From the NCBI RefSeq assembly GCF_000828675.1, contig NZ_AP014510.1:1321413-1385412 (forward strand): a stretch of DNA of 64,000 nt. The letters run 5' to 3'. The notes below the pieces were generated by a model that saw nothing but the letters and a program-made list of their open reading frames with translations, had not been told where the DNA came from and did no database searches. Source of the DNA: Thermotoga profunda AZM34c06 (GTDB taxonomy: Bacteria; Thermotogota; Thermotogae; Thermotogales; DSM-5069). This document shows, one piece after another, positions 1-64,000 of this stretch; the stretch's first letter is position 1; every line of letters starts with the position of its first letter. Position numbers and translations under genes: made by a program.

Positions 1-1297
1 TAAAGTCTTCTGTTATTCTTCCATATTCGTCGTGTTCATCACTATCCACACAAACTAATCCATTACCATGACTTGGGATACCTCTTGGGGAGATCCCATT
101 TTCCGTGAATTGATATCTTTTGTAATCAGGCGCTGTCTCAACTATGTAATCCGAGAAAGACTTTATTTCTCCAAGTTTATCGAAATTATAAATCATATCC
201 ATCAAATACTGGTCTGTCAAAACAAAGACTGGTACTTGGTATTTGTCTGCAATATCAAAAGCTTTCATCGTACAGAAAAATGCTTGTTCAAGATTACCTG
301 GTGAAAAGATAACTCTTTCGAATTCACCGTGCCCAGAAAAAAGTGCGAACAATAAATCCGCTTGCTCTGTTCTTGTTGGAAGTCCTGTTGCAGGACCTGG
401 TCTTTGTGCAAGGTGTATCACTATAGGACTTTCTATCATCCCAGCAAGACTCAGAGCCTCTACCATCAATGCAAAACCGCCACCACTTGTTGTCACAAGC
501 GCCCTTGCTCCAGAATACCATGCACCTAAAGCCATATTTATGGCGCTGATTTCATCCTCTGCTTGTTCTACGATTATGTCAAAATCTCTTGAATGATTTG
601 CCAGGTTAGTCAGAACACCGGTAGATGGAGACATTGGATATGAAGAGACGAAGTTACATCCACCAGCTAAGGCACCAAGAGAAACTGCTTCTGCACCACT
701 CATCAATATATGATCTTTGACGCTCGGATTTGTTTCGATCTTTGTTTCAATGTTCATTTCTATGTTTTTGTAGACATAATCATATCCCAATTTGACCGCC
801 TTTTTGTTTTCTTCACAAACCTTCGTACCTTTGTTGCAAAACCATTTCTCAATCGCGACTAACACGTTTTCAAAGGGAAGTTTCAAAAGGCCACACAACA
901 TACCAAGAACTACAGAATTGGAATAAAGTTTGTTCCCAGCTTCAAGTGCTAAACTGGATATTGGTACTTTTTTTATCCTTGCTTTTGTATTGAATTTTGT
1001 CTCTGAATTTGAATCGATGAAAACAAAGGTATTGTCATCTATTCTTTCCAAAAGTCTTAGTAAATGTACATCACCTGGTGAAAGAGAAAAGAGAATATCC
1101 GTTTTCTTACAGAATGCTCTAACAGGTTTATCACTGATTCTTATCAAAGTCGAGTTACTTCCACCTCTGACACGAGACATGTATTCTTTGTATGAAAATA
1201 CATTTAAACCGTGGCTCTTTAATATATTTGGAAAAAGGTATTCTATTGTCTGAATACCTTGGCCAGCCTCGCCACAAATTACAACAGAAAGGTCCAC
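1..1297 (-). CDS. 2-oxoacid:ferredoxin oxidoreductase, alpha subunit with fused gamma-like domain (partial; 3' end outside window)
   Basis: Catalyses CoA-dependent oxidative decarboxylation of a 2-oxoacid with ferredoxin as acceptor; this chain binds the substrate side of the complex. 432 residues are inside the window and the frame is still open at base 1. The N-terminal ~180 residues form a gamma-type domain ([12 protein letters not shown] near residue 5, RVRGGSN near 40); the following part has the alpha-type signature around [13 protein letters not shown] and YPMSPSTG. The start is GTG at 1297, five bases after an AGGGGGAG ribosome site. The beta subunit should lie just beyond the window. 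A strong terminator for the upstream gene sits directly before it, so expression depends on read-through or a promoter I cannot see. The substrate (2-oxoglutarate or other 2-oxoacid) is not decided by sequence. Confidence 0.85.
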
Positions 1298-1315
1298 GAT
1301 GACTCCCCCTTATAT

Positions 1316-1346
1316 TCGAAAAAAGCCCTGGTTTGTCCAGGGCTTT
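1316..1346 (-). terminator. Intrinsic terminator after the superoxide reductase gene
   Basis: Ten-base-pair perfect stem (AAAGCCCTGG at 1322-1331 with CCAGGGCTTT at 1337-1346, loop of 5) followed on the minus strand by six U. It lies between the end of the superoxide reductase gene and the ribosome site of the oxidoreductase gene. Confidence 0.85.
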
Positions 1347-1349
1347 AGT

Positions 1350-1742
1350 TTATTCAACTTCAATTTTTTTGCTGCTCTCCCACAAACCATGTATGTTGCA
1401 ATATGATAGAGCAAGGATTGTTCCAGATTTGTTCAGTTTCGCAACGGTTTTCACCACTGGTTCTGTGTAGACATCGCCTGTATTAGGGCCTTTGACAGAT
1501 TCGCCATGAACATTGAATTCGTAATTGCCTATCTCATAAACATATGGATCGCCATCTGGTTGGAAAAAGAGCTTGATCCATTTTATATGATGTTCCGTCG
1601 TGTTTGGATGAGGTATTTCTTTACCAACGGTGACTGTGATCTCTGTTTTTTCTCCTTTTTTGACCTTTTCAGCAACTTCGATAACTGGTACATGTTTTTC
1701 TTTTTTGAAATCTTCTGACTTAATAAAATCAGCAAGTTTCAT
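1350..1742 (-). CDS. Neelaredoxin / superoxide reductase
   Basis: Reduces superoxide to peroxide in the cytoplasm at a mononuclear non-haem iron centre. 130 residues, the usual size of single-domain neelaredoxin (no desulforedoxin domain). The iron ligands of the family are all present: H17, H45, H51, C115 and H118, with the EKH motif (E15, K16) of the catalytic loop and HPNTTEHH at 45-52. The start at 1742 follows AGGGAGGG by a normal distance; a longer open frame to 1823 overlaps the rubrerythrin gene and is not needed. It follows rubrerythrin by 13 bases in one operon, so superoxide and peroxide removal are co-expressed, with rubredoxin-type proteins as likely electron donors. Confidence 0.93.
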   Translation of the reverse strand: MKLADFIKSEDFKKEKHVPVIEVAEKVKKGEKTEITVTVGKEIPHPNTTEHHIKWIKLFFQPDGDPYVYEIGNYEFNVHGESVKGPNTGDVYTEPVVKTVAKLNKSGTILALSYCNIHGLWESSKKIEVE

Positions 1743-1755
1743 ATTATTCCCTCCT

Positions 1756-2268
1756 TTATACAGAGAATTCCACATACATCTTCTTGGCAGTTCCACATAC
1801 AGGGCATTTCTCAGGTGGTTCATTCTCTACTGTATGACCACAGACAGGACAGATGAATATTTTGCTGACTGGGTAATCTTCTTTTTTCTCAACAAGGTCT
1901 TTAGCAAGTTTGTACATTTGAGCGTGTATTTTCTCTGCTTCCCAGGCATATTTAGTACTTCTTTCCGCTCCTTTTTCTTGTTGAAATTGTGCAACTGTGT
2001 TGTAAACCGGGTACATTTCCTCGATTTCAAAAGTTTCACCATCGATGCACTGTTGAACGTTATCTTTCATTTCTTGATAGATCTTTCCGAGTTCTCTGTA
2101 ATGATTTCTTGCATGAACAAATTCGGCATGTGCTATCGCCCTGAAAAGATTGGCAAGTTTCTTTAACCCCTTTCTTTCAGCTTCGTCTGCGAAGATTAAA
2201 TACTTCATGTGTGCCATGCTTTCACCGGCAAAGGCATCTTCGAGGAATTTCTTGGTCATCTCTCTCAT
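1756..2268 (-). CDS. Rubrerythrin
   Basis: NAD(P)H-linked peroxidase of anaerobes that protects against oxidative stress. 170 residues: an N-terminal four-helix diiron domain (E16, AHAEFVHARNH with E49 and H52, later E pairs near 94 and 112) and a C-terminal rubredoxin-like Fe(Cys)4 domain with CPVC at 140-143 and CPVC at 155-158. The ATG at 2268 is chosen because GGGAGGTG lies six bases before it; the GTG three codons upstream sits inside that ribosome site. First gene of a two-gene operon with neelaredoxin. Confidence 0.95.
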   Translation of the reverse strand: MREMTKKFLEDAFAGESMAHMKYLIFADEAERKGLKKLANLFRAIAHAEFVHARNHYRELGKIYQEMKDNVQQCIDGETFEIEEMYPVYNTVAQFQQEKGAERSTKYAWEAEKIHAQMYKLAKDLVEKKEDYPVSKIFICPVCGHTVENEPPEKCPVCGTAKKMYVEFSV

Positions 2269-2296
2269 TGATTTCACCTCCCTATTTTCAATTTTT

Positions 2297-2302
2297 ATTA
2301 TA
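2297..2302 (-). promoter_or_regulatory. -10 element of the rubrerythrin operon
   Basis: A perfect TATAAT on the minus strand, 28 bases before the start codon. The matching -35 (GAGTCA-like at 17 bases) is poor, so this is a tentative promoter. No clear operator palindrome was seen around it. Confidence 0.4.
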
Positions 2303-2366
2303 CAACAATTCTATTTTCTGACTCCATTCAAAAATTAACACAATCGTCAAATACAATAGTTCTAAG

Positions 2367-3386
2367 CTAAAATTCTTCACAGGTTGAAACGAGATCTTCA
2401 ACTTTGGTTGTAGCAAGGCAGATCACCGTGTCTGCGGCACCATAGTAAATCTTTAGTTCATCACCTTCCAAAATAGCCCCTGTTGGAAAGACTACATTGT
2501 TTCTAAATCCATCACTGGTCTCATACTTTTCCTCCGGTACAATGAGAGGTTCTTTACATAAACCCAAAACTTTGGTCGGGTTTTTTAAATCAAGCAACAT
2601 AACACCTGCTGTGTAACGCTTGGTCCATTTTTCTTCCCAACCATTCTTTCCTCTTGATGAATCAATATCTACAGCATGAAAGATTACTAACCAACCACTG
2701 TCGGTTTTAATAGGGGGTGCTCCTGGACCAATTTTGATGTTGGCAAATAGTACATCTTCCACCGCAAGGAGAAGCTTGCTGTCTCCCCAATATCTCAAGT
2801 CTGGTGAAAAACTGATCCAGATATCAAATCTTTCTAAACCTAACCTGCCATAAACTGGAAACGGTCTTTCGAGTCTTACATACATACTATTTACTTTTTC
2901 TGGAAAAAGTACGATATTTCTGTTATCTGGCGTTGAGAGATCGATGATCTCAAATTGTTCGAAATCCTCCGTTTTTGCAATGCCTGCTCTTATTCCATGC
3001 CATGTGTCAACGGCAAAGGTCATATAGATCTTTTCTTCGATTGTAACTAATCTTGGATCATAAACTCTTATAAAATCTTTCTCATTTAGTGTAAAATGCA
3101 GCGGTTCTGGTTTAACCTTCCATTTTATTCCATCTTTGCTCAGTGCCAACCCCAGATTTGTTCCATCGATTCTTTTTTCTTCAAAAGAACCATAATCATT
3201 TCGAAAGACCATTATATAACGATCTTTTAGTTTGCAAACACCAGGATTGAATACAAGTGCAGAAATATATGGCACATCTTTGTAAGTGAGTATAGGATTG
3301 GCTGGGTGTCTTTTGATAATGTTCTGAGATTTCAATTCACCAACTGGTTTTGGTTCGAAATTTTCTCTGATTTTAGAAAGATCCAT
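2367..3386 (-). CDS. Glycoside hydrolase family 130 protein (beta-mannoside phosphorylase-like)
   Basis: GH130 enzymes phosphorolyse beta-mannosides (mannosyl-glucose or mannooligosaccharides) to mannose 1-phosphate, saving ATP. 339 residues, a single five-bladed propeller of normal length. Family features seen in order: RHPANPIL near 25, FNPGVCK near 47, FRNDYG near 61, the VYDPRL segment near 109 holding the family's catalytic Asp, KIGPGAPPI near 218 and a late YYGAADT. It is divergent from the ROK-regulated sugar operon and likely processes an imported mannose-containing glycan. Phosphorylase versus hydrolase subfamily cannot be settled here. Confidence 0.85.
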   Translation of the reverse strand: MDLSKIRENFEPKPVGELKSQNIIKRHPANPILTYKDVPYISALVFNPGVCKLKDRYIMVFRNDYGSFEEKRIDGTNLGLALSKDGIKWKVKPEPLHFTLNEKDFIRVYDPRLVTIEEKIYMTFAVDTWHGIRAGIAKTEDFEQFEIIDLSTPDNRNIVLFPEKVNSMYVRLERPFPVYGRLGLERFDIWISFSPDLRYWGDSKLLLAVEDVLFANIKIGPGAPPIKTDSGWLVIFHAVDIDSSRGKNGWEEKWTKRYTAGVMLLDLKNPTKVLGLCKEPLIVPEEKYETSDGFRNNVVFPTGAILEGDELKIYYGAADTVICLATTKVEDLVSTCEEF

Positions 3387-3437
3387 TGCTTATCTACCCC
3401 CTTTTTGAAATCATGATAATGTTACACGAAAAACTAT

Positions 3438-3457
3438 AAATCGAAATAGTACGATTT
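3438..3457. promoter_or_regulatory. Small inverted repeat in the GH130/ROK divergent region
   Basis: AAATCG and CGATTT separated by 8 bases, about 52 bases before the GH130 start. It could be an operator for the GH130 gene, but the arms are short and chance is not excluded. Confidence 0.25.
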
Positions 3458-3564
3458 TCCAAGGATAACTTTTGCTATCGGAATAAATAGGGATCTAAAC
3501 ACGAAAAAACTGCCTTTGGAAATGCGGAGATTAGTTTTTGATGTATTTTCTGATTTGTTAACAT

Positions 3565-3593
3565 TTGACAAAAGATGCAGTTAGAAGCAACAT
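3565..3593 (+). promoter_or_regulatory. Promoter of the ROK-regulator operon
   Basis: Consensus -35 TTGACA at 3565-3570, a 17-base spacer and a weak -10 CAACAT at 3588-3593. A weak -10 next to a strong operator is consistent with a regulated promoter. Confidence 0.45.
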
Positions 3594-3617
3594 TTAGTTA
3601 GTAATATCTAACTAAAT
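3592..3617. promoter_or_regulatory. Palindromic operator, candidate ROK-regulator site
   Basis: Perfect inverted repeat with 10-base arms ATTTAGTTAG (3592-3601) and CTAACTAAAT (3608-3617) around TAATAT. It overlaps the end of the predicted -10 and stops just before the GAGGTG ribosome site of the regulator gene. Position and symmetry suggest autoregulation by the ROK protein (inference). Confidence 0.7.
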
Positions 3618-3630
3618 CGAGGTGTTTGTT

Positions 3631-4770
3631 TTGTTAACCGATCTTGAGGCAAGAACTCTGAAGGTTATACGAGATTCTGGTGAAATATCTCGACTTGAAA
3701 TATCTAAACTCTTAAACCTGAGTAAACCTGTTATAAGTCAGGCGGTGGCTCAGCTGATTAATAAAGGACTTGTAGTCGAATCCAATATTTGTAAGTCTTC
3801 TATAGGAAGACCAAGGATCAACCTAAAATTCGTTTCGGATGCGTTTTATTGTATAGGTGCCGAACTTGAAGAAAATACGTTCGAAATAATCATTACTGAT
3901 CTCTCTGGAAATGAGAAAAAGGCTTTTCAGGAAAGAATTCCTCACACAAAAGATTCACTTGATATCATTGAGTGGTGTTCCGAAAAAATCAAAGAGTTGA
4001 TAAGGCAATCGAATCTGCCAAGGGAAAAATTTTTAGGAATAGGAATTGGGATATCGGCCATGGTCGAACCGAACACAGGATTAGTGAGAACGGCTCCAGC
4101 ATTTGGTATGAAGGATTTCAATCTCCAAAACACGCTTCAAATGATGCTCGACCTTCCTGTATACGTAGCAAATAGAGTTAAATTGGCTGCATTTGCCGAG
4201 CACAAACTCGGAGCAGCAAAAGGTTTTAAGGATGTACTTTTTATATATTTGGATAGTGGTCTTGGATCTGCAGTTATTTTAAACGACGAATTATTCCAGG
4301 GATTTTATGGTAAAGCAGGAGAATTTGGATGGTTGATAACCGATATTGATGTCACAAAAGATGACATTTGTGAAGAACAAAATTTTGGACATTTGGCAAG
4401 GAAAATATCAGGTCATTGTTTGAGAAAGTACTTGGGTGAGATCGTTCAAGATACCGATCTGAGAGAAATTATCATGGCGATTAAGCAAGGGCAGATCGAA
4501 ATGGGAAAGAAGTTGAGAAGATCTTTAATGCATCTTGCCGCTGCAATAGCCAATTCAATACTCATGTTTGATCCGCAGATTGTAATCATCAAAGGGAGAA
4601 TCGGACAAAGATATTTCTCAGAAATCTTGGAAATTATTGAGCAATTTCTTTATGAGTTCTTGCCACTACAGTTTTATGAGAACCTTGAATTTCGCAAAGG
4701 TATGATTGATAAGTATGATGTGGCATTGGGTGGTGTCTTTTTGGTTCAAAAGAAAGTTATGAATATCTAA
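3631..4770 (+). CDS. ROK-family transcriptional regulator (NagC/XylR type) lacking the zinc motif
   Basis: Sugar-responsive repressor: winged-helix DNA-binding domain in the first ~65 residues (SRLEISKLLNLSKPVISQAVAQL), then an actin-like sugar-binding ROK domain (GIGIGISAMVEP, YLDSGLGSAVIL, GKAGEFGW). The TTG at 3631 is preferred because GAGGTG lies six bases upstream; the GTG at 3622 is inside that site. After GKAGEFG the family normally has a His and a CxCGxxGC zinc cluster; here both are missing, as only two Cys occur further on and not in that pattern. First gene of the sugar operon, 23 bases before the binding protein. Confidence 0.87.
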   Translation: MLTDLEARTLKVIRDSGEISRLEISKLLNLSKPVISQAVAQLINKGLVVESNICKSSIGRPRINLKFVSDAFYCIGAELEENTFEIIITDLSGNEKKAFQERIPHTKDSLDIIEWCSEKIKELIRQSNLPREKFLGIGIGISAMVEPNTGLVRTAPAFGMKDFNLQNTLQMMLDLPVYVANRVKLAAFAEHKLGAAKGFKDVLFIYLDSGLGSAVILNDELFQGFYGKAGEFGWLITDIDVTKDDICEEQNFGHLARKISGHCLRKYLGEIVQDTDLREIIMAIKQGQIEMGKKLRRSLMHLAAAIANSILMFDPQIVIIKGRIGQRYFSEILEIIEQFLYEFLPLQFYENLEFRKGMIDKYDVALGGVFLVQKKVMNI

Positions 4771-4793
4771 ATTACTCAAGGGGAGGTGGTTTC

Positions 4794-6035
4794 ATGCGGA
4801 GAATTTTTGCAATGTTACTTGTTTTAGCGACGGTTCTCTCAATGGCTGATGTGGTCTTAATGTGGTTTACAGATGGTCCAGATTATGACGTCATGCAGAA
4901 TCAGGTTGCAAAATTCGAAAAGGTTTATGGTGAAAAAGTTGTTGTTCTGAATCTACCCTATTACTTGGAATACAAACCCAAACTTGCTGCAATGGCTAAA
5001 GCGGGTTCACCACCAGATGTTGCAAGGGAAACCGACTTATTACCATGGCTTGATTACGCAATAGATATGAAGCCTTTAGTTGAGAAGTACACCAACATGA
5101 AATTCGAAGATTGGCTTGAAAATGTCTCTTTCTACAAACCAGCCTTTAAAAAGATCTATGAAAAATTCGGTAAAGTAATAGGCATACCGTACACTTCGGA
5201 TGCTCACGCAGTTTTTTACAACAAAGAGATTTTCAAGAAGGCTGGTATAGAAGTACCAAAAGACAGACCTTGGACGATTGATGAATGGTATGCTGCAATG
5301 AAAAAAATCAAACAAAGTGGTGCAGCAAGATATGCCCTTGTTTATGATTTCAGTCCCTACAGATTTTCAAATTTACTGTATGTCTTCGGTGGCGGTATTT
5401 GGGACCCTGAAGGAAAAAATATAATCATTGATTCACCAGAATCGATCGAGGCTCTGGAGTTTTTCGTCAAACTTCATGACGAAGATCTCATACCGAAAGC
5501 CGTTTGGTTAACTGGCGACGCACCGGCAAAGTATTTCCAAAACGGTATGGCTGCAATGTATGTCTCTGGCATATGGATGCTTGCCCAATTCAAAGAACAA
5601 TTGAAATTTGATTGGGGCGCCATTATGTGGCCATACAAGCGTCAAAGAGCTGTAATGACAGGTGGAAAGTATATAGTTCCATTCACTGAAAAAGGTGCAC
5701 AGCTTGCACTATTCTTGACCAATGAAGAAAATCTCGCAGAATTTGCCGGAAAACTTTATCTGATACCTGATAGAAAAGATTTGAGTGGTAAGGTAAAGGT
5801 TGAAGATCCTGTGATCAAAGAAGTTTACGATGTGGTGATGAAGGATCTTGATGAATCAGGAAGGGGAAGTCTTGTCGCGGATTGGTATGATCCAGATACA
5901 GCAGCTATAATACAAAAGAACAGAACAGTTATAATCGATGCGATAAAATCAGCGGTTGCCAAAGAAAAAACTCCTGCGCAGGCTTTCAGAGATCTTGCAA
6001 AGTTTCTGAGAGAAGAAGTCGCAAAAAGTAAATGA
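4794..6035 (+). CDS. Sugar ABC transporter, extracellular solute-binding protein (family 1)
   Basis: Captures the glycan in the periplasm and delivers it to the two downstream permeases. 413 residues with an N-terminal signal peptide (hydrophobic stretch about residues 4-18, cleavage near SMA-D) and no lipobox cysteine. Family marks: GSPPDVARETDLLPWLDYA near 67, GKVIGIPYTSDAHAVFYNKEIFKKAG near 124, and the late PFTEKGAQ region. ATG follows GGGGAGGTGG. No ATPase gene is in the operon, so a shared MsmX-type ATPase elsewhere is expected (inference). Ligand unknown. Confidence 0.92.
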   Translation: MRRIFAMLLVLATVLSMADVVLMWFTDGPDYDVMQNQVAKFEKVYGEKVVVLNLPYYLEYKPKLAAMAKAGSPPDVARETDLLPWLDYAIDMKPLVEKYTNMKFEDWLENVSFYKPAFKKIYEKFGKVIGIPYTSDAHAVFYNKEIFKKAGIEVPKDRPWTIDEWYAAMKKIKQSGAARYALVYDFSPYRFSNLLYVFGGGIWDPEGKNIIIDSPESIEALEFFVKLHDEDLIPKAVWLTGDAPAKYFQNGMAAMYVSGIWMLAQFKEQLKFDWGAIMWPYKRQRAVMTGGKYIVPFTEKGAQLALFLTNEENLAEFAGKLYLIPDRKDLSGKVKVEDPVIKEVYDVVMKDLDESGRGSLVADWYDPDTAAIIQKNRTVIIDAIKSAVAKEKTPAQAFRDLAKFLREEVAKSK

Positions 6036-6040
6036 GCTTT

Positions 6041-6070
6041 CTTGGGTGGGGAATCCCACCCAAGTTGTTT
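6041..6070 (+). terminator. Hairpin between binding-protein and permease genes (partial terminator)
   Basis: Perfect 10-bp stem CTTGGGTGGG (6041-6050) and CCCACCCAAG (6055-6064) with a GAAT loop, followed by TTGTTTT. It probably ends most transcripts or protects the 3' end of the binding-protein mRNA, giving more binding protein than permease. Confidence 0.75.
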
Positions 6071-6090
6071 TAAATCTGGAGGGAAGAACT

Positions 6091-6954
6091 TTGAAAAAAC
6101 AACTGGTCCCATGGTTATTTCTTCTGCCAAATCTCTTGATCTTTGCGATATTCATAGTAACACCTGCTCTGAGTAGTTTTTATTATTCTTTTACAGACTA
6201 TGATATGCTCACCTTTTCTGGGAAATTCGTTGGTTTGTCTAATTTCATTAGTCTTTTTCGCACGCCAAGTGATTTTAGCCATGTATTGACCAGAACATTT
6301 TTTTACACGTTGCTTGTTGTTCCTTTAGTTTTCTTTTCTTCACTTGGTTTGTCAGTAATAACTACATCGGATTTTATTTATGGTAGATCTTTTTTAAGGG
6401 CACTTTTCTATTGGCCTTGGCTTTTATCACCATCAATCATAGGTATCAGTTGGAAATGGTTTTTGGATTATGATGCAGGATTGATAAATATAATTCTCAT
6501 AAAAATGGGTTTAAACCCGATATCATGGTTGATAGATAAAAGATTAGCGTTTTTGAGTGTCACGTTGGTGACGGTTTGGAATGTTGCGGGCTATTTTATG
6601 GTTATGTTCAATGCAGCACTTACAGCTATCCCAGTTGAAGTCTATGAAGCGGCATCATTAGACGGCGCAAATAAATGGACAAGGTTTTGGAAGATCATCT
6701 TTCCTCTACTCAAGCCTACTTCAGTACTTGTGATAATTCTTTCAACAATTATGGCGATGAGGAGTTTTGAAGTGATATATGTTTTTACTTCTGGAGGACC
6801 TGGAACATCAACGACAATGGTTGCGCAAAAGATATACCATACTGCCTTTATGGAAAGAAAGCTTGGCATGGCCTCAGCAATGTCTATAGTACTGTTCTTA
6901 ATCTTGATAATTCTCTCATTATTACAATTCAAAGTTTTGGAGGAAAAGCAATGA
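6091..6954 (+). CDS. Sugar ABC transporter permease (MalF/UgpA type)
   Basis: Inner-membrane half of the channel fed by the binding protein at 4794. 287 residues, about six membrane helices starting at residue ~7 (PWLFLLPNLLIFAIFI). The ATPase-contacting EAA loop is clear: EVYEAASLDGANKWTRFWKI near residue 189, followed by the usual IFPLLKP. TTG at 6091 is chosen, seven bases after GGAGGG; the ATG at 6046 would lie inside the intergenic hairpin. Its end overlaps the next permease gene by four bases. Confidence 0.9.
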   Translation: MKKQLVPWLFLLPNLLIFAIFIVTPALSSFYYSFTDYDMLTFSGKFVGLSNFISLFRTPSDFSHVLTRTFFYTLLVVPLVFFSSLGLSVITTSDFIYGRSFLRALFYWPWLLSPSIIGISWKWFLDYDAGLINIILIKMGLNPISWLIDKRLAFLSVTLVTVWNVAGYFMVMFNAALTAIPVEVYEAASLDGANKWTRFWKIIFPLLKPTSVLVIILSTIMAMRSFEVIYVFTSGGPGTSTTMVAQKIYHTAFMERKLGMASAMSIVLFLILIILSLLQFKVLEEKQ

Positions 6955-7775
6955 AAAGAAGAAAAAGGATTTTTTTAGTAATCTTGAATCTCGTTGTGTA
7001 CGTTTTTGCATTTTTGTACGTTCTTCCGATATTGTGGACTGTCTTTTCGAGTTTTAAGGAAGAATCTGATCTTTTTTCGTGGCCTCCTCGTTTGGTAACC
7101 AAGTTGACTATGATCAACTACAGAAACGTTTTTTCTAAAACACAACTTCCTTTGTTCATGAGAAATTCTTTCTTTATTTCGATTTTTGCGACCATTATTA
7201 CCGTTTTGATAAGCATAATGGGAGGTTATGCGCTGGCAAAGTATCACTTTCGTTTTAGGGGTTTTATCTCATCTTTCACTTTGTCGATGTTGATGATTCC
7301 ATTGCAAGTGATAATGGTTCCAATTTATTTGGTGCTCTCGAAGATAGGCATGATAAACACCTTATGGGGTTTGATAATACCACCTTCTGCAACACCTACG
7401 GGTATATTTCTTGCACAGAGATATCTTTTGTCTGCACTTCCAGATGAAATCTTAGAAAGTGCAAGGATTGATGGAGCAGGGGAGATGAAGATTTTCTTTA
7501 AAATAGTACTACCACTTTCAACGCCACTTATAGCAGCCCTCTCGGTATTGTCTTTCACTTGGAGATGGAATGATTTTCTCTGGCCATTGATTGTCGTTGG
7601 TACTCCCAGACTGTACACTGTTCAATTGGCTTTGGGAATGTATGCCGGTGAACATATAGTGCAGTGGGGACCTTTATTGGCAATGACGGTAATATCAATG
7701 ATTCCTGTTTTAATTGTCTTCTTGCTACTCCAGAAATACTTCGTGAAGGGTATAGCAACTGGTGCTTTAAAATGA
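6951..7775 (+). CDS. Sugar ABC transporter permease (MalG/UgpE type)
   Basis: Partner permease of the importer. 274 residues, six predicted membrane helices, first at about 8-28. EAA loop: EILESARIDGAGEMKIFFKIVLPLSTP near residue 166. The start overlaps the previous stop (ATGA), indicating translational coupling. Ends 13 bases before the six-hairpin protein gene. Confidence 0.92.
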   Translation: MKRRKRIFLVILNLVVYVFAFLYVLPILWTVFSSFKEESDLFSWPPRLVTKLTMINYRNVFSKTQLPLFMRNSFFISIFATIITVLISIMGGYALAKYHFRFRGFISSFTLSMLMIPLQVIMVPIYLVLSKIGMINTLWGLIIPPSATPTGIFLAQRYLLSALPDEILESARIDGAGEMKIFFKIVLPLSTPLIAALSVLSFTWRWNDFLWPLIVVGTPRLYTVQLALGMYAGEHIVQWGPLLAMTVISMIPVLIVFLLLQKYFVKGIATGALK

Positions 7776-7788
7776 GGAAGTGACTTAT

Positions 7789-9582
7789 ATGGATTATAAG
7801 ATATTGGATAACGGTACTATCCTTTACGAAAGGGCCTTAGAGACTTTTATACTTTCCAATTTGGAGCAGACCTTAATTATGAAATATGGTGAACCTAAGC
7901 AACTCTTTTCTTCGAAACATGGTTTAGTGTTAGAGTTTGTGAAAACAAATATTGGTGAACCTGTTTTGTCAAGATACTGGCCAAATGGGTGTTATTTTCA
8001 AAGAGAGAATATGAACTGGTCTTTTTTAACCGCGAATGATATAGTCTCCACTCTCTTTTTTATAAATGGTTTGAAAAGACTTGAGCTTCTCTTCAAAGTA
8101 CCACTTAAGAGAAATTTCAAAGTACCATTTTTTAAATCGATAGACCTTGAAAGATCATTAAATGTCTCTTTTTTTAACGGATTAGTGAATTTTTCAGACA
8201 TTTTGAAGATCAAGATCGTGGAAGGAAAGTTGATTAAATTCGAGCAGAAAAATGACAGACTCTTTGAGCTTGTGATCGAGAGCAACGATAAAGGTTTTAT
8301 AAAACTCTCATTTGGTAGTCAAATTTCAGTTGATGGATCTGAGGAAGATCAGAACAGAGTTTATCTGAAGAAACTCGATGAGCATTGCCCTGGTGCTTTG
8401 AATAATTTGGAAAAAGCCCTGTATTTTTTCTCGGTACATACAGCACTTTCCTGTTGGAAAGATTTTGGAACTGTCAAGGCTCTGTCAGCAGGTAACAATT
8501 ACAGTTTTCCTCCAAGGACTTATTTCAGAGACGGTTTTTGGACGTCACTCACACTTTTGAAAATCGATTCAAAACTCGTTAAAGAACAAATCCTTACCTT
8601 AGCTCAAGGAGTTCATGATGATGGTTGTCCAAGCGCGGTAATGTTTTTAAATGACGACGAAAAAAGATTGTTGAGAGATCTTGCCATGAGTTCATCTCAA
8701 CTTGCTCAGTTTGTAAGATATGAAAACGACTGGTGGTCAAATCATCACGACTCGGGCCCATTGTTTGTGTTATTAGTTTTCGAGTACATTAAATTCACTG
8801 AAGATCTTTCAATCTTATCTGAAAAAGTTGATGGAAAGACTATCTTAGAAAAAATAAAAATTATTATACGTCAGATAGATAGCTATCCTAAAAACAAGGA
8901 TGGTTTGATGCTCAAACCATATGATTCAAACGATTGGGCTGACAACGTCTTTAGAAATGGTTTGGTTAGCTATGATTTGGCATTCCAGATAGCTGCACTT
9001 GGTAAAGCTTGTGAGATTTTCAAAATGCACTCAGTCAAGGATATCGAATTATGCAAAAGATTCAACATAACGAAAAAACTCTTCAACCAAAGATTATTCG
9101 ATCATGAGAAGGGTTATTTCTATGATTTTGTTGGTACCTATGTTGAAGATCATCTCAGTTTAGATACAATTGTCGCAATTTTATACGATATCGCAGACAA
9201 AGACAAAGCTTTATCAACACTTTCTAAAATGCATGACCTTCTTGAGACACGGAACAATTCCGAACAACCATATGGTGATTGGGGCGTTATGAATGTGTGG
9301 CCACCTTATAAGAAAAGGTCCCATCTTTTTGGGAAAAGTGCATTCCCATTTAGGTATCATAACTCGAGTTGTTGGCCTTATTTGAATTGCGCTTATGCCT
9401 TAGCTCAGTTCAAAAATGGGTTCGATCCATCTTATGGTCTTCTCGAGTGGTGGAAATATTCGTTGAAGCATGGTTGGCTGAATTTAGTTGAATATTATTC
9501 ACCTGCTTATCATAGAGGAGGTTTGAATCAAGGTTGGAGCTCATTTGCAGGTTTTGTAATAGATGAAATATACAAAAAATGA
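7789..9582 (+). CDS. Six-hairpin (alpha/alpha)6 glycosidase-like protein, uncharacterised
   Basis: 597 residues, cytoplasmic (no signal peptide). The N-terminal ~200 residues look like a beta-rich domain; the rest resembles six-hairpin glycosidases of the GH15/GH63/amylo-1,6-glucosidase superfamily, with PPRTYFRDGFWTSL near 240, WWSNHHDSGPLF near 316, DSNDWADNVFRNG near 380 and a late NSSCWPYLNCAYAL / GGLNQGWSSFAGF. These acidic and aromatic clusters resemble an active-site rim, but I cannot name the general acid or base with confidence. ATG at 7789 is chosen after GAGGAAG; an in-frame GTG at 7780 is part of that site. Operon context implies action on the imported oligosaccharide. Confidence 0.65.
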   Translation: MDYKILDNGTILYERALETFILSNLEQTLIMKYGEPKQLFSSKHGLVLEFVKTNIGEPVLSRYWPNGCYFQRENMNWSFLTANDIVSTLFFINGLKRLELLFKVPLKRNFKVPFFKSIDLERSLNVSFFNGLVNFSDILKIKIVEGKLIKFEQKNDRLFELVIESNDKGFIKLSFGSQISVDGSEEDQNRVYLKKLDEHCPGALNNLEKALYFFSVHTALSCWKDFGTVKALSAGNNYSFPPRTYFRDGFWTSLTLLKIDSKLVKEQILTLAQGVHDDGCPSAVMFLNDDEKRLLRDLAMSSSQLAQFVRYENDWWSNHHDSGPLFVLLVFEYIKFTEDLSILSEKVDGKTILEKIKIIIRQIDSYPKNKDGLMLKPYDSNDWADNVFRNGLVSYDLAFQIAALGKACEIFKMHSVKDIELCKRFNITKKLFNQRLFDHEKGYFYDFVGTYVEDHLSLDTIVAILYDIADKDKALSTLSKMHDLLETRNNSEQPYGDWGVMNVWPPYKKRSHLFGKSAFPFRYHNSSCWPYLNCAYALAQFKNGFDPSYGLLEWWKYSLKHGWLNLVEYYSPAYHRGGLNQGWSSFAGFVIDEIYKK

Positions 9583-9598
9583 ATCAGGAGGTGCTTAC

Positions 9599-11422
9599 AT
9601 GGTCGAGAAATGGGATCATTACCCAGTTTATATGTGGGCAGGACCAGGTACGATAAGGATCAATAAAGTCAAATTCCCTGGTAAATCTATTGATGAACAA
9701 GTTCATATCAAGGGAGGCTTACGTGAGGGTGCAGCTCGGCTTAAGAAAATGGGATACAATTGGGCTTATTGTAGTTATAACTGGGGGTTTCCTCCAGAAA
9801 TCGAGAAGGAAGATCATGAATATTTCAGAAAGACTGTTGAAGAGTATCATGCGCAAGGCCTTAAAGTATTTGGATATGTACAGTTCTCTAATGCAGTTTT
9901 CACTGGTTCATACTTGACAAAACGCTGGTACGCTTTAGATCCTTATGGTGAAAAGATAAATTATTATTCTGGCAGATACTTAGTTTGTCCCACAGATCCA
10001 GAGTGGAAAGAGCATTTGAAAGAAATCGTGATTGGAATAGTCAATGCAGGAGCTGACGGTGTTTTCTTTGATAACATGTTTGGTTCATGGTTTGGTTTTC
10101 GCCCATGTTATTGTGATAGATGTCAAGATTTGTTCAAAGAGTTTGCAGAAAAACAGGGTTTCGATGTCAAAGGTATACCACATCACCTCAGTGAGAATAT
10201 TGAATCAAGACTCTACTTGATTTGGAGAAGAAAGATAATTTGGCAAACAGTGGAGGAACTTTCTGAAGTTGCACGGAAGCTCAAAAAAGATATCTTGATT
10301 TCTTCAAACTCTTTCGAAGCAGGTATAAGTGAACTTTCGATCATGGCTGGAATAGATCTGAGAGAGGCTTTCAGAGTACAAGACTTAGTTATGATAGAAA
10401 ATCATCAAATTCCGAGAAAATTTCATGATATACAGATCTTTAATACGATGACCTATAGAATAGCTCACGCACACAGCAAGGGGAAGGCTGTAACTTCTGT
10501 ACCCTACATGTTTGGAATCGGAGATGATTCTGTTTATCCTGTTAGATTATACCTTCAAGCTATGGCAGAGGCATATTCAAATGACTCAGTGATGGTTCTC
10601 AAAGGCACGGAATATTTTCACAATGGTAAGTGGACTTTGCTGACGGACGATCAGTTTGAAGATGTACGTAATCAGATAGAGAATTATCACAAATGGTACA
10701 AACAAAATCTTGTTAAAGATCTCTATGGTGAGCGTGCGGCAAGAATAGGTATCTTTCATCCTTATGATTCGTTAACCTTTCATTGGGAGAAAACAGCACT
10801 ACCTTTCTTTGCAGCACAGCACGAATTAATTCGTTCGAACATAGATTACAAAGTGGTTTGGGACAATTTTGAAGGAGTAGATCTTCTGCTTGTACCACCA
10901 ATCTTTGAAGAAAATGAGATAAATATCGTGAAAAAATTCAAGAAAAATAAGATCTTTCTTGGCTATTCGCCTTTTGAAAATGAAAAATTGATATGGAGTG
11001 ATGTATACAAAATAATCTCTCTTAATCAGAAACCCGAACAACAATTGGCTTTAGAACAAGATTTAGCATTATTGAATTTTTCAACATATTTTAATGATCA
11101 AGTATGGAGAGAGCGACTTCAAAAAAATGGTTTTTTGTTCTTCAATTATCTCAATTACTGTTATACATTTACACATCCTTTCAATGCTGAAGAACTCATT
11201 GAGATAGTCGAAAACTATCAAGATTGGAAAATAAAATCAGATGGTTTTGTTATCACAACTTCATACAAACAGGACAATCTTTTGAAGGTACATGTTGTGA
11301 ATCTTGAAGAAAGGAAAACGGAAATTGATCTGGTGTTACCACAAGGATTCGAATTAAAAGAAGTATGCGAATACAGTTGCGATGGGGTTTTTGTACATAG
11401 AATTTATTTCATCAGCACATGA
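9599..11422 (+). CDS. TIM-barrel putative glycosidase (GHL6-like) with C-terminal beta-galactosidase-like region
   Basis: 607 residues, cytoplasmic. Residues ~1-330 look like a glycosidase-type TIM barrel: LKKMGYNWAYCSYNWG near 44, LKVFGYVQFSN near 87, VNAGADGVFFDNMFGSW near 148. Immediately after comes a Cys cluster CYCDRCQDLFKEF, which is common in uncharacterised GHL6-like and related putative alpha-amylase-superfamily proteins. Residues ~370-520 resemble the flavodoxin-like trimerisation domain of GH42-type enzymes, then a small beta domain. The ATG at 9599 follows AGGAGGTG; a frame opening at 9563 overlaps the previous gene. Last gene of the operon. Substrate and catalytic residues unknown. 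Confidence 0.6.
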   Translation: MVEKWDHYPVYMWAGPGTIRINKVKFPGKSIDEQVHIKGGLREGAARLKKMGYNWAYCSYNWGFPPEIEKEDHEYFRKTVEEYHAQGLKVFGYVQFSNAVFTGSYLTKRWYALDPYGEKINYYSGRYLVCPTDPEWKEHLKEIVIGIVNAGADGVFFDNMFGSWFGFRPCYCDRCQDLFKEFAEKQGFDVKGIPHHLSENIESRLYLIWRRKIIWQTVEELSEVARKLKKDILISSNSFEAGISELSIMAGIDLREAFRVQDLVMIENHQIPRKFHDIQIFNTMTYRIAHAHSKGKAVTSVPYMFGIGDDSVYPVRLYLQAMAEAYSNDSVMVLKGTEYFHNGKWTLLTDDQFEDVRNQIENYHKWYKQNLVKDLYGERAARIGIFHPYDSLTFHWEKTALPFFAAQHELIRSNIDYKVVWDNFEGVDLLLVPPIFEENEINIVKKFKKNKIFLGYSPFENEKLIWSDVYKIISLNQKPEQQLALEQDLALLNFSTYFNDQVWRERLQKNGFLFFNYLNYCYTFTHPFNAEELIEIVENYQDWKIKSDGFVITTSYKQDNLLKVHVVNLEERKTEIDLVLPQGFELKEVCEYSCDGVFVHRIYFIST

Positions 11423-11432
11423 ATTCTGAAAT

Positions 11433-11459
11433 AAAAGTGAGGCTCTCGCCTCACTTTTT
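11433..11459. terminator. Bidirectional terminator
   Basis: Perfect 11-bp stem AAAAGTGAGGC (11433-11443) with GCCTCACTTTT (11448-11458), TCTC loop, A-tract on the left and T-tract on the right. It ends the ROK operon on the plus strand and overlaps the last codons of the minus-strand dehydrogenase gene. Confidence 0.85.
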
Positions 11460-12437
11460 CTTTAAGACTTCGATATTCACCAAATTTGGTGGCACCTCAC
11501 CACTCAAGGCCTTTACAATGTTCTCGGCCGCCATGATAGACATTTTTGTTCTTGTATTGTAGGATGCCGAACCAATGTGCGGTGCAAGAACGACGTTTTC
11601 TAATTCGAGTAGTTCTGGCTCAATTTCTGGCTCATTCTCGAAAACATCGAGTGCAGCTCCTCTGATCCAATTTTCCTTTAACGCTTTAACAAGGGCTTTT
11701 TCGTCCACAATTGGACCACGTGCTGTATTTATCAAATAAGCTTCTTTCTTCATGAGCTTCAATTGATCTTGACCTATCAGATGATGTGTCTGTTTTGTAA
11801 GTGGAAGATGTAAGCTGACAAAATCTGATTCTTTCAAAAGTGTTTCTAAATCAACGTATGTTGCATTCAGTTCTTTCTCGATTTGTTCATTAACCCTTGA
11901 ACGGCTATAATAGAGAACCTTCATCTTGAAACCGATAGCTCTTCTTGCGACGGCTTGACCTATCCTACCAAAACCAATAATACCCAATGTTGCCCCGTAG
12001 AGATCTGTACCCAAGAGCAACATGGGTTCCCATCCGCGAAATTTGCCAGCCCTAACGAATTTGTCGCCTTCGACGATCCTTCTGGCAATGGCCATCATCA
12101 ACGCCCATGCCAGATCGGCGGTAGTTTCTGTAAGAACTCCCGGTGTATTGGTCACCATGATACCTCTTTTAGTGGCCTCTTCAACATCGATGTTGTTGTA
12201 GCCAACAGCATAATTTGCTATTACTTTTAGTTGTGGCCCCGCTGCTTCTATGACTTCTTTGTCTATCGGGTCAGCCAGAAGGCACAAAAGACCGTCAATG
12301 CCTTTTACTTTTTCCAAAAGAATTTTCTTTGGTATAAGACCATCATAATCACTAACCTGCACATCAAAGTTTTCAAACAATATTTTCAAGCCTTGTTCTG
12401 GTATTTTACTTGTTACAAAAACTCTTGGTTTTGTCAT
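11451..12437 (-). CDS. D-2-hydroxyacid dehydrogenase (glyoxylate/hydroxypyruvate reductase type)
   Basis: NAD(P)-dependent reduction of a 2-oxoacid (glyoxylate, hydroxypyruvate) or the reverse. 328 residues: split substrate domain and central Rossmann domain with GFGRIG at 155-160. Catalytic set complete: R240 (NTARGPIVDE), E269 (DVFENEPE) and H287 (LAPHIGSA). Closest in pattern to glyoxylate reductase GyaR of Thermococcus/Thermotoga type. ATG follows AAGGAGG; its start abuts the stop of the upstream TIM-barrel gene. Last gene of a four-gene operon that holds a second, different dehydrogenase. Confidence 0.88.
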   Translation of the reverse strand: MTKPRVFVTSKIPEQGLKILFENFDVQVSDYDGLIPKKILLEKVKGIDGLLCLLADPIDKEVIEAAGPQLKVIANYAVGYNNIDVEEATKRGIMVTNTPGVLTETTADLAWALMMAIARRIVEGDKFVRAGKFRGWEPMLLLGTDLYGATLGIIGFGRIGQAVARRAIGFKMKVLYYSRSRVNEQIEKELNATYVDLETLLKESDFVSLHLPLTKQTHHLIGQDQLKLMKKEAYLINTARGPIVDEKALVKALKENWIRGAALDVFENEPEIEPELLELENVVLAPHIGSASYNTRTKMSIMAAENIVKALSGEVPPNLVNIEVLKKK

Positions 12438-13376
12438 TCACTGAACCTCCTTTAAAAGTTTTGAATACGCCATGAGAAAGGTTCTTTTTGCGTTTGCAAC
12501 TACAAGATCTGGATCTTCATCTGGTAATGGTTTTACTTCAAAAGATATCACAGGTTTTTGGGTTGCAACCTTTTTTTCAAAGTAATTGTTCTTCAAAAGT
12601 GCTTTCAGAAAATAAGTGAGTTCTTCGACATCGTTGCTTCCACCTTTTATACCAAATCTTGGATGTAGATCTCCATAGGAAGGGTGATCTTTTTCAAGAA
12701 CTGCGTTACCAATGTGAACGTGTGTTATGAAAGGTGAAAGTAAACCGATTGTGTAAAATGAATCTTCAAAAAGTAATGGTTGGTGAGAAAGATCAATGGT
12801 AAGACCAAAGTTTTCACAAGAATTTCTGACTTCTGACGCAATTTCAAATGCCACAGGTGCTGGTCCAACGAGAGCTTTTTTGTCCACAGACCAATCAAAG
12901 ACTTCCAGATTCACTGCAACTGTGTAGCCATGTTCTTTACCTTTTAATTTGGCGTAATCACATAACTCTTCAAGTGATTTTACAAGTTCTTTTTTTGCGT
13001 TTTCAATCTGACTATTTGGCATCTTACCACTCAAAAATGCCACTGCCTTTGCACCACTGATATACGCTTTGTCGATAGATGCCTTGGCTTCTTGGACTGC
13101 TCTGAGTCGTTCATTCTCATCAAGTGAATTCAAATTGAGATTTTTTGTTAGTATCAGAGGTTGTGCTGCAACGAGTAATTCGACCTTTGCCGTTTCACAC
13201 ATCTTTCCTATTTTTTTGAAAGTATCTTCATCTACAAGCGCACTTACTTCAACGGCCTGGAAAAATTCATCGTTGAGCACTCTTTTAATCGTTGAGAGTA
13301 TTTCTTCCTGGGTTTTTGCATTTGGATAGGCCATAAAATGTATCAAACCCATATAGAATCGATCGTGCCATATCAA
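12438..13376 (-). CDS. Xylose-isomerase-like TIM-barrel protein (sugar phosphate isomerase/epimerase superfamily)
   Basis: 312 residues of the AP-endonuclease-2 type TIM barrel. Metal-site candidates: NLEVFDW near 157, TIDLSHQPL near 193, FITHVHIGNAVL near 217 with conserved Asp/His, and SFEVKP near 281, which fit the usual Glu-Asp-His-Glu pattern. The start is TTG at 13376, nine bases after AGGAGG; a nearer ATG at 13382 stops after two codons and another ATG is out of frame. It may epimerise or isomerise a sugar or sugar acid used by the neighbouring aldolase and dehydrogenases. Exact reaction unknown. Confidence 0.75.
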   Translation of the reverse strand: MIWHDRFYMGLIHFMAYPNAKTQEEILSTIKRVLNDEFFQAVEVSALVDEDTFKKIGKMCETAKVELLVAAQPLILTKNLNLNSLDENERLRAVQEAKASIDKAYISGAKAVAFLSGKMPNSQIENAKKELVKSLEELCDYAKLKGKEHGYTVAVNLEVFDWSVDKKALVGPAPVAFEIASEVRNSCENFGLTIDLSHQPLLFEDSFYTIGLLSPFITHVHIGNAVLEKDHPSYGDLHPRFGIKGGSNDVEELTYFLKALLKNNYFEKKVATQKPVISFEVKPLPDEDPDLVVANAKRTFLMAYSKLLKEVQ

Positions 13377-13392
13377 TTCATATCGCCTCCTG

Positions 13393-14163
13393 TTAAAACA
13401 TTCTCAGAGAATCCACTATCTTTCTCGCACTATCTACAATTAGATTTATATCACTTGAACAAACCAAGAGTTTCATACCCATCTGAGCCCAAGGTTTAAT
13501 TGCGTCAGGTGTTGAAAGATGTATACCACATGGGATGCCAAGATCCAGAGATTTTTGGACAAATTTTGCCACATAGCTTTGGACAAGTGGATGATCAATT
13601 TCACCAGGAAAACCAAGATCTTGGGAGAGATCGTTTGGCCCCAACAAAAACGCGTCAACCCCAGGCATTTTGAATTTATCGAGATTTTCTATAGCCTTTC
13701 TACTTTCGATTTGAAGAATTATCATTGTATTTTCATTTGCCCATTTGATATATTCTTCTTTTTTGACGGATGAAAAACCCACCGGTGCCTTTCTTGTAGC
13801 CATACCTCTTTCACCCACAGGGTAATATTTTGTTGCTTTTATCACTTGTTCAACAACGTCTATTTCCTCAATTTGTGGTATTAACAAGCCCTCTGCACCA
13901 CAATCAAGTGGTCTTGATAAGTTGTGATGGCCAAACCTTGTAGGTACTCTTACTATGGGTGTTATTCCACCGGCTTTTGCAGCCCATATCATATCTTGTA
14001 CGGTTTCAAGACTAAACGACGAGTGTTCAGTGTCTATGACAAAAAAATCAAATCCCGCTGTGGCAAGCATCTGGGCTATACTCGGTGTTCTGATTTCACT
14101 CACCATTGTTCCAATAACTGTTTTCCCCTCTTTCAGGAGTCTTTTTGTTTTATTTTCCTTCAT
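13393..14163 (-). CDS. HpcH/HpaI-family aldolase
   Basis: Class II (metal-dependent) aldolase that cleaves 2-keto-3-deoxy-type acids to pyruvate plus an aldehyde (family members: 2-dehydro-3-deoxyglucarate aldolase, 4-hydroxy-2-oxoheptanedioate aldolase). 256 residues, the normal size. Key residues: E46-H47 in DTEHSSF (catalytic His), VRVPTRF near 72, LQIESR near 151 (metal Glu) and LLGPNDLSQDLG near 173 (metal Asp). ATG follows GAGGTG and overlaps the stop of the upstream dehydrogenase (ATGA), so the two are coupled. Could act in sugar-acid breakdown. Confidence 0.87.
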   Translation of the reverse strand: MKENKTKRLLKEGKTVIGTMVSEIRTPSIAQMLATAGFDFFVIDTEHSSFSLETVQDMIWAAKAGGITPIVRVPTRFGHHNLSRPLDCGAEGLLIPQIEEIDVVEQVIKATKYYPVGERGMATRKAPVGFSSVKKEEYIKWANENTMIILQIESRKAIENLDKFKMPGVDAFLLGPNDLSQDLGFPGEIDHPLVQSYVAKFVQKSLDLGIPCGIHLSTPDAIKPWAQMGMKLLVCSSDINLIVDSARKIVDSLRMF

Positions 14164-15140
14164 CTTGTCACCTCATAACCGTATTTTTTTAAGAGATCTG
14201 TATTAGTTGGAAAGGTTGGTATCTTACCTGAAAGCACCTCTATCACACCTTGTGCTGCATCTTGAGCCATTCTCACTACACATTCTTTTGTTAAAGCAGA
14301 ATTATGAGGTGTGAGCAAGATCTTGTCACAATTGAAAAATGGATGATCAGATCTTGGTGGTTCCTCTACAAAGACATCTGTAGCTGCTCCTGCGATCCAT
14401 CCTTCATTTAAAGCTTTCAACACGGCATTTTCATCCCATAATGGCCCACGCGCCATGTTTATGATGAACGCAGTTGATTTCATCAATCTAAGTTGTGTCT
14501 CGCCTATGAGATTTCTTGTCTCGTTTGTAAGTGGTGCGTGTATGGTGACAAAATCAGATTCTTTCAAAAGACTTTCCAAAGATACAAGTTTCACACCAAT
14601 TTCATTGGCTTTTTCTTTGTTAACATATGGATCGAATGCCAAAACTCTCATTGAAAAAGCCAGCTGGCATTTTTTTGCAACAAGTGTGCCGATTCTTCCA
14701 AGGCCTATTATTCCCAAAGTTTTCGAATCCAGATCTATAGTAGAGAATAAATCTCGTATCTTGAAGTTGTTATTTCTTGTTTCATAGTCCATTTGTTTGA
14801 GTCTTTTTGCGAGTGCGAGAATAAATGCAATGGTTGCTTCTGCTACAGAGATGGCATTTGCATTGGGTGTATTCACAACCCAGATGCCTCTTTTTGATGC
14901 CTCTTCAAGATCTACATTGTCCAAACCAACACCATGACGAGCTATTACCTTTAATTTTGGGGCACTTTGAATGACCTTAGCTGTGAAAGGCGATGTTCTA
15001 ACTATGACACCATCAACATCAACTATTTCCTTTGCCACAGTCTCTGGGTTGGCATCAGAGGCGTGAACGATTTCAAAACCTGCTTTTTTTAACAACTCAA
15101 TCCCACTTTCGTGAATGGGTTGAACGATCATCACTTTCAT
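14160..15140 (-). CDS. D-2-hydroxyacid dehydrogenase (phosphoglycerate dehydrogenase-like)
   Basis: 326 residues, first gene of the operon. Rossmann motif GLGRIG near 146-151, catalytic R231 (NMARGPLWDE), E260 (DVFVEEPP) and H279 (LTPHNSAL). It lacks the C-terminal ACT domain of biosynthetic SerA, and its setting argues for a catabolic role. The sequence differs clearly from the dehydrogenase at 11451, so two different oxidation or reduction steps are likely. ATG follows TGGAGGG. Confidence 0.85.
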   Translation of the reverse strand: MKVMIVQPIHESGIELLKKAGFEIVHASDANPETVAKEIVDVDGVIVRTSPFTAKVIQSAPKLKVIARHGVGLDNVDLEEASKRGIWVVNTPNANAISVAEATIAFILALAKRLKQMDYETRNNNFKIRDLFSTIDLDSKTLGIIGLGRIGTLVAKKCQLAFSMRVLAFDPYVNKEKANEIGVKLVSLESLLKESDFVTIHAPLTNETRNLIGETQLRLMKSTAFIINMARGPLWDENAVLKALNEGWIAGAATDVFVEEPPRSDHPFFNCDKILLTPHNSALTKECVVRMAQDAAQGVIEVLSGKIPTFPTNTDLLKKYGYEVTR

Positions 15141-15167
15141 CCGTATCCCTCCAAAGACCTATCCTAT

Positions 15168-15184
15168 TTTGAGGATATCTCAAA
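15168..15184. promoter_or_regulatory. Palindrome upstream of the hydroxyacid/aldolase operon
   Basis: TTTGAG and CTCAAA around GATAT, 28 bases before the first start codon. A further TTTTGAGA half-site lies at 15212-15219. It differs from the LacI-type palindrome at 21724, so another regulator is implied. TATAAA near 15189-15194 could be the -10; no good -35 was found. Confidence 0.4.
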
Positions 15185-15261
15185 TTCTATTTATACACTG
15201 AATTTGCCAATTTTGAGACAGGGATTTTCTTGTCCAAATGTGAGGATAAATCGAAATCGTA

Positions 15262-16266
15262 TCAGGTGGTTTTCCTGATTATTAATTCAACATCCAGTAT
15301 CAACTGTTTACAATTCTTTCTTCTGCCACTGATCCTTTCCAATAAAGTTTTGAAGGCTTCAAAACCCATTTCATATTTCTTGATTTGGATGGTGGTCAAA
15401 GGTGGGCGAAAATAAGATGCAAAACAAATATCGTCATAACCAACGACCGCTACATCTTCTGGAACTTTTTTCCCAAGTTCATCCAGTGCTTTTATCGCAC
15501 CAAATGCGAACATATCGTTGTAGCAAAATATAGAATCAAAATCTACACCCCTTTTGATTGCTTCTTTGACACCCATATAGCCTGCTTCCATGTTTTTGTT
15601 ATATGGTACAGTGACAAGGTAATCTTCAGAGAGTTCTATATCTGATTCAAAAAGTGCTTTTTTATAACCTTCATATCTCATTTTAGATGCGGAATTATCC
15701 ATGTTTGTGTTTATGAAAAGTATGCGTTTTCTGCCCTTTGAAATTAGATGTTTTGTCGCCAAATAACCTCCCTTGATCTCTTCGTTGTATATTTCATCGA
15801 TATCTGAACGGTACATATGTCTGCCGATTAATACAAAAGGAAAATTCATCTTCAAAAGTTTTTCAAAATCCTCTGTGTTTTGTCCAAATGGACTGATCAA
15901 GAGTCCTTCAACTCTTCTTTCAAGTAAAGTAGTAATAGCCTGTGATTGCGTTTTTGGATCTGTTTCTGTGTTCATCAAAAGTAATTGATAACCGAATTTT
16001 CTTGTGGCAACTTCAATACCTTTTAGAACTTCGGCAAAAAAAGGATTGGAGCTGTCTTCTATTACAACTCCAATGGTTTTTGTCTGATTTCTTCTCAGTG
16101 CGAAAGCTGTTGAGTTCTTTATATAACCGATTTCTTTGGCTATTTTAAGTATCTTCTGCCGAGTCTGTTTACTTATATCTTCCTTACCCCTCAATGCTTT
16201 AGAAACGGTATTAATCGAGACACCGGCTTGTTTGGCGATATCTTTCATTGTCACGTATTTTTTCAC
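15262..16266 (-). CDS. LacI-family transcriptional regulator
   Basis: Sugar-responsive repressor. 334 residues: HTH and hinge helix in residues 1-60 (VTMKDIAKQAGVSINTVSKALRG), then a periplasmic-binding-like effector domain (TIGVVIEDSSNPFFAEVLKGIE, FCYNDMFAFGAIKALDELGKKVPEDVAVVGYDD). GTG start after GGGTGAGA. Last gene of the GH2/ABC operon, so it is produced under its own control; the CG-centred palindrome at 21724 is its likely operator. A small inverted repeat overlaps its stop codon but has no U-tract. Confidence 0.93.
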   Translation of the reverse strand: MKKYVTMKDIAKQAGVSINTVSKALRGKEDISKQTRQKILKIAKEIGYIKNSTAFALRRNQTKTIGVVIEDSSNPFFAEVLKGIEVATRKFGYQLLLMNTETDPKTQSQAITTLLERRVEGLLISPFGQNTEDFEKLLKMNFPFVLIGRHMYRSDIDEIYNEEIKGGYLATKHLISKGRKRILFINTNMDNSASKMRYEGYKKALFESDIELSEDYLVTVPYNKNMEAGYMGVKEAIKRGVDFDSIFCYNDMFAFGAIKALDELGKKVPEDVAVVGYDDICFASYFRPPLTTIQIKKYEMGFEAFKTLLERISGRRKNCKQLILDVELIIRKTT

Positions 16267-16286
16267 TTACTCTCACCCTCAAATAT

Positions 16287-18656
16287 TTAGTATAGTATAT
16301 AAGAAATAATCAGTCTTGAAATTAGATCATCTTTCAATGTTGTGAAGATCTTTCGCCTTCCTTCTATTTCTTTTGTGTACAACAGAGAGGTAAAGGCATA
16401 ACCCCAACCAGTGATTTTGTTTATGATTGAGTTGTCAGAACTTGGTATTTTGTCTTGTTTCATCATAAGCACATATTCTGATGTGACCTCACCTAAAGAC
16501 CATAGTAAAGCCGATATATTCTTATTTCTTTTTGTATTGAATATGGTCAAATTGCTTATCCAATCTCCTGATAGATCTAAAAAGCCATGAAGTTTTTGCT
16601 TTTCAGAGATCGATACGAGTTCATCATCTTGCAATATATCACCATTTACCCAAACTATCTCATCTTTCAAAGGTGATGGTCTCAAAACAACTATTGGGTA
16701 GAAATTGCGATTGATTAAGTCCCCGCCTTCAAAAATTTCAAGAAAAATATTCTGTGTACTTGGTTCCAGTTTTGTTGAAAAATCCATGATCTTTGATACC
16801 GACCATTTTTTCAATGAAATTGGTACCTGTTTGAGAATCTTGGTATCTGTTCTGATGACCAAATTTGCATCGATATTTCTTCCTGAATTATTAGCTATAT
16901 AAACTTGCGCGTGATAGATATCATCATCTTTGATGATTGCTCTGTGATCTTTAATGATTGGCAAGATCTCTCTGTTGAGAAACCTCAATTTGGAATGAAA
17001 GACCTTTGGCATACGATTATAATCCAGTAGCCCATTGGCTTCCCAAGCAATATCTGAAAATTCAGTTATGACATAACCTGAAATCTCTGGCCTGAGTCTC
17101 ATCCTTTCTATTTGATATTTCAAACCTAAGAATTGGTGAAGCTGAGCTTGGTAGATGAAATCATCTATGTTGTGAAAACCACAAACGCGAGCAATTGCAT
17201 CGATAGGTGATGAGTTTGGAAATTTCACACCCATTGTGGTTACAGGAAATCTCATCCAATTACCTTCCCAATCTTTTGGATCAGAAAGCCCCCAGATACC
17301 AAATTCTGATACAACCTTTGGTAACTCTCTGTCTGATTCAAAAAAACTCTTAAAATCTCCGGTAGCGAAATTTTCTATTTTTTTGTTCCACTGTGTGTTG
17401 TGGTATGGAAATGAATTATAGAAGTGAAAATCATCTATATCTGAGATGACATGAAAATTACCAACACAAGCGGAGTTGTCTACATAGAGTCTTGTATTGT
17501 CAAGATTTTTAGCTTTTCTGTAAAACAATTCGAGCCACTTTCTTTCTTTTTCTTTGGATAGATCGATACCCCAGCTTTCATTTATCAAACTTAGAACAAC
17601 AAAACTCGGATGGTTTGCATGCCTTTTTAGAAGGTTTTCAAGCAATTTCTCCAGGTATTCCATCGATCCTTCGTTTAACTGTCTTGCGTATGGCAGGTCT
17701 ATCCATACCAAGAGTCCAAGTTCATCTGCAACTTCCAAGTAAAGATCGTCTGGGATTTTCACATGAAATCTCAAAAGATTTAGTCCCATTTCCTTTGCTT
17801 TCAAAAATTCAGAGATGAGATCATCCTTTTTGGGTAGTATGTAGTGATTGATCGGATAGAAATTCTGATCAAGAGCACCAAACAAGTAAATAGGTTCGCC
17901 ATTGAATAGTATTTTATCTTTATTTGTATCTATCGTTCTAATACCGAATTTTGTTTGAAACCTATCTTTTGAAACACCGTCGGTGAAATCAATTATGGCT
18001 GTGTAAAGTTGAGGGGATTTCAGAGACCAAAGTTTTGGATTCTCAATGGCAAAATCAAATGTTGAGTAATTAAATTTTTCACTCAAAATTTGTATTCCTG
18101 ATGGATCTATCACAGTTAAGGAGAAGTCATGTTCCTGTCCATCAGAGAATTCAATTTCACACTTGATGGTTTTTAGGTCTTTCATTGGTATGAACTTTGC
18201 AGATTTTATGAAAATCTTGTCTACAATCCATAATTCAACATTCTGAATTATTCCACAAGCATTCCCATACCAATCTTGTTTGCCCATAACGATTTCAGGT
18301 TTATTGATTATATCAAAATCAGAGACAAAGATCTTTAATGTATCATGACCATCAAAATTTAGTGATTCTGTTATCTCAATATCAAACAGGTCATAGCCAT
18401 TTTCATGGTCTAAGATTTGTTTTCCGTTTATGTAGACCTTCGACAGGTAGTCGATTCCGTGGAATCTCAGCAAGACTCTTTTATCAGACAGTCCTTTTAA
18501 TTCGACCAGTTCTCTTTCATATAAACCAGAAAGGCAAACTGGATTTGGATAGCTTTGTTCAGTTATGGGAAATTCATGTGGTAGAGAGATATCGTTGCAG
18601 ATTACACCATCTTCGTAGGTTAATTTCCAATTTTGATTCAAAATAATTCTCATCAT
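16287..18656 (-). CDS. Glycoside hydrolase family 2 protein
   Basis: Retaining exo-beta-glycosidase (beta-galactosidase, -glucuronidase or -mannosidase type). 789 residues, no signal peptide. Domain order: jelly-roll sugar-binding domain (~1-150), immunoglobulin-like domain (~150-245), TIM barrel (~250-540), then extra beta domains. Acid/base E360 in SLINESWG and nucleophile E451 in VVSEFGIWG; NLLRFHVKIPDD near 293 is the family TIM-barrel entry. ATG follows AAGGAG. Encoded with a sugar importer and a LacI regulator, so it likely trims an imported oligosaccharide. The sugar at the cleaved end is not predictable here. Confidence 0.9.
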   Translation of the reverse strand: MMRIILNQNWKLTYEDGVICNDISLPHEFPITEQSYPNPVCLSGLYERELVELKGLSDKRVLLRFHGIDYLSKVYINGKQILDHENGYDLFDIEITESLNFDGHDTLKIFVSDFDIINKPEIVMGKQDWYGNACGIIQNVELWIVDKIFIKSAKFIPMKDLKTIKCEIEFSDGQEHDFSLTVIDPSGIQILSEKFNYSTFDFAIENPKLWSLKSPQLYTAIIDFTDGVSKDRFQTKFGIRTIDTNKDKILFNGEPIYLFGALDQNFYPINHYILPKKDDLISEFLKAKEMGLNLLRFHVKIPDDLYLEVADELGLLVWIDLPYARQLNEGSMEYLEKLLENLLKRHANHPSFVVLSLINESWGIDLSKEKERKWLELFYRKAKNLDNTRLYVDNSACVGNFHVISDIDDFHFYNSFPYHNTQWNKKIENFATGDFKSFFESDRELPKVVSEFGIWGLSDPKDWEGNWMRFPVTTMGVKFPNSSPIDAIARVCGFHNIDDFIYQAQLHQFLGLKYQIERMRLRPEISGYVITEFSDIAWEANGLLDYNRMPKVFHSKLRFLNREILPIIKDHRAIIKDDDIYHAQVYIANNSGRNIDANLVIRTDTKILKQVPISLKKWSVSKIMDFSTKLEPSTQNIFLEIFEGGDLINRNFYPIVVLRPSPLKDEIVWVNGDILQDDELVSISEKQKLHGFLDLSGDWISNLTIFNTKRNKNISALLWSLGEVTSEYVLMMKQDKIPSSDNSIINKITGWGYAFTSLLYTKEIEGRRKIFTTLKDDLISRLIISYILY

Positions 18657-18668
18657 CTTGCGCTCCTT

Positions 18669-19475
18669 TCATCTCAGACTCAGGATTACCCCGCGCGTTA
18701 GATACCTTTGCATGAAAAGATAAACTACTATAACTGGTAAAGATGCCATCACGTTTGCTGCCATTATTGGACCATACCGTATGTTGACATCCGAACCAGC
18801 CAGTGCCACTAATCCAACTGGTAGGGTGTACATCTTTTCATTCGTCATAACGATCAGGGGCCAAAAAAAGTCATTCCATATCCAGGTAAAATGGAGCACA
18901 GCTACCGTTATGATAGAAGGTATCGACATTGGCAAAATGATTTTGAACATTATATCTAACTCACCTGCACCATCTAATCTCGCAGCCTCTTCATAGTCAG
19001 CTGGTATGGCTTTCATGAACTGTGAGAGTATGAAAACTGCCATTGAGGAAGGTAAAGCTGGTATTATTATTCCAAATAGATTATTCACAAGACCGACTTT
19101 TCTGATCATCAAATATAGTGGGATGGCAATTGCCTGACTTGGTATCATAAAACCAGTCAAAGACAAAATGTACAATAACCTTCTCCCCGGAAAATTCATT
19201 CGACTCACTACATACGCCGCAAGCGTACAAATTACGATGATGCCAACTGTTCCTACCGAAGAAGAGATTAAACTGTTTATGAACCAAGTGCCTATCTTTG
19301 CCCTTTGGAGTATCGTTCTGTAATTATCAGCCGACCATTTGGACGGTATCCATTTTCCAGCAAGGATATCTTTCTGCGATTGAAAAGACGCTAAAACCAT
19401 CCAGATAAGGGGAATCAAGTAAATAATAGACAATACAATTGCCAGAGTTGTCAAAAGGTATTTTTTTAATCTCAT
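18669..19475 (-). CDS. Sugar ABC transporter permease (MalG type)
   Basis: 268 residues with six predicted membrane helices (first at about 8-28). EAA loop DYEEAARLDGAGELDIMFKIILPMSIP near residue 156, which docks an ATPase. Start ATG after GAGGAG, abutting the stop of the partner permease. Forms an importer with the genes at 19476 and 20423; no ATPase gene is present locally. Confidence 0.93.
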   Translation of the reverse strand: MRLKKYLLTTLAIVLSIIYLIPLIWMVLASFQSQKDILAGKWIPSKWSADNYRTILQRAKIGTWFINSLISSSVGTVGIIVICTLAAYVVSRMNFPGRRLLYILSLTGFMIPSQAIAIPLYLMIRKVGLVNNLFGIIIPALPSSMAVFILSQFMKAIPADYEEAARLDGAGELDIMFKIILPMSIPSIITVAVLHFTWIWNDFFWPLIVMTNEKMYTLPVGLVALAGSDVNIRYGPIMAANVMASLPVIVVYLFMQRYLTRGVILSLR

Positions 19476-20363
19476 CTATATCAACTCCTCTTTTGAAGAG
19501 GAAATCATCAAACGCAGTTGTAGGTATGAAAAAACAAGCATTATGAGGAACATGATAAATGCCATACTTTGAGCGTAACCCATTTTGAAGTATCTAAAAC
19601 CCTGTTCATAGATATATTGCATAACTGTTCGAGTCTTTCCAGCTGGTCCTCCCGCTGTCATAATGTAAACTTGTCCAAAGATTTGAAGTGAGGCAATGAT
19701 TTGAGTCACGATGACAAGAACATGTACCCTTTTCAGAAGTGGTATTGTTATAAAGATCATTTTCTTAAAACCACTTGCACCATCAAGTTCTGCCGCTTCA
19801 TAATAAGAAGTCGGTATCTGTTGCAACCCCGCAATATATAGAACAACACAAAAACCCATCGTCCACCAAACTGTAGTGATAGCGACGGCTGGCATAGCCC
19901 AAGTTGGGTCGACAAGCCAATTGATGGTCTTCAAACCAATGGACTTTGTAGCCTTCGAGATCAGTCCAAAATATGGATTGTAAAGCAATGCCCATGTTAG
20001 ACAAACAACTGAAATCGTCAAAGTGTATGGGAGATAAAAAGCCGATCTCATGAATCCCCCTGCATGCATCTTGCTATTTGCAAGTACGGCGACCAAAAAA
20101 GACAGGATCATGATTGGTGGAACTGTCAAGATGACAAAATAAAAGGTGTGCCACAATGATGATAGAAAAACCTTGTCAGAGAACATACGTGTGAAATTAG
20201 CAAAACCTATGAATTGAGGGGTACCCAAAATATCCCATTTGTAGAACACCATCCTGACTGAATTTACAAAGGGTATCAATTTGAAGATAATCAACAAAAC
20301 ACCAAATGGTAGAAAAAATAAATAAGCCAGTAATGTGTGTTTTTTCTTGTTATAAACAGTCAT
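19476..20363 (-). CDS. Sugar ABC transporter permease (MalF type)
   Basis: 295 residues, first membrane helix about residues 10-32 (LLAYLFFLPFGVLLIIF). EAA loop SYYEAAELDGASGFKKMIFITIPLLKR near residue 198. ATG at 20363 is preferred (GGAGGG, five bases upstream); a longer open frame to 20426 would run through the intergenic hairpin and overlap the binding-protein gene. Confidence 0.92.
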   Translation of the reverse strand: MTVYNKKKHTLLAYLFFLPFGVLLIIFKLIPFVNSVRMVFYKWDILGTPQFIGFANFTRMFSDKVFLSSLWHTFYFVILTVPPIMILSFLVAVLANSKMHAGGFMRSAFYLPYTLTISVVCLTWALLYNPYFGLISKATKSIGLKTINWLVDPTWAMPAVAITTVWWTMGFCVVLYIAGLQQIPTSYYEAAELDGASGFKKMIFITIPLLKRVHVLVIVTQIIASLQIFGQVYIMTAGGPAGKTRTVMQYIYEQGFRYFKMGYAQSMAFIMFLIMLVFSYLQLRLMISSSKEELI

Positions 20364-20385
20364 GAAATCCCTCCGTACGAAGGAT

Positions 20386-20411
20386 AAAGAAGGGGGATAA
20401 CCCCCTTCTTT
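20386..20411 (-). terminator. Hairpin between binding-protein and permease genes (partial terminator)
   Basis: Perfect 11-bp stem AAAGAAGGGGG with CCCCCTTCTTT and a four-base loop, followed by only a short U-run on the minus strand. It mirrors the hairpin at 6041 and probably lowers permease relative to binding protein. Confidence 0.75.
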
Positions 20412-20422
20412 TGAATTATATG

Positions 20423-21649
20423 TCACTCTGATAAAACATTTTTGATTGCCTGTTGTAGTTCCTTCGCGCCTTGTTCAGGTGTCATTTGACCAAGGATAAC
20501 GGATTGATTTATCTCCCACATCTTCTGTCTGATTTCTACCCATCCTTTCATACTCGGTGCAGGTACAACAAAATTTGCAACCTGCGCGTAATCTGCTCTC
20601 ATGGGCAATTTCAAGAATGCATCAGACCTCAAAACACTGTTGAGAACTGGTAAATGCCCCGCTTTTGCCCATTCTGCAGAATTTCTTGCAAACCATTCTA
20701 TGAATTTCACAGCGGCTTTGATTTTATTCAGATCGTCTTTTGGATGTTTCGGAAGTACCCATGTGTGGCTATCTGCCCATGTGTAAGGTTTGCTACCAGG
20801 GAGAGCAGGCACACTTGTAACACCGAATTCCAAATTGAGTGTTGGATAGACCGCCATTGCCCAAACGCCATTCAGATGGAATGGAGACTGATCGTTTTGG
20901 AACAGTGATTCACCAGTATTGTAATCCATTGATTTCATGATACCCGAATCAAAGAGACTCTTAATGAACTCATAGGTTTTTTTCGCTTTTTCAAGGTCAA
21001 GTTTAATTGTATTTGTTTTTGCGTCATAGAATTCACCGCCAAGTTGTGTGTAGTAAGCTATGAAAAGTCTTTCGCCAGTCATTGGTCCATTTTCTGCAGA
21101 GATACCTACATCCAGACCAAGTTTGGTTTTGGCTGTTTTCGCATAGTTAATAAGCTCATCCCAAGTCTTTGGGACAAGAGCTTCACCATTTTGGTCAACC
21201 AACCCTGCTTTTTTTAGAAGTTTCTTATTGTAGTAAAGGACAAGAGGGTGTGTATCGATCGGAATTGCGTAGAGTTTACCATTATAATGTGCTTTTGAGA
21301 TAATCTCAGGCACATAATCAGGCAGAATATCCTTAGACACATAACTGTCAATAGCTGTCAAGGCTCCTCTTGAAGCAAAATCTGGTATCATTGCGAGATG
21401 CATGACAGAAACATCAGGTGGATCTCCTGCGACCACTGCTGTAGTCAATTTGTTGTAAAGTTCTCCCCATTCAATTATTTGCTCAACAACTTCGATATCT
21501 GGATTTTCAGCGTTGAATTTTTTGATAAGATCAGTTACTATGAATCCTTCACCGCCACTGAAAAATGTCCAGACAGTTATCGTTGTTTTTGCCTGAGCAA
21601 TGACAGCTAAAAGAGCCAAGATGCTGATGATCAAGAGTACTTTTTTCAT
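20423..21649 (-). CDS. Sugar ABC transporter, extracellular solute-binding protein (family 1)
   Basis: 408 residues. Signal peptide in residues 1-20 (KKVLLIISILALLAVIAQA, cleavage before K-T-T), no lipobox. Family marks: TVWTFFSGGEGFIVTDLIKKFN near 25, AGDPPDVSVMHLAMIPDFASRGALTAID near 71, YNGKLYAIPIDTHPLVLYYNKKLLKKAGL near 118, and the aromatic patch around GVWAMAVYP. ATG at 21649 follows GGGGAGGTTG; nine upstream codons to 21676 are excluded. First gene of the LacI-controlled operon. Confidence 0.93.
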   Translation of the reverse strand: MKKVLLIISILALLAVIAQAKTTITVWTFFSGGEGFIVTDLIKKFNAENPDIEVVEQIIEWGELYNKLTTAVVAGDPPDVSVMHLAMIPDFASRGALTAIDSYVSKDILPDYVPEIISKAHYNGKLYAIPIDTHPLVLYYNKKLLKKAGLVDQNGEALVPKTWDELINYAKTAKTKLGLDVGISAENGPMTGERLFIAYYTQLGGEFYDAKTNTIKLDLEKAKKTYEFIKSLFDSGIMKSMDYNTGESLFQNDQSPFHLNGVWAMAVYPTLNLEFGVTSVPALPGSKPYTWADSHTWVLPKHPKDDLNKIKAAVKFIEWFARNSAEWAKAGHLPVLNSVLRSDAFLKLPMRADYAQVANFVVPAPSMKGWVEIRQKMWEINQSVILGQMTPEQGAKELQQAIKNVLSE

Positions 21650-21723
21650 GGTTTCAACCTCCCCTTGAAATCTCATTGACCACTTTGATTTTTTACTTAA
21701 AAAAATCGTTTGTGGTCTACTTC

Positions 21724-21753
21724 AACGATAACGTTATCGTTAATCTAAGTCAA
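21724..21753 (-). promoter_or_regulatory. Promoter with overlapping LacI-type operator
   Basis: Minus-strand -35 TTGACT at 21748-21753, 17-base spacer, -10 TATCGT at 21725-21730. An 18-base perfect palindrome, AACGATAACGTTATCGTT (21724-21741), covers the -10 and part of the spacer. A central CG is typical of LacI operators, and a LacI gene ends this operon. Repression by blocking polymerase is the simple reading. Confidence 0.75.
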
Positions 21754-22028
21754 ACCACAGATTTTAAAGAAAAAAAGAGATTATCGAAAATAATCAGAGA
21801 GATTGGCAAAATATGGTTTGAAAAGTTTTATAGTGAGTATTTTATTGGACCCAGATATACCATTTTGCTCGTTTTTAATCATCATCTTTATTTTTAATCA
21901 TTCTCGTTAACTCAAAAGTAAGGTTTTGGGATTTGAAAATGGATCAAAAATAAATTGACTGTGTCAATTGTGTTGACGATCCAAAATACATGGTTGAAAG
22001 GCATAGAATAATAAAGGAGGTGTTCATT
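21754..22028. other. Intergenic region between the LacI operon and the cupin gene
   Basis: No gene seen. It holds an 11-base direct repeat TTTTTAATCAT (21872-21882 and 21891-21901) and a 17-base palindrome AATTGACTGTGTCAATT (21953-21969), about 60 bases before the cupin start. The palindrome includes a TTGACT that could be a -35; no convincing -10 was found at the right distance. Candidate operator for the cupin or MATE genes. Confidence 0.4.
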
Positions 22029-22367
22029 TTGAAGATCGGTAGCTACAAAGAAGTTCAACCAGAGAGTTTTTTCGACGGAAAGGTCCTAAAACGAGTTTTG
22101 ATAGGTCCAAAAGACAATTCTCCAAATTTTGCAATGAGACTTTTCACACTCAAACCAGGTGCAAGTACACCATACCATTCTCATGGTTGGGAACATGAGG
22201 TCTTTGTTGTGGATGGAAAAATAAAGGTTAAGTCAAAGAATGGTGAGATAGTAGTTGAAAAGGGCGCTTTTGTTTTCGTAGAACCTGATGAGGAACATCA
22301 GTTTACAAATGTTGGTGATAAATTCGCCCATTTCATATGTGTCGTGCCAAACCGTGGTGAACAATAA
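22029..22367 (+). CDS. Small cupin-domain protein
   Basis: 112 residues, a single cupin barrel similar in pattern to the Thermotoga maritima Mn-cupin TM1459. Metal ligands: H-x-H-x5-E-type set in YHSHGWEHEVFV near residue 57, with the fourth ligand in EEHQF near 94. Start is TTG at 22029, six bases after AAGGAGGTG; an upstream in-frame ATG at 21990 lacks a ribosome site. Natural substrate unknown. Lies 41 bases before the MATE gene and may share its transcript. Confidence 0.85.
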   Translation: MKIGSYKEVQPESFFDGKVLKRVLIGPKDNSPNFAMRLFTLKPGASTPYHSHGWEHEVFVVDGKIKVKSKNGEIVVEKGAFVFVEPDEEHQFTNVGDKFAHFICVVPNRGEQ

Positions 22368-22408
22368 ATAAAACAAATTTTTGGATTGTATGAGTGGGGT
22401 GTGTTTTT

Positions 22409-23812
22409 ATGGAAAAAGACACAAAAGGCGTTTCGCTTCTTCGATCTGATCCTAAGAAAGCTATTGTGAAATTGTCTCTGCCAATGATGGTTGCTTTGAT
22501 CGTTCAGGCTCTGTACAATCTTGTCGATAGTATTTGGGTGGCTGGACTTGGCCCAGAAGCACTCGCGGGAATCGGGTTATTCTTTCCCATCTTCATGATC
22601 ATACTGGCTTTTTCGGGTGGAATTGGAGTTGGAGCAAGTTCTGTCATATCCCGAAAGATAGGAGAAAAAAATAAACAACAGGCTGATTCGGCTGCCACTT
22701 ATTCTATTACCCTTGCTCTTATTTTTGGAGTTCTTGTGACTATAGGAGCGTTTCCTATCCTTGGCTCTATTCTCAAATTAACAGGTGCAACTGGCAAAAC
22801 ACTTGAGCTTGCGATGAGATATTCACGAATAATACTCATTGGAATAACACTCCTAATGTTTAACAACGTGGTCAATGGAATACTCAGAGGTGAAGGAGAC
22901 ACAAAAAGATCGATGCATGCAATAACCTTAGGGGCAGTTCTAAATATATTCTTAGATCCTCTGTTCATTTACACCTTTGGTTGGGGTATCGATGGTGCGG
23001 CTTACGCAACTGTTATCTCAATAGCTGCCTCAACACTCTTGATGGCAAATTGGTTGTTTTTCAAAAGAAATACCTATGTCTCGATTAGTTTCAAGCACCT
23101 ACAAGAAGGCAAAAAGATAATAGCCGATATATTGAGAGTAGGAATACCCACATCTCTTGGCCAGATAATTATGTCCACTTCTAACTTTATACTCAACAGA
23201 TTCATCATAGTGGCTGGTGGAGACGTAGGTGTTGCTATTTTCACAAGCGCTTGGAGAATCATAAACTTTGGTACTATACCTTTGATGGGTATAGCAAATG
23301 CTGTGACTTCTGTAACTGGTGCAGCCTATGGTGAAAGAAATGCAAAAAAACTGGAAAGTGCGTACCTTTTCGCCATAAAATTTGGTCTTACCATAGGTCT
23401 TTGTACGATGGCACTTATTTTCCTTTTTGCCTCAAAAATAGCTTTCATATTTACTTATTCAGAAAGTGCGAGTGTTCTCTTTGATGATCTTGTCAAAGCT
23501 TTAAAGGTTCTGAGTTTTTTCATCCCGACAGTTCCATTTGGAATGTTCACTTCTGCGATGTTTCAAGGTATAGGCCATGGAATTAAAAGTCTTGCAGTTT
23601 CAATTCTCAGAACAGTGGTTTTGCACATTTTCTTTTCATGGTTGTTCGTTTTTGTCTTGAATTTGGGACTAAAAGGTGTATGGTGGGGTATGTTGTGTGG
23701 AAACATAGTGGCAGAAGCTGTAACTTTTGCATGGGGAATAATGACCTCAAAGAATTTGAGAAGAAACTTTGGAGCAGAAACAAGTAAAGCTATGGTGCAA
23801 TGCAATAATTAA
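22409..23812 (+). CDS. MATE-family multidrug/cation exporter
   Basis: 467 residues with about 12 membrane helices in two similar halves. The N-terminal half begins LPMMVALIVQALYNLVDSIWVAGLG, and RGEGDTKRSMHAITLGAVLNIFLDPLFIYTFGWGIDGAAYAT near 155-190 is a strong MATE signature (NorM/DinF/VmrA-like). Exports drugs or metabolites using a Na+ or H+ gradient. ATG at 22409 follows GGGGTG; the GTG at 22394 precedes that site. Confidence 0.92.
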   Translation: MEKDTKGVSLLRSDPKKAIVKLSLPMMVALIVQALYNLVDSIWVAGLGPEALAGIGLFFPIFMIILAFSGGIGVGASSVISRKIGEKNKQQADSAATYSITLALIFGVLVTIGAFPILGSILKLTGATGKTLELAMRYSRIILIGITLLMFNNVVNGILRGEGDTKRSMHAITLGAVLNIFLDPLFIYTFGWGIDGAAYATVISIAASTLLMANWLFFKRNTYVSISFKHLQEGKKIIADILRVGIPTSLGQIIMSTSNFILNRFIIVAGGDVGVAIFTSAWRIINFGTIPLMGIANAVTSVTGAAYGERNAKKLESAYLFAIKFGLTIGLCTMALIFLFASKIAFIFTYSESASVLFDDLVKALKVLSFFIPTVPFGMFTSAMFQGIGHGIKSLAVSILRTVVLHIFFSWLFVFVLNLGLKGVWWGMLCGNIVAEAVTFAWGIMTSKNLRRNFGAETSKAMVQCNN

Positions 23813-23919
23813 AACTCAACCACCAAGTCAGCAGAGAATATGAACCATTACAATATCGAGCAAAGAGAAAGGAACTCGCCAGGTTTTGTATTGGGATATT
23901 TTCAGTGGGAGAAATCAAG

Positions 23920-24168
23920 ATGATAATTCACGTCTCTTTACTTGAAAAAGATCTTTTGTTAACACCACATGCCTTTCACAGAATGATGGAACGTGGTGTT
24001 CAAATAAAGGAACTTGTAGATCTTCTTGAGTCCAAAGAGTCTCAGGCTACAATGCAATACAATGAAAGAATCCGCATTACAAATGGTCAGATAACTGCTG
24101 TATTGCAGCTTTCTGGTCAGATTCTCTATCTTGTCACCATATACAAAGAAAAGATTTCAAAAGAATGA
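23920..24168 (+). CDS. Small DUF4258-like protein
   Basis: 82 residues. The pattern LTPHAFHRMMERGV, then repeated short beta strands ending YLVTIYK, matches the DUF4258 group, which has a RelE/BrnT-like fold. Some relatives are toxin-like, but no antitoxin gene lies beside it, so a toxin role is not supported. ATG after GGGAGA. Its stop is three bases from the convergent stop of the TetR gene. Confidence 0.6.
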   Translation: MIIHVSLLEKDLLLTPHAFHRMMERGVQIKELVDLLESKESQATMQYNERIRITNGQITAVLQLSGQILYLVTIYKEKISKE

Positions 24169-24171
24169 GCT

Positions 24172-24777
24172 TCATCTCTCAGTAATGCCAAATTTCAACA
24201 TGTCGATTATTTTATCTGTTTGGATCTTGATTTCATCAAAATTTTCAAGTATCTGTTGAGTTTTGTCGACATATTGATTAAGGTAGAGTTCACCAAGACC
24301 ATCAAAAACCGCTTTTACAAAGACTATAGCGTCTTCATAATCGATATTTTCACGCAATTTCACAGTTTTTATCTTCTCATACAAAATATGAATTGAATTC
24401 GAGAAGCTTTCTTTAATCATAATCATAACAGTTTTTTGGAGCCTTTCTGGCAGGGTTGATACCGATAAAAGAAATTTTGCATAAATAGGTTTTTCTGTGG
24501 CCAGCGAGATTTTTCTCAAACTCCACTCCTTGAGAAACTCAAAAAAATCATAATCTTTCGATCTCTCGGCAAACTTTTCAAATTCACCTTGCGTCCAATT
24601 CAACACACGCTTGTAGCAAGAAATATAAAGGCTTTCTTTGTTCTTAAAATAGTGGAATAAAAGACCTTTAGCAACATTTGCGCTTTTAGTAATTGTATTT
24701 GTGGAAGCCGCTTGATAACCCTTCTGCGCAAATTCTTCTATAGCAGCTTCTAAAATACGATCAGTCACGGCTATCAT
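24172..24777 (-). CDS. TetR/AcrR-family transcriptional regulator
   Basis: 201 residues: N-terminal HTH (AAIEEFAQKGYQAASTNTITKSANVAKGLLFHYFKNKESLY, residues 11-52) and an all-helical ligand domain. Resembles T. maritima TM1030-type regulators. Third gene of the ABC-2 exporter operon, 12 bases after the permease gene, so it is co-transcribed with the exporter it likely represses. Two identical palindromes at the operon promoter are its probable sites. Inducer unknown. Confidence 0.93.
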   Translation of the reverse strand: MIAVTDRILEAAIEEFAQKGYQAASTNTITKSANVAKGLLFHYFKNKESLYISCYKRVLNWTQGEFEKFAERSKDYDFFEFLKEWSLRKISLATEKPIYAKFLLSVSTLPERLQKTVMIMIKESFSNSIHILYEKIKTVKLRENIDYEDAIVFVKAVFDGLGELYLNQYVDKTQQILENFDEIKIQTDKIIDMLKFGITER

Positions 24778-24789
24778 AGATTCACCCTC

Positions 24790-25590
24790 TCACAAATATA
24801 TATCCTTCTTTGAATAAATCAAAAAAGATATCAGTATAGCAGCGCTGTTTATCAGAAGATATAAAAGCAAGAAGATCGGTTCAATAAAACCTTCTTTCAC
24901 AACTTTGATGCCATCTGAATAATAAAACGGCGTGAAATAACCCAAGAATCTCGCTTGATCTGTGAGTTTACTGACCATCGAGAGAATGTACAGAACAAAA
25001 ACGATACCTATAGCCAGAGAGATCGAGTTATCTTGCCTTTTAAGGCAAGTGGTCACACAAAAAACAAGATCTGCTATGCTAATGTGCAGAATAAACTGGG
25101 AAAACCAGAAAACCAAGAATTTTTTGTGATCAAAAGTTCCAGACCCAAAATATTCCATTATCATCAAAGAAAAAAGACACAGAGTGGCATCTAAAAACAG
25201 TACAGATGATAACAATATGAGGATTTTTTGCCAGAGGATTTTGGATCTCTTGATGGGTTTTGAAAGCAGAAACTCCGCTGTTCTATCGCTTTCTTCCTTT
25301 GCAATCATTTTTATCGCAAGTAATGAAGCAAAGATGCTTCCAAATAAGGTTACAAAGATACTTGAGATAGTCGCAAGATAGTTCAGAATATTGGTAAAGT
25401 CAAAATTTTCCAGTCCAAAGATCCTCAAAAATGCCTTTGGCATCAGTTTCATTACCTTGGAAAGTAGTTCGGCATCTTTTGCCATCGAAGGATAAAAGGC
25501 ACCATACATGAAAAGTATTGCAATCAACACCACAGTCCAGATCACCACAGATTTGAGGTTTCTCTTTATATCCCACAAATAAATGTTCAT
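24790..25590 (-). CDS. ABC-2-type transporter permease
   Basis: 266 residues, about six membrane helices (first at residues 14-32, last near 240-258), of the type that carries out drug, lipid or peptide export. The motif KEESDRTAEFLLSKPIKRSKIL near residue 95 is characteristic of ABC-2 permeases. Its ATG overlaps the stop of the ATPase gene by four bases. Confidence 0.88.
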   Translation of the reverse strand: MNIYLWDIKRNLKSVVIWTVVLIAILFMYGAFYPSMAKDAELLSKVMKLMPKAFLRIFGLENFDFTNILNYLATISSIFVTLFGSIFASLLAIKMIAKEESDRTAEFLLSKPIKRSKILWQKILILLSSVLFLDATLCLFSLMIMEYFGSGTFDHKKFLVFWFSQFILHISIADLVFCVTTCLKRQDNSISLAIGIVFVLYILSMVSKLTDQARFLGYFTPFYYSDGIKVVKEGFIEPIFLLLYLLINSAAILISFLIYSKKDIYL

Positions 25591-26468
25591 TTCCCCACCT
25601 CCTTGTAAAATGACATGAAGAAGTCCTCAATGGATGGATCCTCTATCCAGATATTATCTATTTGAATATTCGATAGTTCCTTTATTAGTTGGTTTATTTC
25701 TCCAATGTACTCAAACTTGACAATTGAATCTTCAACTGTGATATCCGTAAGATTTGAAAGTCTCTCTATTTTTTCTCTTTGCGATGTCTGAACTCTAACT
25801 ACTTTGTAGTTCTTTCTTCTTAACTTTTCTATACTCTCGATTTTGATTATTCTGCCGTCTTTTATCATCGCGAATCTGTCACAAAGTCTTTGAACTTCAT
25901 TTAATATGTGAGACGAAAAGAAGATCGTAGTACCCTGTCTTCTCAGATCTTCGAAAAGTTCAAATAACCTGTTTTGCATTATAGGATCAAGTCCATTTGT
26001 CGGTTCATCACAAATGAGCAGTTTTGGTTTGTGCAAAAGTGATTGAACTATGGCAACTTTTTTCTTATTACCCGTTGAAAGTTCGCGAAATTTCTTTCTT
26101 TTATCCAATTCAAATCTCTGACACAGTTCATCTATATAAGTTTTATCAACTTTCTTATAAAAAGTCGCAGAATAATTCAAAAGCTCTTCAACCGTTATAT
26201 CAGAATAGTAATTCACCTCACCTGGGACATAGCCTATCTGGGCCCTTATATTATGACCATCTGTGATACAGTCTCTGCCAAATACACTCGCATAACCAGA
26301 ATCCGGGAAGATCAAGCCAAGGATTATCCTTATAGTGGTGGATTTCCCTGCACCGTTGGGACCTATGAAACCAAAGATCTCACCTTCATTGACCTCGAAA
26401 CTCACATCGATTATGCCCCTGTGTTTGCCATAGTACTTGGTTAAGTTCTCTGCTTTTATGACCGACAT
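25587..26468 (-). CDS. ABC transporter ATP-binding protein (ABC-2 exporter)
   Basis: 293 residues. Walker A GPNGAGKST near 36, Q-loop IGYVPGEVNYY, signature RELSTGNKKKVAIVQSLLHKPKLLICDEPTNGLDP (Walker B with E), H-loop FFSSHIL. The C-terminal ~90 residues form the extra domain common in drug or lantibiotic exporters. ATG at 26468 follows AAGGAGG; the frame runs on to 26498 but that would start inside an operator. First gene of the TetR operon. Confidence 0.93.
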   Translation of the reverse strand: MSVIKAENLTKYYGKHRGIIDVSFEVNEGEIFGFIGPNGAGKSTTIRIILGLIFPDSGYASVFGRDCITDGHNIRAQIGYVPGEVNYYSDITVEELLNYSATFYKKVDKTYIDELCQRFELDKRKKFRELSTGNKKKVAIVQSLLHKPKLLICDEPTNGLDPIMQNRLFELFEDLRRQGTTIFFSSHILNEVQRLCDRFAMIKDGRIIKIESIEKLRRKNYKVVRVQTSQREKIERLSNLTDITVEDSIVKFEYIGEINQLIKELSNIQIDNIWIEDPSIEDFFMSFYKEVGK

Positions 26469-26482
26469 CTTTTCATACCTCC

Positions 26483-26531
26483 TTGACCAACTGGTCAATT
26501 ACAGTATAGCACATCTTGACCAACTGGTCAA
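26483..26531 (-). promoter_or_regulatory. Exporter-operon promoter flanked by twin TetR-type operators
   Basis: Minus-strand -35 TTGACC (26526-26531), 17-base spacer and -10 TATACT (26503-26508). Two identical 16-base palindromes, TTGACCAACTGGTCAA, lie at 26516-26531 (containing the -35) and 26483-26498 (starting just after the -10), 33 bases apart. This is a clear arrangement for cooperative repression by the operon's own TetR protein. Confidence 0.85.
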
Positions 26532-26574
26532 GGGGAAGGTTCATATGAGAGGAATCAAGTAAATGGAGTCAAAT

Positions 26575-26961
26575 TTATAAACCAAAGATAAAAACAAATT
26601 CAATTGTTTTTCCTGGTTTTTGTTCTACTACGATGTATGCCTTTCTATATTTAATTTTTTGATTTGAAGAAATCGTTTTTGAAAGATCTTGAAAACTCAA
26701 AGAAGACACTTTTGGATACTGTACATTTCCATTCCAATAAAGATTGTTGATAGACGCGGCAGTTATGTTGGAAACATTATGCTTAATTTCATATTTTGAG
26801 AGATATCCATATACAAAATTCAGCAGTGAAGTAACTTCGATCTGAGCTTCTATCTTATCGGTCTGTGCTAAGGACAGAGTAATACTTTCAAACCCAAAGA
26901 CCAAAAGAATTGACACCAATAATAGACTTATAATCGCCTCTGTCAGCAAAATTCCTTTCAT
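26575..26961 (-). CDS. Type IV pilin-like (pseudopilin) minor subunit
   Basis: 128 residues. Short leader MKG, then ILLTEAIISLLLVSILLVFG: prepilin-peptidase cleavage after G3, with Glu at +5 and a ~20-residue hydrophobic helix, as in GspI/PilV-type minor pilins. The rest is a small soluble domain with no recognised fold. The ATG overlaps the stop of the upstream gene by one base (TGATG) and has GAGGTG upstream. Last of three pilin-like genes. Confidence 0.75.
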   Translation of the reverse strand: MKGILLTEAIISLLLVSILLVFGFESITLSLAQTDKIEAQIEVTSLLNFVYGYLSKYEIKHNVSNITAASINNLYWNGNVQYPKVSSLSFQDLSKTISSNQKIKYRKAYIVVEQKPGKTIEFVFIFGL

Positions 26962-28655
26962 CAATAAACACCTCTGAGTGTCAGAACGAGTATTTCACCC
27001 TTTTTAGCGGGTGTACCACTAATAATACTTATTCCTTCGAGTATCTTGTTGTCATATATGTAATTCTTATAGTAACCTGAGACTGTAGTATCACCACTGA
27101 ATGTTCCCACTGGTCCTCGATAGTTTTGCATCAAAGATCCAAAGATTGTGAGTTGACCGTTCGGGGATCCTTCATCGTAGTTTTGGACCTCAAAACTCCC
27201 GTTAAAGGCATATATACTCGCATTGATTTTCATGTTTCTCTGTTTATCCTTTATAATCACTGAGTTGTTGGCAACTATGTTCAAAAAATCTGAACGCTCG
27301 GTATTTCTCATCTGTTCTACAAGTTCTTGATTAACCACGATGTTGTCGATGCGGTTATGTGGAAAAAGATCTCTGAAATCTTCATAAACTATGTGGTCAT
27401 ATATTTCGACATCTTGTTCTGAATATATCGTGTATTTTCCATCTACATACATTGGTTTGTCACTATTTGTATGGTTCCTCAGCGCGATTGTGAGATTGGA
27501 TTTGAGTACACCATTGAAGTTAACATTTCTTGTTTCGTCATTGCCACTACCTTGTAATCCAAGCCACTCTCGAGCATCTTGACCATGTATGACCATATGA
27601 TAACCATCTTCACTTGGTCTTGGTTTTAACGTGAAAAGAGAATCTGTCTTTACTTTATTGTCAGATTTATCCTGATATTCAACATAAACCTTCATGAATT
27701 GGTCATTTCCTTGACCCTGAGCGCTCTTGAATTCAACGATAAGTCTCACTGGTGTGAGCCTTTTACCATCCCTTATGATAGTGCGAAGGTTCAAGTTTAT
27801 ACCACTTTCAATGGTGCTGTTGACAAAATCTACTGGATTTTTAACCAATGCATTTAAATCACTTGAATAGTTACTCGCGATCATCGACATTCTATAAGAC
27901 TCTATATCTTGCTGTGTCAAGATTTTAGGAGAAAACGGGTCATCAAAAATAGGATTCCCTGATTGTATATCAACACCTTTAACTTCGACGGTTGATTTAA
28001 ATCTTGGATTTCCGCTGATGTGAATAATATCGTTGGATCTCATGGGACCATCTATAACTTCCTTAGATATGAAATAGATAGTCTGCCCACCAGGTCTTGT
28101 CTCTTTTTCTGTGAAATACGCATATTTGTTCAAAAAATCCACGGCAACAACTGCTACAGAGTAGGCTTCTATTTTGCCACTAATTGCTCTACTTACCAGG
28201 AAGGCAGAATATGGTCTGCCGTTGGCTTGATATGAAGCCGCAATCGGTAGAACTATAGAAGAACCAGAAATATCAGATGAGTCCTCAGTAAATCCACTGA
28301 GTGTTGATAGATCAAAATATCGTTGTTCATTGATTCTGTTGAAGAAATTTTGCCAATAATCCCCATCTGATTGAGAAATCATGTAATTTTTGAATCTATT
28401 CCACCATTCTATGTTCTGATTCACATTCGCAGAAGTCCAACTAAGAGTTATGCCACTGGTACCACTGAAGTATGGTTTTATATATGCAAGAGAGAGCTGA
28501 AGGAGTTTCTGCGAAGACAAATACGCATTATTTTTCTCTATTTCAAGCGCATTGTTTCGAACATAAGCCGTTGTATTCGTGAGAAGAGCTATTGACAAAA
28601 TCGATATTGCAGCGATTATGATGAGGGTGTATATCAAAACATATCCTTTTCTCAT
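26961..28655 (-). CDS. Large pilin-like protein (PilX/GspK-like), no Glu5
   Basis: 564 residues. Leader MRKG followed by YVLIYTLIIIAAISILSIALL fits a type IV prepilin, but position +5 is Tyr instead of Glu, as in GspK/PilX-type tip subunits that cap a pseudopilus. The long soluble part is rich in beta strands and Asn/Ser. It is much longer than most pilins and does not match a family I can name. ATG follows GAGGTGGTG. Middle gene of a three-gene unit; the assembly ATPase and secretin are not in this window. Confidence 0.65.
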   Translation of the reverse strand: MRKGYVLIYTLIIIAAISILSIALLTNTTAYVRNNALEIEKNNAYLSSQKLLQLSLAYIKPYFSGTSGITLSWTSANVNQNIEWWNRFKNYMISQSDGDYWQNFFNRINEQRYFDLSTLSGFTEDSSDISGSSIVLPIAASYQANGRPYSAFLVSRAISGKIEAYSVAVVAVDFLNKYAYFTEKETRPGGQTIYFISKEVIDGPMRSNDIIHISGNPRFKSTVEVKGVDIQSGNPIFDDPFSPKILTQQDIESYRMSMIASNYSSDLNALVKNPVDFVNSTIESGINLNLRTIIRDGKRLTPVRLIVEFKSAQGQGNDQFMKVYVEYQDKSDNKVKTDSLFTLKPRPSEDGYHMVIHGQDAREWLGLQGSGNDETRNVNFNGVLKSNLTIALRNHTNSDKPMYVDGKYTIYSEQDVEIYDHIVYEDFRDLFPHNRIDNIVVNQELVEQMRNTERSDFLNIVANNSVIIKDKQRNMKINASIYAFNGSFEVQNYDEGSPNGQLTIFGSLMQNYRGPVGTFSGDTTVSGYYKNYIYDNKILEGISIISGTPAKKGEILVLTLRGVY

Positions 28656-28666
28656 TGATCACCACC

Positions 28667-29167
28667 TCACTTGATGTTAGAAAGTACAACGCAAGAATGC
28701 AGTTTGTAACTCTTAGTGCCAATACTCTTGCCGAGTGTGTATGATATTATCCCTGTATCAGGACTCGAAAAGGCGCACTCATCTAATTGACCAATTTGCA
28801 TGGATTTACTGTAGGATCCACCAATTTCTTGTATATTCAGAACTAAAACACCATTTGAAAAGTTTAAAGAGTAAAGTAATTTGGCTGCCGATCCATAGAC
28901 TCCGTAAACACCCTTGGAGAATGGGACCGTTGCTACGAAGGTCACCAAATTACTCTGGACACTCAGACCATCCACTGTCGGACCAGCTTTTAGAATCTCC
29001 CTGCGAAGAGTAGAATCTATTTTGGCGAGTTGTTCTTGAACATTTGTCTTTTGAATCAAAATTTCAGAATTTCTCGTTATCTGGTTATAGATAAAAACCG
29101 ATATCCCAGTTACTATGAAAATCAGTATCAAAACTACTACTAATTCAATCACTGTGAAGCCCTTCAT
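28667..29167 (-). CDS. Type IV pilin-like protein with canonical N-terminus
   Basis: 166 residues. MKG then FTVIELVVVLILIFIVTGISVFIY: a textbook class III prepilin signal with Phe+1 and Glu+5, followed by a helix and a small beta domain containing two Cys. Resembles GspH/GspJ- or PilW-type minor pilins. ATG follows GGGGAGG. First gene of the pilin operon and divergent from the cDPG-synthetase-like gene. Confidence 0.82.
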   Translation of the reverse strand: MKGFTVIELVVVLILIFIVTGISVFIYNQITRNSEILIQKTNVQEQLAKIDSTLRREILKAGPTVDGLSVQSNLVTFVATVPFSKGVYGVYGSAAKLLYSLNFSNGVLVLNIQEIGGSYSKSMQIGQLDECAFSSPDTGIISYTLGKSIGTKSYKLHSCVVLSNIK

Positions 29168-29193
29168 AGAAACCTCCCCTATCTATTTCTTTG

Positions 29194-29223
29194 ATTATAT
29201 CAAAAATGTCTTTGTTGTATTAA
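29194..29223 (-). promoter_or_regulatory. Promoter of the pilin operon
   Basis: Minus-strand -10 TATAAT at 29194-29199 and -35 TTAATA at 29218-29223 with an 18-base spacer, 27 bases before the start codon. Confidence 0.55.
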
Positions 29224-29259
29224 TATCATGACTATTATTTTAATCCGAAATGTTTTGAT

Positions 29260-29289
29260 GAGCATACTCAAGCATACGTGAGCATACTC
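29260..29289. repeat. Three tandem 10-bp repeats in a divergent promoter region
   Basis: GAGCATACTC (29260-29269), AAGCATACGT (29270-29279) and GAGCATACTC (29280-29289) follow one another exactly. A fourth AGCATACT copy is at 29338-29345, and ATACTC/GAGTAT form an inverted repeat at 29284-29303. A 10-bp period places the copies on one face of the helix, as expected for binding of a protein oligomer. It lies between the pilin and cDPG-synthetase-like promoters. Confidence 0.65.
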
Positions 29290-29353
29290 GTATAACTGAG
29301 TATTGTATTGGTTTTCGTCTGTTTCCAGAACCAGATAAGCATACTTTTTGGAG

Positions 29354-29382
29354 ATGACAGGAACTGTTTAAATTGATATACT
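29354..29382 (+). promoter_or_regulatory. Promoter of the cDPG-synthetase-like gene
   Basis: -35 ATGACA (29354-29359), 17-base spacer, -10 TATACT (29377-29382). The expected start site is near 29389, leaving a leader of about 30 bases with GGAGGTG. Confidence 0.75.
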
Positions 29383-29418
29383 ACCATAGGAGTTCAAAAA
29401 TATTTGGAGGTGAACAGC

Positions 29419-30753
29419 GTGCGGAGAAAGGTTATCATCATGGGCGCAGCAGGAAGAGATTTTCACAATTTCAACACATATTTCAGAGACAACGAAGATT
29501 ACGAAGTTGTAGCATTTACAGCTACTCAGATACCAGATATCGAGGGTAGAGTATACCCACCAGAACTGGCTGGAAAACTCTATCCAAAGGGAATACCAAT
29601 TGAATCTGAATCAAAATTAGTCGAGCTCATCAAAAAACATGATGTAGATGAAGTGGTACTTGCCTATAGCGACCTACCACATCAATATGTCATGGAAAAG
29701 GCAGCTGTAGTGACCTCTGCTGGTGCAGACTTCAAACTCATGGGACCAAGGCATACAATGATTAAATCTAAAAAACCCGTTGTCGCAGTTTGTGCTATAA
29801 GGACAGGCTGTGGGAAGAGTCAGACTACACGAAGGGTTCTTGATATACTCAGATCAAAAGGATTGAAAGTTGTGTCTATAAGACACCCAATGCCTTATGG
29901 AAATCTTGTTGAGCAAAAAGTGCAAAGATTTGCTACATACGAAGATCTGGATAAGTATAAATGCACGATAGAAGAGAGAGAAGAATACGAACCACATATA
30001 GATAGAAGATCGGTTATCTATGCCGGCGTAGATTATGAGGCAATTCTGAGAAGCGCTGAGGCAGAAGATCCAGATGTGATTCTCTGGGATGGTGGAAACA
30101 ACGATTTTCCATTCTACAAACCAGATCTCATGATTGTCGTTACAGACCCACACAGACCTGGACATGAAGTCACATACTATCCTGGAATGACTAATCTTTT
30201 GATGGCAGACGTTGTGGTGATAAACAAAGAAGAAACAGCAGATCCACAAGGAATAGAAACGGTTAGAAAAAATATCGAAAAATGGAATCCCAATGCAATT
30301 GTAATAGATGCAAGTTCGCCAATATTTGTGGAAGATTATTCAAAAATCAAAGGTAAAAGAGTACTCGTAGTTGAGGATGGTCCCACTCTAACGCATGGTG
30401 AGATGAAATACGGTGCCGGCTTTGTTGCAGCAAAGAAATTTGGAGCATCTCAAATCATAGACCCAAGGCCATTTGCAGTTGGATCAATTGTGGAGACATA
30501 CAAAAAATACAACCATTTAGATTTGATCCTTCCAGCAATGGGATACGGTGAAAAACAAATCAAAGAACTTGAAAAAACGATAAACTCATCAGACGCCGAA
30601 CTTGTCATTATAGGAACTCCGATAGATCTCAGAAGAGTCATGAATTTGAACAAACCAGCGGTGCGCGTAAAATATGAGCTGCAAGAAATAGGAAAACCAG
30701 ATCTCGAAGATGTTCTGAATAATTTTGTCAAAAAGATGGAAAAGAATATTTGA
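29419..30753 (+). CDS. Cyclic 2,3-diphosphoglycerate synthetase-like GTPase/ATPase
   Basis: 444 residues of the COG2403-type family related to archaeal cyclic 2,3-diphosphoglycerate synthetase. N-terminal Rossmann-like part begins IIMGAAGRDFHNFNTYFRDN; a P-loop-like AVCAIRTGCGKSQTTRRV lies near 124-140, and DVILWDGGNNDFPFYKPDL near 209. In archaea the product is a thermolyte, but many bacterial members are untested, so the reaction is uncertain. GTG at 29419 is chosen, six bases after GGAGGTG; a TTG at 29404 overlaps that site. Single gene with its own promoter. Confidence 0.78.
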   Translation: MRRKVIIMGAAGRDFHNFNTYFRDNEDYEVVAFTATQIPDIEGRVYPPELAGKLYPKGIPIESESKLVELIKKHDVDEVVLAYSDLPHQYVMEKAAVVTSAGADFKLMGPRHTMIKSKKPVVAVCAIRTGCGKSQTTRRVLDILRSKGLKVVSIRHPMPYGNLVEQKVQRFATYEDLDKYKCTIEEREEYEPHIDRRSVIYAGVDYEAILRSAEAEDPDVILWDGGNNDFPFYKPDLMIVVTDPHRPGHEVTYYPGMTNLLMADVVVINKEETADPQGIETVRKNIEKWNPNAIVIDASSPIFVEDYSKIKGKRVLVVEDGPTLTHGEMKYGAGFVAAKKFGASQIIDPRPFAVGSIVETYKKYNHLDLILPAMGYGEKQIKELEKTINSSDAELVIIGTPIDLRRVMNLNKPAVRVKYELQEIGKPDLEDVLNNFVKKMEKNI

Positions 30754-30975
30754 GAATGAATCACCTATCATGTTTTTGAACTGGTTCGTACTATGATCTG
30801 TCTATAAAAACAGGAAAGAAAATTAGACAATTTTGGTCTTAGTAGCTTGTTAACACAAACGTTTTCACATAGGAACTTAAATTGATAGTATTTGTAACTT
30901 GAAACCATTACAATTTAGTTGGAAAGTGAAGAGAAACCCCCCTATCCCCCTTGAGATACACCCCCCACGGCTTTG
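30754..30975. other. Intergenic region with C-tract cluster
   Basis: No gene seen between the cDPG-synthetase-like gene and miaB. Three long C-runs, 30937-30942 (6), 30946-30950 (5) and 30961-30966 (6), give a G-rich minus strand just past the miaB stop. The rest is AT-rich and featureless. Confidence 0.6.
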
Positions 30976-31002
30976 GCGGGCTTTAAAGCCCGCATTTTTT
31001 TT
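30976..31002 (+). terminator. Intrinsic terminator overlapping the miaB stop
   Basis: Palindrome GCGGGCTTTAAAGCCCGC (30976-30993) followed on the plus strand by eight T within nine bases. It would stop transcription from the cDPG-synthetase-like gene, about 220 bases downstream, before it runs against miaB. The minus strand has no T-run after it. Confidence 0.7.
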
Positions 31003-32293
31003 GCATTTCTCCATACAACGGCCCTGCCGTAGTCCGAGAGATTTTCACAAAAACTGCATCTCCTAAGGAAAGATTTTGCCCCGAAAAGATGACTATCTTG
31101 TTTCTGATATCTCTACCGTAATAAAGACCATCTTTTGTATTACCTTCGACAATGACTTCAACGCACTGATTGAGATATTTTTCATTCAATCTCTTATTTA
31201 TCTGTTTTTGAAGTTCGAGTAATTCGTTGAGTCTTCTTGTTTTCTCTTTTCTATCTACGTCGTCTTTGAAATATTTGCTTGCAACAGTACCGTCGCGGGG
31301 TGAATACACGGCGAGGTTCAGGCGCTCGAATTCGATGTTTTTAACGAACTCAACTGTTTCATTGTGATCTTCTAAGGTTTCCGTTGGAAAACCGACTATT
31401 ATGTCACTACTGATGGAAACATCTTTGATTTTGTCTCGAATTTTCTTCACTAAATCGAGGTATTGTTCTTTGGTATATCTGCGATTCATTAGCTTCAAGA
31501 TGCGATTACTACCAGATTGAACAGGTATATGAAATGATTTCGCTGCCTTTGGATTTTTTGCAATAGTCTCTATGAGTTCGTCGGTGATGTCTGTGGGGTA
31601 AGAGGTTAAAAACCAGATCCTTTTTATGTTCTCAAATTCACTGGCTTGTTCTATCAATCTCGCTAAATTTGTACCATCTTTTAGATCTTTTCCATAAGCA
31701 TCTACGTTTTGACCAAGAAAGGTTATCTCTTTCACACCATCTTGTATGAGTTTCTTCACTTCACGCAATATATCATCCATGGGTCTACTTTTTTCTCGTC
31801 CTCTTGTATAAGGAACGACACAATAGGTACAGAATCTATTACATCCATGAATGATCGTTATCCAAGCATGATGTTTTGAAGATCTCAATCTTGGCAAGTC
31901 TGAATTCACCGAACAAATTGTATCTGTAAGAAAAACTATTTTTTCTCCATGTATAGCCCTGTTCAGAATGTTTGATATTTCATTTATTGATCTTGAACCG
32001 ATTACGAAATCTGCACCTAACTCTAAGAGTTTTTCGGCTTCGAGATTTGAACCGCATCCTGCTATGCCTATTATTTTCAATCGACCTTGTTTTTTGAATT
32101 TTAGAAGTTGACCGAGTTCTGAATGATATTTATCCTGAGATTTTTGTCGCACAACACAGGTGTTGAGTATAACAACATCGGCTTCTTGCAAAGAAGCGAC
32201 TATGTCAAATCCATTTTCTAACAAAATGCCTGACATGATCTCAGTGTCGTTGATATTCATTTGACAACCATATGTTTTGAAGAATACTTTCAT
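30983..32293 (-). CDS. miaB: tRNA-2-methylthio-N6-isopentenyladenosine synthase MiaB
   Basis: Radical-SAM methylthiotransferase that adds the 2-methylthio group to i6A37 of tRNAs reading UNN codons. 436 residues: N-terminal UPF0004 domain with auxiliary-cluster cysteines C10 (KTYGCQMN), C46 and C80, radical-SAM CNRFCTYC at 151-158, and a C-terminal TRAM domain. KTYGCQMN is the MiaB subgroup motif. The ATG at 32293 has no separate Shine-Dalgarno; the only G-rich bases upstream are inside the rpsB-miaB hairpin. Downstream of rpsB on the same strand. Confidence 0.96.
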
Positions 32294-32297
32294 ATAG

Positions 32298-32323
32298 AAA
32301 CAGGGGGCTTGTGCCCCCTGTTT
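32298..32323 (-). terminator. Hairpin between rpsB and miaB
   Basis: Perfect 11-bp stem AAACAGGGGGC with GCCCCCTGTTT and a four-base loop. The U-tract after it on the minus strand is only UUU, and it ends 5 bases before the miaB start, so it may be a weak terminator, or it may hide or present the G-run to ribosomes. Confidence 0.65.
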
Positions 32324-33133
32324 TCATTCCTCCTCTTCAATTTCTCCTTCTTCAAAAAGATCTGATATATCGAGCGAATCTTCTTCCTTCGTGATATCTT
32401 CAGATTCAGGCTGTTCGGCGGTTTTCTCAGCGGGTTCCTCGGCAAAAGAAATGCCTTCTTTTCCTTCGAGGTAAGCTTCGGCGATTTTAGAGGTGATCAA
32501 TTTTATTGATCTGATCGCATCATCGTTAGCTGGTATAACATAATCAACAGGTTCTGGATCACAATTTGTATCTACTATGCCTATGACAGGTATACCCATA
32601 GAGTTTGCTTCTTCAACGGCTATTCTTTCTTTTCTTGGATCGATCACGTAGATTATATCGGCAGGTCTGTCCATACCTTTCAAACCACCGAGGTTCTTTC
32701 TCAATTTTTCAAGGACTTTTCTCAACCTACTCTGTTCTTTTTTGGGAAGTTTGGCAAGTTCACCGCTCTCTTCCATCTGCTCAAGTTCGATGAGTCTGTC
32801 GATTCTTGGCTTAATCGTTTTGAAATTGGTCAAAAGTCCACCAAGCCAACGGTTGTTAACATAAAAACATCCACACTTTTCTGCTTCTTCTTTCACCACA
32901 TGTTGAGCTTGTTTCTTGGTACCGACAAGGATCATCGTTGCTCCTTCGCTGGCTCTTGATCTGACAAATTCACAGGCTTCTTCAACAAGTTTCAGAGTCT
33001 TTTGAAGGTCGATGATGTAAATACCTTTCCTTGCCCCATAGATATAAGGGCCCATCTTCGGATTCCATCTTCTTGTGCGATGGCCAAAATGGACTCCAGC
33101 TTCGAGTAGTTGTTTCATGGTGATAACCGGCAT
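32324..33133 (-). CDS. rpsB: 30S ribosomal protein S2
   Basis: Small-subunit protein at the 30S head-body junction, needed for S1 and mRNA binding. 269 residues with the expected core: [22 protein letters not shown] at 6-27, [12 protein letters not shown] near 100, PDIIYVIDP-type strand and [14 protein letters not shown] near 190. It carries a ~40-residue Glu/Asp-rich C-terminal tail, longer than in E. coli and common in Thermotogales. ATG at 33133 follows GGAGGTG; a TTG one codon earlier is not needed. The elongation factor gene tsf, its usual neighbour, is absent here. Confidence 0.97.
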
Positions 33134-33243
33134 CAAAACACCTCCTGATTTGGTTAAATCTTCCGCCCTTCTCTTCTCCCTTGCCGACCCCTATGGGCAC
33201 CGAGGCTTGGGATCAAAGAGCGTGCTTTTTCAAAAGCGTATAT

Positions 33244-33275
33244 ATTATATCCTTTATTGTTAAGTTCCGTATCAA
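33244..33275 (-). promoter_or_regulatory. Likely rpsB promoter
   Basis: Minus-strand -10 TATAAT (33244-33249) and TTGATA (33270-33275) at a long 20-base spacing. A ~105-base GC-rich leader (33134-33238) follows it; such leaders often serve S2 autoregulation, but I could not fold a convincing structure by eye. Confidence 0.45.
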
Positions 33276-33325
33276 ATCATTGTAAAAATAAAAATCTGGT
33301 ATTATTTTGCACAGGAGGTGAATTT

Positions 33326-33940
33326 TTGCTCCTAATTGGCATAGGCGGGGGAACGGGTTCTGGTAAGACAACGGTTGCCCGTAAGATTATACAAAAAGTT
33401 GGTGTAGATAGATGTGCTCTTCTACCAATGGACAATTATTACAAAGACATGGGACATCTTCCGTTCGAAGAAAGGAGAAAAATCAACTACGATCATCCTG
33501 ATGTGATAGAATATGAGCTTTTGAAAAACCACCTTGAATTGTTAATAGAAGGTACTCCTGTCGAGATCCCAACATATGATTTTGCAACTTATGTTAGAAA
33601 GCCTGAAACAGTTTATTTTCCTCCTAAGAGTGTGGTTATTGTGGAAGGGATCTTTGCCTTGTATTATGACCAGATATACAGATTGTATGGACTATCGGTT
33701 TATGTTGATGCCGAGAGCGATATAAGGTTCATTCGTAGACTCAGAAGAGACGTTCGTGAAAGAGGAAGGACAATGGAGTCTGTTATAGATCAGTATCTAC
33801 AAACTGTAAAGCCAATGCACGACGCGTATGTTGAACCCACAAAGAGAAAAGCAGATATAATAGTGCCTAAGGGTGGGCACAACGACAAAGCGATCGAAGT
33901 GGTTGTGAATTACATTTTCAAAAAATTGGAGTGTTCTTGA
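33326..33940 (+). CDS. udk: Uridine kinase
   Basis: Phosphorylates uridine and cytidine to UMP/CMP in pyrimidine salvage. 204 residues. P-loop GGGTGSGKTT near 7-16, MDNYYKDM near 36 with the catalytic Asp, NYDHPDVIEY near 55, PTYDFATYVR, and the lid RRLRRDVRERGRT near 138. TTG at 33326 is chosen, seven bases after AGGAGGTG; the frame to 33257 lacks a start signal. Its stop overlaps the start of the next gene by one base. Confidence 0.93.
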   Translation: MLLIGIGGGTGSGKTTVARKIIQKVGVDRCALLPMDNYYKDMGHLPFEERRKINYDHPDVIEYELLKNHLELLIEGTPVEIPTYDFATYVRKPETVYFPPKSVVIVEGIFALYYDQIYRLYGLSVYVDAESDIRFIRRLRRDVRERGRTMESVIDQYLQTVKPMHDAYVEPTKRKADIIVPKGGHNDKAIEVVVNYIFKKLECS

Positions 33941-36366
33941 TGAAAAAAATCGCCTTTTTCCTCATCATAATTCCCATTTTAGTTTCAGCTTCCGGAAGAT
34001 TCAATTTGATAAGAACCTTATGGATAGATATAGCATATCAGGATAATTTAGAAAGACACGCCACGATTCTCTATAAAAAGGCCGATGAAATATACCAGAG
34101 AATTTCAAGGGAATTTGGCTTTACTTTGGACCCCAGGCCCATCGTCTACTTGATCGACAAAACAGACATCGCAAACGGTTATGCAAATCCATTGAACAAT
34201 GTCATCGTCATATATCCAAATGAAATCGATCCTTATGTTTTCACTCCTAATTATGAAGAATGGGTGACTTTTTGTTTCACACATGAATTGACTCATCTAT
34301 TCCTTACAAATTCATTTTCATCCTATATTTCATTCACATCATTCTTTGGTCACGCAGTTCCAGCAGCGATCCAATCTGTTTTGACACCCTTTTATCTCCA
34401 TGAGGGTCTTGCGGTTTATTATGAAACATTTATTTCAGATTCGGGTCGTGGTAAGGATAGACTCTTTGCGGATTATATGGAGGAGGCTAAAAAAAGTGAC
34501 GTAGGTTTGAGATATGCATCTTCTTTGAACACTCGCAGATGGCTTGCCGGTGGACCATCCTATGTCCAAGGTTTTTCGCTGTTGAATTCCATAGAAAGAA
34601 AATATGACCACGAGAAGGTAATGGAGCTGGTGAGAAAGTTTACTCAAGATCCCTTGGCTGGTTTTTACAGAGCTTTGAAGAATGCCAATTTACAAAATGA
34701 TCTCGAAGATTGGCTCGCAAAACCTTTGCAAACACAAGAGGATGGGAGAATTTCAGAAATACTACTACGTGCGAGCAAACTGGATATCAATGCTTGGAGA
34801 ATCTATTACATTGCAGAAAAATACAACGGTGAGGAGGCAATCTATTACTACGACACCTTCGCACAGGAACATGTAAAGCTCTTCGATGTGAACAACATCG
34901 TTTCATTCTCTATTAACAGAACAAGGATGATAGCACTGGCAAGATATGTTCAAGAAAAAGATTCAACTGTATCTCGGTTATATCTTTACAGTGGAACGGT
35001 AAAAGATCTTGGTATCGAAAAAGTTGTCGATCTATCGTGGATTAATGATTTTGAACTTGCAATGATTAGGCAAGATGAAGATGGTAAAAGATTTATTGAT
35101 CTTTATGATCTAAGAGACAGAAGATTAAAGAGAATCTTCGGACCAGATAAATCAATTGTTCCACTGCAAATAACAGCTTCTGATGACAGAATAGTTTTTA
35201 CCGCAAAAATTGATGGACAGATAGATCTGTTCATGATCGACAAAGATAGATCGATCAAAAGGCTCACCAATGATAAATATTCAAAATTATCTCCAAAACT
35301 TCTTTCAAATGAACTGTACTTCTGCGCAGATTATTCCGGTAGATTTGACTTATACTTGCTGGACATCAACAACAAACAGATTTCAAAGATGAATATAGAA
35401 GGTTCAATCAGTGGAATTGTTCTAAACAACCTGACTTACTCATTTAAAGTCGTTCCAGGTGGATTTGGTATTTTCAAACAACAATCACAACCAGAGGTTA
35501 AAATGAATTTTGAGATTCATGGTTTTGAACTTTCCACCTTTGAGTCTGCAAAGATGAATGACGTACAAAGTTATTATGATTCGATGAAATTGAGATTTGT
35601 ATTGCCCTTTCCATATCTATCATTCGACTCAGGAAGGCTGGACTATGGGGCAGGTTTTGCCACGGGATTTTGGGATGATTTGATGGACACATACATGATC
35701 TTTGGATGTGTGTGGTCTTGGGAGAATTGGATCGCCCAGTTCATGATAAAGTCACAATCTGATTCTTCATTAACTGTACAATTTGATCAAAAAAATAACC
35801 TCTTTACACTTTCAACAGAGCTTGACATACCATTCTACATAAACAAAAGGCTGATGGATGAAAAACTCAATTTGATCTTGGGCATGAATCTGGATCAGAC
35901 ATTGTTTTTAAACCCGCGGGTTAGGGTTTTATATTCGCTTGGGAAGGTAGGAGGCAAGTTACATCAAGTGACTTTCCCTGACGTTGCACTTTGGTCGGAT
36001 GTTTTACCAAATGTCAGTGTTGGCTTTGCAAAGGCATTTTTGTTTAAGGACAGTATTTTCAGATTTTATAGCCAGGTGAGACTCACAGATTTTCAATATG
36101 GGGCTGATCTAATTATCCCGGGTCCTTCAGTCAATTTTGGCTCTATAGATGGTTTTTGGGCAATCGACAGTGTGAACTTCTCGCCGGGTTTCTCTGTAAA
36201 GATCGACAATGACAAGACTGTTTACGATATACGGCTCAAGACAACCTTCAACTGCCATGTGATTTACCAAGTTCCCATTCCATTCTCTGTCACGGTTGGT
36301 GTTAGAGAAGGCAAAGGTTATCTGAATTTTTCTGTAGAAGATGTGTTGAGCCTTTTCTTAAATTGA
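33940..36366 (+). CDS. Exported gluzincin-type metalloprotease-like protein with propeller and C-terminal barrel-like region
   Basis: 808 residues. Signal peptide 1-17 (FFLIIIPILVSAS). Zinc motif HELTH at 115-119 and a downstream HEGLAVYYE at 154-162 giving the third (Glu) ligand, the layout of peptidase-MA-like gluzincins. Residues ~270-510 contain repeated blades such as LFMIDKDRSIKRLTND and LYLLDINNKQI, typical of a TolB-like propeller. The last ~280 residues are alternating short beta strands that resemble an outer-membrane barrel. Likely sits in the periplasm or toga (inference). Translationally coupled to udk by TGATG. Confidence 0.7.
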   Translation: MKKIAFFLIIIPILVSASGRFNLIRTLWIDIAYQDNLERHATILYKKADEIYQRISREFGFTLDPRPIVYLIDKTDIANGYANPLNNVIVIYPNEIDPYVFTPNYEEWVTFCFTHELTHLFLTNSFSSYISFTSFFGHAVPAAIQSVLTPFYLHEGLAVYYETFISDSGRGKDRLFADYMEEAKKSDVGLRYASSLNTRRWLAGGPSYVQGFSLLNSIERKYDHEKVMELVRKFTQDPLAGFYRALKNANLQNDLEDWLAKPLQTQEDGRISEILLRASKLDINAWRIYYIAEKYNGEEAIYYYDTFAQEHVKLFDVNNIVSFSINRTRMIALARYVQEKDSTVSRLYLYSGTVKDLGIEKVVDLSWINDFELAMIRQDEDGKRFIDLYDLRDRRLKRIFGPDKSIVPLQITASDDRIVFTAKIDGQIDLFMIDKDRSIKRLTNDKYSKLSPKLLSNELYFCADYSGRFDLYLLDINNKQISKMNIEGSISGIVLNNLTYSFKVVPGGFGIFKQQSQPEVKMNFEIHGFELSTFESAKMNDVQSYYDSMKLRFVLPFPYLSFDSGRLDYGAGFATGFWDDLMDTYMIFGCVWSWENWIAQFMIKSQSDSSLTVQFDQKNNLFTLSTELDIPFYINKRLMDEKLNLILGMNLDQTLFLNPRVRVLYSLGKVGGKLHQVTFPDVALWSDVLPNVSVGFAKAFLFKDSIFRFYSQVRLTDFQYGADLIIPGPSVNFGSIDGFWAIDSVNFSPGFSVKIDNDKTVYDIRLKTTFNCHVIYQVPIPFSVTVGVREGKGYLNFSVEDVLSLFLN

Positions 36367-36418
36367 AAAATCTTTCAATAAATGAGCATGGTATAATTTT
36401 GAAAAAAGGAGTGGTTAT

Positions 36419-37879
36419 ATGAAAGTCGCAATGGTTGCCTATGAAGTTTATCCTTTTGCGAAAGTTGGTGGGCTTGCCGATGTCGTCGGATCTCTTCCAA
36501 GGGTCATAGAAAAACAGGGCGCCAAAGTAACCGTTTTTATGCCATTTCATAAAGTCGTCCAAAAAAATTGTTCGAAACTTGGTTTGGGAATAGAATCTGT
36601 CGCAAAATCCATACAGGTTCCAAATTTGCAGACCTCGGAAAAATTCGATCTCTATAAGACTCGAATGCCTGAATCTAATTGCGTCGTGTACTTTATAGCG
36701 AATGATTATTATTTCTCCTCTGAAAATGTCTACGAAGGACCAGATCTGGCAGAACAGGCAATCTTCTTTTCCAATGCTTCTTTAGAAGCTATGAAATACC
36801 TTTCGGAAACCTTTGACTTGGTTCATGCACATGATTGGCAGACAGGTTTGATACCAGTTTATCTTAGAACAATCTACAGAACGGACCCGTTTTTCTCAAA
36901 AACTGCAAGCGTTTTCACGATACACAATTTGGGTTATCAGGGTATCTTCAATCCAAAATACATTAAATTTGCTGGACTACCAGGTTATCTGTTCAATATC
37001 GATGGACTTGAGTTCTATGGACAGATGAATTTCTTGAAAGGTGGAATTCTTTTCAGTGACATCGTCACAACGGTTAGTCCTACTTATGCACAAGAAATTC
37101 AAACTGAACAATTTGGTGAAAAACTCGATGGAGTATTGAGACTCAAAGCCGAGGATTTGTACGGAATATTAAATGGTATAGACTACGCCGAGTACAATCC
37201 GGCAACTGATAAAAGAATATATGCAAATTACGATCTTGAGCATGTCGCTGATAAGAAAATAAACAAAAAAGAACTACAAAAAGAACTTGGATTGCAGGTT
37301 AGGGAAGATACGGCTTTGATTGGTATGATAAACAGACTTGTCGACCAAAAAGGATTAGACCTTGTTGAAAAAATTGCGGACTATACAATGATGTTCGATG
37401 TGCAATTTGTAGTTCTTGGAACAGGCGATAAAAAATATGAAGAATTCTTCAAGAATCTCGAAAAGAAATATCCAACAAGGGTTTCAAGTAACATCAAATT
37501 CGATATAGATCTCGCGCAAAAAATATATGCGGCGAGCGATATGTTTTTGATGCCATCGAGGTATGAACCATGTGGGCTTGGACAAATGTACAGTCTGAGA
37601 TATGGTACGATACCCATAGTACGTTACACAGGTGGTCTTGCCGATACTGTAAAAGAATACGATCCAAAAACTAAAGAAGGAAATGGATTTGGTTTTCGAG
37701 AATATGACGCCGCTCATCTTCTGGAAGCAATTGCAAGGGCCGTTTATTTCTTCAAAAACGAAGGTGATCACTGGATGCGAATAGTCAAAAATGCCATGAG
37801 TACCGATGTCTCTTGGGATAAATCTGCGAGGCAGTATATGAAAGTCTATCAGGAAGCTTTGAAAAAGAGAAAGTTCTAA
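36419..37879 (+). CDS. glgA: Glycogen synthase (ADP-glucose type, GT5)
   Basis: Extends alpha-1,4-glucan from ADP-glucose. 486 residues, normal length. N-terminal EVYPFAKVGGLADVVGSLP at 9-27 carries the KxGGL nucleotide-binding motif; HAHDWQTGLIPVYL near 137 and FTIHNLGYQG near 168 are family landmarks; C-terminal domain has GMINRLVDQKGLDL near 301 and SRYEPCGLGQMYSLRYGTIPIVRYTGGL near 379. ATG after AAAGGAG. Followed 13 bases later by galT, joining glycogen and galactose use. Confidence 0.97.
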   Translation: MKVAMVAYEVYPFAKVGGLADVVGSLPRVIEKQGAKVTVFMPFHKVVQKNCSKLGLGIESVAKSIQVPNLQTSEKFDLYKTRMPESNCVVYFIANDYYFSSENVYEGPDLAEQAIFFSNASLEAMKYLSETFDLVHAHDWQTGLIPVYLRTIYRTDPFFSKTASVFTIHNLGYQGIFNPKYIKFAGLPGYLFNIDGLEFYGQMNFLKGGILFSDIVTTVSPTYAQEIQTEQFGEKLDGVLRLKAEDLYGILNGIDYAEYNPATDKRIYANYDLEHVADKKINKKELQKELGLQVREDTALIGMINRLVDQKGLDLVEKIADYTMMFDVQFVVLGTGDKKYEEFFKNLEKKYPTRVSSNIKFDIDLAQKIYAASDMFLMPSRYEPCGLGQMYSLRYGTIPIVRYTGGLADTVKEYDPKTKEGNGFGFREYDAAHLLEAIARAVYFFKNEGDHWMRIVKNAMSTDVSWDKSARQYMKVYQEALKKRKF

Positions 37880-37892
37880 GGAGGATTTGCCA

Positions 37893-38894
37893 ATGCCTGA
37901 GTTCAGAAAAGATCCTGTGCTGAAAAGATGGGTCATAATAGCCACCGAGAGAGCAAAGAGACCCCATGATTTTGTCAGACCCAAGATAGAAGAAAAACCA
38001 GCTTTCTGCCCATTCGATTATGGAAACGAACACACAACACCTCAGGAAATCCTTGCGTTTAGACCAGCTGACACTGCTCCAAACACACCCGGTTGGTGGG
38101 TGAGAGTGGTTCCAAACAAATTCGGTGCTGTTAATTCCGAACTTCAAGCTAAGAGATACGGTGTCGGTATGTTTGATGCAATGGACGGTTTTGGATATCA
38201 TGAAGTCATCATCGAAACACCTGATCACAATACACACCTTGCTCTGATGGATTATAAACAAGTCGAGGAAATCGTCTGGGCTTACAAGCAGAGATATGAT
38301 ACCATTGCACAAGACGAAAAAATTCAATATGTTCTCATCTTTAAAAACCACGGTCGAGATGCAGGAGCTTCTCTGCAACATCCTCATAGTCAACTCATAG
38401 CCATTCCAATAGTACCAAAAAGGGTTCAAGAAGAAATGAATGGATCTCAAGAGTACTACACCTACAAAGAAAGATGTGTCTTTTGCGACATAATAGATCA
38501 AGAGATACAAAGGCAAGAGAGAGTAGTTGAAGAAAATGATGATTTTATATCGCTTGAACCTTTCGCAGCGCGTTTCCCCTGTGAAACATGGATCATTCCA
38601 AAAAAGCACATGAATGATTTTAACGACATCACGGAAAAACAAGTTAAATCTTTTGCACGAATTTTGAAGAATACATTGTACAGAATATACAAAGCACTCG
38701 ACAATCCACCATACAATTTCATGCTTCACACATCACCAACCAATGGTGAAGGAAAAAATTATTATCATTGGCATTTAGAAATTGTCCCTCGTCTCACTAA
38801 CGTGGCAGGATTTGAGTGGGGATCGGGTTTTTATATAAATCCTATGCCTCCTGAAGAGGCAGCAAAATATTTACGTGCAGTTGAAATACCATGA
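37893..38894 (+). CDS. galT: Galactose-1-phosphate uridylyltransferase
   Basis: Transfers UMP between UDP-glucose and galactose 1-phosphate (Leloir pathway). 333 residues. Active-site HPH at 163-165 in SLQHPHSQ with nucleophile H165; second Cys pair CVFC at 195-198; HWHLEIVPR near 290. The usual first zinc motif CPFC reads CPFD here (C39, D42), so this site has one Cys replaced by Asp. ATG at 37893 follows AAGGAGG; a TTG two codons earlier is ignored. In a likely operon with glgA. Confidence 0.94.
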   Translation: MPEFRKDPVLKRWVIIATERAKRPHDFVRPKIEEKPAFCPFDYGNEHTTPQEILAFRPADTAPNTPGWWVRVVPNKFGAVNSELQAKRYGVGMFDAMDGFGYHEVIIETPDHNTHLALMDYKQVEEIVWAYKQRYDTIAQDEKIQYVLIFKNHGRDAGASLQHPHSQLIAIPIVPKRVQEEMNGSQEYYTYKERCVFCDIIDQEIQRQERVVEENDDFISLEPFAARFPCETWIIPKKHMNDFNDITEKQVKSFARILKNTLYRIYKALDNPPYNFMLHTSPTNGEGKNYYHWHLEIVPRLTNVAGFEWGSGFYINPMPPEEAAKYLRAVEIP

Positions 38895-38946
38895 AATTAT
38901 GGTAAAATTCTCTTGTACAACACTCACTCCAAGGAGGATTGGTAGA

Positions 38947-39219
38947 ATGGAGATTTTGAAGGTCAGTTCAAGTTCGAATCCCAACAAAGTGGCGGGGGCT
39001 ATTGCGGGTGCATTATCAAAGGCGGACAAGGTTGAGATCCAAGCTATCGGTGCAGGTGCAGTTAACCAAGCAGTAAAGGCTATTGCAGTAGCGAGAAGAT
39101 TCCTGAACGAGGGTGGGAAGGATATCTACATGATTCCCGGTTTCATTGAGGCTTTGATTGACAATGAAACAAGGACTGGGATGTCCTTCAAGGTGTTTGT
39201 AACACAAAAACAGTCCTGA
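38947..39219 (+). CDS. spoVS: Stage V sporulation protein S (SpoVS)
   Basis: 90 residues, an Alba-like small protein conserved in Thermotogota, Deinococci and Firmicutes. Sequence MEILKVSSSSNPNKVAGAIAG and IGAGAVNQAVKAIAVARRF match the family closely. In spore formers it affects stage V development; in this non-spore-forming lineage the function is unknown, possibly RNA or nucleic-acid binding. ATG follows AAGGAGG; the open frame further upstream overlaps galT. Confidence 0.93.
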   Translation: MEILKVSSSSNPNKVAGAIAGALSKADKVEIQAIGAGAVNQAVKAIAVARRFLNEGGKDIYMIPGFIEALIDNETRTGMSFKVFVTQKQS

Positions 39220-39223
39220 TCAG

Positions 39224-39472
39224 ATGGACGATGTCCTACAGGAGATAGTCAATGCTTGTATTGAAGATCGAAGAATCTTTGAGATAGTTCAAGCTGTCGC
39301 AAAAATGACAGTACAGGAAAGAGAACAGTTTGAATCAAAGGTAAAGAACTATTATCTGAGTAGGACAGATCAGGTAGATTTACAGGCTTATCAATTTTAT
39401 ACTTTCATATTGAGTGAATCGAACGCACAAAGAATAGTAGAAATTGTTTCATCAAGAGGACTGTGTGTTTAA
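39224..39472 (+). CDS. Conserved small protein downstream of spoVS, function unknown
   Basis: 82 residues, rich in Glu, Gln and hydrophobics, predicted all-helical, with no signal peptide. I do not recognise the family. It starts 4 bases after the spoVS stop without a clear Shine-Dalgarno, so translation is probably coupled. One Cys near each end. Coding is supported by position and by lack of other use of the region, not by homology. Confidence 0.6.
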   Translation: MDDVLQEIVNACIEDRRIFEIVQAVAKMTVQEREQFESKVKNYYLSRTDQVDLQAYQFYTFILSESNAQRIVEIVSSRGLCV

Positions 39473-39524
39473 ATGTTTTTGTAATTTGTTCAGAGTTGTT
39501 GTAGATGTGGTATAAATGTTTCGT

Positions 39525-39599
39525 GCGGGCGTAGCTCAGTGGTAGAGCATCAGCTTCCCAAGCTGAGGGCCGCGGGTTCGACCCCCGTCGCCCGCTCCA
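39525..39599 (+). tRNA. tRNA-Gly (anticodon CCC)
   Basis: 75 bases including an encoded CCA. Acceptor GCGGGCG pairs with CGCCCGC; D-arm GCTCAGTGGTAGAGC; anticodon stem TCAGC/GCTGA with loop TTCCCAA (CCC at 39557-39559); T-loop TTCGA in GGGTTCGACCCCC. Reads GGG. A TATAAA at 39511-39516 just upstream may be its -10. Confidence 0.97.
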
Positions 39600-39603
39600 G
39601 ACC

Positions 39604-39639
39604 TCAACTCGGACATGGGTGAAGCCCTGCCTGGGTTGA
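39604..39639 (+). promoter_or_regulatory. Structured leader between tRNA-Gly and rpsO
   Basis: Nine-bp outer stem TCAACTCGG with CCTGGGTTGA (two G-U pairs) and an inner GGG/CCC stem-loop (617-619 with 625-627), 28 bases before the rpsO start. S15 is known to regulate its own mRNA through leader structures in several bacteria; this could be such an element (inference). Confidence 0.45.
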
Positions 39640-39667
39640 AGGATTACAATATTTGGAGGTGCAACTG

Positions 39668-39931
39668 GTGGATCAGAGAGAGAAACAGCAGATTATTGAG
39701 CAGTTCAGGATCAACGACAAGGACACTGGTTCAGTTGAAGTTCAGGTAGCCATCTTGACGGCAAGAATTAAGCATTTAACAGAACATTTGAAGGTTCATC
39801 CAAAAGATTTTCATTCCAGACGTGGCTTGATGAAGATGGTTGGCAGGCGTAGAAAATTCCTCAAGTATTTGAGAAAGGCAAATCCAGAATCATACAGGTC
39901 ATTAATTGAGAAACTGAACCTGAGAAAATAA
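39668..39931 (+). CDS. rpsO: 30S ribosomal protein S15
   Basis: Primary 16S rRNA binding protein of the 30S platform. 87 residues. [57 protein letters not shown] is the full family core. GTG at 39668 is chosen, six bases after GGAGGTG; the TTG at 39653 overlaps the ribosome site. Followed by a terminator and then pnp, the classical rpsO-pnp order. Confidence 0.97.
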
Positions 39932-39949
39932 AAAATTAAAAAACAAAAA

Positions 39950-39973
39950 GGGCGGGCATCTGCCCGCTTTTAG
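39950..39973 (+). terminator. Terminator between rpsO and pnp
   Basis: Stem GCGGGC (39952-39957) with GCCCGC (39962-39967), ATCT loop, flanked by A-rich and TTTT. Partial read-through to pnp is common in this gene order. Confidence 0.8.
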
Positions 39974-39998
39974 TTTCTTAGAAGTAGAGGTGATTTGT

Positions 39999-42131
39999 TT
40001 GAAGACATGGAAACGTGAAATCGTTGGAAGGGAATTTTTTGTTGAGCATGGAAGAGTCGCAAAACAAGCAAATGGTGCCATCATGGCTCGAATAGGTGAA
40101 ACAACAGTCCTTGCAACGGTTGTAATGGCTGATTCTATCACAGAAGGTATCGACTTTGTGCCACTGACTGTCGAATTTCAAGAGCGCTTTTATGCTGCCG
40201 GCAAAATACCAGGTGGATTCATTAAGCGAGAGGGTAAACCAAGTGAAATGGCTATTCTGTCTGCAAGAACAATTGACAGACCCATTAGACCCCTGTTCCC
40301 AAAGGATCTTCGAAATGAGGTACAGGTTGTTGTTACTGTGATTTCCGCAGATGCAATTAATCCACCTGATATAGTGGGTGTTTTTGCTACTTCACTGGCT
40401 CTTAACATCTCTGATATCCCATTTAATGGTATCGTTGCAGCTGTCAGAGTCGGACTTGTTGATGGTGAAGTTGTCTTTTTCCCAACCGAAGAGCAATTGC
40501 AAAAGAGTCTACTTGATATAGTAGTCGCGGGCACAGAAGATGCCATTACTATGGTGGAAGGTGAAGCGAAAGAAGTAAGTGAATCACAGATGGTGGATGT
40601 TTTGTTCAGAGCACACGATGCTATCAAACAGATAATTGATTTTCAAAAGGAAATACTATCTGAGTTCAACATCACAAAAATCAACTTAGAAAAAAAACTT
40701 CTGCCAGAAGAAGTTTTAAGCGATTTCGAATCTCTAATCGATGAGAGTGAACTGAGAAATAGGCTTTTAACACAAGGCAAAAAGGCCAGAGGATCGGCTT
40801 TGGATGAATACTACAATAAAATCTCTAATAGCTTAAAAGAAAAATATGGCGAAGAGAAAATTGAAGAACTCGCAATTCTTCTCAAAGACGCTTATGAAGA
40901 AAGATTAAAGCACAAGATGAGAAGAATCATAGTTGAAGAAGGGATAAGACTCGATTTGAGAAATCCAAAACAGATAAGACCTATAAGTTGTGAGATTGGA
41001 TTACTTCCAAGAGTCCACGGTTCGGCACTTTTCACAAGAGGAGAGACTCAGAGTCTTGGAATAGTCACACTTGGTGCACCAATGGATGAACAAATCATAG
41101 ACTCATTGCTCGAAGAAGGAACCAAAAGATTTATGCTTCACTACAATTTTCCACCATTTTCAACGGGTGAAGTCAAGCCGTTGAGAGGTCCAAGCCGTCG
41201 AGAGATCGGTCATGGCTATCTGGCTGAAAGGGCTTTGAAGTTTATCCTTCCAAATGAGAATGAATTTCCTTACACGGTGAGGGTCGTCTCGGAGATACTC
41301 GAATCAAATGGCTCATCTTCCATGGCAACTGTTTGCTCTGGGTCACTCGCACTCATGGACGCCGGGGTTCCAGTGTCAAAACACGTTGCAGGTGTTGCGA
41401 TGGGTCTTATACTGGAAAATGATGCTCAGATAGTTTTGACAGATATACTCGGTGCCGAAGACCACTGGGGCGATATGGATTTCAAAGTTGCCGGTACTAA
41501 AGACGGTATTACTGCATTCCAGATGGATTGTAAGGTTTCTGGTGTGTCACGAGATCTTCTCGAAAGAGCCTTGAACCAAGCAAGAGAAGCAAGATTATAT
41601 GTTTTGGAAAAGCTGTATGAGGCAATCGATAAGCCAAGGGAAAATCTTTCTAAATACGCACCAGTCATCAAGGTAACAAACGTTGATCCATCCAGAGTTG
41701 CTGAGATAATCGGTCCAGGTGGGCGTGTCATAAAGGGCATTATAAAAGATTACGATGTGAAGATATCTGTTGATGATCTCACTGGAAGAGTCAGTGTGAT
41801 TGGCGATGATCAGACTAAGGTTGATGCTGCAATCAGACAGATAAATGGTATTGTGAAGGAAATAGTTGTCGGTGAGATCTTTGAAGGAAAGGTAACCCGC
41901 ATAGAGCCATTCGGTGTTTTTGTAGAAGTTGCACCAGGAAAGATTGGGTTATTACATCAGAGCAAACTTGTGAGAAATCTCAAATCAATCAAGATAGGCG
42001 ATATCTTAAGAGTAAAGGTGAGTAATATTGACAACAGCGGTAGATTCCAACTTGAGGAACTTTCTGACGATGATGACCAAAACCAAACACAGAAAAATAA
42101 GCCATATAAAAAGGGTAGAAAAGAAGATTAA
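39999..42131 (+). CDS. pnp: Polyribonucleotide nucleotidyltransferase (PNPase)
   Basis: Phosphorolytic 3'-5' exoribonuclease and part of the RNA degradosome. 710 residues: first RNase PH domain ([31 protein letters not shown]), helical linker, second catalytic RNase PH domain ([66 protein letters not shown]), then KH ([12 protein letters not shown]) and S1 ([20 protein letters not shown]) domains. TTG at 39999, six bases after GAGGTG; the GTG at 39990 lies in that site. Confidence 0.97.
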
Positions 42132-42153
42132 TTGAACAAATAACTGATCACGC

Positions 42154-42182
42154 GTGCCAGCATTTTAAAGCTGGCACTTTTT
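42154..42182 (+). terminator. Terminator after pnp
   Basis: Eight-bp stem GTGCCAGC (42154-42161) with GCTGGCAC (42170-42177), then TTTTT. The next gene's ribosome site begins only 3 bases later. Confidence 0.8.
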
Positions 42183-42198
42183 GTGGAGGTTGATCCAT

Positions 42199-43428
42199 TT
42201 GAAAATAGAAAAGATGCAGATAGGTCCTATTAAAATCTACTGTTTACCCGTGAAGGGTGTAAAGACTTTATCAATTGCCTTTGTTGTCCCGGCGGGTTCG
42301 GCACACGAAGATAGAAACTTTGCTGGAACCGCACATTTGTTAGAACATGTCGCTTTCAAAGGCACCAAAAATTATGAAGAATTCACCCTGAAATATGAAC
42401 TTGAAGTCGTAGGAGGCAGTTTGAATGCCTTTACAACCAAAGATTTCACGGTGTATTATGCCCGCGTACCTTACTCTCACTTTGAAAAAGCCGTTGATAT
42501 CCTAAGTGATCTGGTTTTCAATCCACTCATTGAAGATCATGCTGTAGAACTTGAAAAATCTGTAGTTACAGAAGAAATAAAATCTTTCAATGAAGATCAC
42601 GTCAGTAGGGTGCAAGACTTGTTTGCAGAGAGCATACTACAGGAACCGTATTGTCGCCCAGTAAGTGGATATGAAGATACTGTTAAAAAACTCAATGCAA
42701 ATATCTTGAAAGATTTTCATTCTAAAAGATATGGCAATCTGAGAATAATAGCAGTTGGAAAGATAACTAAACGACTGATTGAGAAACTTGAGAGCGTTAC
42801 AAAAAAGTTTGATAGGAATGTCGATGAACTCGATGCTCATGTTACTTTTAGAACTATCTCATGTGCCTTTGAAGAAAGAAATGATTTGAGTCAAATACAC
42901 GCGATTGTTGGACTTCCAGTTGATTTTGGGATACAAAATCGAGAATATCCAGCTTTCCTTGTTCTAAACACTCTGCTTGGAAGTGGTATGAGCTCAATGT
43001 TTTTCACCAGAATAAGGGAAAAACTCGGACTTGTTTACGATATAGATTTACTGAGCCATGTGTGGAAAAATAATTCTTTGATAGGGATATACGCTTCAAC
43101 AAGCGTTGAGAAGTTCAAAAGATATGTGGAGGAAATGAATAGAATATTTGATGATGCCTCTATATCTAAAAATTATTTCGAGTATGGAAAAAAGAGACTG
43201 ATGGGGAAGCTTCAAATGGTCACAGAAAGTGTCCCGGCAATGTTCAGTTACATCTTAGAATTTCTTTTAGTCAAAGTTGAACCTTTTGAATTAGAAGACG
43301 TGCTCAAGAGAGTTGAGTCTGTGAAATACAAAGATGTTCAAAACATTTGGAAAAACATCTGTGCAAATAAGTGGCACTGGTCGTTGTTAATACCAAAAGG
43401 AAGTGAAGGATTAGTCAAAGACTTATGA
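42199..43428 (+). CDS. M16-family zinc peptidase (processing-peptidase-like)
   Basis: 409 residues, single-chain M16B type. Inverted zinc motif HLLEH at 46-50 with the third ligand in VVTEEIKSF (E125/E126), then GSLNAFTTKDFTVYYARV near 73. Second half has LLGSGMSSMFFTRIREKLGLVYDI near 255-278, the substrate-binding R/Y motif. Cytoplasmic, degrades or processes short peptides. TTG at 42199 follows GGAGGTTG. Stop overlaps the start of the HD-GYP-like gene. Confidence 0.9.
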   Translation: MKIEKMQIGPIKIYCLPVKGVKTLSIAFVVPAGSAHEDRNFAGTAHLLEHVAFKGTKNYEEFTLKYELEVVGGSLNAFTTKDFTVYYARVPYSHFEKAVDILSDLVFNPLIEDHAVELEKSVVTEEIKSFNEDHVSRVQDLFAESILQEPYCRPVSGYEDTVKKLNANILKDFHSKRYGNLRIIAVGKITKRLIEKLESVTKKFDRNVDELDAHVTFRTISCAFEERNDLSQIHAIVGLPVDFGIQNREYPAFLVLNTLLGSGMSSMFFTRIREKLGLVYDIDLLSHVWKNNSLIGIYASTSVEKFKRYVEEMNRIFDDASISKNYFEYGKKRLMGKLQMVTESVPAMFSYILEFLLVKVEPFELEDVLKRVESVKYKDVQNIWKNICANKWHWSLLIPKGSEGLVKDL

Positions 43429-44471
43429 TAGGACAAATTATATGGAAAAAGGTTGATTCACTCATACCAGGAGATATAGCTATGGAGACTGTGCAGATTG
43501 CCGACAACCAGTCTCCGTTAGTTCGTTTAGGACAAACTCTTACTAAAGAGATCATAGAAAACCTCAAAACAAATGGCGTGAAATATCTGTGGGTACAGAT
43601 CTCACCAGTTACTCCCCCTGTCGTGAGTCCGCAGAAAGTGGAAAAATTGAAAGAAGAAATGAAAGATATCTTCCACAACGCTGCAGAAAAGATGCGGGTA
43701 AACAAAAATGAGATAAGAGATCTTTCAAGTGAAATTGTAAATGACATTGTGAAAAACTACTCTGATAAAATTTCTTTGATTTTCTTGATTCAACAAAGTG
43801 ATGAAGAATACACATATGTTCATGAAGTACATGTTGGAATGATATCGGCATTGATAGGTTTGGAAGTTGGAATGAAGATAAACGAATTATCACGATTGGC
43901 ATTTTCTTCGATAATTCACGATATCGGTAAAGTTTTGGTCCCCAAAGAGATTCTCTATGCACCGCGGAAGTTGACAGAGAAAGAATTCGAGTTAGTAAAA
44001 AAGCACGTAGAATATGGTAGTAGAATATGTGAGAATTCCAATGTCGATGATCCTAAGGTAATAAGTGGCGTCAGAGATCATCATGAAAAACTCGATGGAA
44101 CTGGATATCTCAGAGGATTAACGAAAGACCAATTAGAAGTAGAAGCAAAGATTATAGCAATTGCAGATATATATGATGCTCTAATTTCAAATCGATCGTA
44201 CAAATCCTCTTGGTCGCCATATAAAACTATCTCAGAACTGATTAAAATGGCATCCTTTGGAAAACTCGACAAAGAATTAGTTCAAGCATTTGTGTCTATA
44301 GTCGGACTTTATCCAGTTGGAACGACAGTCCTTCTGAATTCAGGCGAAAAGGCAGTTGTGATTGGAAACACAAAAGGCCGTGCAACGCAGCCTATTGTGA
44401 GGCTTGATAATGGAGAATACATTGATTTAGCAGAGACGAAAAAATTGACGATTACTCAAGTCTTGGATTGA
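43425..44471 (+). CDS. HD-GYP-like domain protein with altered GYP motif
   Basis: 348 residues: N-terminal DUF3391-like region, then an HD-GYP domain with H133 (YVHEVHV), HD at 165-166 plus K169 (HDIGK), H194 and HHEKLDG at 219-225. The family GYP triad that defines c-di-GMP phosphodiesterases is GYL here (GTGYLRG). Metal ligands are intact, so phosphodiesterase activity is likely, but the substrate may differ. ATG overlaps the M16 stop (ATGA). Its 3' end overlaps the convergent fdhC-like gene by 16 bases. Confidence 0.88.
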   Translation: MIGQIIWKKVDSLIPGDIAMETVQIADNQSPLVRLGQTLTKEIIENLKTNGVKYLWVQISPVTPPVVSPQKVEKLKEEMKDIFHNAAEKMRVNKNEIRDLSSEIVNDIVKNYSDKISLIFLIQQSDEEYTYVHEVHVGMISALIGLEVGMKINELSRLAFSSIIHDIGKVLVPKEILYAPRKLTEKEFELVKKHVEYGSRICENSNVDDPKVISGVRDHHEKLDGTGYLRGLTKDQLEVEAKIIAIADIYDALISNRSYKSSWSPYKTISELIKMASFGKLDKELVQAFVSIVGLYPVGTTVLLNSGEKAVVIGNTKGRATQPIVRLDNGEYIDLAETKKLTITQVLD

Positions 44472-45262
44472 CCAGTTGTTCTGTAATAACTCAGATAATA
44501 AAAAAGTGCAGTAAAGATTCCCGGTCCAACTATGTTTCCAAGTGTTGCTCCGATGATGTTCTTCCAAAAACCTGCCCAATTCAAAGTCTCAGGACCAAAA
44601 TTTGAAGCAGCTTTTATGAAAAGTCCAAGCGGTATCAAGGACATATTTGCCACACTGTGCTCAAACCCTATGGCGACAAAAGTCATGATCGGGAAGAATA
44701 TACCCAAGATTTTGCCTTCCACAGTATCCGCTGCCAATGCGAGTATTACAGCCAAATCGACTAATATATTGCATAACATACCCCTGAAAAAGATCGCACC
44801 AAAACCCAGAGTAACTTTCGAATTTGCAACAGAGATCGCAGTCTTCCCAAAGTCATTTACAACCTGTTCCATACCCCAGAGTTTTGTTTGTACAAGCATC
44901 CATGCAATCAATAAAGAACCAACAAGGTTAAAAAGATAAACAACTATCCAGTTTCTAAGCATCTGTCTTACTGTTATCTTTCTTGCATAAACCGAAGTCA
45001 ACATGAGAACATTTCCCGTGAAAAGTTCAGCCCCTGCTATAACGACAAGCATTAGTCCCACTGTAAAAACTGCGCCACCAAGAACCTTCTTCAGACCATA
45101 AGGTTCTACTTGTGTCATTGCAGTAAGCGCCATGATACCACCAAAACCTATGTACATACCCGCAAGGATTCCGAGAAGTGCCATCTGAGTGAAGCTCAGT
45201 TTAGCTTTCTTAATTGAAATTTCTTCAATGAGTATTTTTTGAACCTCAGCTGGTGATTTCAC
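44456..45262 (-). CDS. Formate/nitrite transporter (FNT) family channel
   Basis: Pentameric membrane channel for formate or similar small anions. 268 residues, six membrane helices; GILAGMYIGFGGIMAL near 31 and AGAELFTGNVLMLT near 77 (Omega loop) and FFRGMLCNILVDLAV near 158 are diagnostic, and FEHSVANMS near 202 carries the central His of the pore (H204 region). GTG start at 45262, overlapping the fdhD-like stop. Context with formate dehydrogenase argues for formate as substrate. Confidence 0.92.
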   Translation of the reverse strand: MKSPAEVQKILIEEISIKKAKLSFTQMALLGILAGMYIGFGGIMALTAMTQVEPYGLKKVLGGAVFTVGLMLVVIAGAELFTGNVLMLTSVYARKITVRQMLRNWIVVYLFNLVGSLLIAWMLVQTKLWGMEQVVNDFGKTAISVANSKVTLGFGAIFFRGMLCNILVDLAVILALAADTVEGKILGIFFPIMTFVAIGFEHSVANMSLIPLGLFIKAASNFGPETLNWAGFWKNIIGATLGNIVGPGIFTALFYYLSYYRTTGQSKT

Positions 45263-45945
45263 AAAGACACCTCCTTTATTCTCTCTTTGTGAGTATAAAC
45301 GTTCATTCTGCCCTCTCTTACAAAACCTATGAGTGTGAGATTTAATTTTTCTGAAAACTCAATCGCACTGGCCATAACTGGTGCTTTTGATGCTAATATT
45401 TCAATACCTGAAAGTATACATTTAAGAGCCATTTCCAAAGGTAGTCTCCCACTACTCAGAAGCATCTTATTTGATGGATCTATCTTGTTCTTTACAAGCC
45501 AACCGATAACTTTATCGACGGCATTGTGTCTACCAACATCTTCAGATTTCACAAGACATTGGCCATCAACTGTGTAAAGTCCTGCCAAATGAACTGCACC
45601 AGTTTGCTTGTGTAAGGGATTGTTTAGAAGATCTTTCATCGAATCTATAAGTATTGATGCACTCACGAAAGTTTTCACACCAACAGGTCTTGGTTCAATC
45701 TTTTCGAATTCAAGAACATCGATAAAAACGCTCCCTGGCTTTATCAGAAAACTCCAGCGAAGCAATTTCACTCCTTGATACAAAAGTTTCCCAATAATCA
45801 GCTCTTCCAAGTCACTTGCAAGACAATGAATCTCTTCGACAAATTCATTATTGACATAGAATTTGATATAACTGTCTTCTACGATTTGATCTTCTACTAT
45901 TTGATAACTACCATCGGCTTTTACCTTGTGAGTTTGTAAGAACAT
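45259..45945 (-). CDS. fdhD: FdhD-like formate dehydrogenase accessory sulfurtransferase without CxxC
   Basis: FdhD passes sulfur from IscS to the molybdenum cofactor of formate dehydrogenase. 228 residues. Recognised by EDVGRHNAVDKVIGW near 139, LLSSGRLPLEMALKC near 166 and ASKAPVMASAIEFSEKLNLTLIGFVREGRMNVYT near 188. The Cys loop normally found before the Ser-rich helix (CGxCG-like) is replaced by RPVGVKTF; only three isolated Cys remain. Start ATG after GAGGTGG, overlapping the mobA-like gene by 25 bases. Confidence 0.88.
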   Translation of the reverse strand: MFLQTHKVKADGSYQIVEDQIVEDSYIKFYVNNEFVEEIHCLASDLEELIIGKLLYQGVKLLRWSFLIKPGSVFIDVLEFEKIEPRPVGVKTFVSASILIDSMKDLLNNPLHKQTGAVHLAGLYTVDGQCLVKSEDVGRHNAVDKVIGWLVKNKIDPSNKMLLSSGRLPLEMALKCILSGIEILASKAPVMASAIEFSEKLNLTLIGFVREGRMNVYTHKERIKEVSL

Positions 45946-46502
45946 CCTGCCACCTCTAAGAATTTCAGATCAGACTTGGTATTTATATTCACAAAACTCC
46001 ATTCCCAATTTGGTATCTCTCTGAAAAAATCTTCTGTCACATACAACACCTTTGAATGGTCAAAAGCCGCACGAAAGGAGCTGTCAGCACACACCATAGA
46101 CTTCACTAAATTCTCTCTGATTGTTCTGCTGTAAATTGCATGCAACGGATGAATTCCATCCGAGAGTTTTGGGACAACTGCATCTGTTTTTTCTACCTTG
46201 AACAAGTCGATCATACTTTCCACAACATCTGGCAAGATGAATGGCATGTCACATCCCACAACAAACAAATCATCTTCAAATATCTCTATAGCAGTCAAAA
46301 CACCACCCAAGGGACCTGCCGAATAACGATCTTTTAAATATTGCAAACCTTTATATGGTTTACCAACAAGTACGATCTGAGTGAAAACTCTTGACAGTTT
46401 CTCGTACACATGTTCTATCATTGGTTTCGTTCCGATGAGATATTCACTCTTATCTTCACCAAATCTTTTGGAACTTCCTCCATTTAATATTACCGCTCTC
46501 AT
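45921..46502 (-). CDS. mobA: Molybdenum cofactor guanylyltransferase MobA-like
   Basis: Attaches GMP to molybdopterin to make the MGD form used by formate dehydrogenase. 193 residues. N-terminal LNGGSSKRFGEDK is the nucleotide-binding loop; SAGPLGGVLTAIE near 61 and VVGCDMPFILPDVV near 80 with the metal-binding Asp are family marks. ATG overlaps the stop of the formate dehydrogenase gene (ATGA), so the cofactor enzyme is coupled to its client. Confidence 0.92.
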   Translation of the reverse strand: MRAVILNGGSSKRFGEDKSEYLIGTKPMIEHVYEKLSRVFTQIVLVGKPYKGLQYLKDRYSAGPLGGVLTAIEIFEDDLFVVGCDMPFILPDVVESMIDLFKVEKTDAVVPKLSDGIHPLHAIYSRTIRENLVKSMVCADSSFRAAFDHSKVLYVTEDFFREIPNWEWSFVNINTKSDLKFLEVAGCSYKLTR

Positions 46503-49192
46503 GATTTTTCAATTCTCACAGCCGTCACTTTGAAGTTTGGTATCTTCGCTATTGGATCTAAGGGTTCAGCCAAGGTTAATTCATTTATAGGAGTTTCATA
46601 GAAGTGAAAAGAGCTGAAAATAGTCTTTGGGGGCACTCTTTCTGTGATTTTCGCGATACCCTTTACTTTACCACGTCTGGAAATTATATAAACTTCATCT
46701 TTATCTTTAACGCCAAGCTCTTGTGCATCGAGTGGATTCATCTCTATATATGGTTCATTCAAATATTTTGCGATGGTGCTCCTTCTTGTCATAGTGCCGG
46801 TATGGAAGTGAAATAGTATGCGACCTGTTGTGAGATAAAAGGGATATTCTTCATCTGGGAGTTCAGGAGATTCTCTGTATTCAACAACATGAAATTTTCC
46901 AAATCCATCTGCTGTATTAAATTTGATAGTGTGCAATATTGGAGTTCCAGGATCTTCAAGTGTTCTACAAGGCCATTGCAAGCCTTTTTCTTTGATTCTG
47001 TCATGAGTTATACCACCATAGATTGGTGTTAATGACCTAATCTCTTCCATTATTTGGGCAGGTGAATCGTAATTCATATCATAACCCAATTTTTTGGACA
47101 GCTCAACAATGATCTGCCAATCTGGTTTACTTTCTCCGATGGGTTCAAATGCCTTTCTGACGAGTTGTACACGTCTTTCTGTGTTGGTAAAGGTACCATC
47201 TTTTTCAAGAAAAGATGCAGCGGGTAATATCACGTGTGCATGCTTATTCGTTTCATTCAAGAACATATCCATTGAAACGAAAAATTCAAGTTTTGACAGT
47301 GCTTCATCGACTAAGGATGCATCTGGATCTGAGAGCCTGGGATTTTCACCCATTATCACAAGTGCTTTTATTTTACCTTCAAGGGCTGCATGGATCATTT
47401 CAACAACTGTTAAACCAACCTTTGCCGGGATCTTTGTCTGCCACGCTTTTTCGAATTTCTCTACCACTTCAGGTACGGTGACTTTCTGGTAACCTGTCAG
47501 TACATCTGGTAATGCCCCCATATCACAAGCGCCTTGAACATTGTTCTGTCCACGAAGTGGATTTACACCTGCCCCTTCCTTTCCAAGATTACCAGTTGCC
47601 ATTGCAAGGTTTGCAATCGCAAGGACATTGTCTGTACCATGTTCATGCTGAGTTATTCCCATTGAATACACGATCGCTGCCCTTTGAGCCTTACCATAAA
47701 GTCTTGCTGCTTCGATGATTTTTTCTTTTGGGACACCTGTTATTCTCTCAACGTATTCAGGTGTATATTTTTCGATGGCGTTTTTCAATTCATTAAAACC
47801 AGTTGTCTTAGTAAGTACAAAATCTGTGTCTACCAAGTTTTCTTTGATTATCACATGCAACAGACCATTGAAAAGTGCAACATCGGTACCTGGTCTTTGT
47901 CTTAACCAAATGGTTGCGTATTTTACAAGTTCAATCTTCCTTGGATCTGCAACTATGAGTTTCGCTCCATTTCTGACTGCTTTTTTTATCCTTGATCCAT
48001 ATACAGGATGGGCTTCAGTTGTGTTCGACCCCGTAACGAGGATTACCTGAGCTTTGAGAATATCTTTTAGATTGTTGGTCATCGCACCACTACCAAAGGA
48101 TCGCGCAAGACCAGCTACAGTTGAAGCATGACACAATCTTGCACAGTGGTCTACGTTCGGTGTCTTGAGTACTGCCCTTGCAAATTTTTGCATCAAGTAA
48201 TTCTCTTCATTTGTACATTTTGCCGAAGAAAGAACTCCTATACTCTCGCTTCCGTATTCTTCCATGACTTTTTTCAAACCGCTCGCAGCATAGTCAAGGG
48301 CTTCCTGCCAATCTGTCTCAACAAATTCACCGTTCTTTTTTATCAGTGGCTTTGTCAATCTGGCAGGATCGTTGACGAAATCCAAACCAAATTTGCCTTT
48401 AACGCATGTTGCGATTCCATCATTGACATCGGGATTAATCATCGATCCATATACCCTGACGACTTGTTTGGTCCTTTTATCGACAAAGATATCAAGCTGG
48501 CAACCAACACCACAATATGGGCATGTCGTTGTCTCCTTCTCGACTTCCAACCACCTTGTCTTTCCAATAGCAGGTTTTTCAACTATCGCACCAACTGGAC
48601 ACACCGTGGCACACTGGCCACAAAACACACACTCACTCTCTCTGAGTGGGACTCCAAAGGCTGGTTCTGGCAATGTTTGATAACCTCTGTCAACCATCGA
48701 GTAGATTGACATATTTTCTATCTCATCACAGACTCTTACACAAAGCTGGCATTGAATGCATTTATTCAAATCTCTCACAATAAAAGGATCTGCATCATCC
48801 AATGGTAACCCTCTGAGTTCAATTTCATTTGATGGTATCTTGATGTTGTATTTGTATGCCAGTTCTTGCAATTTACAGTTTCCATTTGCATCACAAGTCA
48901 TACAATCGTTGGGATGAACCTTCAGTAGCAAAGAAAGATTTATTTTTCTCGCATTGATAACCCTATTTGTTGCGGTATAAATTTTCATTCCATCAAAGAC
49001 TTTTGTTGTACAGGCAGTTTGTAGATTTTTCATTCCTTCGACTTCAACAGCGCAAATTCTACACGCGCCAATTGGTTCAAGCGATGGATGATGGCACAGA
49101 ACTGGAATATCCACACCATTTTGCTCTGCTACATCATAAATCGTTTGACCATCTTTGGCATCGTAAATACGATTATTTATAGAAATTTTCAT
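46499..49192 (-). CDS. fdhA: Formate dehydrogenase, molybdopterin/iron-sulfur catalytic subunit (Cys form)
   Basis: Oxidises formate to CO2 (or the reverse). 897 residues. N-terminal NuoG/hydrogenase-like part: [2Fe-2S] with C33, C44, C47, C61; His-Cys3 cluster H93, C97, C100, C106; two [4Fe-4S] motifs CIQCQLC...C (145-155) and CVFCGQC...C (188-198). Catalytic part: CPYCGVGC plus C263, then VDHCARLCH with C354 at the selenocysteine position and H355. The final ~130 residues are the MGD-binding domain. ATG follows AGGAGGTG. An electron partner subunit is not encoded nearby. Confidence 0.94.
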   Translation of the reverse strand: MKISINNRIYDAKDGQTIYDVAEQNGVDIPVLCHHPSLEPIGACRICAVEVEGMKNLQTACTTKVFDGMKIYTATNRVINARKINLSLLLKVHPNDCMTCDANGNCKLQELAYKYNIKIPSNEIELRGLPLDDADPFIVRDLNKCIQCQLCVRVCDEIENMSIYSMVDRGYQTLPEPAFGVPLRESECVFCGQCATVCPVGAIVEKPAIGKTRWLEVEKETTTCPYCGVGCQLDIFVDKRTKQVVRVYGSMINPDVNDGIATCVKGKFGLDFVNDPARLTKPLIKKNGEFVETDWQEALDYAASGLKKVMEEYGSESIGVLSSAKCTNEENYLMQKFARAVLKTPNVDHCARLCHASTVAGLARSFGSGAMTNNLKDILKAQVILVTGSNTTEAHPVYGSRIKKAVRNGAKLIVADPRKIELVKYATIWLRQRPGTDVALFNGLLHVIIKENLVDTDFVLTKTTGFNELKNAIEKYTPEYVERITGVPKEKIIEAARLYGKAQRAAIVYSMGITQHEHGTDNVLAIANLAMATGNLGKEGAGVNPLRGQNNVQGACDMGALPDVLTGYQKVTVPEVVEKFEKAWQTKIPAKVGLTVVEMIHAALEGKIKALVIMGENPRLSDPDASLVDEALSKLEFFVSMDMFLNETNKHAHVILPAASFLEKDGTFTNTERRVQLVRKAFEPIGESKPDWQIIVELSKKLGYDMNYDSPAQIMEEIRSLTPIYGGITHDRIKEKGLQWPCRTLEDPGTPILHTIKFNTADGFGKFHVVEYRESPELPDEEYPFYLTTGRILFHFHTGTMTRRSTIAKYLNEPYIEMNPLDAQELGVKDKDEVYIISRRGKVKGIAKITERVPPKTIFSSFHFYETPINELTLAEPLDPIAKIPNFKVTAVRIEKS

Positions 49193-49237
49193 TTTCACAC
49201 CTCCTACTGATAAACCATTGTGTAACAATGAGAATCT

Positions 49238-49720
49238 TCAAAATATCGGGGAAAAACCCTGTTCATACCAGAAGTTTTTCATCGCCTCATCGTAGAGATC
49301 CTTGAGTATATCTCTGTGTGACTTTTCCCAGGATGATAATTCCAAGAGTACTTTTTTAAGGACATCATCTGAAGTATTCTTTGCCGCATTCTCATAAAAA
49401 ACGGCAAAATCGTGTTCTATTAAATACGCCATTCTCAATATAGACAGATCCGTCATTGAATTGATATCTCCTGAGGATTCTTCAAGTTCTCTGATCTCAA
49501 AATCACTTGTTTTGTAAAGAGAAATTTCTTGGGGAATTGACTTTGTTTGGAGCAGATCAGTGATATAATTGATATGTAATTGCTCCATCTGAACTAACTG
49601 CTCAAAGAGTTGTTTCAATTGTTGACTACAGATGCGTTCCAATCTGGTTTTATAAAACTCTCTACCTTCTATTTCTCGTGCAAGGGCGTACCTCAAAACA
49701 ATCTCAACCTGCTGATTCAT
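49238..49720 (-). CDS. Ferritin-like diiron protein (rubrerythrin-type without rubredoxin domain)
   Basis: 160 residues. Four-helix pattern with Glu/His pairs: REIEGREFY near 11, EQLVQMEQLHINYI near 40 (ExxH), YLIEHDFAVFYENAA near 99 and LSSWEKSHRDIL near 124 (ExxH). There are no C-terminal cysteines. First gene of the formate module, 45 bases before fdhA. Possible roles: peroxide protection of the oxygen-sensitive enzyme or iron handling. ATG at 49720 after TTGGGGGGA; the frame to 49765 lacks a site. Confidence 0.78.
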   Translation of the reverse strand: MNQQVEIVLRYALAREIEGREFYKTRLERICSQQLKQLFEQLVQMEQLHINYITDLLQTKSIPQEISLYKTSDFEIRELEESSGDINSMTDLSILRMAYLIEHDFAVFYENAAKNTSDDVLKKVLLELSSWEKSHRDILKDLYDEAMKNFWYEQGFSPIF

Positions 49721-49815
49721 AAAATCCCCCCAAATTGTCAAAAAATACTCATCAGAATTTTTCATATTTGGGATATATTATAACATCAAGATACGATCAA
49801 TAAGGAGGGTTAAAA

Positions 49816-50262
49816 ATGAGTCTGAAGGAAAAACTTTCTGAGGATCTCAAACAAGCAATGAAAGCAAGAGATGAAACTAAAATTCGCACAATAAGGCTCC
49901 TAATAGCTGCAATCAAAAATTTTGAGGTCGAAAAACTTGGACAAGCGACTGATGATGATGTGTTACAAATCATGTCAAAAGAAGTCAAAAAGAGACTTGA
50001 ATCAATTGAGATGTATAGACAGGCAAAGAGAGAAGATCTCGCAATTGAAGAAGAAAACGAACTCAAGATTATAAAATCTTACATGCCCGAGCAAATGAGT
50101 GAAGATCAGATAAGAGAGCTTGCAAAGAAACTGATACAGCAATACAACCTTTCAAGTCCAAAGGATATAGGAACAGTGATGAAGCTCATAATGCCACAAG
50201 TCAAAGGAAAAGCCGATGGCAAATTGGTTAACAAGATTGTTCAGGAATTGTTGGGAGGTTAA
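49816..50262 (+). CDS. GatB/YqeY domain protein
   Basis: 148 residues, the small YqeY family related to the tail of the tRNA amidotransferase subunit GatB. MSLKEKLSEDLKQAMKARDETKIRTIRLL at the N-terminus and DIGTVMKLIMPQVKGKADGKLVNKIVQELL at the end are typical. Function not firmly known; tRNA binding is assumed. ATG after AAGGAGG; 4 bases before mnmE. Confidence 0.9.
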   Translation: MSLKEKLSEDLKQAMKARDETKIRTIRLLIAAIKNFEVEKLGQATDDDVLQIMSKEVKKRLESIEMYRQAKREDLAIEEENELKIIKSYMPEQMSEDQIRELAKKLIQQYNLSSPKDIGTVMKLIMPQVKGKADGKLVNKIVQELLGG

Positions 50263-50266
50263 TTCA

Positions 50267-51619
50267 TTGTCAAATACAATCGCTGCAATCTCGACTCCAA
50301 AAGGGATAGGAGCAATAGCAATTATAAGGATAAGTGGCGATGATTCATGGCAGATTTGTCAGAAAATACTCGTTAATAAAATAAATGTGGAACCAAGAAA
50401 GGTCTTTCACAATTTCATAAAAGACGACGACGGTGCAATACTCGATGAAATAACAGTTGTTTTTTATAAAAAACCGCGTTCTTACACGGGTGAAGATATG
50501 GTTGAGATAATGTGCCATGGTGGTCCAATTGTCAGTCAATCGATTTTGGATCTCCTATTGAATAATGGTGCAAAACTGGCAGACCCTGGTGAGTTCACAA
50601 AAAGAGCCTTTTTGAATGGAAAAATCGACTTGACAAAGGCAGAAGCTATTAAACAGATTATCGAAGCTCCTTCAAGGACATCTGTTAAACTTGTTGCAAA
50701 TAACCTTTCTGGGAAGTTATCTGAAGTCGTGAAAAAACTGAGAGAGATGCTTCTCAGTGTTCTTGCAAAGATCGAAGTGGAGTTCGACTACCCCGATGAT
50801 GTTTTCACGGAAAGAGATATTTTGCTGAATGAACTGAGTGGGGCTTCTGATTTTGTTGAAAAATTGCTCGAAAATGCTCAGAATAGACTGACCATTTCAT
50901 CTGGGATCAAAATCGTTATTGTCGGCAAACCAAACGTTGGAAAATCTTCTCTTTTGAATGCACTTGTGAGGGAAGATCGTGCGATTGTTACTGAGATCCC
51001 TGGCACTACAAGAGATTTAATCCAAGTCCCAGTTACAATTGAAGGTATTTCTTTCACTCTCATTGATACCGCGGGTATAAGAGAATCGCAGGATAAGGTA
51101 GAAAAAATAGGTGTAGAAAGAGCTATAAAGGCAGCTTCAGAAGCTGATTTGATTTTGTTTGTACTCGATGCGACTACCCCTGTTGAAGAAGATGATATCA
51201 AGATTTTGGAATTGATAAAAAACAAGAGATATCTTGTGGTAATAAACAAGATAGATGCCAACGATTTGATCGATAGAGAGATGCTAAGGAATGTGCTTAA
51301 TACAGATATCCACACCATAACGATTTCCGCACTTCGCAAAGAAGGTATTGAAGAATTAGAAAGGCAAATAATCAAATCTGTATCAGACATAATTCACAGC
51401 ACTCAGGGGTATATCACCACAGAAAGACAGTATGAATGTCTCTTAAATTGCAAATTCAGCATAAAAAATGCAACCAAAGATTTCAAGGAAGGATATTCTT
51501 TGGATTTAGTTGCACAACAAATAAAAGATGCTATTGCAAATCTTGATATTTTGCTTGGAACAAATTACTCAAAGGATTTGATCGAGAAAATTTTCAGTGA
51601 TTTCTGTGTTGGAAAATGA
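50267..51619 (+). CDS. mnmE: tRNA modification GTPase MnmE
   Basis: With MnmG adds the carboxymethylaminomethyl group to U34 of tRNAs. 450 residues: N-terminal folate-binding domain (TIAAISTPKGIGAIAIIRISG, CHGG near 87), helical domain, and a G domain inserted in it with GKPNVGKSSLLNAL near 219, DTAGIRE near 266, NKID near 327. The C-terminal catalytic Cys motif is present as FCVGK. TTG start, seven bases after GGGAGG; the upstream ATG at 50216 overlaps yqeY. Confidence 0.96.
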   Translation: MSNTIAAISTPKGIGAIAIIRISGDDSWQICQKILVNKINVEPRKVFHNFIKDDDGAILDEITVVFYKKPRSYTGEDMVEIMCHGGPIVSQSILDLLLNNGAKLADPGEFTKRAFLNGKIDLTKAEAIKQIIEAPSRTSVKLVANNLSGKLSEVVKKLREMLLSVLAKIEVEFDYPDDVFTERDILLNELSGASDFVEKLLENAQNRLTISSGIKIVIVGKPNVGKSSLLNALVREDRAIVTEIPGTTRDLIQVPVTIEGISFTLIDTAGIRESQDKVEKIGVERAIKAASEADLILFVLDATTPVEEDDIKILELIKNKRYLVVINKIDANDLIDREMLRNVLNTDIHTITISALRKEGIEELERQIIKSVSDIIHSTQGYITTERQYECLLNCKFSIKNATKDFKEGYSLDLVAQQIKDAIANLDILLGTNYSKDLIEKIFSDFCVGK

Positions 51620-51623
51620 AAAT

Positions 51624-51645
51624 AGAGGGGGAACTTGCCCCCTCT
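51624..51645. terminator. Convergent hairpin between mnmE and hup
   Basis: Eight-bp stem AGAGGGGG (51624-51631) with CCCCCTCT (51638-51645). T-runs are short on both sides, so strength is uncertain. Confidence 0.6.
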
Positions 51646-51651
51646 TTGAAA

Positions 51652-51924
51652 TTACTTAACCTTCTCCTTCAATGCTTTGCCGGGTTTGAATTTTGGAACT
51701 TTTCTTGCAGGAATTGTGATTGGCTTCTTAGTCTGTGGGTTGACGCCCTTTCTGGATGCGGCTTTTCTGACTTCGAAGCTACCAAAACCAACGAGCTGAA
51801 CCTTTTCGCCCTTGGCAAGTGCATCTGTGACTGATTCAAAAACCATGTCTACGACTTTCTTGACGTCTTTCTTTTTGAGTCCCGCTTTCTTTGTTACCTT
51901 GTCGACAAGCTCCTTCTTGTTCAT
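51652..51924 (-). CDS. hup: DNA-binding protein HU
   Basis: Nucleoid protein that bends and supercoils DNA as a dimer. 90 residues, the exact family length. MNKKELVDKVTKKAGLKKKDVKKVVDMVFE forms the helical base; GFGSFEVRKAASRKGVNPQTKKPITIPARKVPKFKPGKALK contains the beta-arm with its conserved Pro and the signature. ATG after GGAGGGGG. Confidence 0.97.
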   Translation of the reverse strand: MNKKELVDKVTKKAGLKKKDVKKVVDMVFESVTDALAKGEKVQLVGFGSFEVRKAASRKGVNPQTKKPITIPARKVPKFKPGKALKEKVK

Positions 51925-51980
51925 CCGTTATCCCCCTCCTTCTATAGGGTTCCGGGAGATATATTCTCCCTCTTGCAAGA

Positions 51981-52010
51981 ATAATAACACTTTTTGGAGG
52001 GTGATTTCAA
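51981..52010 (-). promoter_or_regulatory. hup promoter
   Basis: Minus-strand -35 TTGAAA (52005-52010), 18-base spacer, -10 TATTAT (51981-51986), giving a ~50-base leader. The rest of the 51925-52194 gap shows no other feature. Confidence 0.65.
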
Positions 52011-52194
52011 GTCCCCCTTGATCAAAGGTGAAAAATCACGTATTAACATGACTCAAGTTGTGATATAGACCCATGTTGCATGACAAATTATTGAGAAAAA
52101 CCGTGTTTTAAAGTGATTTTGAAAGTAAGAGCTATCTATTACCAATTTTCATGGTATTATTGATTGAAAATGAAAGTATCTGGGAGGGCTTTGC

Positions 52195-53499
52195 ATGAAA
52201 AAGGTGTATGTATTGTTCACCATTTTGTTATTTACTTTATCTTTGTTCGCAGTTACACAGTTTGTACCAACAGAGTATGATCAATTGCTACTCATGAAGA
52301 ACAACGGTGATCACTATTCTAACGCAAAAAAGGTGCAGTTAGTTGATATTTTGATGAACCAGCTCGGGATTGAACCAATGATACAAGGAATGTTAGCCAG
52401 CACACTGGTTCAGTACGGTGCAACAACCGACCAACTCAACGATCTTTTGAGCAAGGATGCACTTGTAGTTCTTTCAGGTCAGGATTTAGCCGTGGTTTTG
52501 GGACCGTCAAAATACACGTCAAAGCTTGTTAAGGCAGTCTCTGGACTACTCGGTTCAGGGATCTATGTTGCGCAAAATAGTGATTATCTTTTGATATCGA
52601 CAAACTCTGAATTGCTTCAGAAATGTCAAAAGGGTGGCGGTAAGATACCAACTGAGATGGAGAAGCAGTTTTCTGATCCGTCTGTGTGGATTGTCATCTT
52701 TTCACCAAAATTGGTTGTACAAGATTCTATCTTTTCTCTGAAAGCGTCGGTAAAGATACTCCAAGATAGATTGGTTGGCGAATCTGTAATTTACTCGCAG
52801 AATGAAAAAGCTACAATGCTTCTAAAAGATATGAAGCCATCAAAAAATTTTGATCTGTATAAGGACCAAAATATTGGTGGAGAAATATTCGTATTTGGAA
52901 ATGTCTCCAATTTTGCATCTTTGAATACTGTGTATCAGAGTTTGAATTTCTCCGATTTGTTTTCAAAAATACCCATATCTTTAGCTGCAACGGAAACAGA
53001 GGCTGTACAGGAGCAATTTGAACAACTGATGGATCTCTCAAATAAACTGACTGGGCAGTTGGCTTTTTCGATGAAAATCAGCAATGTCTTGGAAGATCTT
53101 CTCTCACCTCAACAAGGCCAAACAAATCAAAAAGTTGCTAACCCCACTATTTATGGTGTCATTGGTGGTAATGTGAAGCTTGAAGAGCTTCAACAAGCAT
53201 TGAAAGGGCAAATAAAAACTTCAAAGAATATTCGATACCTCGATTTGGACGGAATTTACGTGTCCAGCGACAATGGAAAAATTAAGTTTTATTCCTCTGT
53301 TCCAAGTGAATTTTCAAATCATAGGGGTTCTTTCGACAAAATTATGAAGTTTTACGAGCCACAAAATATGCCTATCTTTGTCTGCGTAGATTTCACACCT
53401 ATGCTGGAAAAATTACTGGGTATGAATGTTGATTCAGTTTTTGTCCTAACGAGTACGGTAGATGATAAAGCTTTCACGGTAAATTGGTATCTCAAATGA
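52195..53499 (+). CDS. Secreted protein of unknown function
   Basis: 434 residues with a signal peptide at 1-19 (VYVLFTILLFTLSLFA). The body alternates short strands and helices; phrases such as DALVVLSGQDLAVVLGPSK, YLLISTNSELLQK and IYGVIGGNVKLEELQQALKG resemble the DUF3352-like group of surface proteins, but I do not claim membership. One Cys in the mature chain apart from CVDF. ATG after GGGAGGG; 12 bases before ppdK, so they may share a transcript. Confidence 0.6.
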   Translation: MKKVYVLFTILLFTLSLFAVTQFVPTEYDQLLLMKNNGDHYSNAKKVQLVDILMNQLGIEPMIQGMLASTLVQYGATTDQLNDLLSKDALVVLSGQDLAVVLGPSKYTSKLVKAVSGLLGSGIYVAQNSDYLLISTNSELLQKCQKGGGKIPTEMEKQFSDPSVWIVIFSPKLVVQDSIFSLKASVKILQDRLVGESVIYSQNEKATMLLKDMKPSKNFDLYKDQNIGGEIFVFGNVSNFASLNTVYQSLNFSDLFSKIPISLAATETEAVQEQFEQLMDLSNKLTGQLAFSMKISNVLEDLLSPQQGQTNQKVANPTIYGVIGGNVKLEELQQALKGQIKTSKNIRYLDLDGIYVSSDNGKIKFYSSVPSEFSNHRGSFDKIMKFYEPQNMPIFVCVDFTPMLEKLLGMNVDSVFVLTSTVDDKAFTVNWYLK

Positions 53500-53511
53500 G
53501 GAGGTGCTGTA

Positions 53512-56172
53512 ATGACAAAAAAGTTGGTTTATTTCTTCGCAAACGGATCAACCGAAGGTAAGGCTGAGATGAAAGATATCCTTGGTGGAAAAGGTGCGAA
53601 CCTTGCTGAAATGACTAACCTTGGTATACCCGTTCCGCCCGGTTTCACGATTTCTGCCGAAGTGTGTAAGTACTTCTATCAAAACAATCGTACTTATCCT
53701 GAGGGATTAAAAGAAGAAGTCTCCAAAGCCATGAAAAAACTTGAACAGGTTACTGGAAAGGGTTTTGGAGATGCAAATAAGCCATTACTTGTGTCTGTGA
53801 GATCTGGCGCGGCTATATCTATGCCAGGCATGATGGACACAATTCTCAACCTTGGTTTAAACGACAAGACCGTGGAAGGTCTTGCTAAAATGACCAACAA
53901 CCCTCGATTTGCCTATGACGCTTACAGAAGATTCCTTCAAATGTTTGGTGATACTGCTCTTGGTATGCCTAAGAGTAAATTCGAGAACGCACTCGAAGAA
54001 ATGAAAAAGACCAAAGGAGTCAAACTCGATGTCGAACTTGACGAAAAAGACTTGAGAAAGCTCGTTGAAATCTACAAAGATATATACAAAGAAGAAAACA
54101 AAGAATTTCCACAGGATGTTGAAAAACAACTTTGGCTTGCTATCGATGCAGTTTTTGGAAGCTGGATGAGTGAAAGAGCAATCAAATACAGAGAGATAAA
54201 CAACATAAGAGAAGATCAAATGCTTGGAACTGCTGTTAATATCGTTGCGATGGTCTTCGGAAATATGGGTGACAAGTCTGGAACAGGTGTTGCATTCACG
54301 CGGAATCCAAATACTGGTGAAAATGTTATCTATGGTGAATTTTTGCAAAATGCACAAGGTGAAGATGTCGTAGCTGGTATCAGAACTCCTTTACCACTCG
54401 CAGAACTCAAGAGAATCATGCCATCTGTTTATGATGAACTGATTGGAATAATGAAAAAACTTGAGAAACACTACAAAGACATGCAAGATATAGAGTTCAC
54501 AATCGAAGAAGGTAAATTGTACATGTTGCAAACAAGAAGTGGAAAGAGAACATCTCGTGCTGCGATAAAGATAGCCGTTGATATGGTACACGAAGGACTC
54601 ATTACAAAGGAAGATGCTGTGATGCGCGTGAAAACAGAAGATGTTGAAAGAGTCCTTCATCCACGCTTTGATGACAAGGCGAGAGCTTCAGTGCCTGTTA
54701 TAGCAAAGGGATTACCTGCTTCTCCAGGTGCAGCCACAGGAAGGGTTATATTCCATGCGGCAAAGGCTGAGGAATTAGGACGCGCTGGTGAGCAAGTGAT
54801 TTTAGTCAGGCCAGAAACAAGTCCTGAAGATGTCGGTGGTATGGCGTTTGCTCAAGGAATCCTTACTTCCAGAGGTGGAATGACTTCACATGCAGCAGTG
54901 GTAGCACGTGGTATGGGTAAACCTGCCGTTGTCGGCGCTGAAACCATAGAAGTTAAGGAAGAAGAGGGATTTTTCAGAGTTAACAAAACGATCGTAAAAG
55001 AAGAAGAATGGATCTCAATAGATGGATCTACAGGAGAAATACTCCTTGGAAAGGTCCCAACAATTAAACCTGTTGGTTTGGAAGGTGAGGTTGCTGAATT
55101 ATTAGAATGGGCAAACCAGATTAGAAGATTAGGCGTAAGGGCGAACGCGGACATACCAAGAGATGCTGAAGTAGCAAGAAAGTTTGGAGCTGAAGGTATA
55201 GGTTTGTGCAGAACTGAGCACATGTTCTTCGAAAAAGACAGAATACCAAAGGTCAGAAAGATGATCGTTGCAAAAACAAAAGAAGAAAGAGAAAAGGCAC
55301 TTGCTGAACTCTTACCACTTCAAAAAGACGACTTCAAAGGACTGTTCAAAGCGATGGCGGGTTATCCAGTAACCATAAGATTGATCGATCCACCACTTCA
55401 TGAATTTCTACCACACGACGACGAACAAATCAAAGCTACAGCGAAGGAACTTGGAATACCTGAAAAAGAATTGAAAGATGTCGTTGAATCTCTAAATGAA
55501 TTGAACCCAATGCTTGGTCACAGAGGCTGCCGACTCACGATCACATATCCAGAAATCGCCATAATGCAGACAAGGGCAATCATCGGAGCCGCAATTGAAT
55601 TGAAAAAAGAATCGAATCTTGAGGTCATTCCAGAAATAATGATTCCGTTGGTTGGTCATGTAAATGAGTTGATTTTCCTCAAGAAGATAATCAAAGAAGT
55701 AGCAGATCAAATGATAAAGGAATCCGGTGTGAAAATCGATTACAAAGTGGGAACTATGATCGAAGTACCAAGGGCATGTGTCACTGCTGACGAGATTGCA
55801 AAAGAAGCGGAATTCTTTAGCTTTGGCACGAATGACCTAACTCAGATGACATTTGCCTTCAGCCGCGACGATGTTGGTAAATTCTTGCCTGAATATTTGC
55901 AGAAAGGTATTCTCGAGCATGATCCATTCAAATCAATAGACCAAGTTGGTGTCGGAGCCTTAGTTGAAATGGGTACAAAGAAAGGAAAGTCAGTGAGAAA
56001 CAATCTCAAAGTTGGAGTTTGTGGTGAACACGGTGGAGATCCTAAGTCAATTCACTTCTTCCACAAAGCTGGCCTTGACTATGTGAGCTGTTCACCTTAC
56101 AGAGTTCCTGTGGCGAGACTTGCAGCAGCTCAAGCAGTTCTTGCAGGTAAGACGAAGAAAAGTGAAGACTGA
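53512..56172 (+). CDS. ppdK: Pyruvate, phosphate dikinase
   Basis: Interconverts pyruvate + ATP + Pi and PEP + AMP + PPi, a reversible PPi-linked glycolytic step. 886 residues, full length. N-terminal ATP-grasp domain (LGGKGANLAEMTNLGIPVPPGFT near 25, VRSGAAISMPGMMDTILNLGL near 92), phosphohistidine domain GGMTSHAAVVARGMG with H460, and C-terminal PEP-binding TIM barrel with GLCRTEHMFF near 563, GHRGCRL near 670 and the catalytic Cys in VSCSPYRVPVARLAAAQA near 863. ATG follows GAGGAGGTG. Confidence 0.97.
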   Translation: MTKKLVYFFANGSTEGKAEMKDILGGKGANLAEMTNLGIPVPPGFTISAEVCKYFYQNNRTYPEGLKEEVSKAMKKLEQVTGKGFGDANKPLLVSVRSGAAISMPGMMDTILNLGLNDKTVEGLAKMTNNPRFAYDAYRRFLQMFGDTALGMPKSKFENALEEMKKTKGVKLDVELDEKDLRKLVEIYKDIYKEENKEFPQDVEKQLWLAIDAVFGSWMSERAIKYREINNIREDQMLGTAVNIVAMVFGNMGDKSGTGVAFTRNPNTGENVIYGEFLQNAQGEDVVAGIRTPLPLAELKRIMPSVYDELIGIMKKLEKHYKDMQDIEFTIEEGKLYMLQTRSGKRTSRAAIKIAVDMVHEGLITKEDAVMRVKTEDVERVLHPRFDDKARASVPVIAKGLPASPGAATGRVIFHAAKAEELGRAGEQVILVRPETSPEDVGGMAFAQGILTSRGGMTSHAAVVARGMGKPAVVGAETIEVKEEEGFFRVNKTIVKEEEWISIDGSTGEILLGKVPTIKPVGLEGEVAELLEWANQIRRLGVRANADIPRDAEVARKFGAEGIGLCRTEHMFFEKDRIPKVRKMIVAKTKEEREKALAELLPLQKDDFKGLFKAMAGYPVTIRLIDPPLHEFLPHDDEQIKATAKELGIPEKELKDVVESLNELNPMLGHRGCRLTITYPEIAIMQTRAIIGAAIELKKESNLEVIPEIMIPLVGHVNELIFLKKIIKEVADQMIKESGVKIDYKVGTMIEVPRACVTADEIAKEAEFFSFGTNDLTQMTFAFSRDDVGKFLPEYLQKGILEHDPFKSIDQVGVGALVEMGTKKGKSVRNNLKVGVCGEHGGDPKSIHFFHKAGLDYVSCSPYRVPVARLAAAQAVLAGKTKKSED

Positions 56173-56176
56173 ATTT

Positions 56177-56198
56177 AGGGGGCTCTTGCCCCCTTTTT
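56177..56198 (+). terminator. Terminator after ppdK
   Basis: AGGGGGC (56177-56183) pairs with GCCCCCT (56188-56194), TCTT loop, then four more T. Confidence 0.85.
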
Positions 56199-56207
56199 GG
56201 TGGTATT

Positions 56208-56801
56208 ATGGAACATTACTATAGTGAAAATCCAAGCAGTGAATTGAAAATTAAAACAGTTACATTAAAACTCAAAAATAACAGAATATACCATTTTCAG
56301 ACGCCTTCGGGCGTCTTCAGTTTCGGTGAGATTGACAAAGCCACCAGAATATTGATTGAGCATGCCGTTATCTGGGGAAATAGGTTACTTGATCTTGGAT
56401 GTGGCTATGGCGTAATTGGAATTGTACTCAAAGGTGAATATCCAGATCTCGAAGTCTTTATGAGTGATATCAATTCGAGGGCAATTGAATTTGCCAAAAT
56501 CAATGCCAAGAATAACAACGTGGATGTCACGATAAAACATGGCGCCTTCTATGAACCTTGGAAAGACGAAAAATTCGATATGGTTATGATGAATCCACCA
56601 ATGGCTGCTGGTAAAAAAGTCGTCCTTCGGCTGATCGATGAATCATTTAAACATTTGAATGAAAATGGTTCATTACAAGTAGTTGCATATCACAACAAGG
56701 GTGGTAGTTATGTAAAAAGGGCGATGTTGGAGACTTTCAAGAACGTCGAAGATATATACAAAGAGGGCGGGATAAGAATATACAAATCGATAAAGGTGTA
56801 A
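56208..56801 (+). CDS. Class I SAM-dependent methyltransferase, RsmC-like
   Basis: 197 residues, a single catalytic domain of the RsmC/RlmG type that methylates guanine N2 in rRNA. FGEIDKATRILIEHA near 39, SAM loop LDLGCGYGVIGIVL at 60-73, acidic DINSRAIEFAKINAKNNNV near 86, and the catalytic NPPMAAG near 127. Target is inferred from family only. A UUCG hairpin lies inside the reading frame at 56299. ATG after GGTGG; two bases before the first ECF-ATPase gene. Confidence 0.85.
   Translation: MEHYYSENPSSELKIKTVTLKLKNNRIYHFQTPSGVFSFGEIDKATRILIEHAVIWGNRLLDLGCGYGVIGIVLKGEYPDLEVFMSDINSRAIEFAKINAKNNNVDVTIKHGAFYEPWKDEKFDMVMMNPPMAAGKKVVLRLIDESFKHLNENGSLQVVAYHNKGGSYVKRAMLETFKNVEDIYKEGGIRIYKSIKV
56299..56316 (+). 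other. UUCG tetraloop hairpin inside the methyltransferase gene
   Basis: Perfect 7-bp stem AGACGCC with GGCGTCT closed by TTCG, a very stable C(UUCG)G tetraloop, about 90 bases after the start codon. It codes for part of QTPSGVF, so it is compatible with protein coding. Confidence 0.6.
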
Positions 56802-56803
56802 AA

Positions 56804-57490
56804 ATGTTGCGTATAATTGATCTGGGTTTTAAGTACAGATCTACAACGGCGCTTGATAGAATTAATCTTTCAATCCAAGATGGAGAATCTATCTTACTCA
56901 CAGGTGCAAATGGTTCCGGAAAAACTACTCTTTTGAAAATACTCGCAGGACTGCTGCCAATTCAGACTGGCAAGATATTGTATGATGATAAAGAACTTTC
57001 ACAAGAAGATTTAAAGTTTTTATGTGGATATGTTTTTCACAACCCAATCAACCAAATAATTGGTTCAACAGTAGAAGAAGATGTTGCATTTGGACTTGAA
57101 AATATGGGAGTACCAAAGAATACAATGCATAAAGAAGTCGAAAGGGTCCTTCAGGAATTTCAGTTGTATGAACTCAAAGACAAAGATCCGGTAAATCTAT
57201 CAGCTGGTCAGGCACAAAAATTGGCGATCGCTTCTGTAGTCGTAATGAAACCAAAGTTTTTGTTGCTTGATGAACCAACTTCAATGCTTGATAGTAAAGG
57301 CTGCATGCAAGTGATAGAAATGTTGAAAGCTCTAAACCAAATGAACATCACTCTAATTATATCGACTCATGAAATATATCAATTTGCAAACCTTGCAAAA
57401 AGGGTTATTCATCTTTCAAATGGGACAGTGGATTTTGACGGCTCGTTCTCAGAATTCATGACTTCTTCTATAGATGATGTTGAAAAATGA
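56804..57490 (+). CDS. ECF-type transporter ATPase (EcfA/CbiO-like), first copy
   Basis: Powers uptake of vitamins or metals by energy-coupling-factor transporters. 228 residues. Walker A GANGSGKTT near 36, Q-loop YVFHNPINQIIGSTVEEDVAFGLENMG near 76 (the ECF-type Q helix), signature NLSAGQAQKLAIASVVVMKPKFLLLDEPTSMLD near 133, H-loop ISTHE. ATG after AAAGGTG. Followed by a second, different ATPase; no EcfT or S-component gene is adjacent. Confidence 0.9.
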   Translation: MLRIIDLGFKYRSTTALDRINLSIQDGESILLTGANGSGKTTLLKILAGLLPIQTGKILYDDKELSQEDLKFLCGYVFHNPINQIIGSTVEEDVAFGLENMGVPKNTMHKEVERVLQEFQLYELKDKDPVNLSAGQAQKLAIASVVVMKPKFLLLDEPTSMLDSKGCMQVIEMLKALNQMNITLIISTHEIYQFANLAKRVIHLSNGTVDFDGSFSEFMTSSIDDVEK

Positions 57491-57500
57491 GGTATGTGCC

Positions 57501-58163
57501 ATGGATAGCTTTCAGATACAATTACAGGATATGAGTTTTTCCTACGATAATTCGAAATTAATCTTGCGAAGAATAAATATGATAATAAAGCCTGAAGATT
57601 TCATCCTGATTGTGGGCGAAAATGGCGCAGGTAAATCGACATTACTCAAGATAATAGCCGGAGTTTTGAAACCCAGGTCTGGCTGTGTTTTGGTAAATGG
57701 AAGGCCTATTCACAAGGATAAAGAATATTTTAAAAAAATAGGTTTTGTTATGCAATACGCGGAAGATTCTTTTTGCTGTGATACTGTCTTTGATGAAATC
57801 TCGTTCGCTTCAAAGAATTTCAAACTCGATAGAATCAAAGAACGTGTGGAAAATGCGGCAAGGCTTGTTGGTGTAGATCAATCACTATTTTCCAAAAGTC
57901 CTTATGAACTCTCGAGTGGTGAAGCTCGCAAAGTGGCAATAGCTTCAATGCTCGCACATGATCCATTTTTACTGATTTTAGATGAACCATTTGTTGGTCT
58001 GGACAAACTCGGAAAGGAATCTCTCAGAAATATATTGATAAATTGGAAAAAACAGGGAAAATCAACCGTGATAGTCTCTCACCAAACAAAATACGTGGAT
58101 GGCCTTGCGAACAAAGTCTTCAAACTTGAAGCAGGTTCATTCTCACAAATCAATCCTTTTTGA
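57501..58163 (+). CDS. ECF-type transporter ATPase, second copy
   Basis: 220 residues. Walker A GENGAGKST near 36, VMQYAEDSFCCDTVFDEISFASKNF near 77 (ECF-type Q-loop region), signature ELSSGEARKVAIASMLAHDPFLLILDEPFVGLD near 133, H-loop VSHQT. Pairs with the upstream ATPase as the A/A' heterodimer. ATG at 57501 follows GAGGTA; the frame to 57474 overlaps the previous gene. Confidence 0.9.
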   Translation: MDSFQIQLQDMSFSYDNSKLILRRINMIIKPEDFILIVGENGAGKSTLLKIIAGVLKPRSGCVLVNGRPIHKDKEYFKKIGFVMQYAEDSFCCDTVFDEISFASKNFKLDRIKERVENAARLVGVDQSLFSKSPYELSSGEARKVAIASMLAHDPFLLILDEPFVGLDKLGKESLRNILINWKKQGKSTVIVSHQTKYVDGLANKVFKLEAGSFSQINPF

Positions 58164-58212
58164 GCTTAAAACCAAAAGATTAGACCTATGGCAATATACG
58201 ATAAGGTATTTT

Positions 58213-58226
58213 ATCCACCGGTGGAT
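58213..58226. promoter_or_regulatory. Perfect palindrome in the gap before the S9 peptidase gene
   Basis: ATCCACCGGTGGAT, followed directly by a second palindrome CAGCGCTG (58227-58234). The 58164-58446 gap otherwise holds AT-rich sequence with no gene and no confident promoter. It may be an operator or the remains of a terminator; no T-run follows. Confidence 0.4.
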
Positions 58227-58446
58227 CAGCGCTGTCCATTATATAGTATACGATTTTTGTACAGAGTGAAAAAGGACATATTCCTCATAAAATCGATAAA
58301 ATCAGATGATTTCTGAAATTTTTCCACTATTGATCAATATTTTGGAACTTATTTTAGTCTAACATTACCTGAGTGAGTGTTTTTTGCTTCGATAGTGGTA
58401 AAATTTAAATTGTACTATAAGCGAATTAAGAAAAGGAGTTGAGACC

Positions 58447-60444
58447 ATGGAAAGGTTGAAAATCGATGATTTTCTGAAGTACAAATTTCTGTCAAACCCT
58501 ACCTTTTCCGAAGATGGAAAACATTTGGCTTTTGTAGTTCATGAAAGTGATTACAACGAGAACAAATATTTCTCAACACTTTGGCTCTATGAAACTTCAA
58601 CAGATGAGATTAGACAACTCACAACCTTTGGTCAGGAGAGCATGTTTACCTGGCTCAATGAACAGAATATATTGTTTTCGAGTCTGAGAGAAGATAAAGA
58701 CAAAAAGAGAAAAGAAGCCGGTGAACCCTTCACCATTTTTTACAAGATCAATGTTTTTGGTGGCGAGGCGAAAAAGGCTTTCGAAGTTCCTTTATTGGTG
58801 AATCGCATTGAAAAGCTAAATCAAAATAAATTTGTGTTGACTGCTATTTATGATAACAACACTGAAGACCTTTCTAAGATGGATGAGAAACAAAAAGAGG
58901 AATATCTTAAAAAGCTCAAAGAAGAAAAAGACTATCAAATTGTCGATGAGATACCTTTTTGGTCAAATGGCAGTGGATTCACAAACAAAAAGAGAACAAG
59001 ATTGTATCTGTTTGATTCACTCACAAAATCACTATCACCAATAACTGACGAGTTCACCAACGTTGAACATTTCTCGTTGAACCAGGAAAAAACACTTTTA
59101 CTGTTCATAGCAAACCGTTTCACAGACAAGATGGAAATTCGCTCAGATCTATATCTTTACAAGATAAATGAAAATGAATTGGTGAAACTCACACATGAAG
59201 ATCCATTTGATTATACTTTTGCTTATTTCCTAAAAGACAAAATTATATTTGCAGGTACTAACATGAAAAGATATGGAATAAATGAAAACCCAAAATTCTA
59301 TACACTCGATCCGAGAACCAGACAAGTTACAGCTCTCACGCCAGAGTTCGATCTGAGTCTTCACAACAGCGTCAATTCAGACTGTAGGTATGGAAGTAAC
59401 AGAACAAGCAAAGTCGATGGCGAGTACTTGTACTTCATCACAACAGAGTGGCACAGTTCAAATCTCAACAGAATAGACTTGAGTGGAAAGATTGAAAAAT
59501 TGACACAAGATAACGGTTCTGTCGATGGTTTTGATGTCTTCAATGACAAAATTATTTTTGTTGGTCTTAGAAATATGGATTTACAAGAACTTTATGAATT
59601 ATCTAAAAACCAAGAGAGAAAAATCACAACCTTTAACGAGTGGATTCATGAAAAGAGTATATGTAAGCCTGAAAGATTTGAATTTCTCTCAGATGATGGT
59701 CTGATCCTCGAAGGTTGGGTTATAAAACCGGCTGATTTTGATTCATCAAAGAAATATCCTGCCATATTGGATATCCATGGTGGTCCTAAAACAGTTTATG
59801 GTGAAGTTTTTTTCCATGAAATGCAGTTATGGGCGAATGAAGGGTACGCTGTTTTGTATACCAATCCACGTGGAAGTGATGGCAGAGGCAATGATTTTGC
59901 AGACATCAGAGGTAAATATGGGACTGTAGATTACCAAGATATTATGAAATTCTTAGATGAGTCGATCAAGAGGTTCTCGTTCATCGATGAAACCAAACTC
60001 GGGGTCACCGGTGGTTCCTACGGAGGTTATATGACAAACTGGATCATCGGTCAAACAGATCGATTCAAAGCAGCAGTTTCACAAAGGAGTATATCGAATT
60101 GGATTTCAAAGTTTGGTACAACTGACATAGGTTATTTCTTTGTTAAAGATCAGCACTTGGCTACTCCCTGGAATGATTTTGAAAAACTCTGGTGGCATTC
60201 ACCAATGAAATATGCCGATAGAGTGAAAACACCAACGTTGTTCATTCACTCAGACGAAGATTACAGGTGCTGGCTTGCAGAAGCAATCCAGATGTTTACG
60301 TCGCTCAAGTATCATGGTATCGATTCGAGGTTGGTAATCTTCAAAGGAGAAAACCATGAATTGAGCAGAAGTGGTAAACCAAAGCACAGATTGAGAAGAC
60401 TAAGAGAGATCACTGATTGGTTCAATAAGTACCTAAAACATTAA
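58447..60444 (+). CDS. S9-family prolyl oligopeptidase / acylaminoacyl peptidase
   Basis: Cytoplasmic serine peptidase acting on short peptides. 665 residues: N-terminal beta-propeller (~1-400, repeats such as LWLYETSTDEIRQLTTFG) and C-terminal alpha/beta-hydrolase. Nucleophile S524 in GVTGGSYGGYMT; catalytic Asp in LFIHSDEDYRC near 602 and His in GENHELSRSGKP near 636. LDIHGGPKTVYGEVFF near 440 gives the oxyanion region. ATG after AAGGAG. Confidence 0.95.
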   Translation: MERLKIDDFLKYKFLSNPTFSEDGKHLAFVVHESDYNENKYFSTLWLYETSTDEIRQLTTFGQESMFTWLNEQNILFSSLREDKDKKRKEAGEPFTIFYKINVFGGEAKKAFEVPLLVNRIEKLNQNKFVLTAIYDNNTEDLSKMDEKQKEEYLKKLKEEKDYQIVDEIPFWSNGSGFTNKKRTRLYLFDSLTKSLSPITDEFTNVEHFSLNQEKTLLLFIANRFTDKMEIRSDLYLYKINENELVKLTHEDPFDYTFAYFLKDKIIFAGTNMKRYGINENPKFYTLDPRTRQVTALTPEFDLSLHNSVNSDCRYGSNRTSKVDGEYLYFITTEWHSSNLNRIDLSGKIEKLTQDNGSVDGFDVFNDKIIFVGLRNMDLQELYELSKNQERKITTFNEWIHEKSICKPERFEFLSDDGLILEGWVIKPADFDSSKKYPAILDIHGGPKTVYGEVFFHEMQLWANEGYAVLYTNPRGSDGRGNDFADIRGKYGTVDYQDIMKFLDESIKRFSFIDETKLGVTGGSYGGYMTNWIIGQTDRFKAAVSQRSISNWISKFGTTDIGYFFVKDQHLATPWNDFEKLWWHSPMKYADRVKTPTLFIHSDEDYRCWLAEAIQMFTSLKYHGIDSRLVIFKGENHELSRSGKPKHRLRRLREITDWFNKYLKH

Positions 60445-60484
60445 TCTGTAGAAAACTGTCACTGTATCTTATTGATAAAATATA

Positions 60485-60513
60485 TTGACTGTTAAAATTT
60501 TTAACCATATAAT
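60485..60513 (+). promoter_or_regulatory. Promoter of the RND transporter gene with spacer palindrome
   Basis: -35 TTGACT (60485-60490), exact 17-base spacer, -10 TATAAT (60508-60513). The first 15 spacer bases form a perfect palindrome, GTTAAAATTTTTAAC (60491-60505), a good place for a repressor. Confidence 0.8.
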
Positions 60514-60552
60514 TTCACTGATACGAGTAATCTTCAGAGTTGGAGGAATAGC

Positions 60553-62619
60553 ATGAAAAGATACAGTCTGACAGTTTTCTTTTTAGTTCTTGCGATTATC
60601 TTTGGTTTTATCGCTTTCTTCAAAGGAAAAATCAACGCCGATTATGTGACCTTTTTACCTGGGTATACTCCAGGTGCTACGCTTGAGCAAATCGAAAACC
60701 AAGATTTGAGAGATCTTCTCAATGTTTCTAAGAAATTCTCTGATGGAGCACAAGTAGTTGTAATAGTTCATTCGGAAAAGACATTTTTCCAATCAGAGGA
60801 AATAATGAAGGTCATCGACCTACAAAATGAATTGTCAAAATTGGAAGGCATCAAGACAGTTTTGAGTGTTGTGAATTATGCCTTCAAAGTGTCGTATTTC
60901 AATGGAAATACTCTCAGTGAAAAAATCTTAGAGGATCCCGAGTCAAGATCATTCATCTCTAAGGATGGAAAATACCTACTTTTGAACTGTATACTCACAC
61001 CTTCTGATGATCAAAAACCTGTTCTTAAGAGAATAGACAATATATTGGGAGATTATCAAAGTTTATCACCACTTGTTTTTGGACAGGTAGTAATAAACGA
61101 CCATCTTTTTAGTGAGATCATCCGACAAGTTTTGGTATATCCTTCGTTGATGTTTGTAGCAATTTTAGTAGTTTTTTGGATTCAAACACGCTCTCTAAGA
61201 GCGAGTTTCCTTTCTCTTGTGATACCACTTGTTGCGACAGTCATAGTTTATGGTTTTTCAGCGTTGCTCAAAGTGGAATTGAATGTTATGACGGTGATGT
61301 GTGTTAGTTTTCTACTTGTCATAGGCTCTGCCTATGGTCTGCATTTTTACAATGGAGTAGTCCGTTTTGGCAAGGATGTTCGAAAGAAGATGTTCAGACC
61401 GATCTTTTTCTCAATGTTTACAACAGCCGTTGGCTTTCTTTCGTTCTTATTCGTAAAGATAACGGCATTTAAACAACTGGGGTTGATGGTATCGTCAGGT
61501 CTTGCTTTGATTTTTTTAATACTTTTCACTTCTGGATATGAACTTTTCTATGATGAGAAAAAGAAGTATGCAAATACCTTTTCTTTCAAGATGAACAGTG
61601 GACTGTTTGGTAAAATCTTAATCTATATAGTGCTATCTATTTGTGTGATCTCGCCCTTTGTACTTCCAAAAATAGAGATTGGTATGGATCAGGCTTCATA
61701 TTTTTCCAAAGACAGCCAAGTCGGACGAGCTTTAAAGATTCTCACCGAAAAATTTTCTTACCGTGAACCAGTCTACATAATGGTTGAGAAGAATACATTC
61801 TTCACAGTTAAGGATTCAGAAAATGTAAAACAAATACTTGAAAGATTGAACAGTGTGAATGGTGTTACATCGGTTCAATTTCCAAGCTCATATCCAATTC
61901 CAACCCTTGCACTATTAGCGCGAGTACAACCGGCAGTAAGTTACTTTGTTGCCGATGGAAAAACGATAAGAATAGTTGCAAATATTACCGATGAGGCTTA
62001 CAGGCAAGCTGGGAAGGTTAAGAGGGTACTACTTGAAGAATTGAAAGGATACAGTGAATACAAATTCACAGTAGCAAGTGCATCGTTCATTGTGGATCAG
62101 ATAAATTCTCAAATATTGAAAAGCCAATTACAGAGCCTTATCACGTCATTGATACTGATCTTTATTTCTATCATTATAGCCTTCAAAAATCTCAAATTTT
62201 CAACAATTGTGGTAATTCCAGTTCTATTGACGGCAATTTTCAATTTCATTTTTATCTATCTTATGAAGCTCAGATTGGATATTGCAACATCGATTGTTGC
62301 GAGCATATTGGTTGGTCTTGTGGTAGACTATTCTATACACCTGGCCCATGATTTGAAGATAACAAAGAACATATCAAAATCAATTGAAAACATTGGCATG
62401 CCAGTTCTCACAAATGCACTTGGCTTGATAGCAGGTTTTTTGGTGATGTCTCTTTCGAGACTTGCGTTGTTCAGAAATGTATCGATACTTCTCGTTTTTG
62501 GAATAGCTTTTGGCGTATCTTTTACAATATTTTCTCAACCACTTATAATGCAAAGGTTGGTGGAAAAAATTGAGATTGGACAGGTTTCTTTCCAACGCAA
62601 AGATGGGAACAAGAAGTGA
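60553..62619 (+). CDS. RND-superfamily transporter (MMPL type)
   Basis: Membrane exporter or lipid/hopanoid-type transporter. 688 residues with a duplicated layout: one helix, a soluble domain (~30-190), five or six helices (~195-340), then helix, second soluble domain (~380-520) and the last helices (~525-670). LVGLVVDYSIHLAHDLK near 597 and LLVIGSAYGLHFYNGV near 253 are the family's transmembrane-4 motifs with charged or polar residues. It is smaller than AcrB-type pumps and lacks a fusion-protein gene nearby. ATG after TTGGAGG. The next gene starts within its end. Confidence 0.88.
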   Translation: MKRYSLTVFFLVLAIIFGFIAFFKGKINADYVTFLPGYTPGATLEQIENQDLRDLLNVSKKFSDGAQVVVIVHSEKTFFQSEEIMKVIDLQNELSKLEGIKTVLSVVNYAFKVSYFNGNTLSEKILEDPESRSFISKDGKYLLLNCILTPSDDQKPVLKRIDNILGDYQSLSPLVFGQVVINDHLFSEIIRQVLVYPSLMFVAILVVFWIQTRSLRASFLSLVIPLVATVIVYGFSALLKVELNVMTVMCVSFLLVIGSAYGLHFYNGVVRFGKDVRKKMFRPIFFSMFTTAVGFLSFLFVKITAFKQLGLMVSSGLALIFLILFTSGYELFYDEKKKYANTFSFKMNSGLFGKILIYIVLSICVISPFVLPKIEIGMDQASYFSKDSQVGRALKILTEKFSYREPVYIMVEKNTFFTVKDSENVKQILERLNSVNGVTSVQFPSSYPIPTLALLARVQPAVSYFVADGKTIRIVANITDEAYRQAGKVKRVLLEELKGYSEYKFTVASASFIVDQINSQILKSQLQSLITSLILIFISIIIAFKNLKFSTIVVIPVLLTAIFNFIFIYLMKLRLDIATSIVASILVGLVVDYSIHLAHDLKITKNISKSIENIGMPVLTNALGLIAGFLVMSLSRLALFRNVSILLVFGIAFGVSFTIFSQPLIMQRLVEKIEIGQVSFQRKDGNKK

Positions 62620-63259
62620 AGTCAAAAAATATATAAAATCTGGATTGGCAACGGTGAATGGGATCGTGATAAGAGATGAAAGTTTTCATGTTTCTGAAAA
62701 AGACGTTGTCAAATTAGACGGAAAACTCGTTCTTCCTCACAGAATGGTTTACATAATCTTTAACAAACCATCGGGATATGTAAGTGACAGGACTGAGAAC
62801 GAAGCATGTATATATGATCTAATAGACCATCCATACTTGGATGAACTTCAAGTTGCTGGCAGGTTGGACAAGGACGTAGAGGGATTAATGCTCTTGTCAA
62901 ATGATGGTGTCTTCATACATAAAATAATAAGTCCAAAGAATCATGTTCAAAAAGAATATCTTGTATGGTTTCAGGGGGAGTTAACCAACTGGAAAATAGA
63001 ATTAGTTCAAAAAGGATTAAAAACCCCGACTGAACAATTCAAGCCAGCCATTTTGCGATCCATTCGACCTGGCTTGTTGAGTCTTACGATAACCGAAGGT
63101 AAATACCATCAGGTGAAAAAGATGATGAACTTTTTAGATCTACACTACACAAAAATACAGAGAATAAGAATCGGCAAGATCGAAATTGGTGACTTAAAGC
63201 CCGGCGATTTTCGCGAACTTTTTGAAGATGAAATAAAATCATTGTTCTTGAATTCGTGA
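62570..63259 (+). CDS. RsuA/RluB-family pseudouridine synthase
   Basis: Isomerises a uridine in rRNA. 229 residues: N-terminal S4-like domain (MRLDRFLSNAKMGTRSEVKKYIKSGLATVNG), then catalytic domain with GRLDKDVEGLMLLSNDG near 97 (catalytic Asp) and EGKYHQVKKMM near 180. TTG start at 62570 lies inside the RND gene (50-base overlap), six bases after GGTGGA, so translation is coupled. The 3' end overlaps the convergent permease gene by 21 bases. Confidence 0.9.
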   Translation: MRLDRFLSNAKMGTRSEVKKYIKSGLATVNGIVIRDESFHVSEKDVVKLDGKLVLPHRMVYIIFNKPSGYVSDRTENEACIYDLIDHPYLDELQVAGRLDKDVEGLMLLSNDGVFIHKIISPKNHVQKEYLVWFQGELTNWKIELVQKGLKTPTEQFKPAILRSIRPGLLSLTITEGKYHQVKKMMNFLDLHYTKIQRIRIGKIEIGDLKPGDFRELFEDEIKSLFLNS

Positions 63260-64000
63260 ATGAGATCTAATTTTTGATCTTGCGTAAATTATAAGAACCA
63301 CGATTGTCAAGATAAATGGCAGCATGTTAGTGATCTCTGAAGGTATTCGTAAAGACTGTAGAGTGATACCGAGTGCCTCTGCCACACCAAATATCAAAGC
63401 TCCAAAAGCACCAAATAAAGCGGAATTTCCTCCAAGGGCTTGAGCGGCAATTGAGATGAATCCTCTACCAGAGGTCATATCCCTGGCGAACCACGAAACA
63501 TAACCCATCGACAAAAATGCCCCACCAAAACCAGCAAAGATTCCGCTTAAAACAAGTGATAAAGATTTCATTTTATTCACTGAGATACCTACAGAAACGG
63601 CAGCATCTGGATTCTCACCGACAGACCTCATTCTGATACCCAATGGTGTCTTTTTGACTAAGTAATTGACGACAAAAATTGAGAGTATCGCTATATAAGT
63701 CAGTGTATTGTGCCCACTCAAAACTTTACCAATGAAGGGTATATCTTTCAAAAATGGGATATCGATTTTTGGTATTGTGAAACTCCTCAAAGATGCCGAA
63801 GACCCTTTATCTCCTGTTATCGCATAAAGTAAGAAAACAGTTAGACCTGACGAAAGTAAATTGATGGCAACGCCACCTATGACCAAGTCCGTTTTCAGTT
63901 TCAAGTGAAAATAGGCAAGTAATATGGCAAGTAAAGTTGAGGAAGCAACACCCGCCAGAAGACCAATCCATGAATTTTGGGTGAATGAAGCTATTATAGT
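63239..64000 (-). CDS. ABC transporter permease, branched-chain/simple-sugar type (partial; 5' end outside window)
   Basis: Inner-membrane permease of the BmpA-linked nucleoside or sugar importers (YufQ/YufP-like). At least 253 residues; the frame stays open to base 64000, so the TTG at 63904 is not the true start. Signature LKTDLVIGGVAINLLSSGLT near the edge, IRMRSVGENPDAAVSVGISVNKMKSLSLVLSGIFAGFGGAFLSMG in the middle, then GRGFISIAAQALGG. About eight membrane helices. ATPase and binding protein should lie further along the minus-strand upstream side. Confidence 0.9.
   Translation of the reverse strand, partial: TIIASFTQNSWIGLLAGVASSTLLAILLAYFHLKLKTDLVIGGVAINLLSSGLTVFLLYAITGDKGSSASLRSFTIPKIDIPFLKDIPFIGKVLSGHNTLTYIAILSIFVVNYLVKKTPLGIRMRSVGENPDAAVSVGISVNKMKSLSLVLSGIFAGFGGAFLSMGYVSWFARDMTSGRGFISIAAQALGGNSALFGAFGALIFGVAEALGITLQSLRIPSEITNMLPFILTIVVLIIYARSKIRSHSRIQEQ

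Follow-up and report, generated by a model that had tools for sequence, protein, structure and literature searches.

A locus in the closed 2.19 Mb genome of Thermotoga profunda AZM34c06 groups genes encoding a sugar importer, a ROK-family regulator, a GH130 enzyme and two further enzymes of 597 and 607 residues. The locus raises the question of what kind of glycan is degraded by the encoded proteins and whether the degradation is phosphorolytic, as was proposed in the initial annotation of the 64,000-nucleotide stretch of DNA analyzed here, hereafter the window.

Gene content and organization of the locus

All previously described ORFs were found in place in the ORF list, and Pfam agreed with the description of an importer, a regulator, a phosphorylase-family gene and two enzymes at one locus, identifying the GH130 enzyme, the ROK regulator with its HTH, the sugar-binding protein (SBP) and two BPD permeases. 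The gene encoding the predicted GH130 beta-mannoside phosphorylase (2367-3386) is located on the reverse strand. Divergent from it, on the forward strand, are the genes encoding the ROK regulator (3631-4770), the SBP (4794-6035), permease 1 (6091-6954), permease 2 (6951-7775), the 597-residue enzyme (7789-9582) and the 607-residue enzyme (9599-11422). Conservation and ribosome-binding sites placed the starts of the last two genes at ATG 7789 and ATG 9599, and corrected the starts for ROK (TTG 3631, 379 residues) and permease 1 (TTG 6091, 287 residues). The SBP and two permeases constitute three of the four parts of an ABC importer; neither the ORF list nor Pfam revealed a gene for the ATP-binding subunit within the block. 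The SBP has an N-terminal hydrophobic signal stretch, which is absent from both the 597- and 607-residue enzymes in agreement with the earlier statement that neither has a signal peptide.

A hairpin in the gap between the SBP and permease genes (6041-6064, forward strand) is found at the same place in relatives and is stable at five Pseudothermotoga-family loci, where the stems differ in sequence; it probably belongs to a known class of elements by which SBP expression is maintained at a high level. A similar palindrome was observed between the SBP and permease genes at two Petrotogaceae-like loci (this name and Kosmotogaceae-like, used below, are inferred family names). The weak terminator-like hairpin located 3' of the operon (11437-11449, forward strand) is of a kind counted at near the chance level. 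The locus is adjoined by a convergent cluster on the reverse strand (11451-18656) encoding two 2-hydroxyacid dehydrogenases, a xylose-isomerase-like TIM barrel, an HpaI-type aldolase, a LacI regulator and a GH2-like protein, which is kept beside the locus in genome G010 and not in the sister genus.

Conservation of the block

The genes encoding GH130, ROK, the SBP, two permeases and both enzymes were found as one block in seven of the 11 genomes of the family, with GH130 divergent from the order ROK-SBP-permease-permease-597-607 in the relatives. Since the block is present in seven genomes belonging to two genera, the gene arrangement is not due to chance. Across the phylum (103 genomes), GH130 orthologues with 61-80% identity, the gene for the 607-residue enzyme and the closest homologues of the 597-residue enzyme were found only in these same seven genomes, and the next GH130 after the orthologues of at least 61% identity was 43% identical. 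Both enzymes and the close GH130 were absent from G008 and G009, which belong to the same genus. Identities between the window and G004 were 82% for the SBP, 74-75% for the permeases, 69% for GH130, 68% for the 607-residue enzyme, 53% for the 597-residue enzyme and 50% for ROK. Among named relatives that carry the locus, a Pseudothermotoga MAG comes nearest, with 83% identity in the 607-residue protein. In G007, also a MAG, the block lies in pieces across separate contigs. A scan of genome contigs with patterns that were too narrow returned only two close relatives, and a scan of viral contigs returned no match. The results indicate that the locus is a conserved, ordinary and uncharacterised kind of sugar locus.

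Two irregular copies were also observed. The GH130 gene of G005 (L056 3542-4470) is split into two overlapping frames, possibly a pseudogene or a sequencing error. In G101 (L061 7436-8497) part of a ROK gene is immediately followed by part of the gene for the 607-residue protein, covering residues 335-516 and containing an in-frame TAG close to a contig end; this looks like a decayed copy.

A candidate operator for the ROK regulator

The sequence ATTTAGTTAG-TAATAT-CTAACTAAAT at the ROK promoter is a perfect 10-6-10 palindrome (3592-3617) located just downstream of a TTGACA box (3565-3570). The 22-base pattern has one zero-mismatch match in the whole genome, and a zero-mismatch copy is present once, at the same place, in six genomes including that of the window. 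The regulator contains both an N-terminal winged HTH (MarR_2 over cut-off) and the ROK domain (137 bits) according to Pfam. Both observations accord with the initial view of a ROK-controlled locus, and the palindrome is the probable ROK operator. A second copy with fewer than four mismatches was not found in the intergenic region of the window, nor was one found at the GH130 promoter; one further site with three mismatches occurs in the intergenic region of G010. Since there is no good second copy, GH130 need not be under ROK control. The palindrome is approximately 130 bp upstream of the -35 box of the predicted GH130 promoter (TTGGAA-18-TATAGT, 3433-3462, reverse strand), for which the number of promoter predictions of this type was near the chance level (three found, 1.4 expected). 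A block at approximately 3440-3475 upstream of GH130 (gattttcc..ggataactt), overlapping the predicted promoter, looks partly conserved in six genomes.

The GH130 enzyme

The GH130 enzyme matched the Pfam profile at 174.4 bits (cut-off 26). Column counts revealed that Asp110, the proposed acid, is kept together with Arg156, Arg174, Lys218 and His237; position 156 is Arg or Lys, and Arg174 and Lys218 are kept, across nearly all Thermotogota rows. Residues 156, 174 and 218 are presumably the three phosphate ligands of GH130. Since the acid aspartate is kept, as are the basic residues linked to phosphate binding, the GH130 step is likely to be phosphorolytic, and the GH130 phosphorylase partner named in the initial annotation is upheld. 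The absence of these basic phosphate ligands is the mark of GH130 hydrolases (PMC4599007).

The closest GH130 of known activity, and the closest solved structure (1vkd), is TM1225 of Thermotoga maritima, a beta-1,4-mannooligosaccharide phosphorylase (PMC8950772). In a tree from which wrongly extracted ORFs were excluded, the GH130 of the locus and its orthologues formed a clade of their own (support 100/99), on a long branch and distinct from the clade of the TM1225 type; this placement suggests a different acceptor sugar. A second GH130 of the genome (G000:C1:93437-94378), located outside the window, has a higher Pfam score and is approximately 39% identical to that of the locus.

The ManR regulon of T. 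maritima comprises a ROK regulator, mannoside-degrading enzymes and a mannan-induced ABC transporter (PMC3750489). The locus resembles this Thermotogales system in the ROK control, predicted here, of a transporter and mannoside enzymes. It differs in that the GH130 belongs to a separate clade and is approximately 42% identical to the TM1225 type, the 597- and 607-residue enzymes are of different types, and the second GH130 of the genome is encoded elsewhere. ManR conservation was reported to be limited to five closely related Thermotoga species.

The 597-residue enzyme

The 597-residue enzyme of the window was over the cut-off for no curated Pfam family. GDE_C was not matched at E≤1, and the partial match to GH116 (DUF608) over residues 314-484 scored 24.7 bits, below the cut-off of 26.3. 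Partial Pfam matches among the 20 members of its family were to GDE_C (18, at E≤1), DUF608/GH116 (17), GH94 (13) and MGH1-like (9) models, which indicates that the enzyme is a six-hairpin, (alpha/alpha)6, barrel. A profile of the 20 sequences aligned by hhalign with 14 GDE-type Thermotogota proteins (98.3%, 330 columns), placing R247-D248 (RDG) on the GDE RDS, D385 on the WxD aspartate, Y523-H524-N525 and W529-P530 (YHNGS-WP) on YHNGSVWP, and Q581-W583 (QGWSS) on QLWS. Glu568 was positioned one residue off the PELF glutamate in a gapped stretch of the alignment. Asp385 was invariant in 20 of 20 sequences, and Glu568 in all 19 that reach that position. In the Candida glabrata GDE, the catalytic carboxylates D1241 and E1492 are positioned where glucoamylase has its acid and base (PMC4837477); the WxD aspartate and PELF glutamate were matched to these residues by motif position, without alignment to the C. 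glabrata enzyme. Asp385 (DWADN) is proposed as the acid and Glu568 (VEYYSP) as the base, whereas the enzyme had previously been described as having no assignable catalytic residues. Alignments of the family to the single E. coli YgjK and TreA sequences were short.

The C-terminal part also bears on whether the enzyme is instead an inverting phosphorylase of the GH94 or GH65 kind, which would render the whole pathway phosphorolytic. The 13 matches to the GH94 model are in favor, as is the alignment with Thermotogales GH94 (hhalign 97.5%, 235 columns), in which DWAD falls on DWND of the shared barrel. However, the latter leaves the C-terminal part unaligned and ends before the region of Glu568, whereas the alignment to the GDE-type proteins is both stronger and longer, and continues through the base motif, results for which an inverting hydrolase is more likely than a phosphorylase. 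Inverting phosphorylases employ phosphate instead of a catalytic base; Glu568 is kept in all full-length family members. Furthermore, no beta-phosphoglucomutase neighbor was found in the annotated loci. A gene beside the homologues of other Thermotogota, suspected from its length to encode this mutase, was identified as PIG-L by Pfam. A phosphorylase is considered quite improbable.

The preferred inverting hydrolase is a clean member of no family. It resembles the GH133-type glycogen debranching enzyme (amylo-alpha-1,6-glucosidase) in the (alpha/alpha)6 barrel motifs, WxD aspartate, YHNGS-WP and C-terminal carboxylate region, but the GDE alignment does not make it a GH133 enzyme; it is encoded with an importer, glycogen is an unlikely substrate, and GDE_C was unmatched as stated above.

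The 607-residue enzyme

Residues 43-185 of the 607-residue enzyme aligned with GH42 (hhalign 91%; 1kwg, E 0.03), and C130, C170, C172 and C175 fell on the positions of the GH42 cysteines, which bind zinc in that family. The likeness to GH42 beta-galactosidases includes this cysteine pattern and the N-terminal half of the barrel, although the remaining barrel is not alignable and position 160, the acid/base glutamate in the DNEYG of GH42, is Met, Ile or Val in seven of seven orthologues. Invariant candidate catalysts are D158, E240, E267 and E338. Weak Pfam matches, extending to approximately D158, were obtained with the putative glycosidase families GHL6 (32.2 bits, below the cut-off of 35), DUF6259 and GHL15, all at the edge of the cut-offs; to our knowledge, no member of the three has been characterized. 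That the protein is so well conserved speaks against its being a decayed enzyme. The statement that the two enzymes belong to no characterized family was borne out, the 597-residue enzyme fitting none cleanly and the 607-residue enzyme having no GH42 acid/base glutamate. Structure prediction, which had been recommended for both, was of less help: the AF2 models, both built from few sequences, were poor (pLDDT 35 and 44), and a Foldseek search with the model of the 607-residue protein, which returned no match at E≤0.001, was given no weight.

Gene context in other bacteria and the nature of the substrate

Homologues of the 597-residue enzyme are present in other Thermotogota families and in rhizobia without this type of GH130; thus, its substrate need not contain mannose. 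The Petrotogaceae- and Kosmotogaceae-like genomes have the same importer type with a PIG-L deacetylase encoded directly beside the homologue. Rhizobial plasmid homologues are found with ROK kinases, ABC importers, and GH28 or a glucosamine-6-phosphate-isomerase-like gene, the latter adjoining the homologue of Rhizobium sullae. The PIG-L and isomerase-like neighbors are consistent with an amino-sugar glycan as substrate, the importer and 597-residue enzyme forming the core for an N-acetylhexosamine glycoside and GH130 being a separate neighbor. Such a role is nonetheless unlikely: the Pseudothermotoga block contains no PIG-L gene, and GH130 orthologues and the block are always found together. 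PIG-L genes are found elsewhere in 11 of 11 genomes of the family, so that their presence alone is uninformative.

Other neighbors relate to uronate use. A D-mannonate oxidoreductase is encoded next to the homologue at Petrotogaceae-like loci, which also encode 6-phosphogluconate dehydrogenase, and a beta-glucuronidase-like GH2 is encoded at the Kosmotogaceae-like locus, which also encodes an alpha-glucosidase-type GH4. Mannosyl-glucuronic acid phosphorylase activity is known in GH130 (PMC8950772), and the substrate could accordingly be an acidic glycan with a beta-Man-1,4-GlcA end on which GH130 has this activity. However, the uronate genes are from other lineages and may belong to neighboring operons, and an acidic glycan has a low probability. 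Overall, the context in other bacteria speaks for amino sugars or uronates no less than for mannose.

Proposed pathway

The reading that we favor, although only slightly, is an operon that represses itself and serves to import and cleave a short hetero-oligosaccharide carrying beta-linked mannose. We infer the following order of steps. ROK would repress its own operon via the palindrome at its promoter until released by the imported sugar. The SBP and two permeases would import the oligosaccharide, powered by an ATPase encoded elsewhere. In the cytoplasm, the 597-residue enzyme would hydrolyse a terminal sugar with inversion, with Asp385 acting as the acid and Glu568 as the base. GH130, encoded divergently, would release mannose as mannose 1-phosphate, and the 607-residue GH42-like enzyme would cut a further linkage with chemistry that does not involve the acid/base glutamate of GH42. 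The gene content and the absence of signal peptides are in agreement with a pathway in which an imported oligosaccharide is degraded inside the cell, with ROK control and a GH130 phosphorylase, as first suggested. The phosphorolytic character ascribed to that pathway is retained for one step only, that of GH130; an all-phosphorolytic pathway is unlikely in view of the inverting-hydrolase base motif of the 597-residue enzyme.

It is possible, if doubtful, that the 597-residue enzyme founds a new inverting (alpha/alpha)6 family of Thermotogota and rhizobia, that the 607-residue enzyme founds a GH42-related family with the GH42 cysteines and other catalysts, and that these act, together with a GH130 whose acceptor specificity is new, on a glycan that Thermotogota are not known to use. 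If the two families are new, the classification of sugar-active enzymes would be extended by two members of known gene context. For two unassigned thermostable enzymes, the analysis narrows the possibilities to residues and reactions that can be tested, and it provides a conserved candidate operator for the regulon. The association of the 597-residue enzyme family with amino-sugar and uronate genes elsewhere guides the choice of the first substrates to try.
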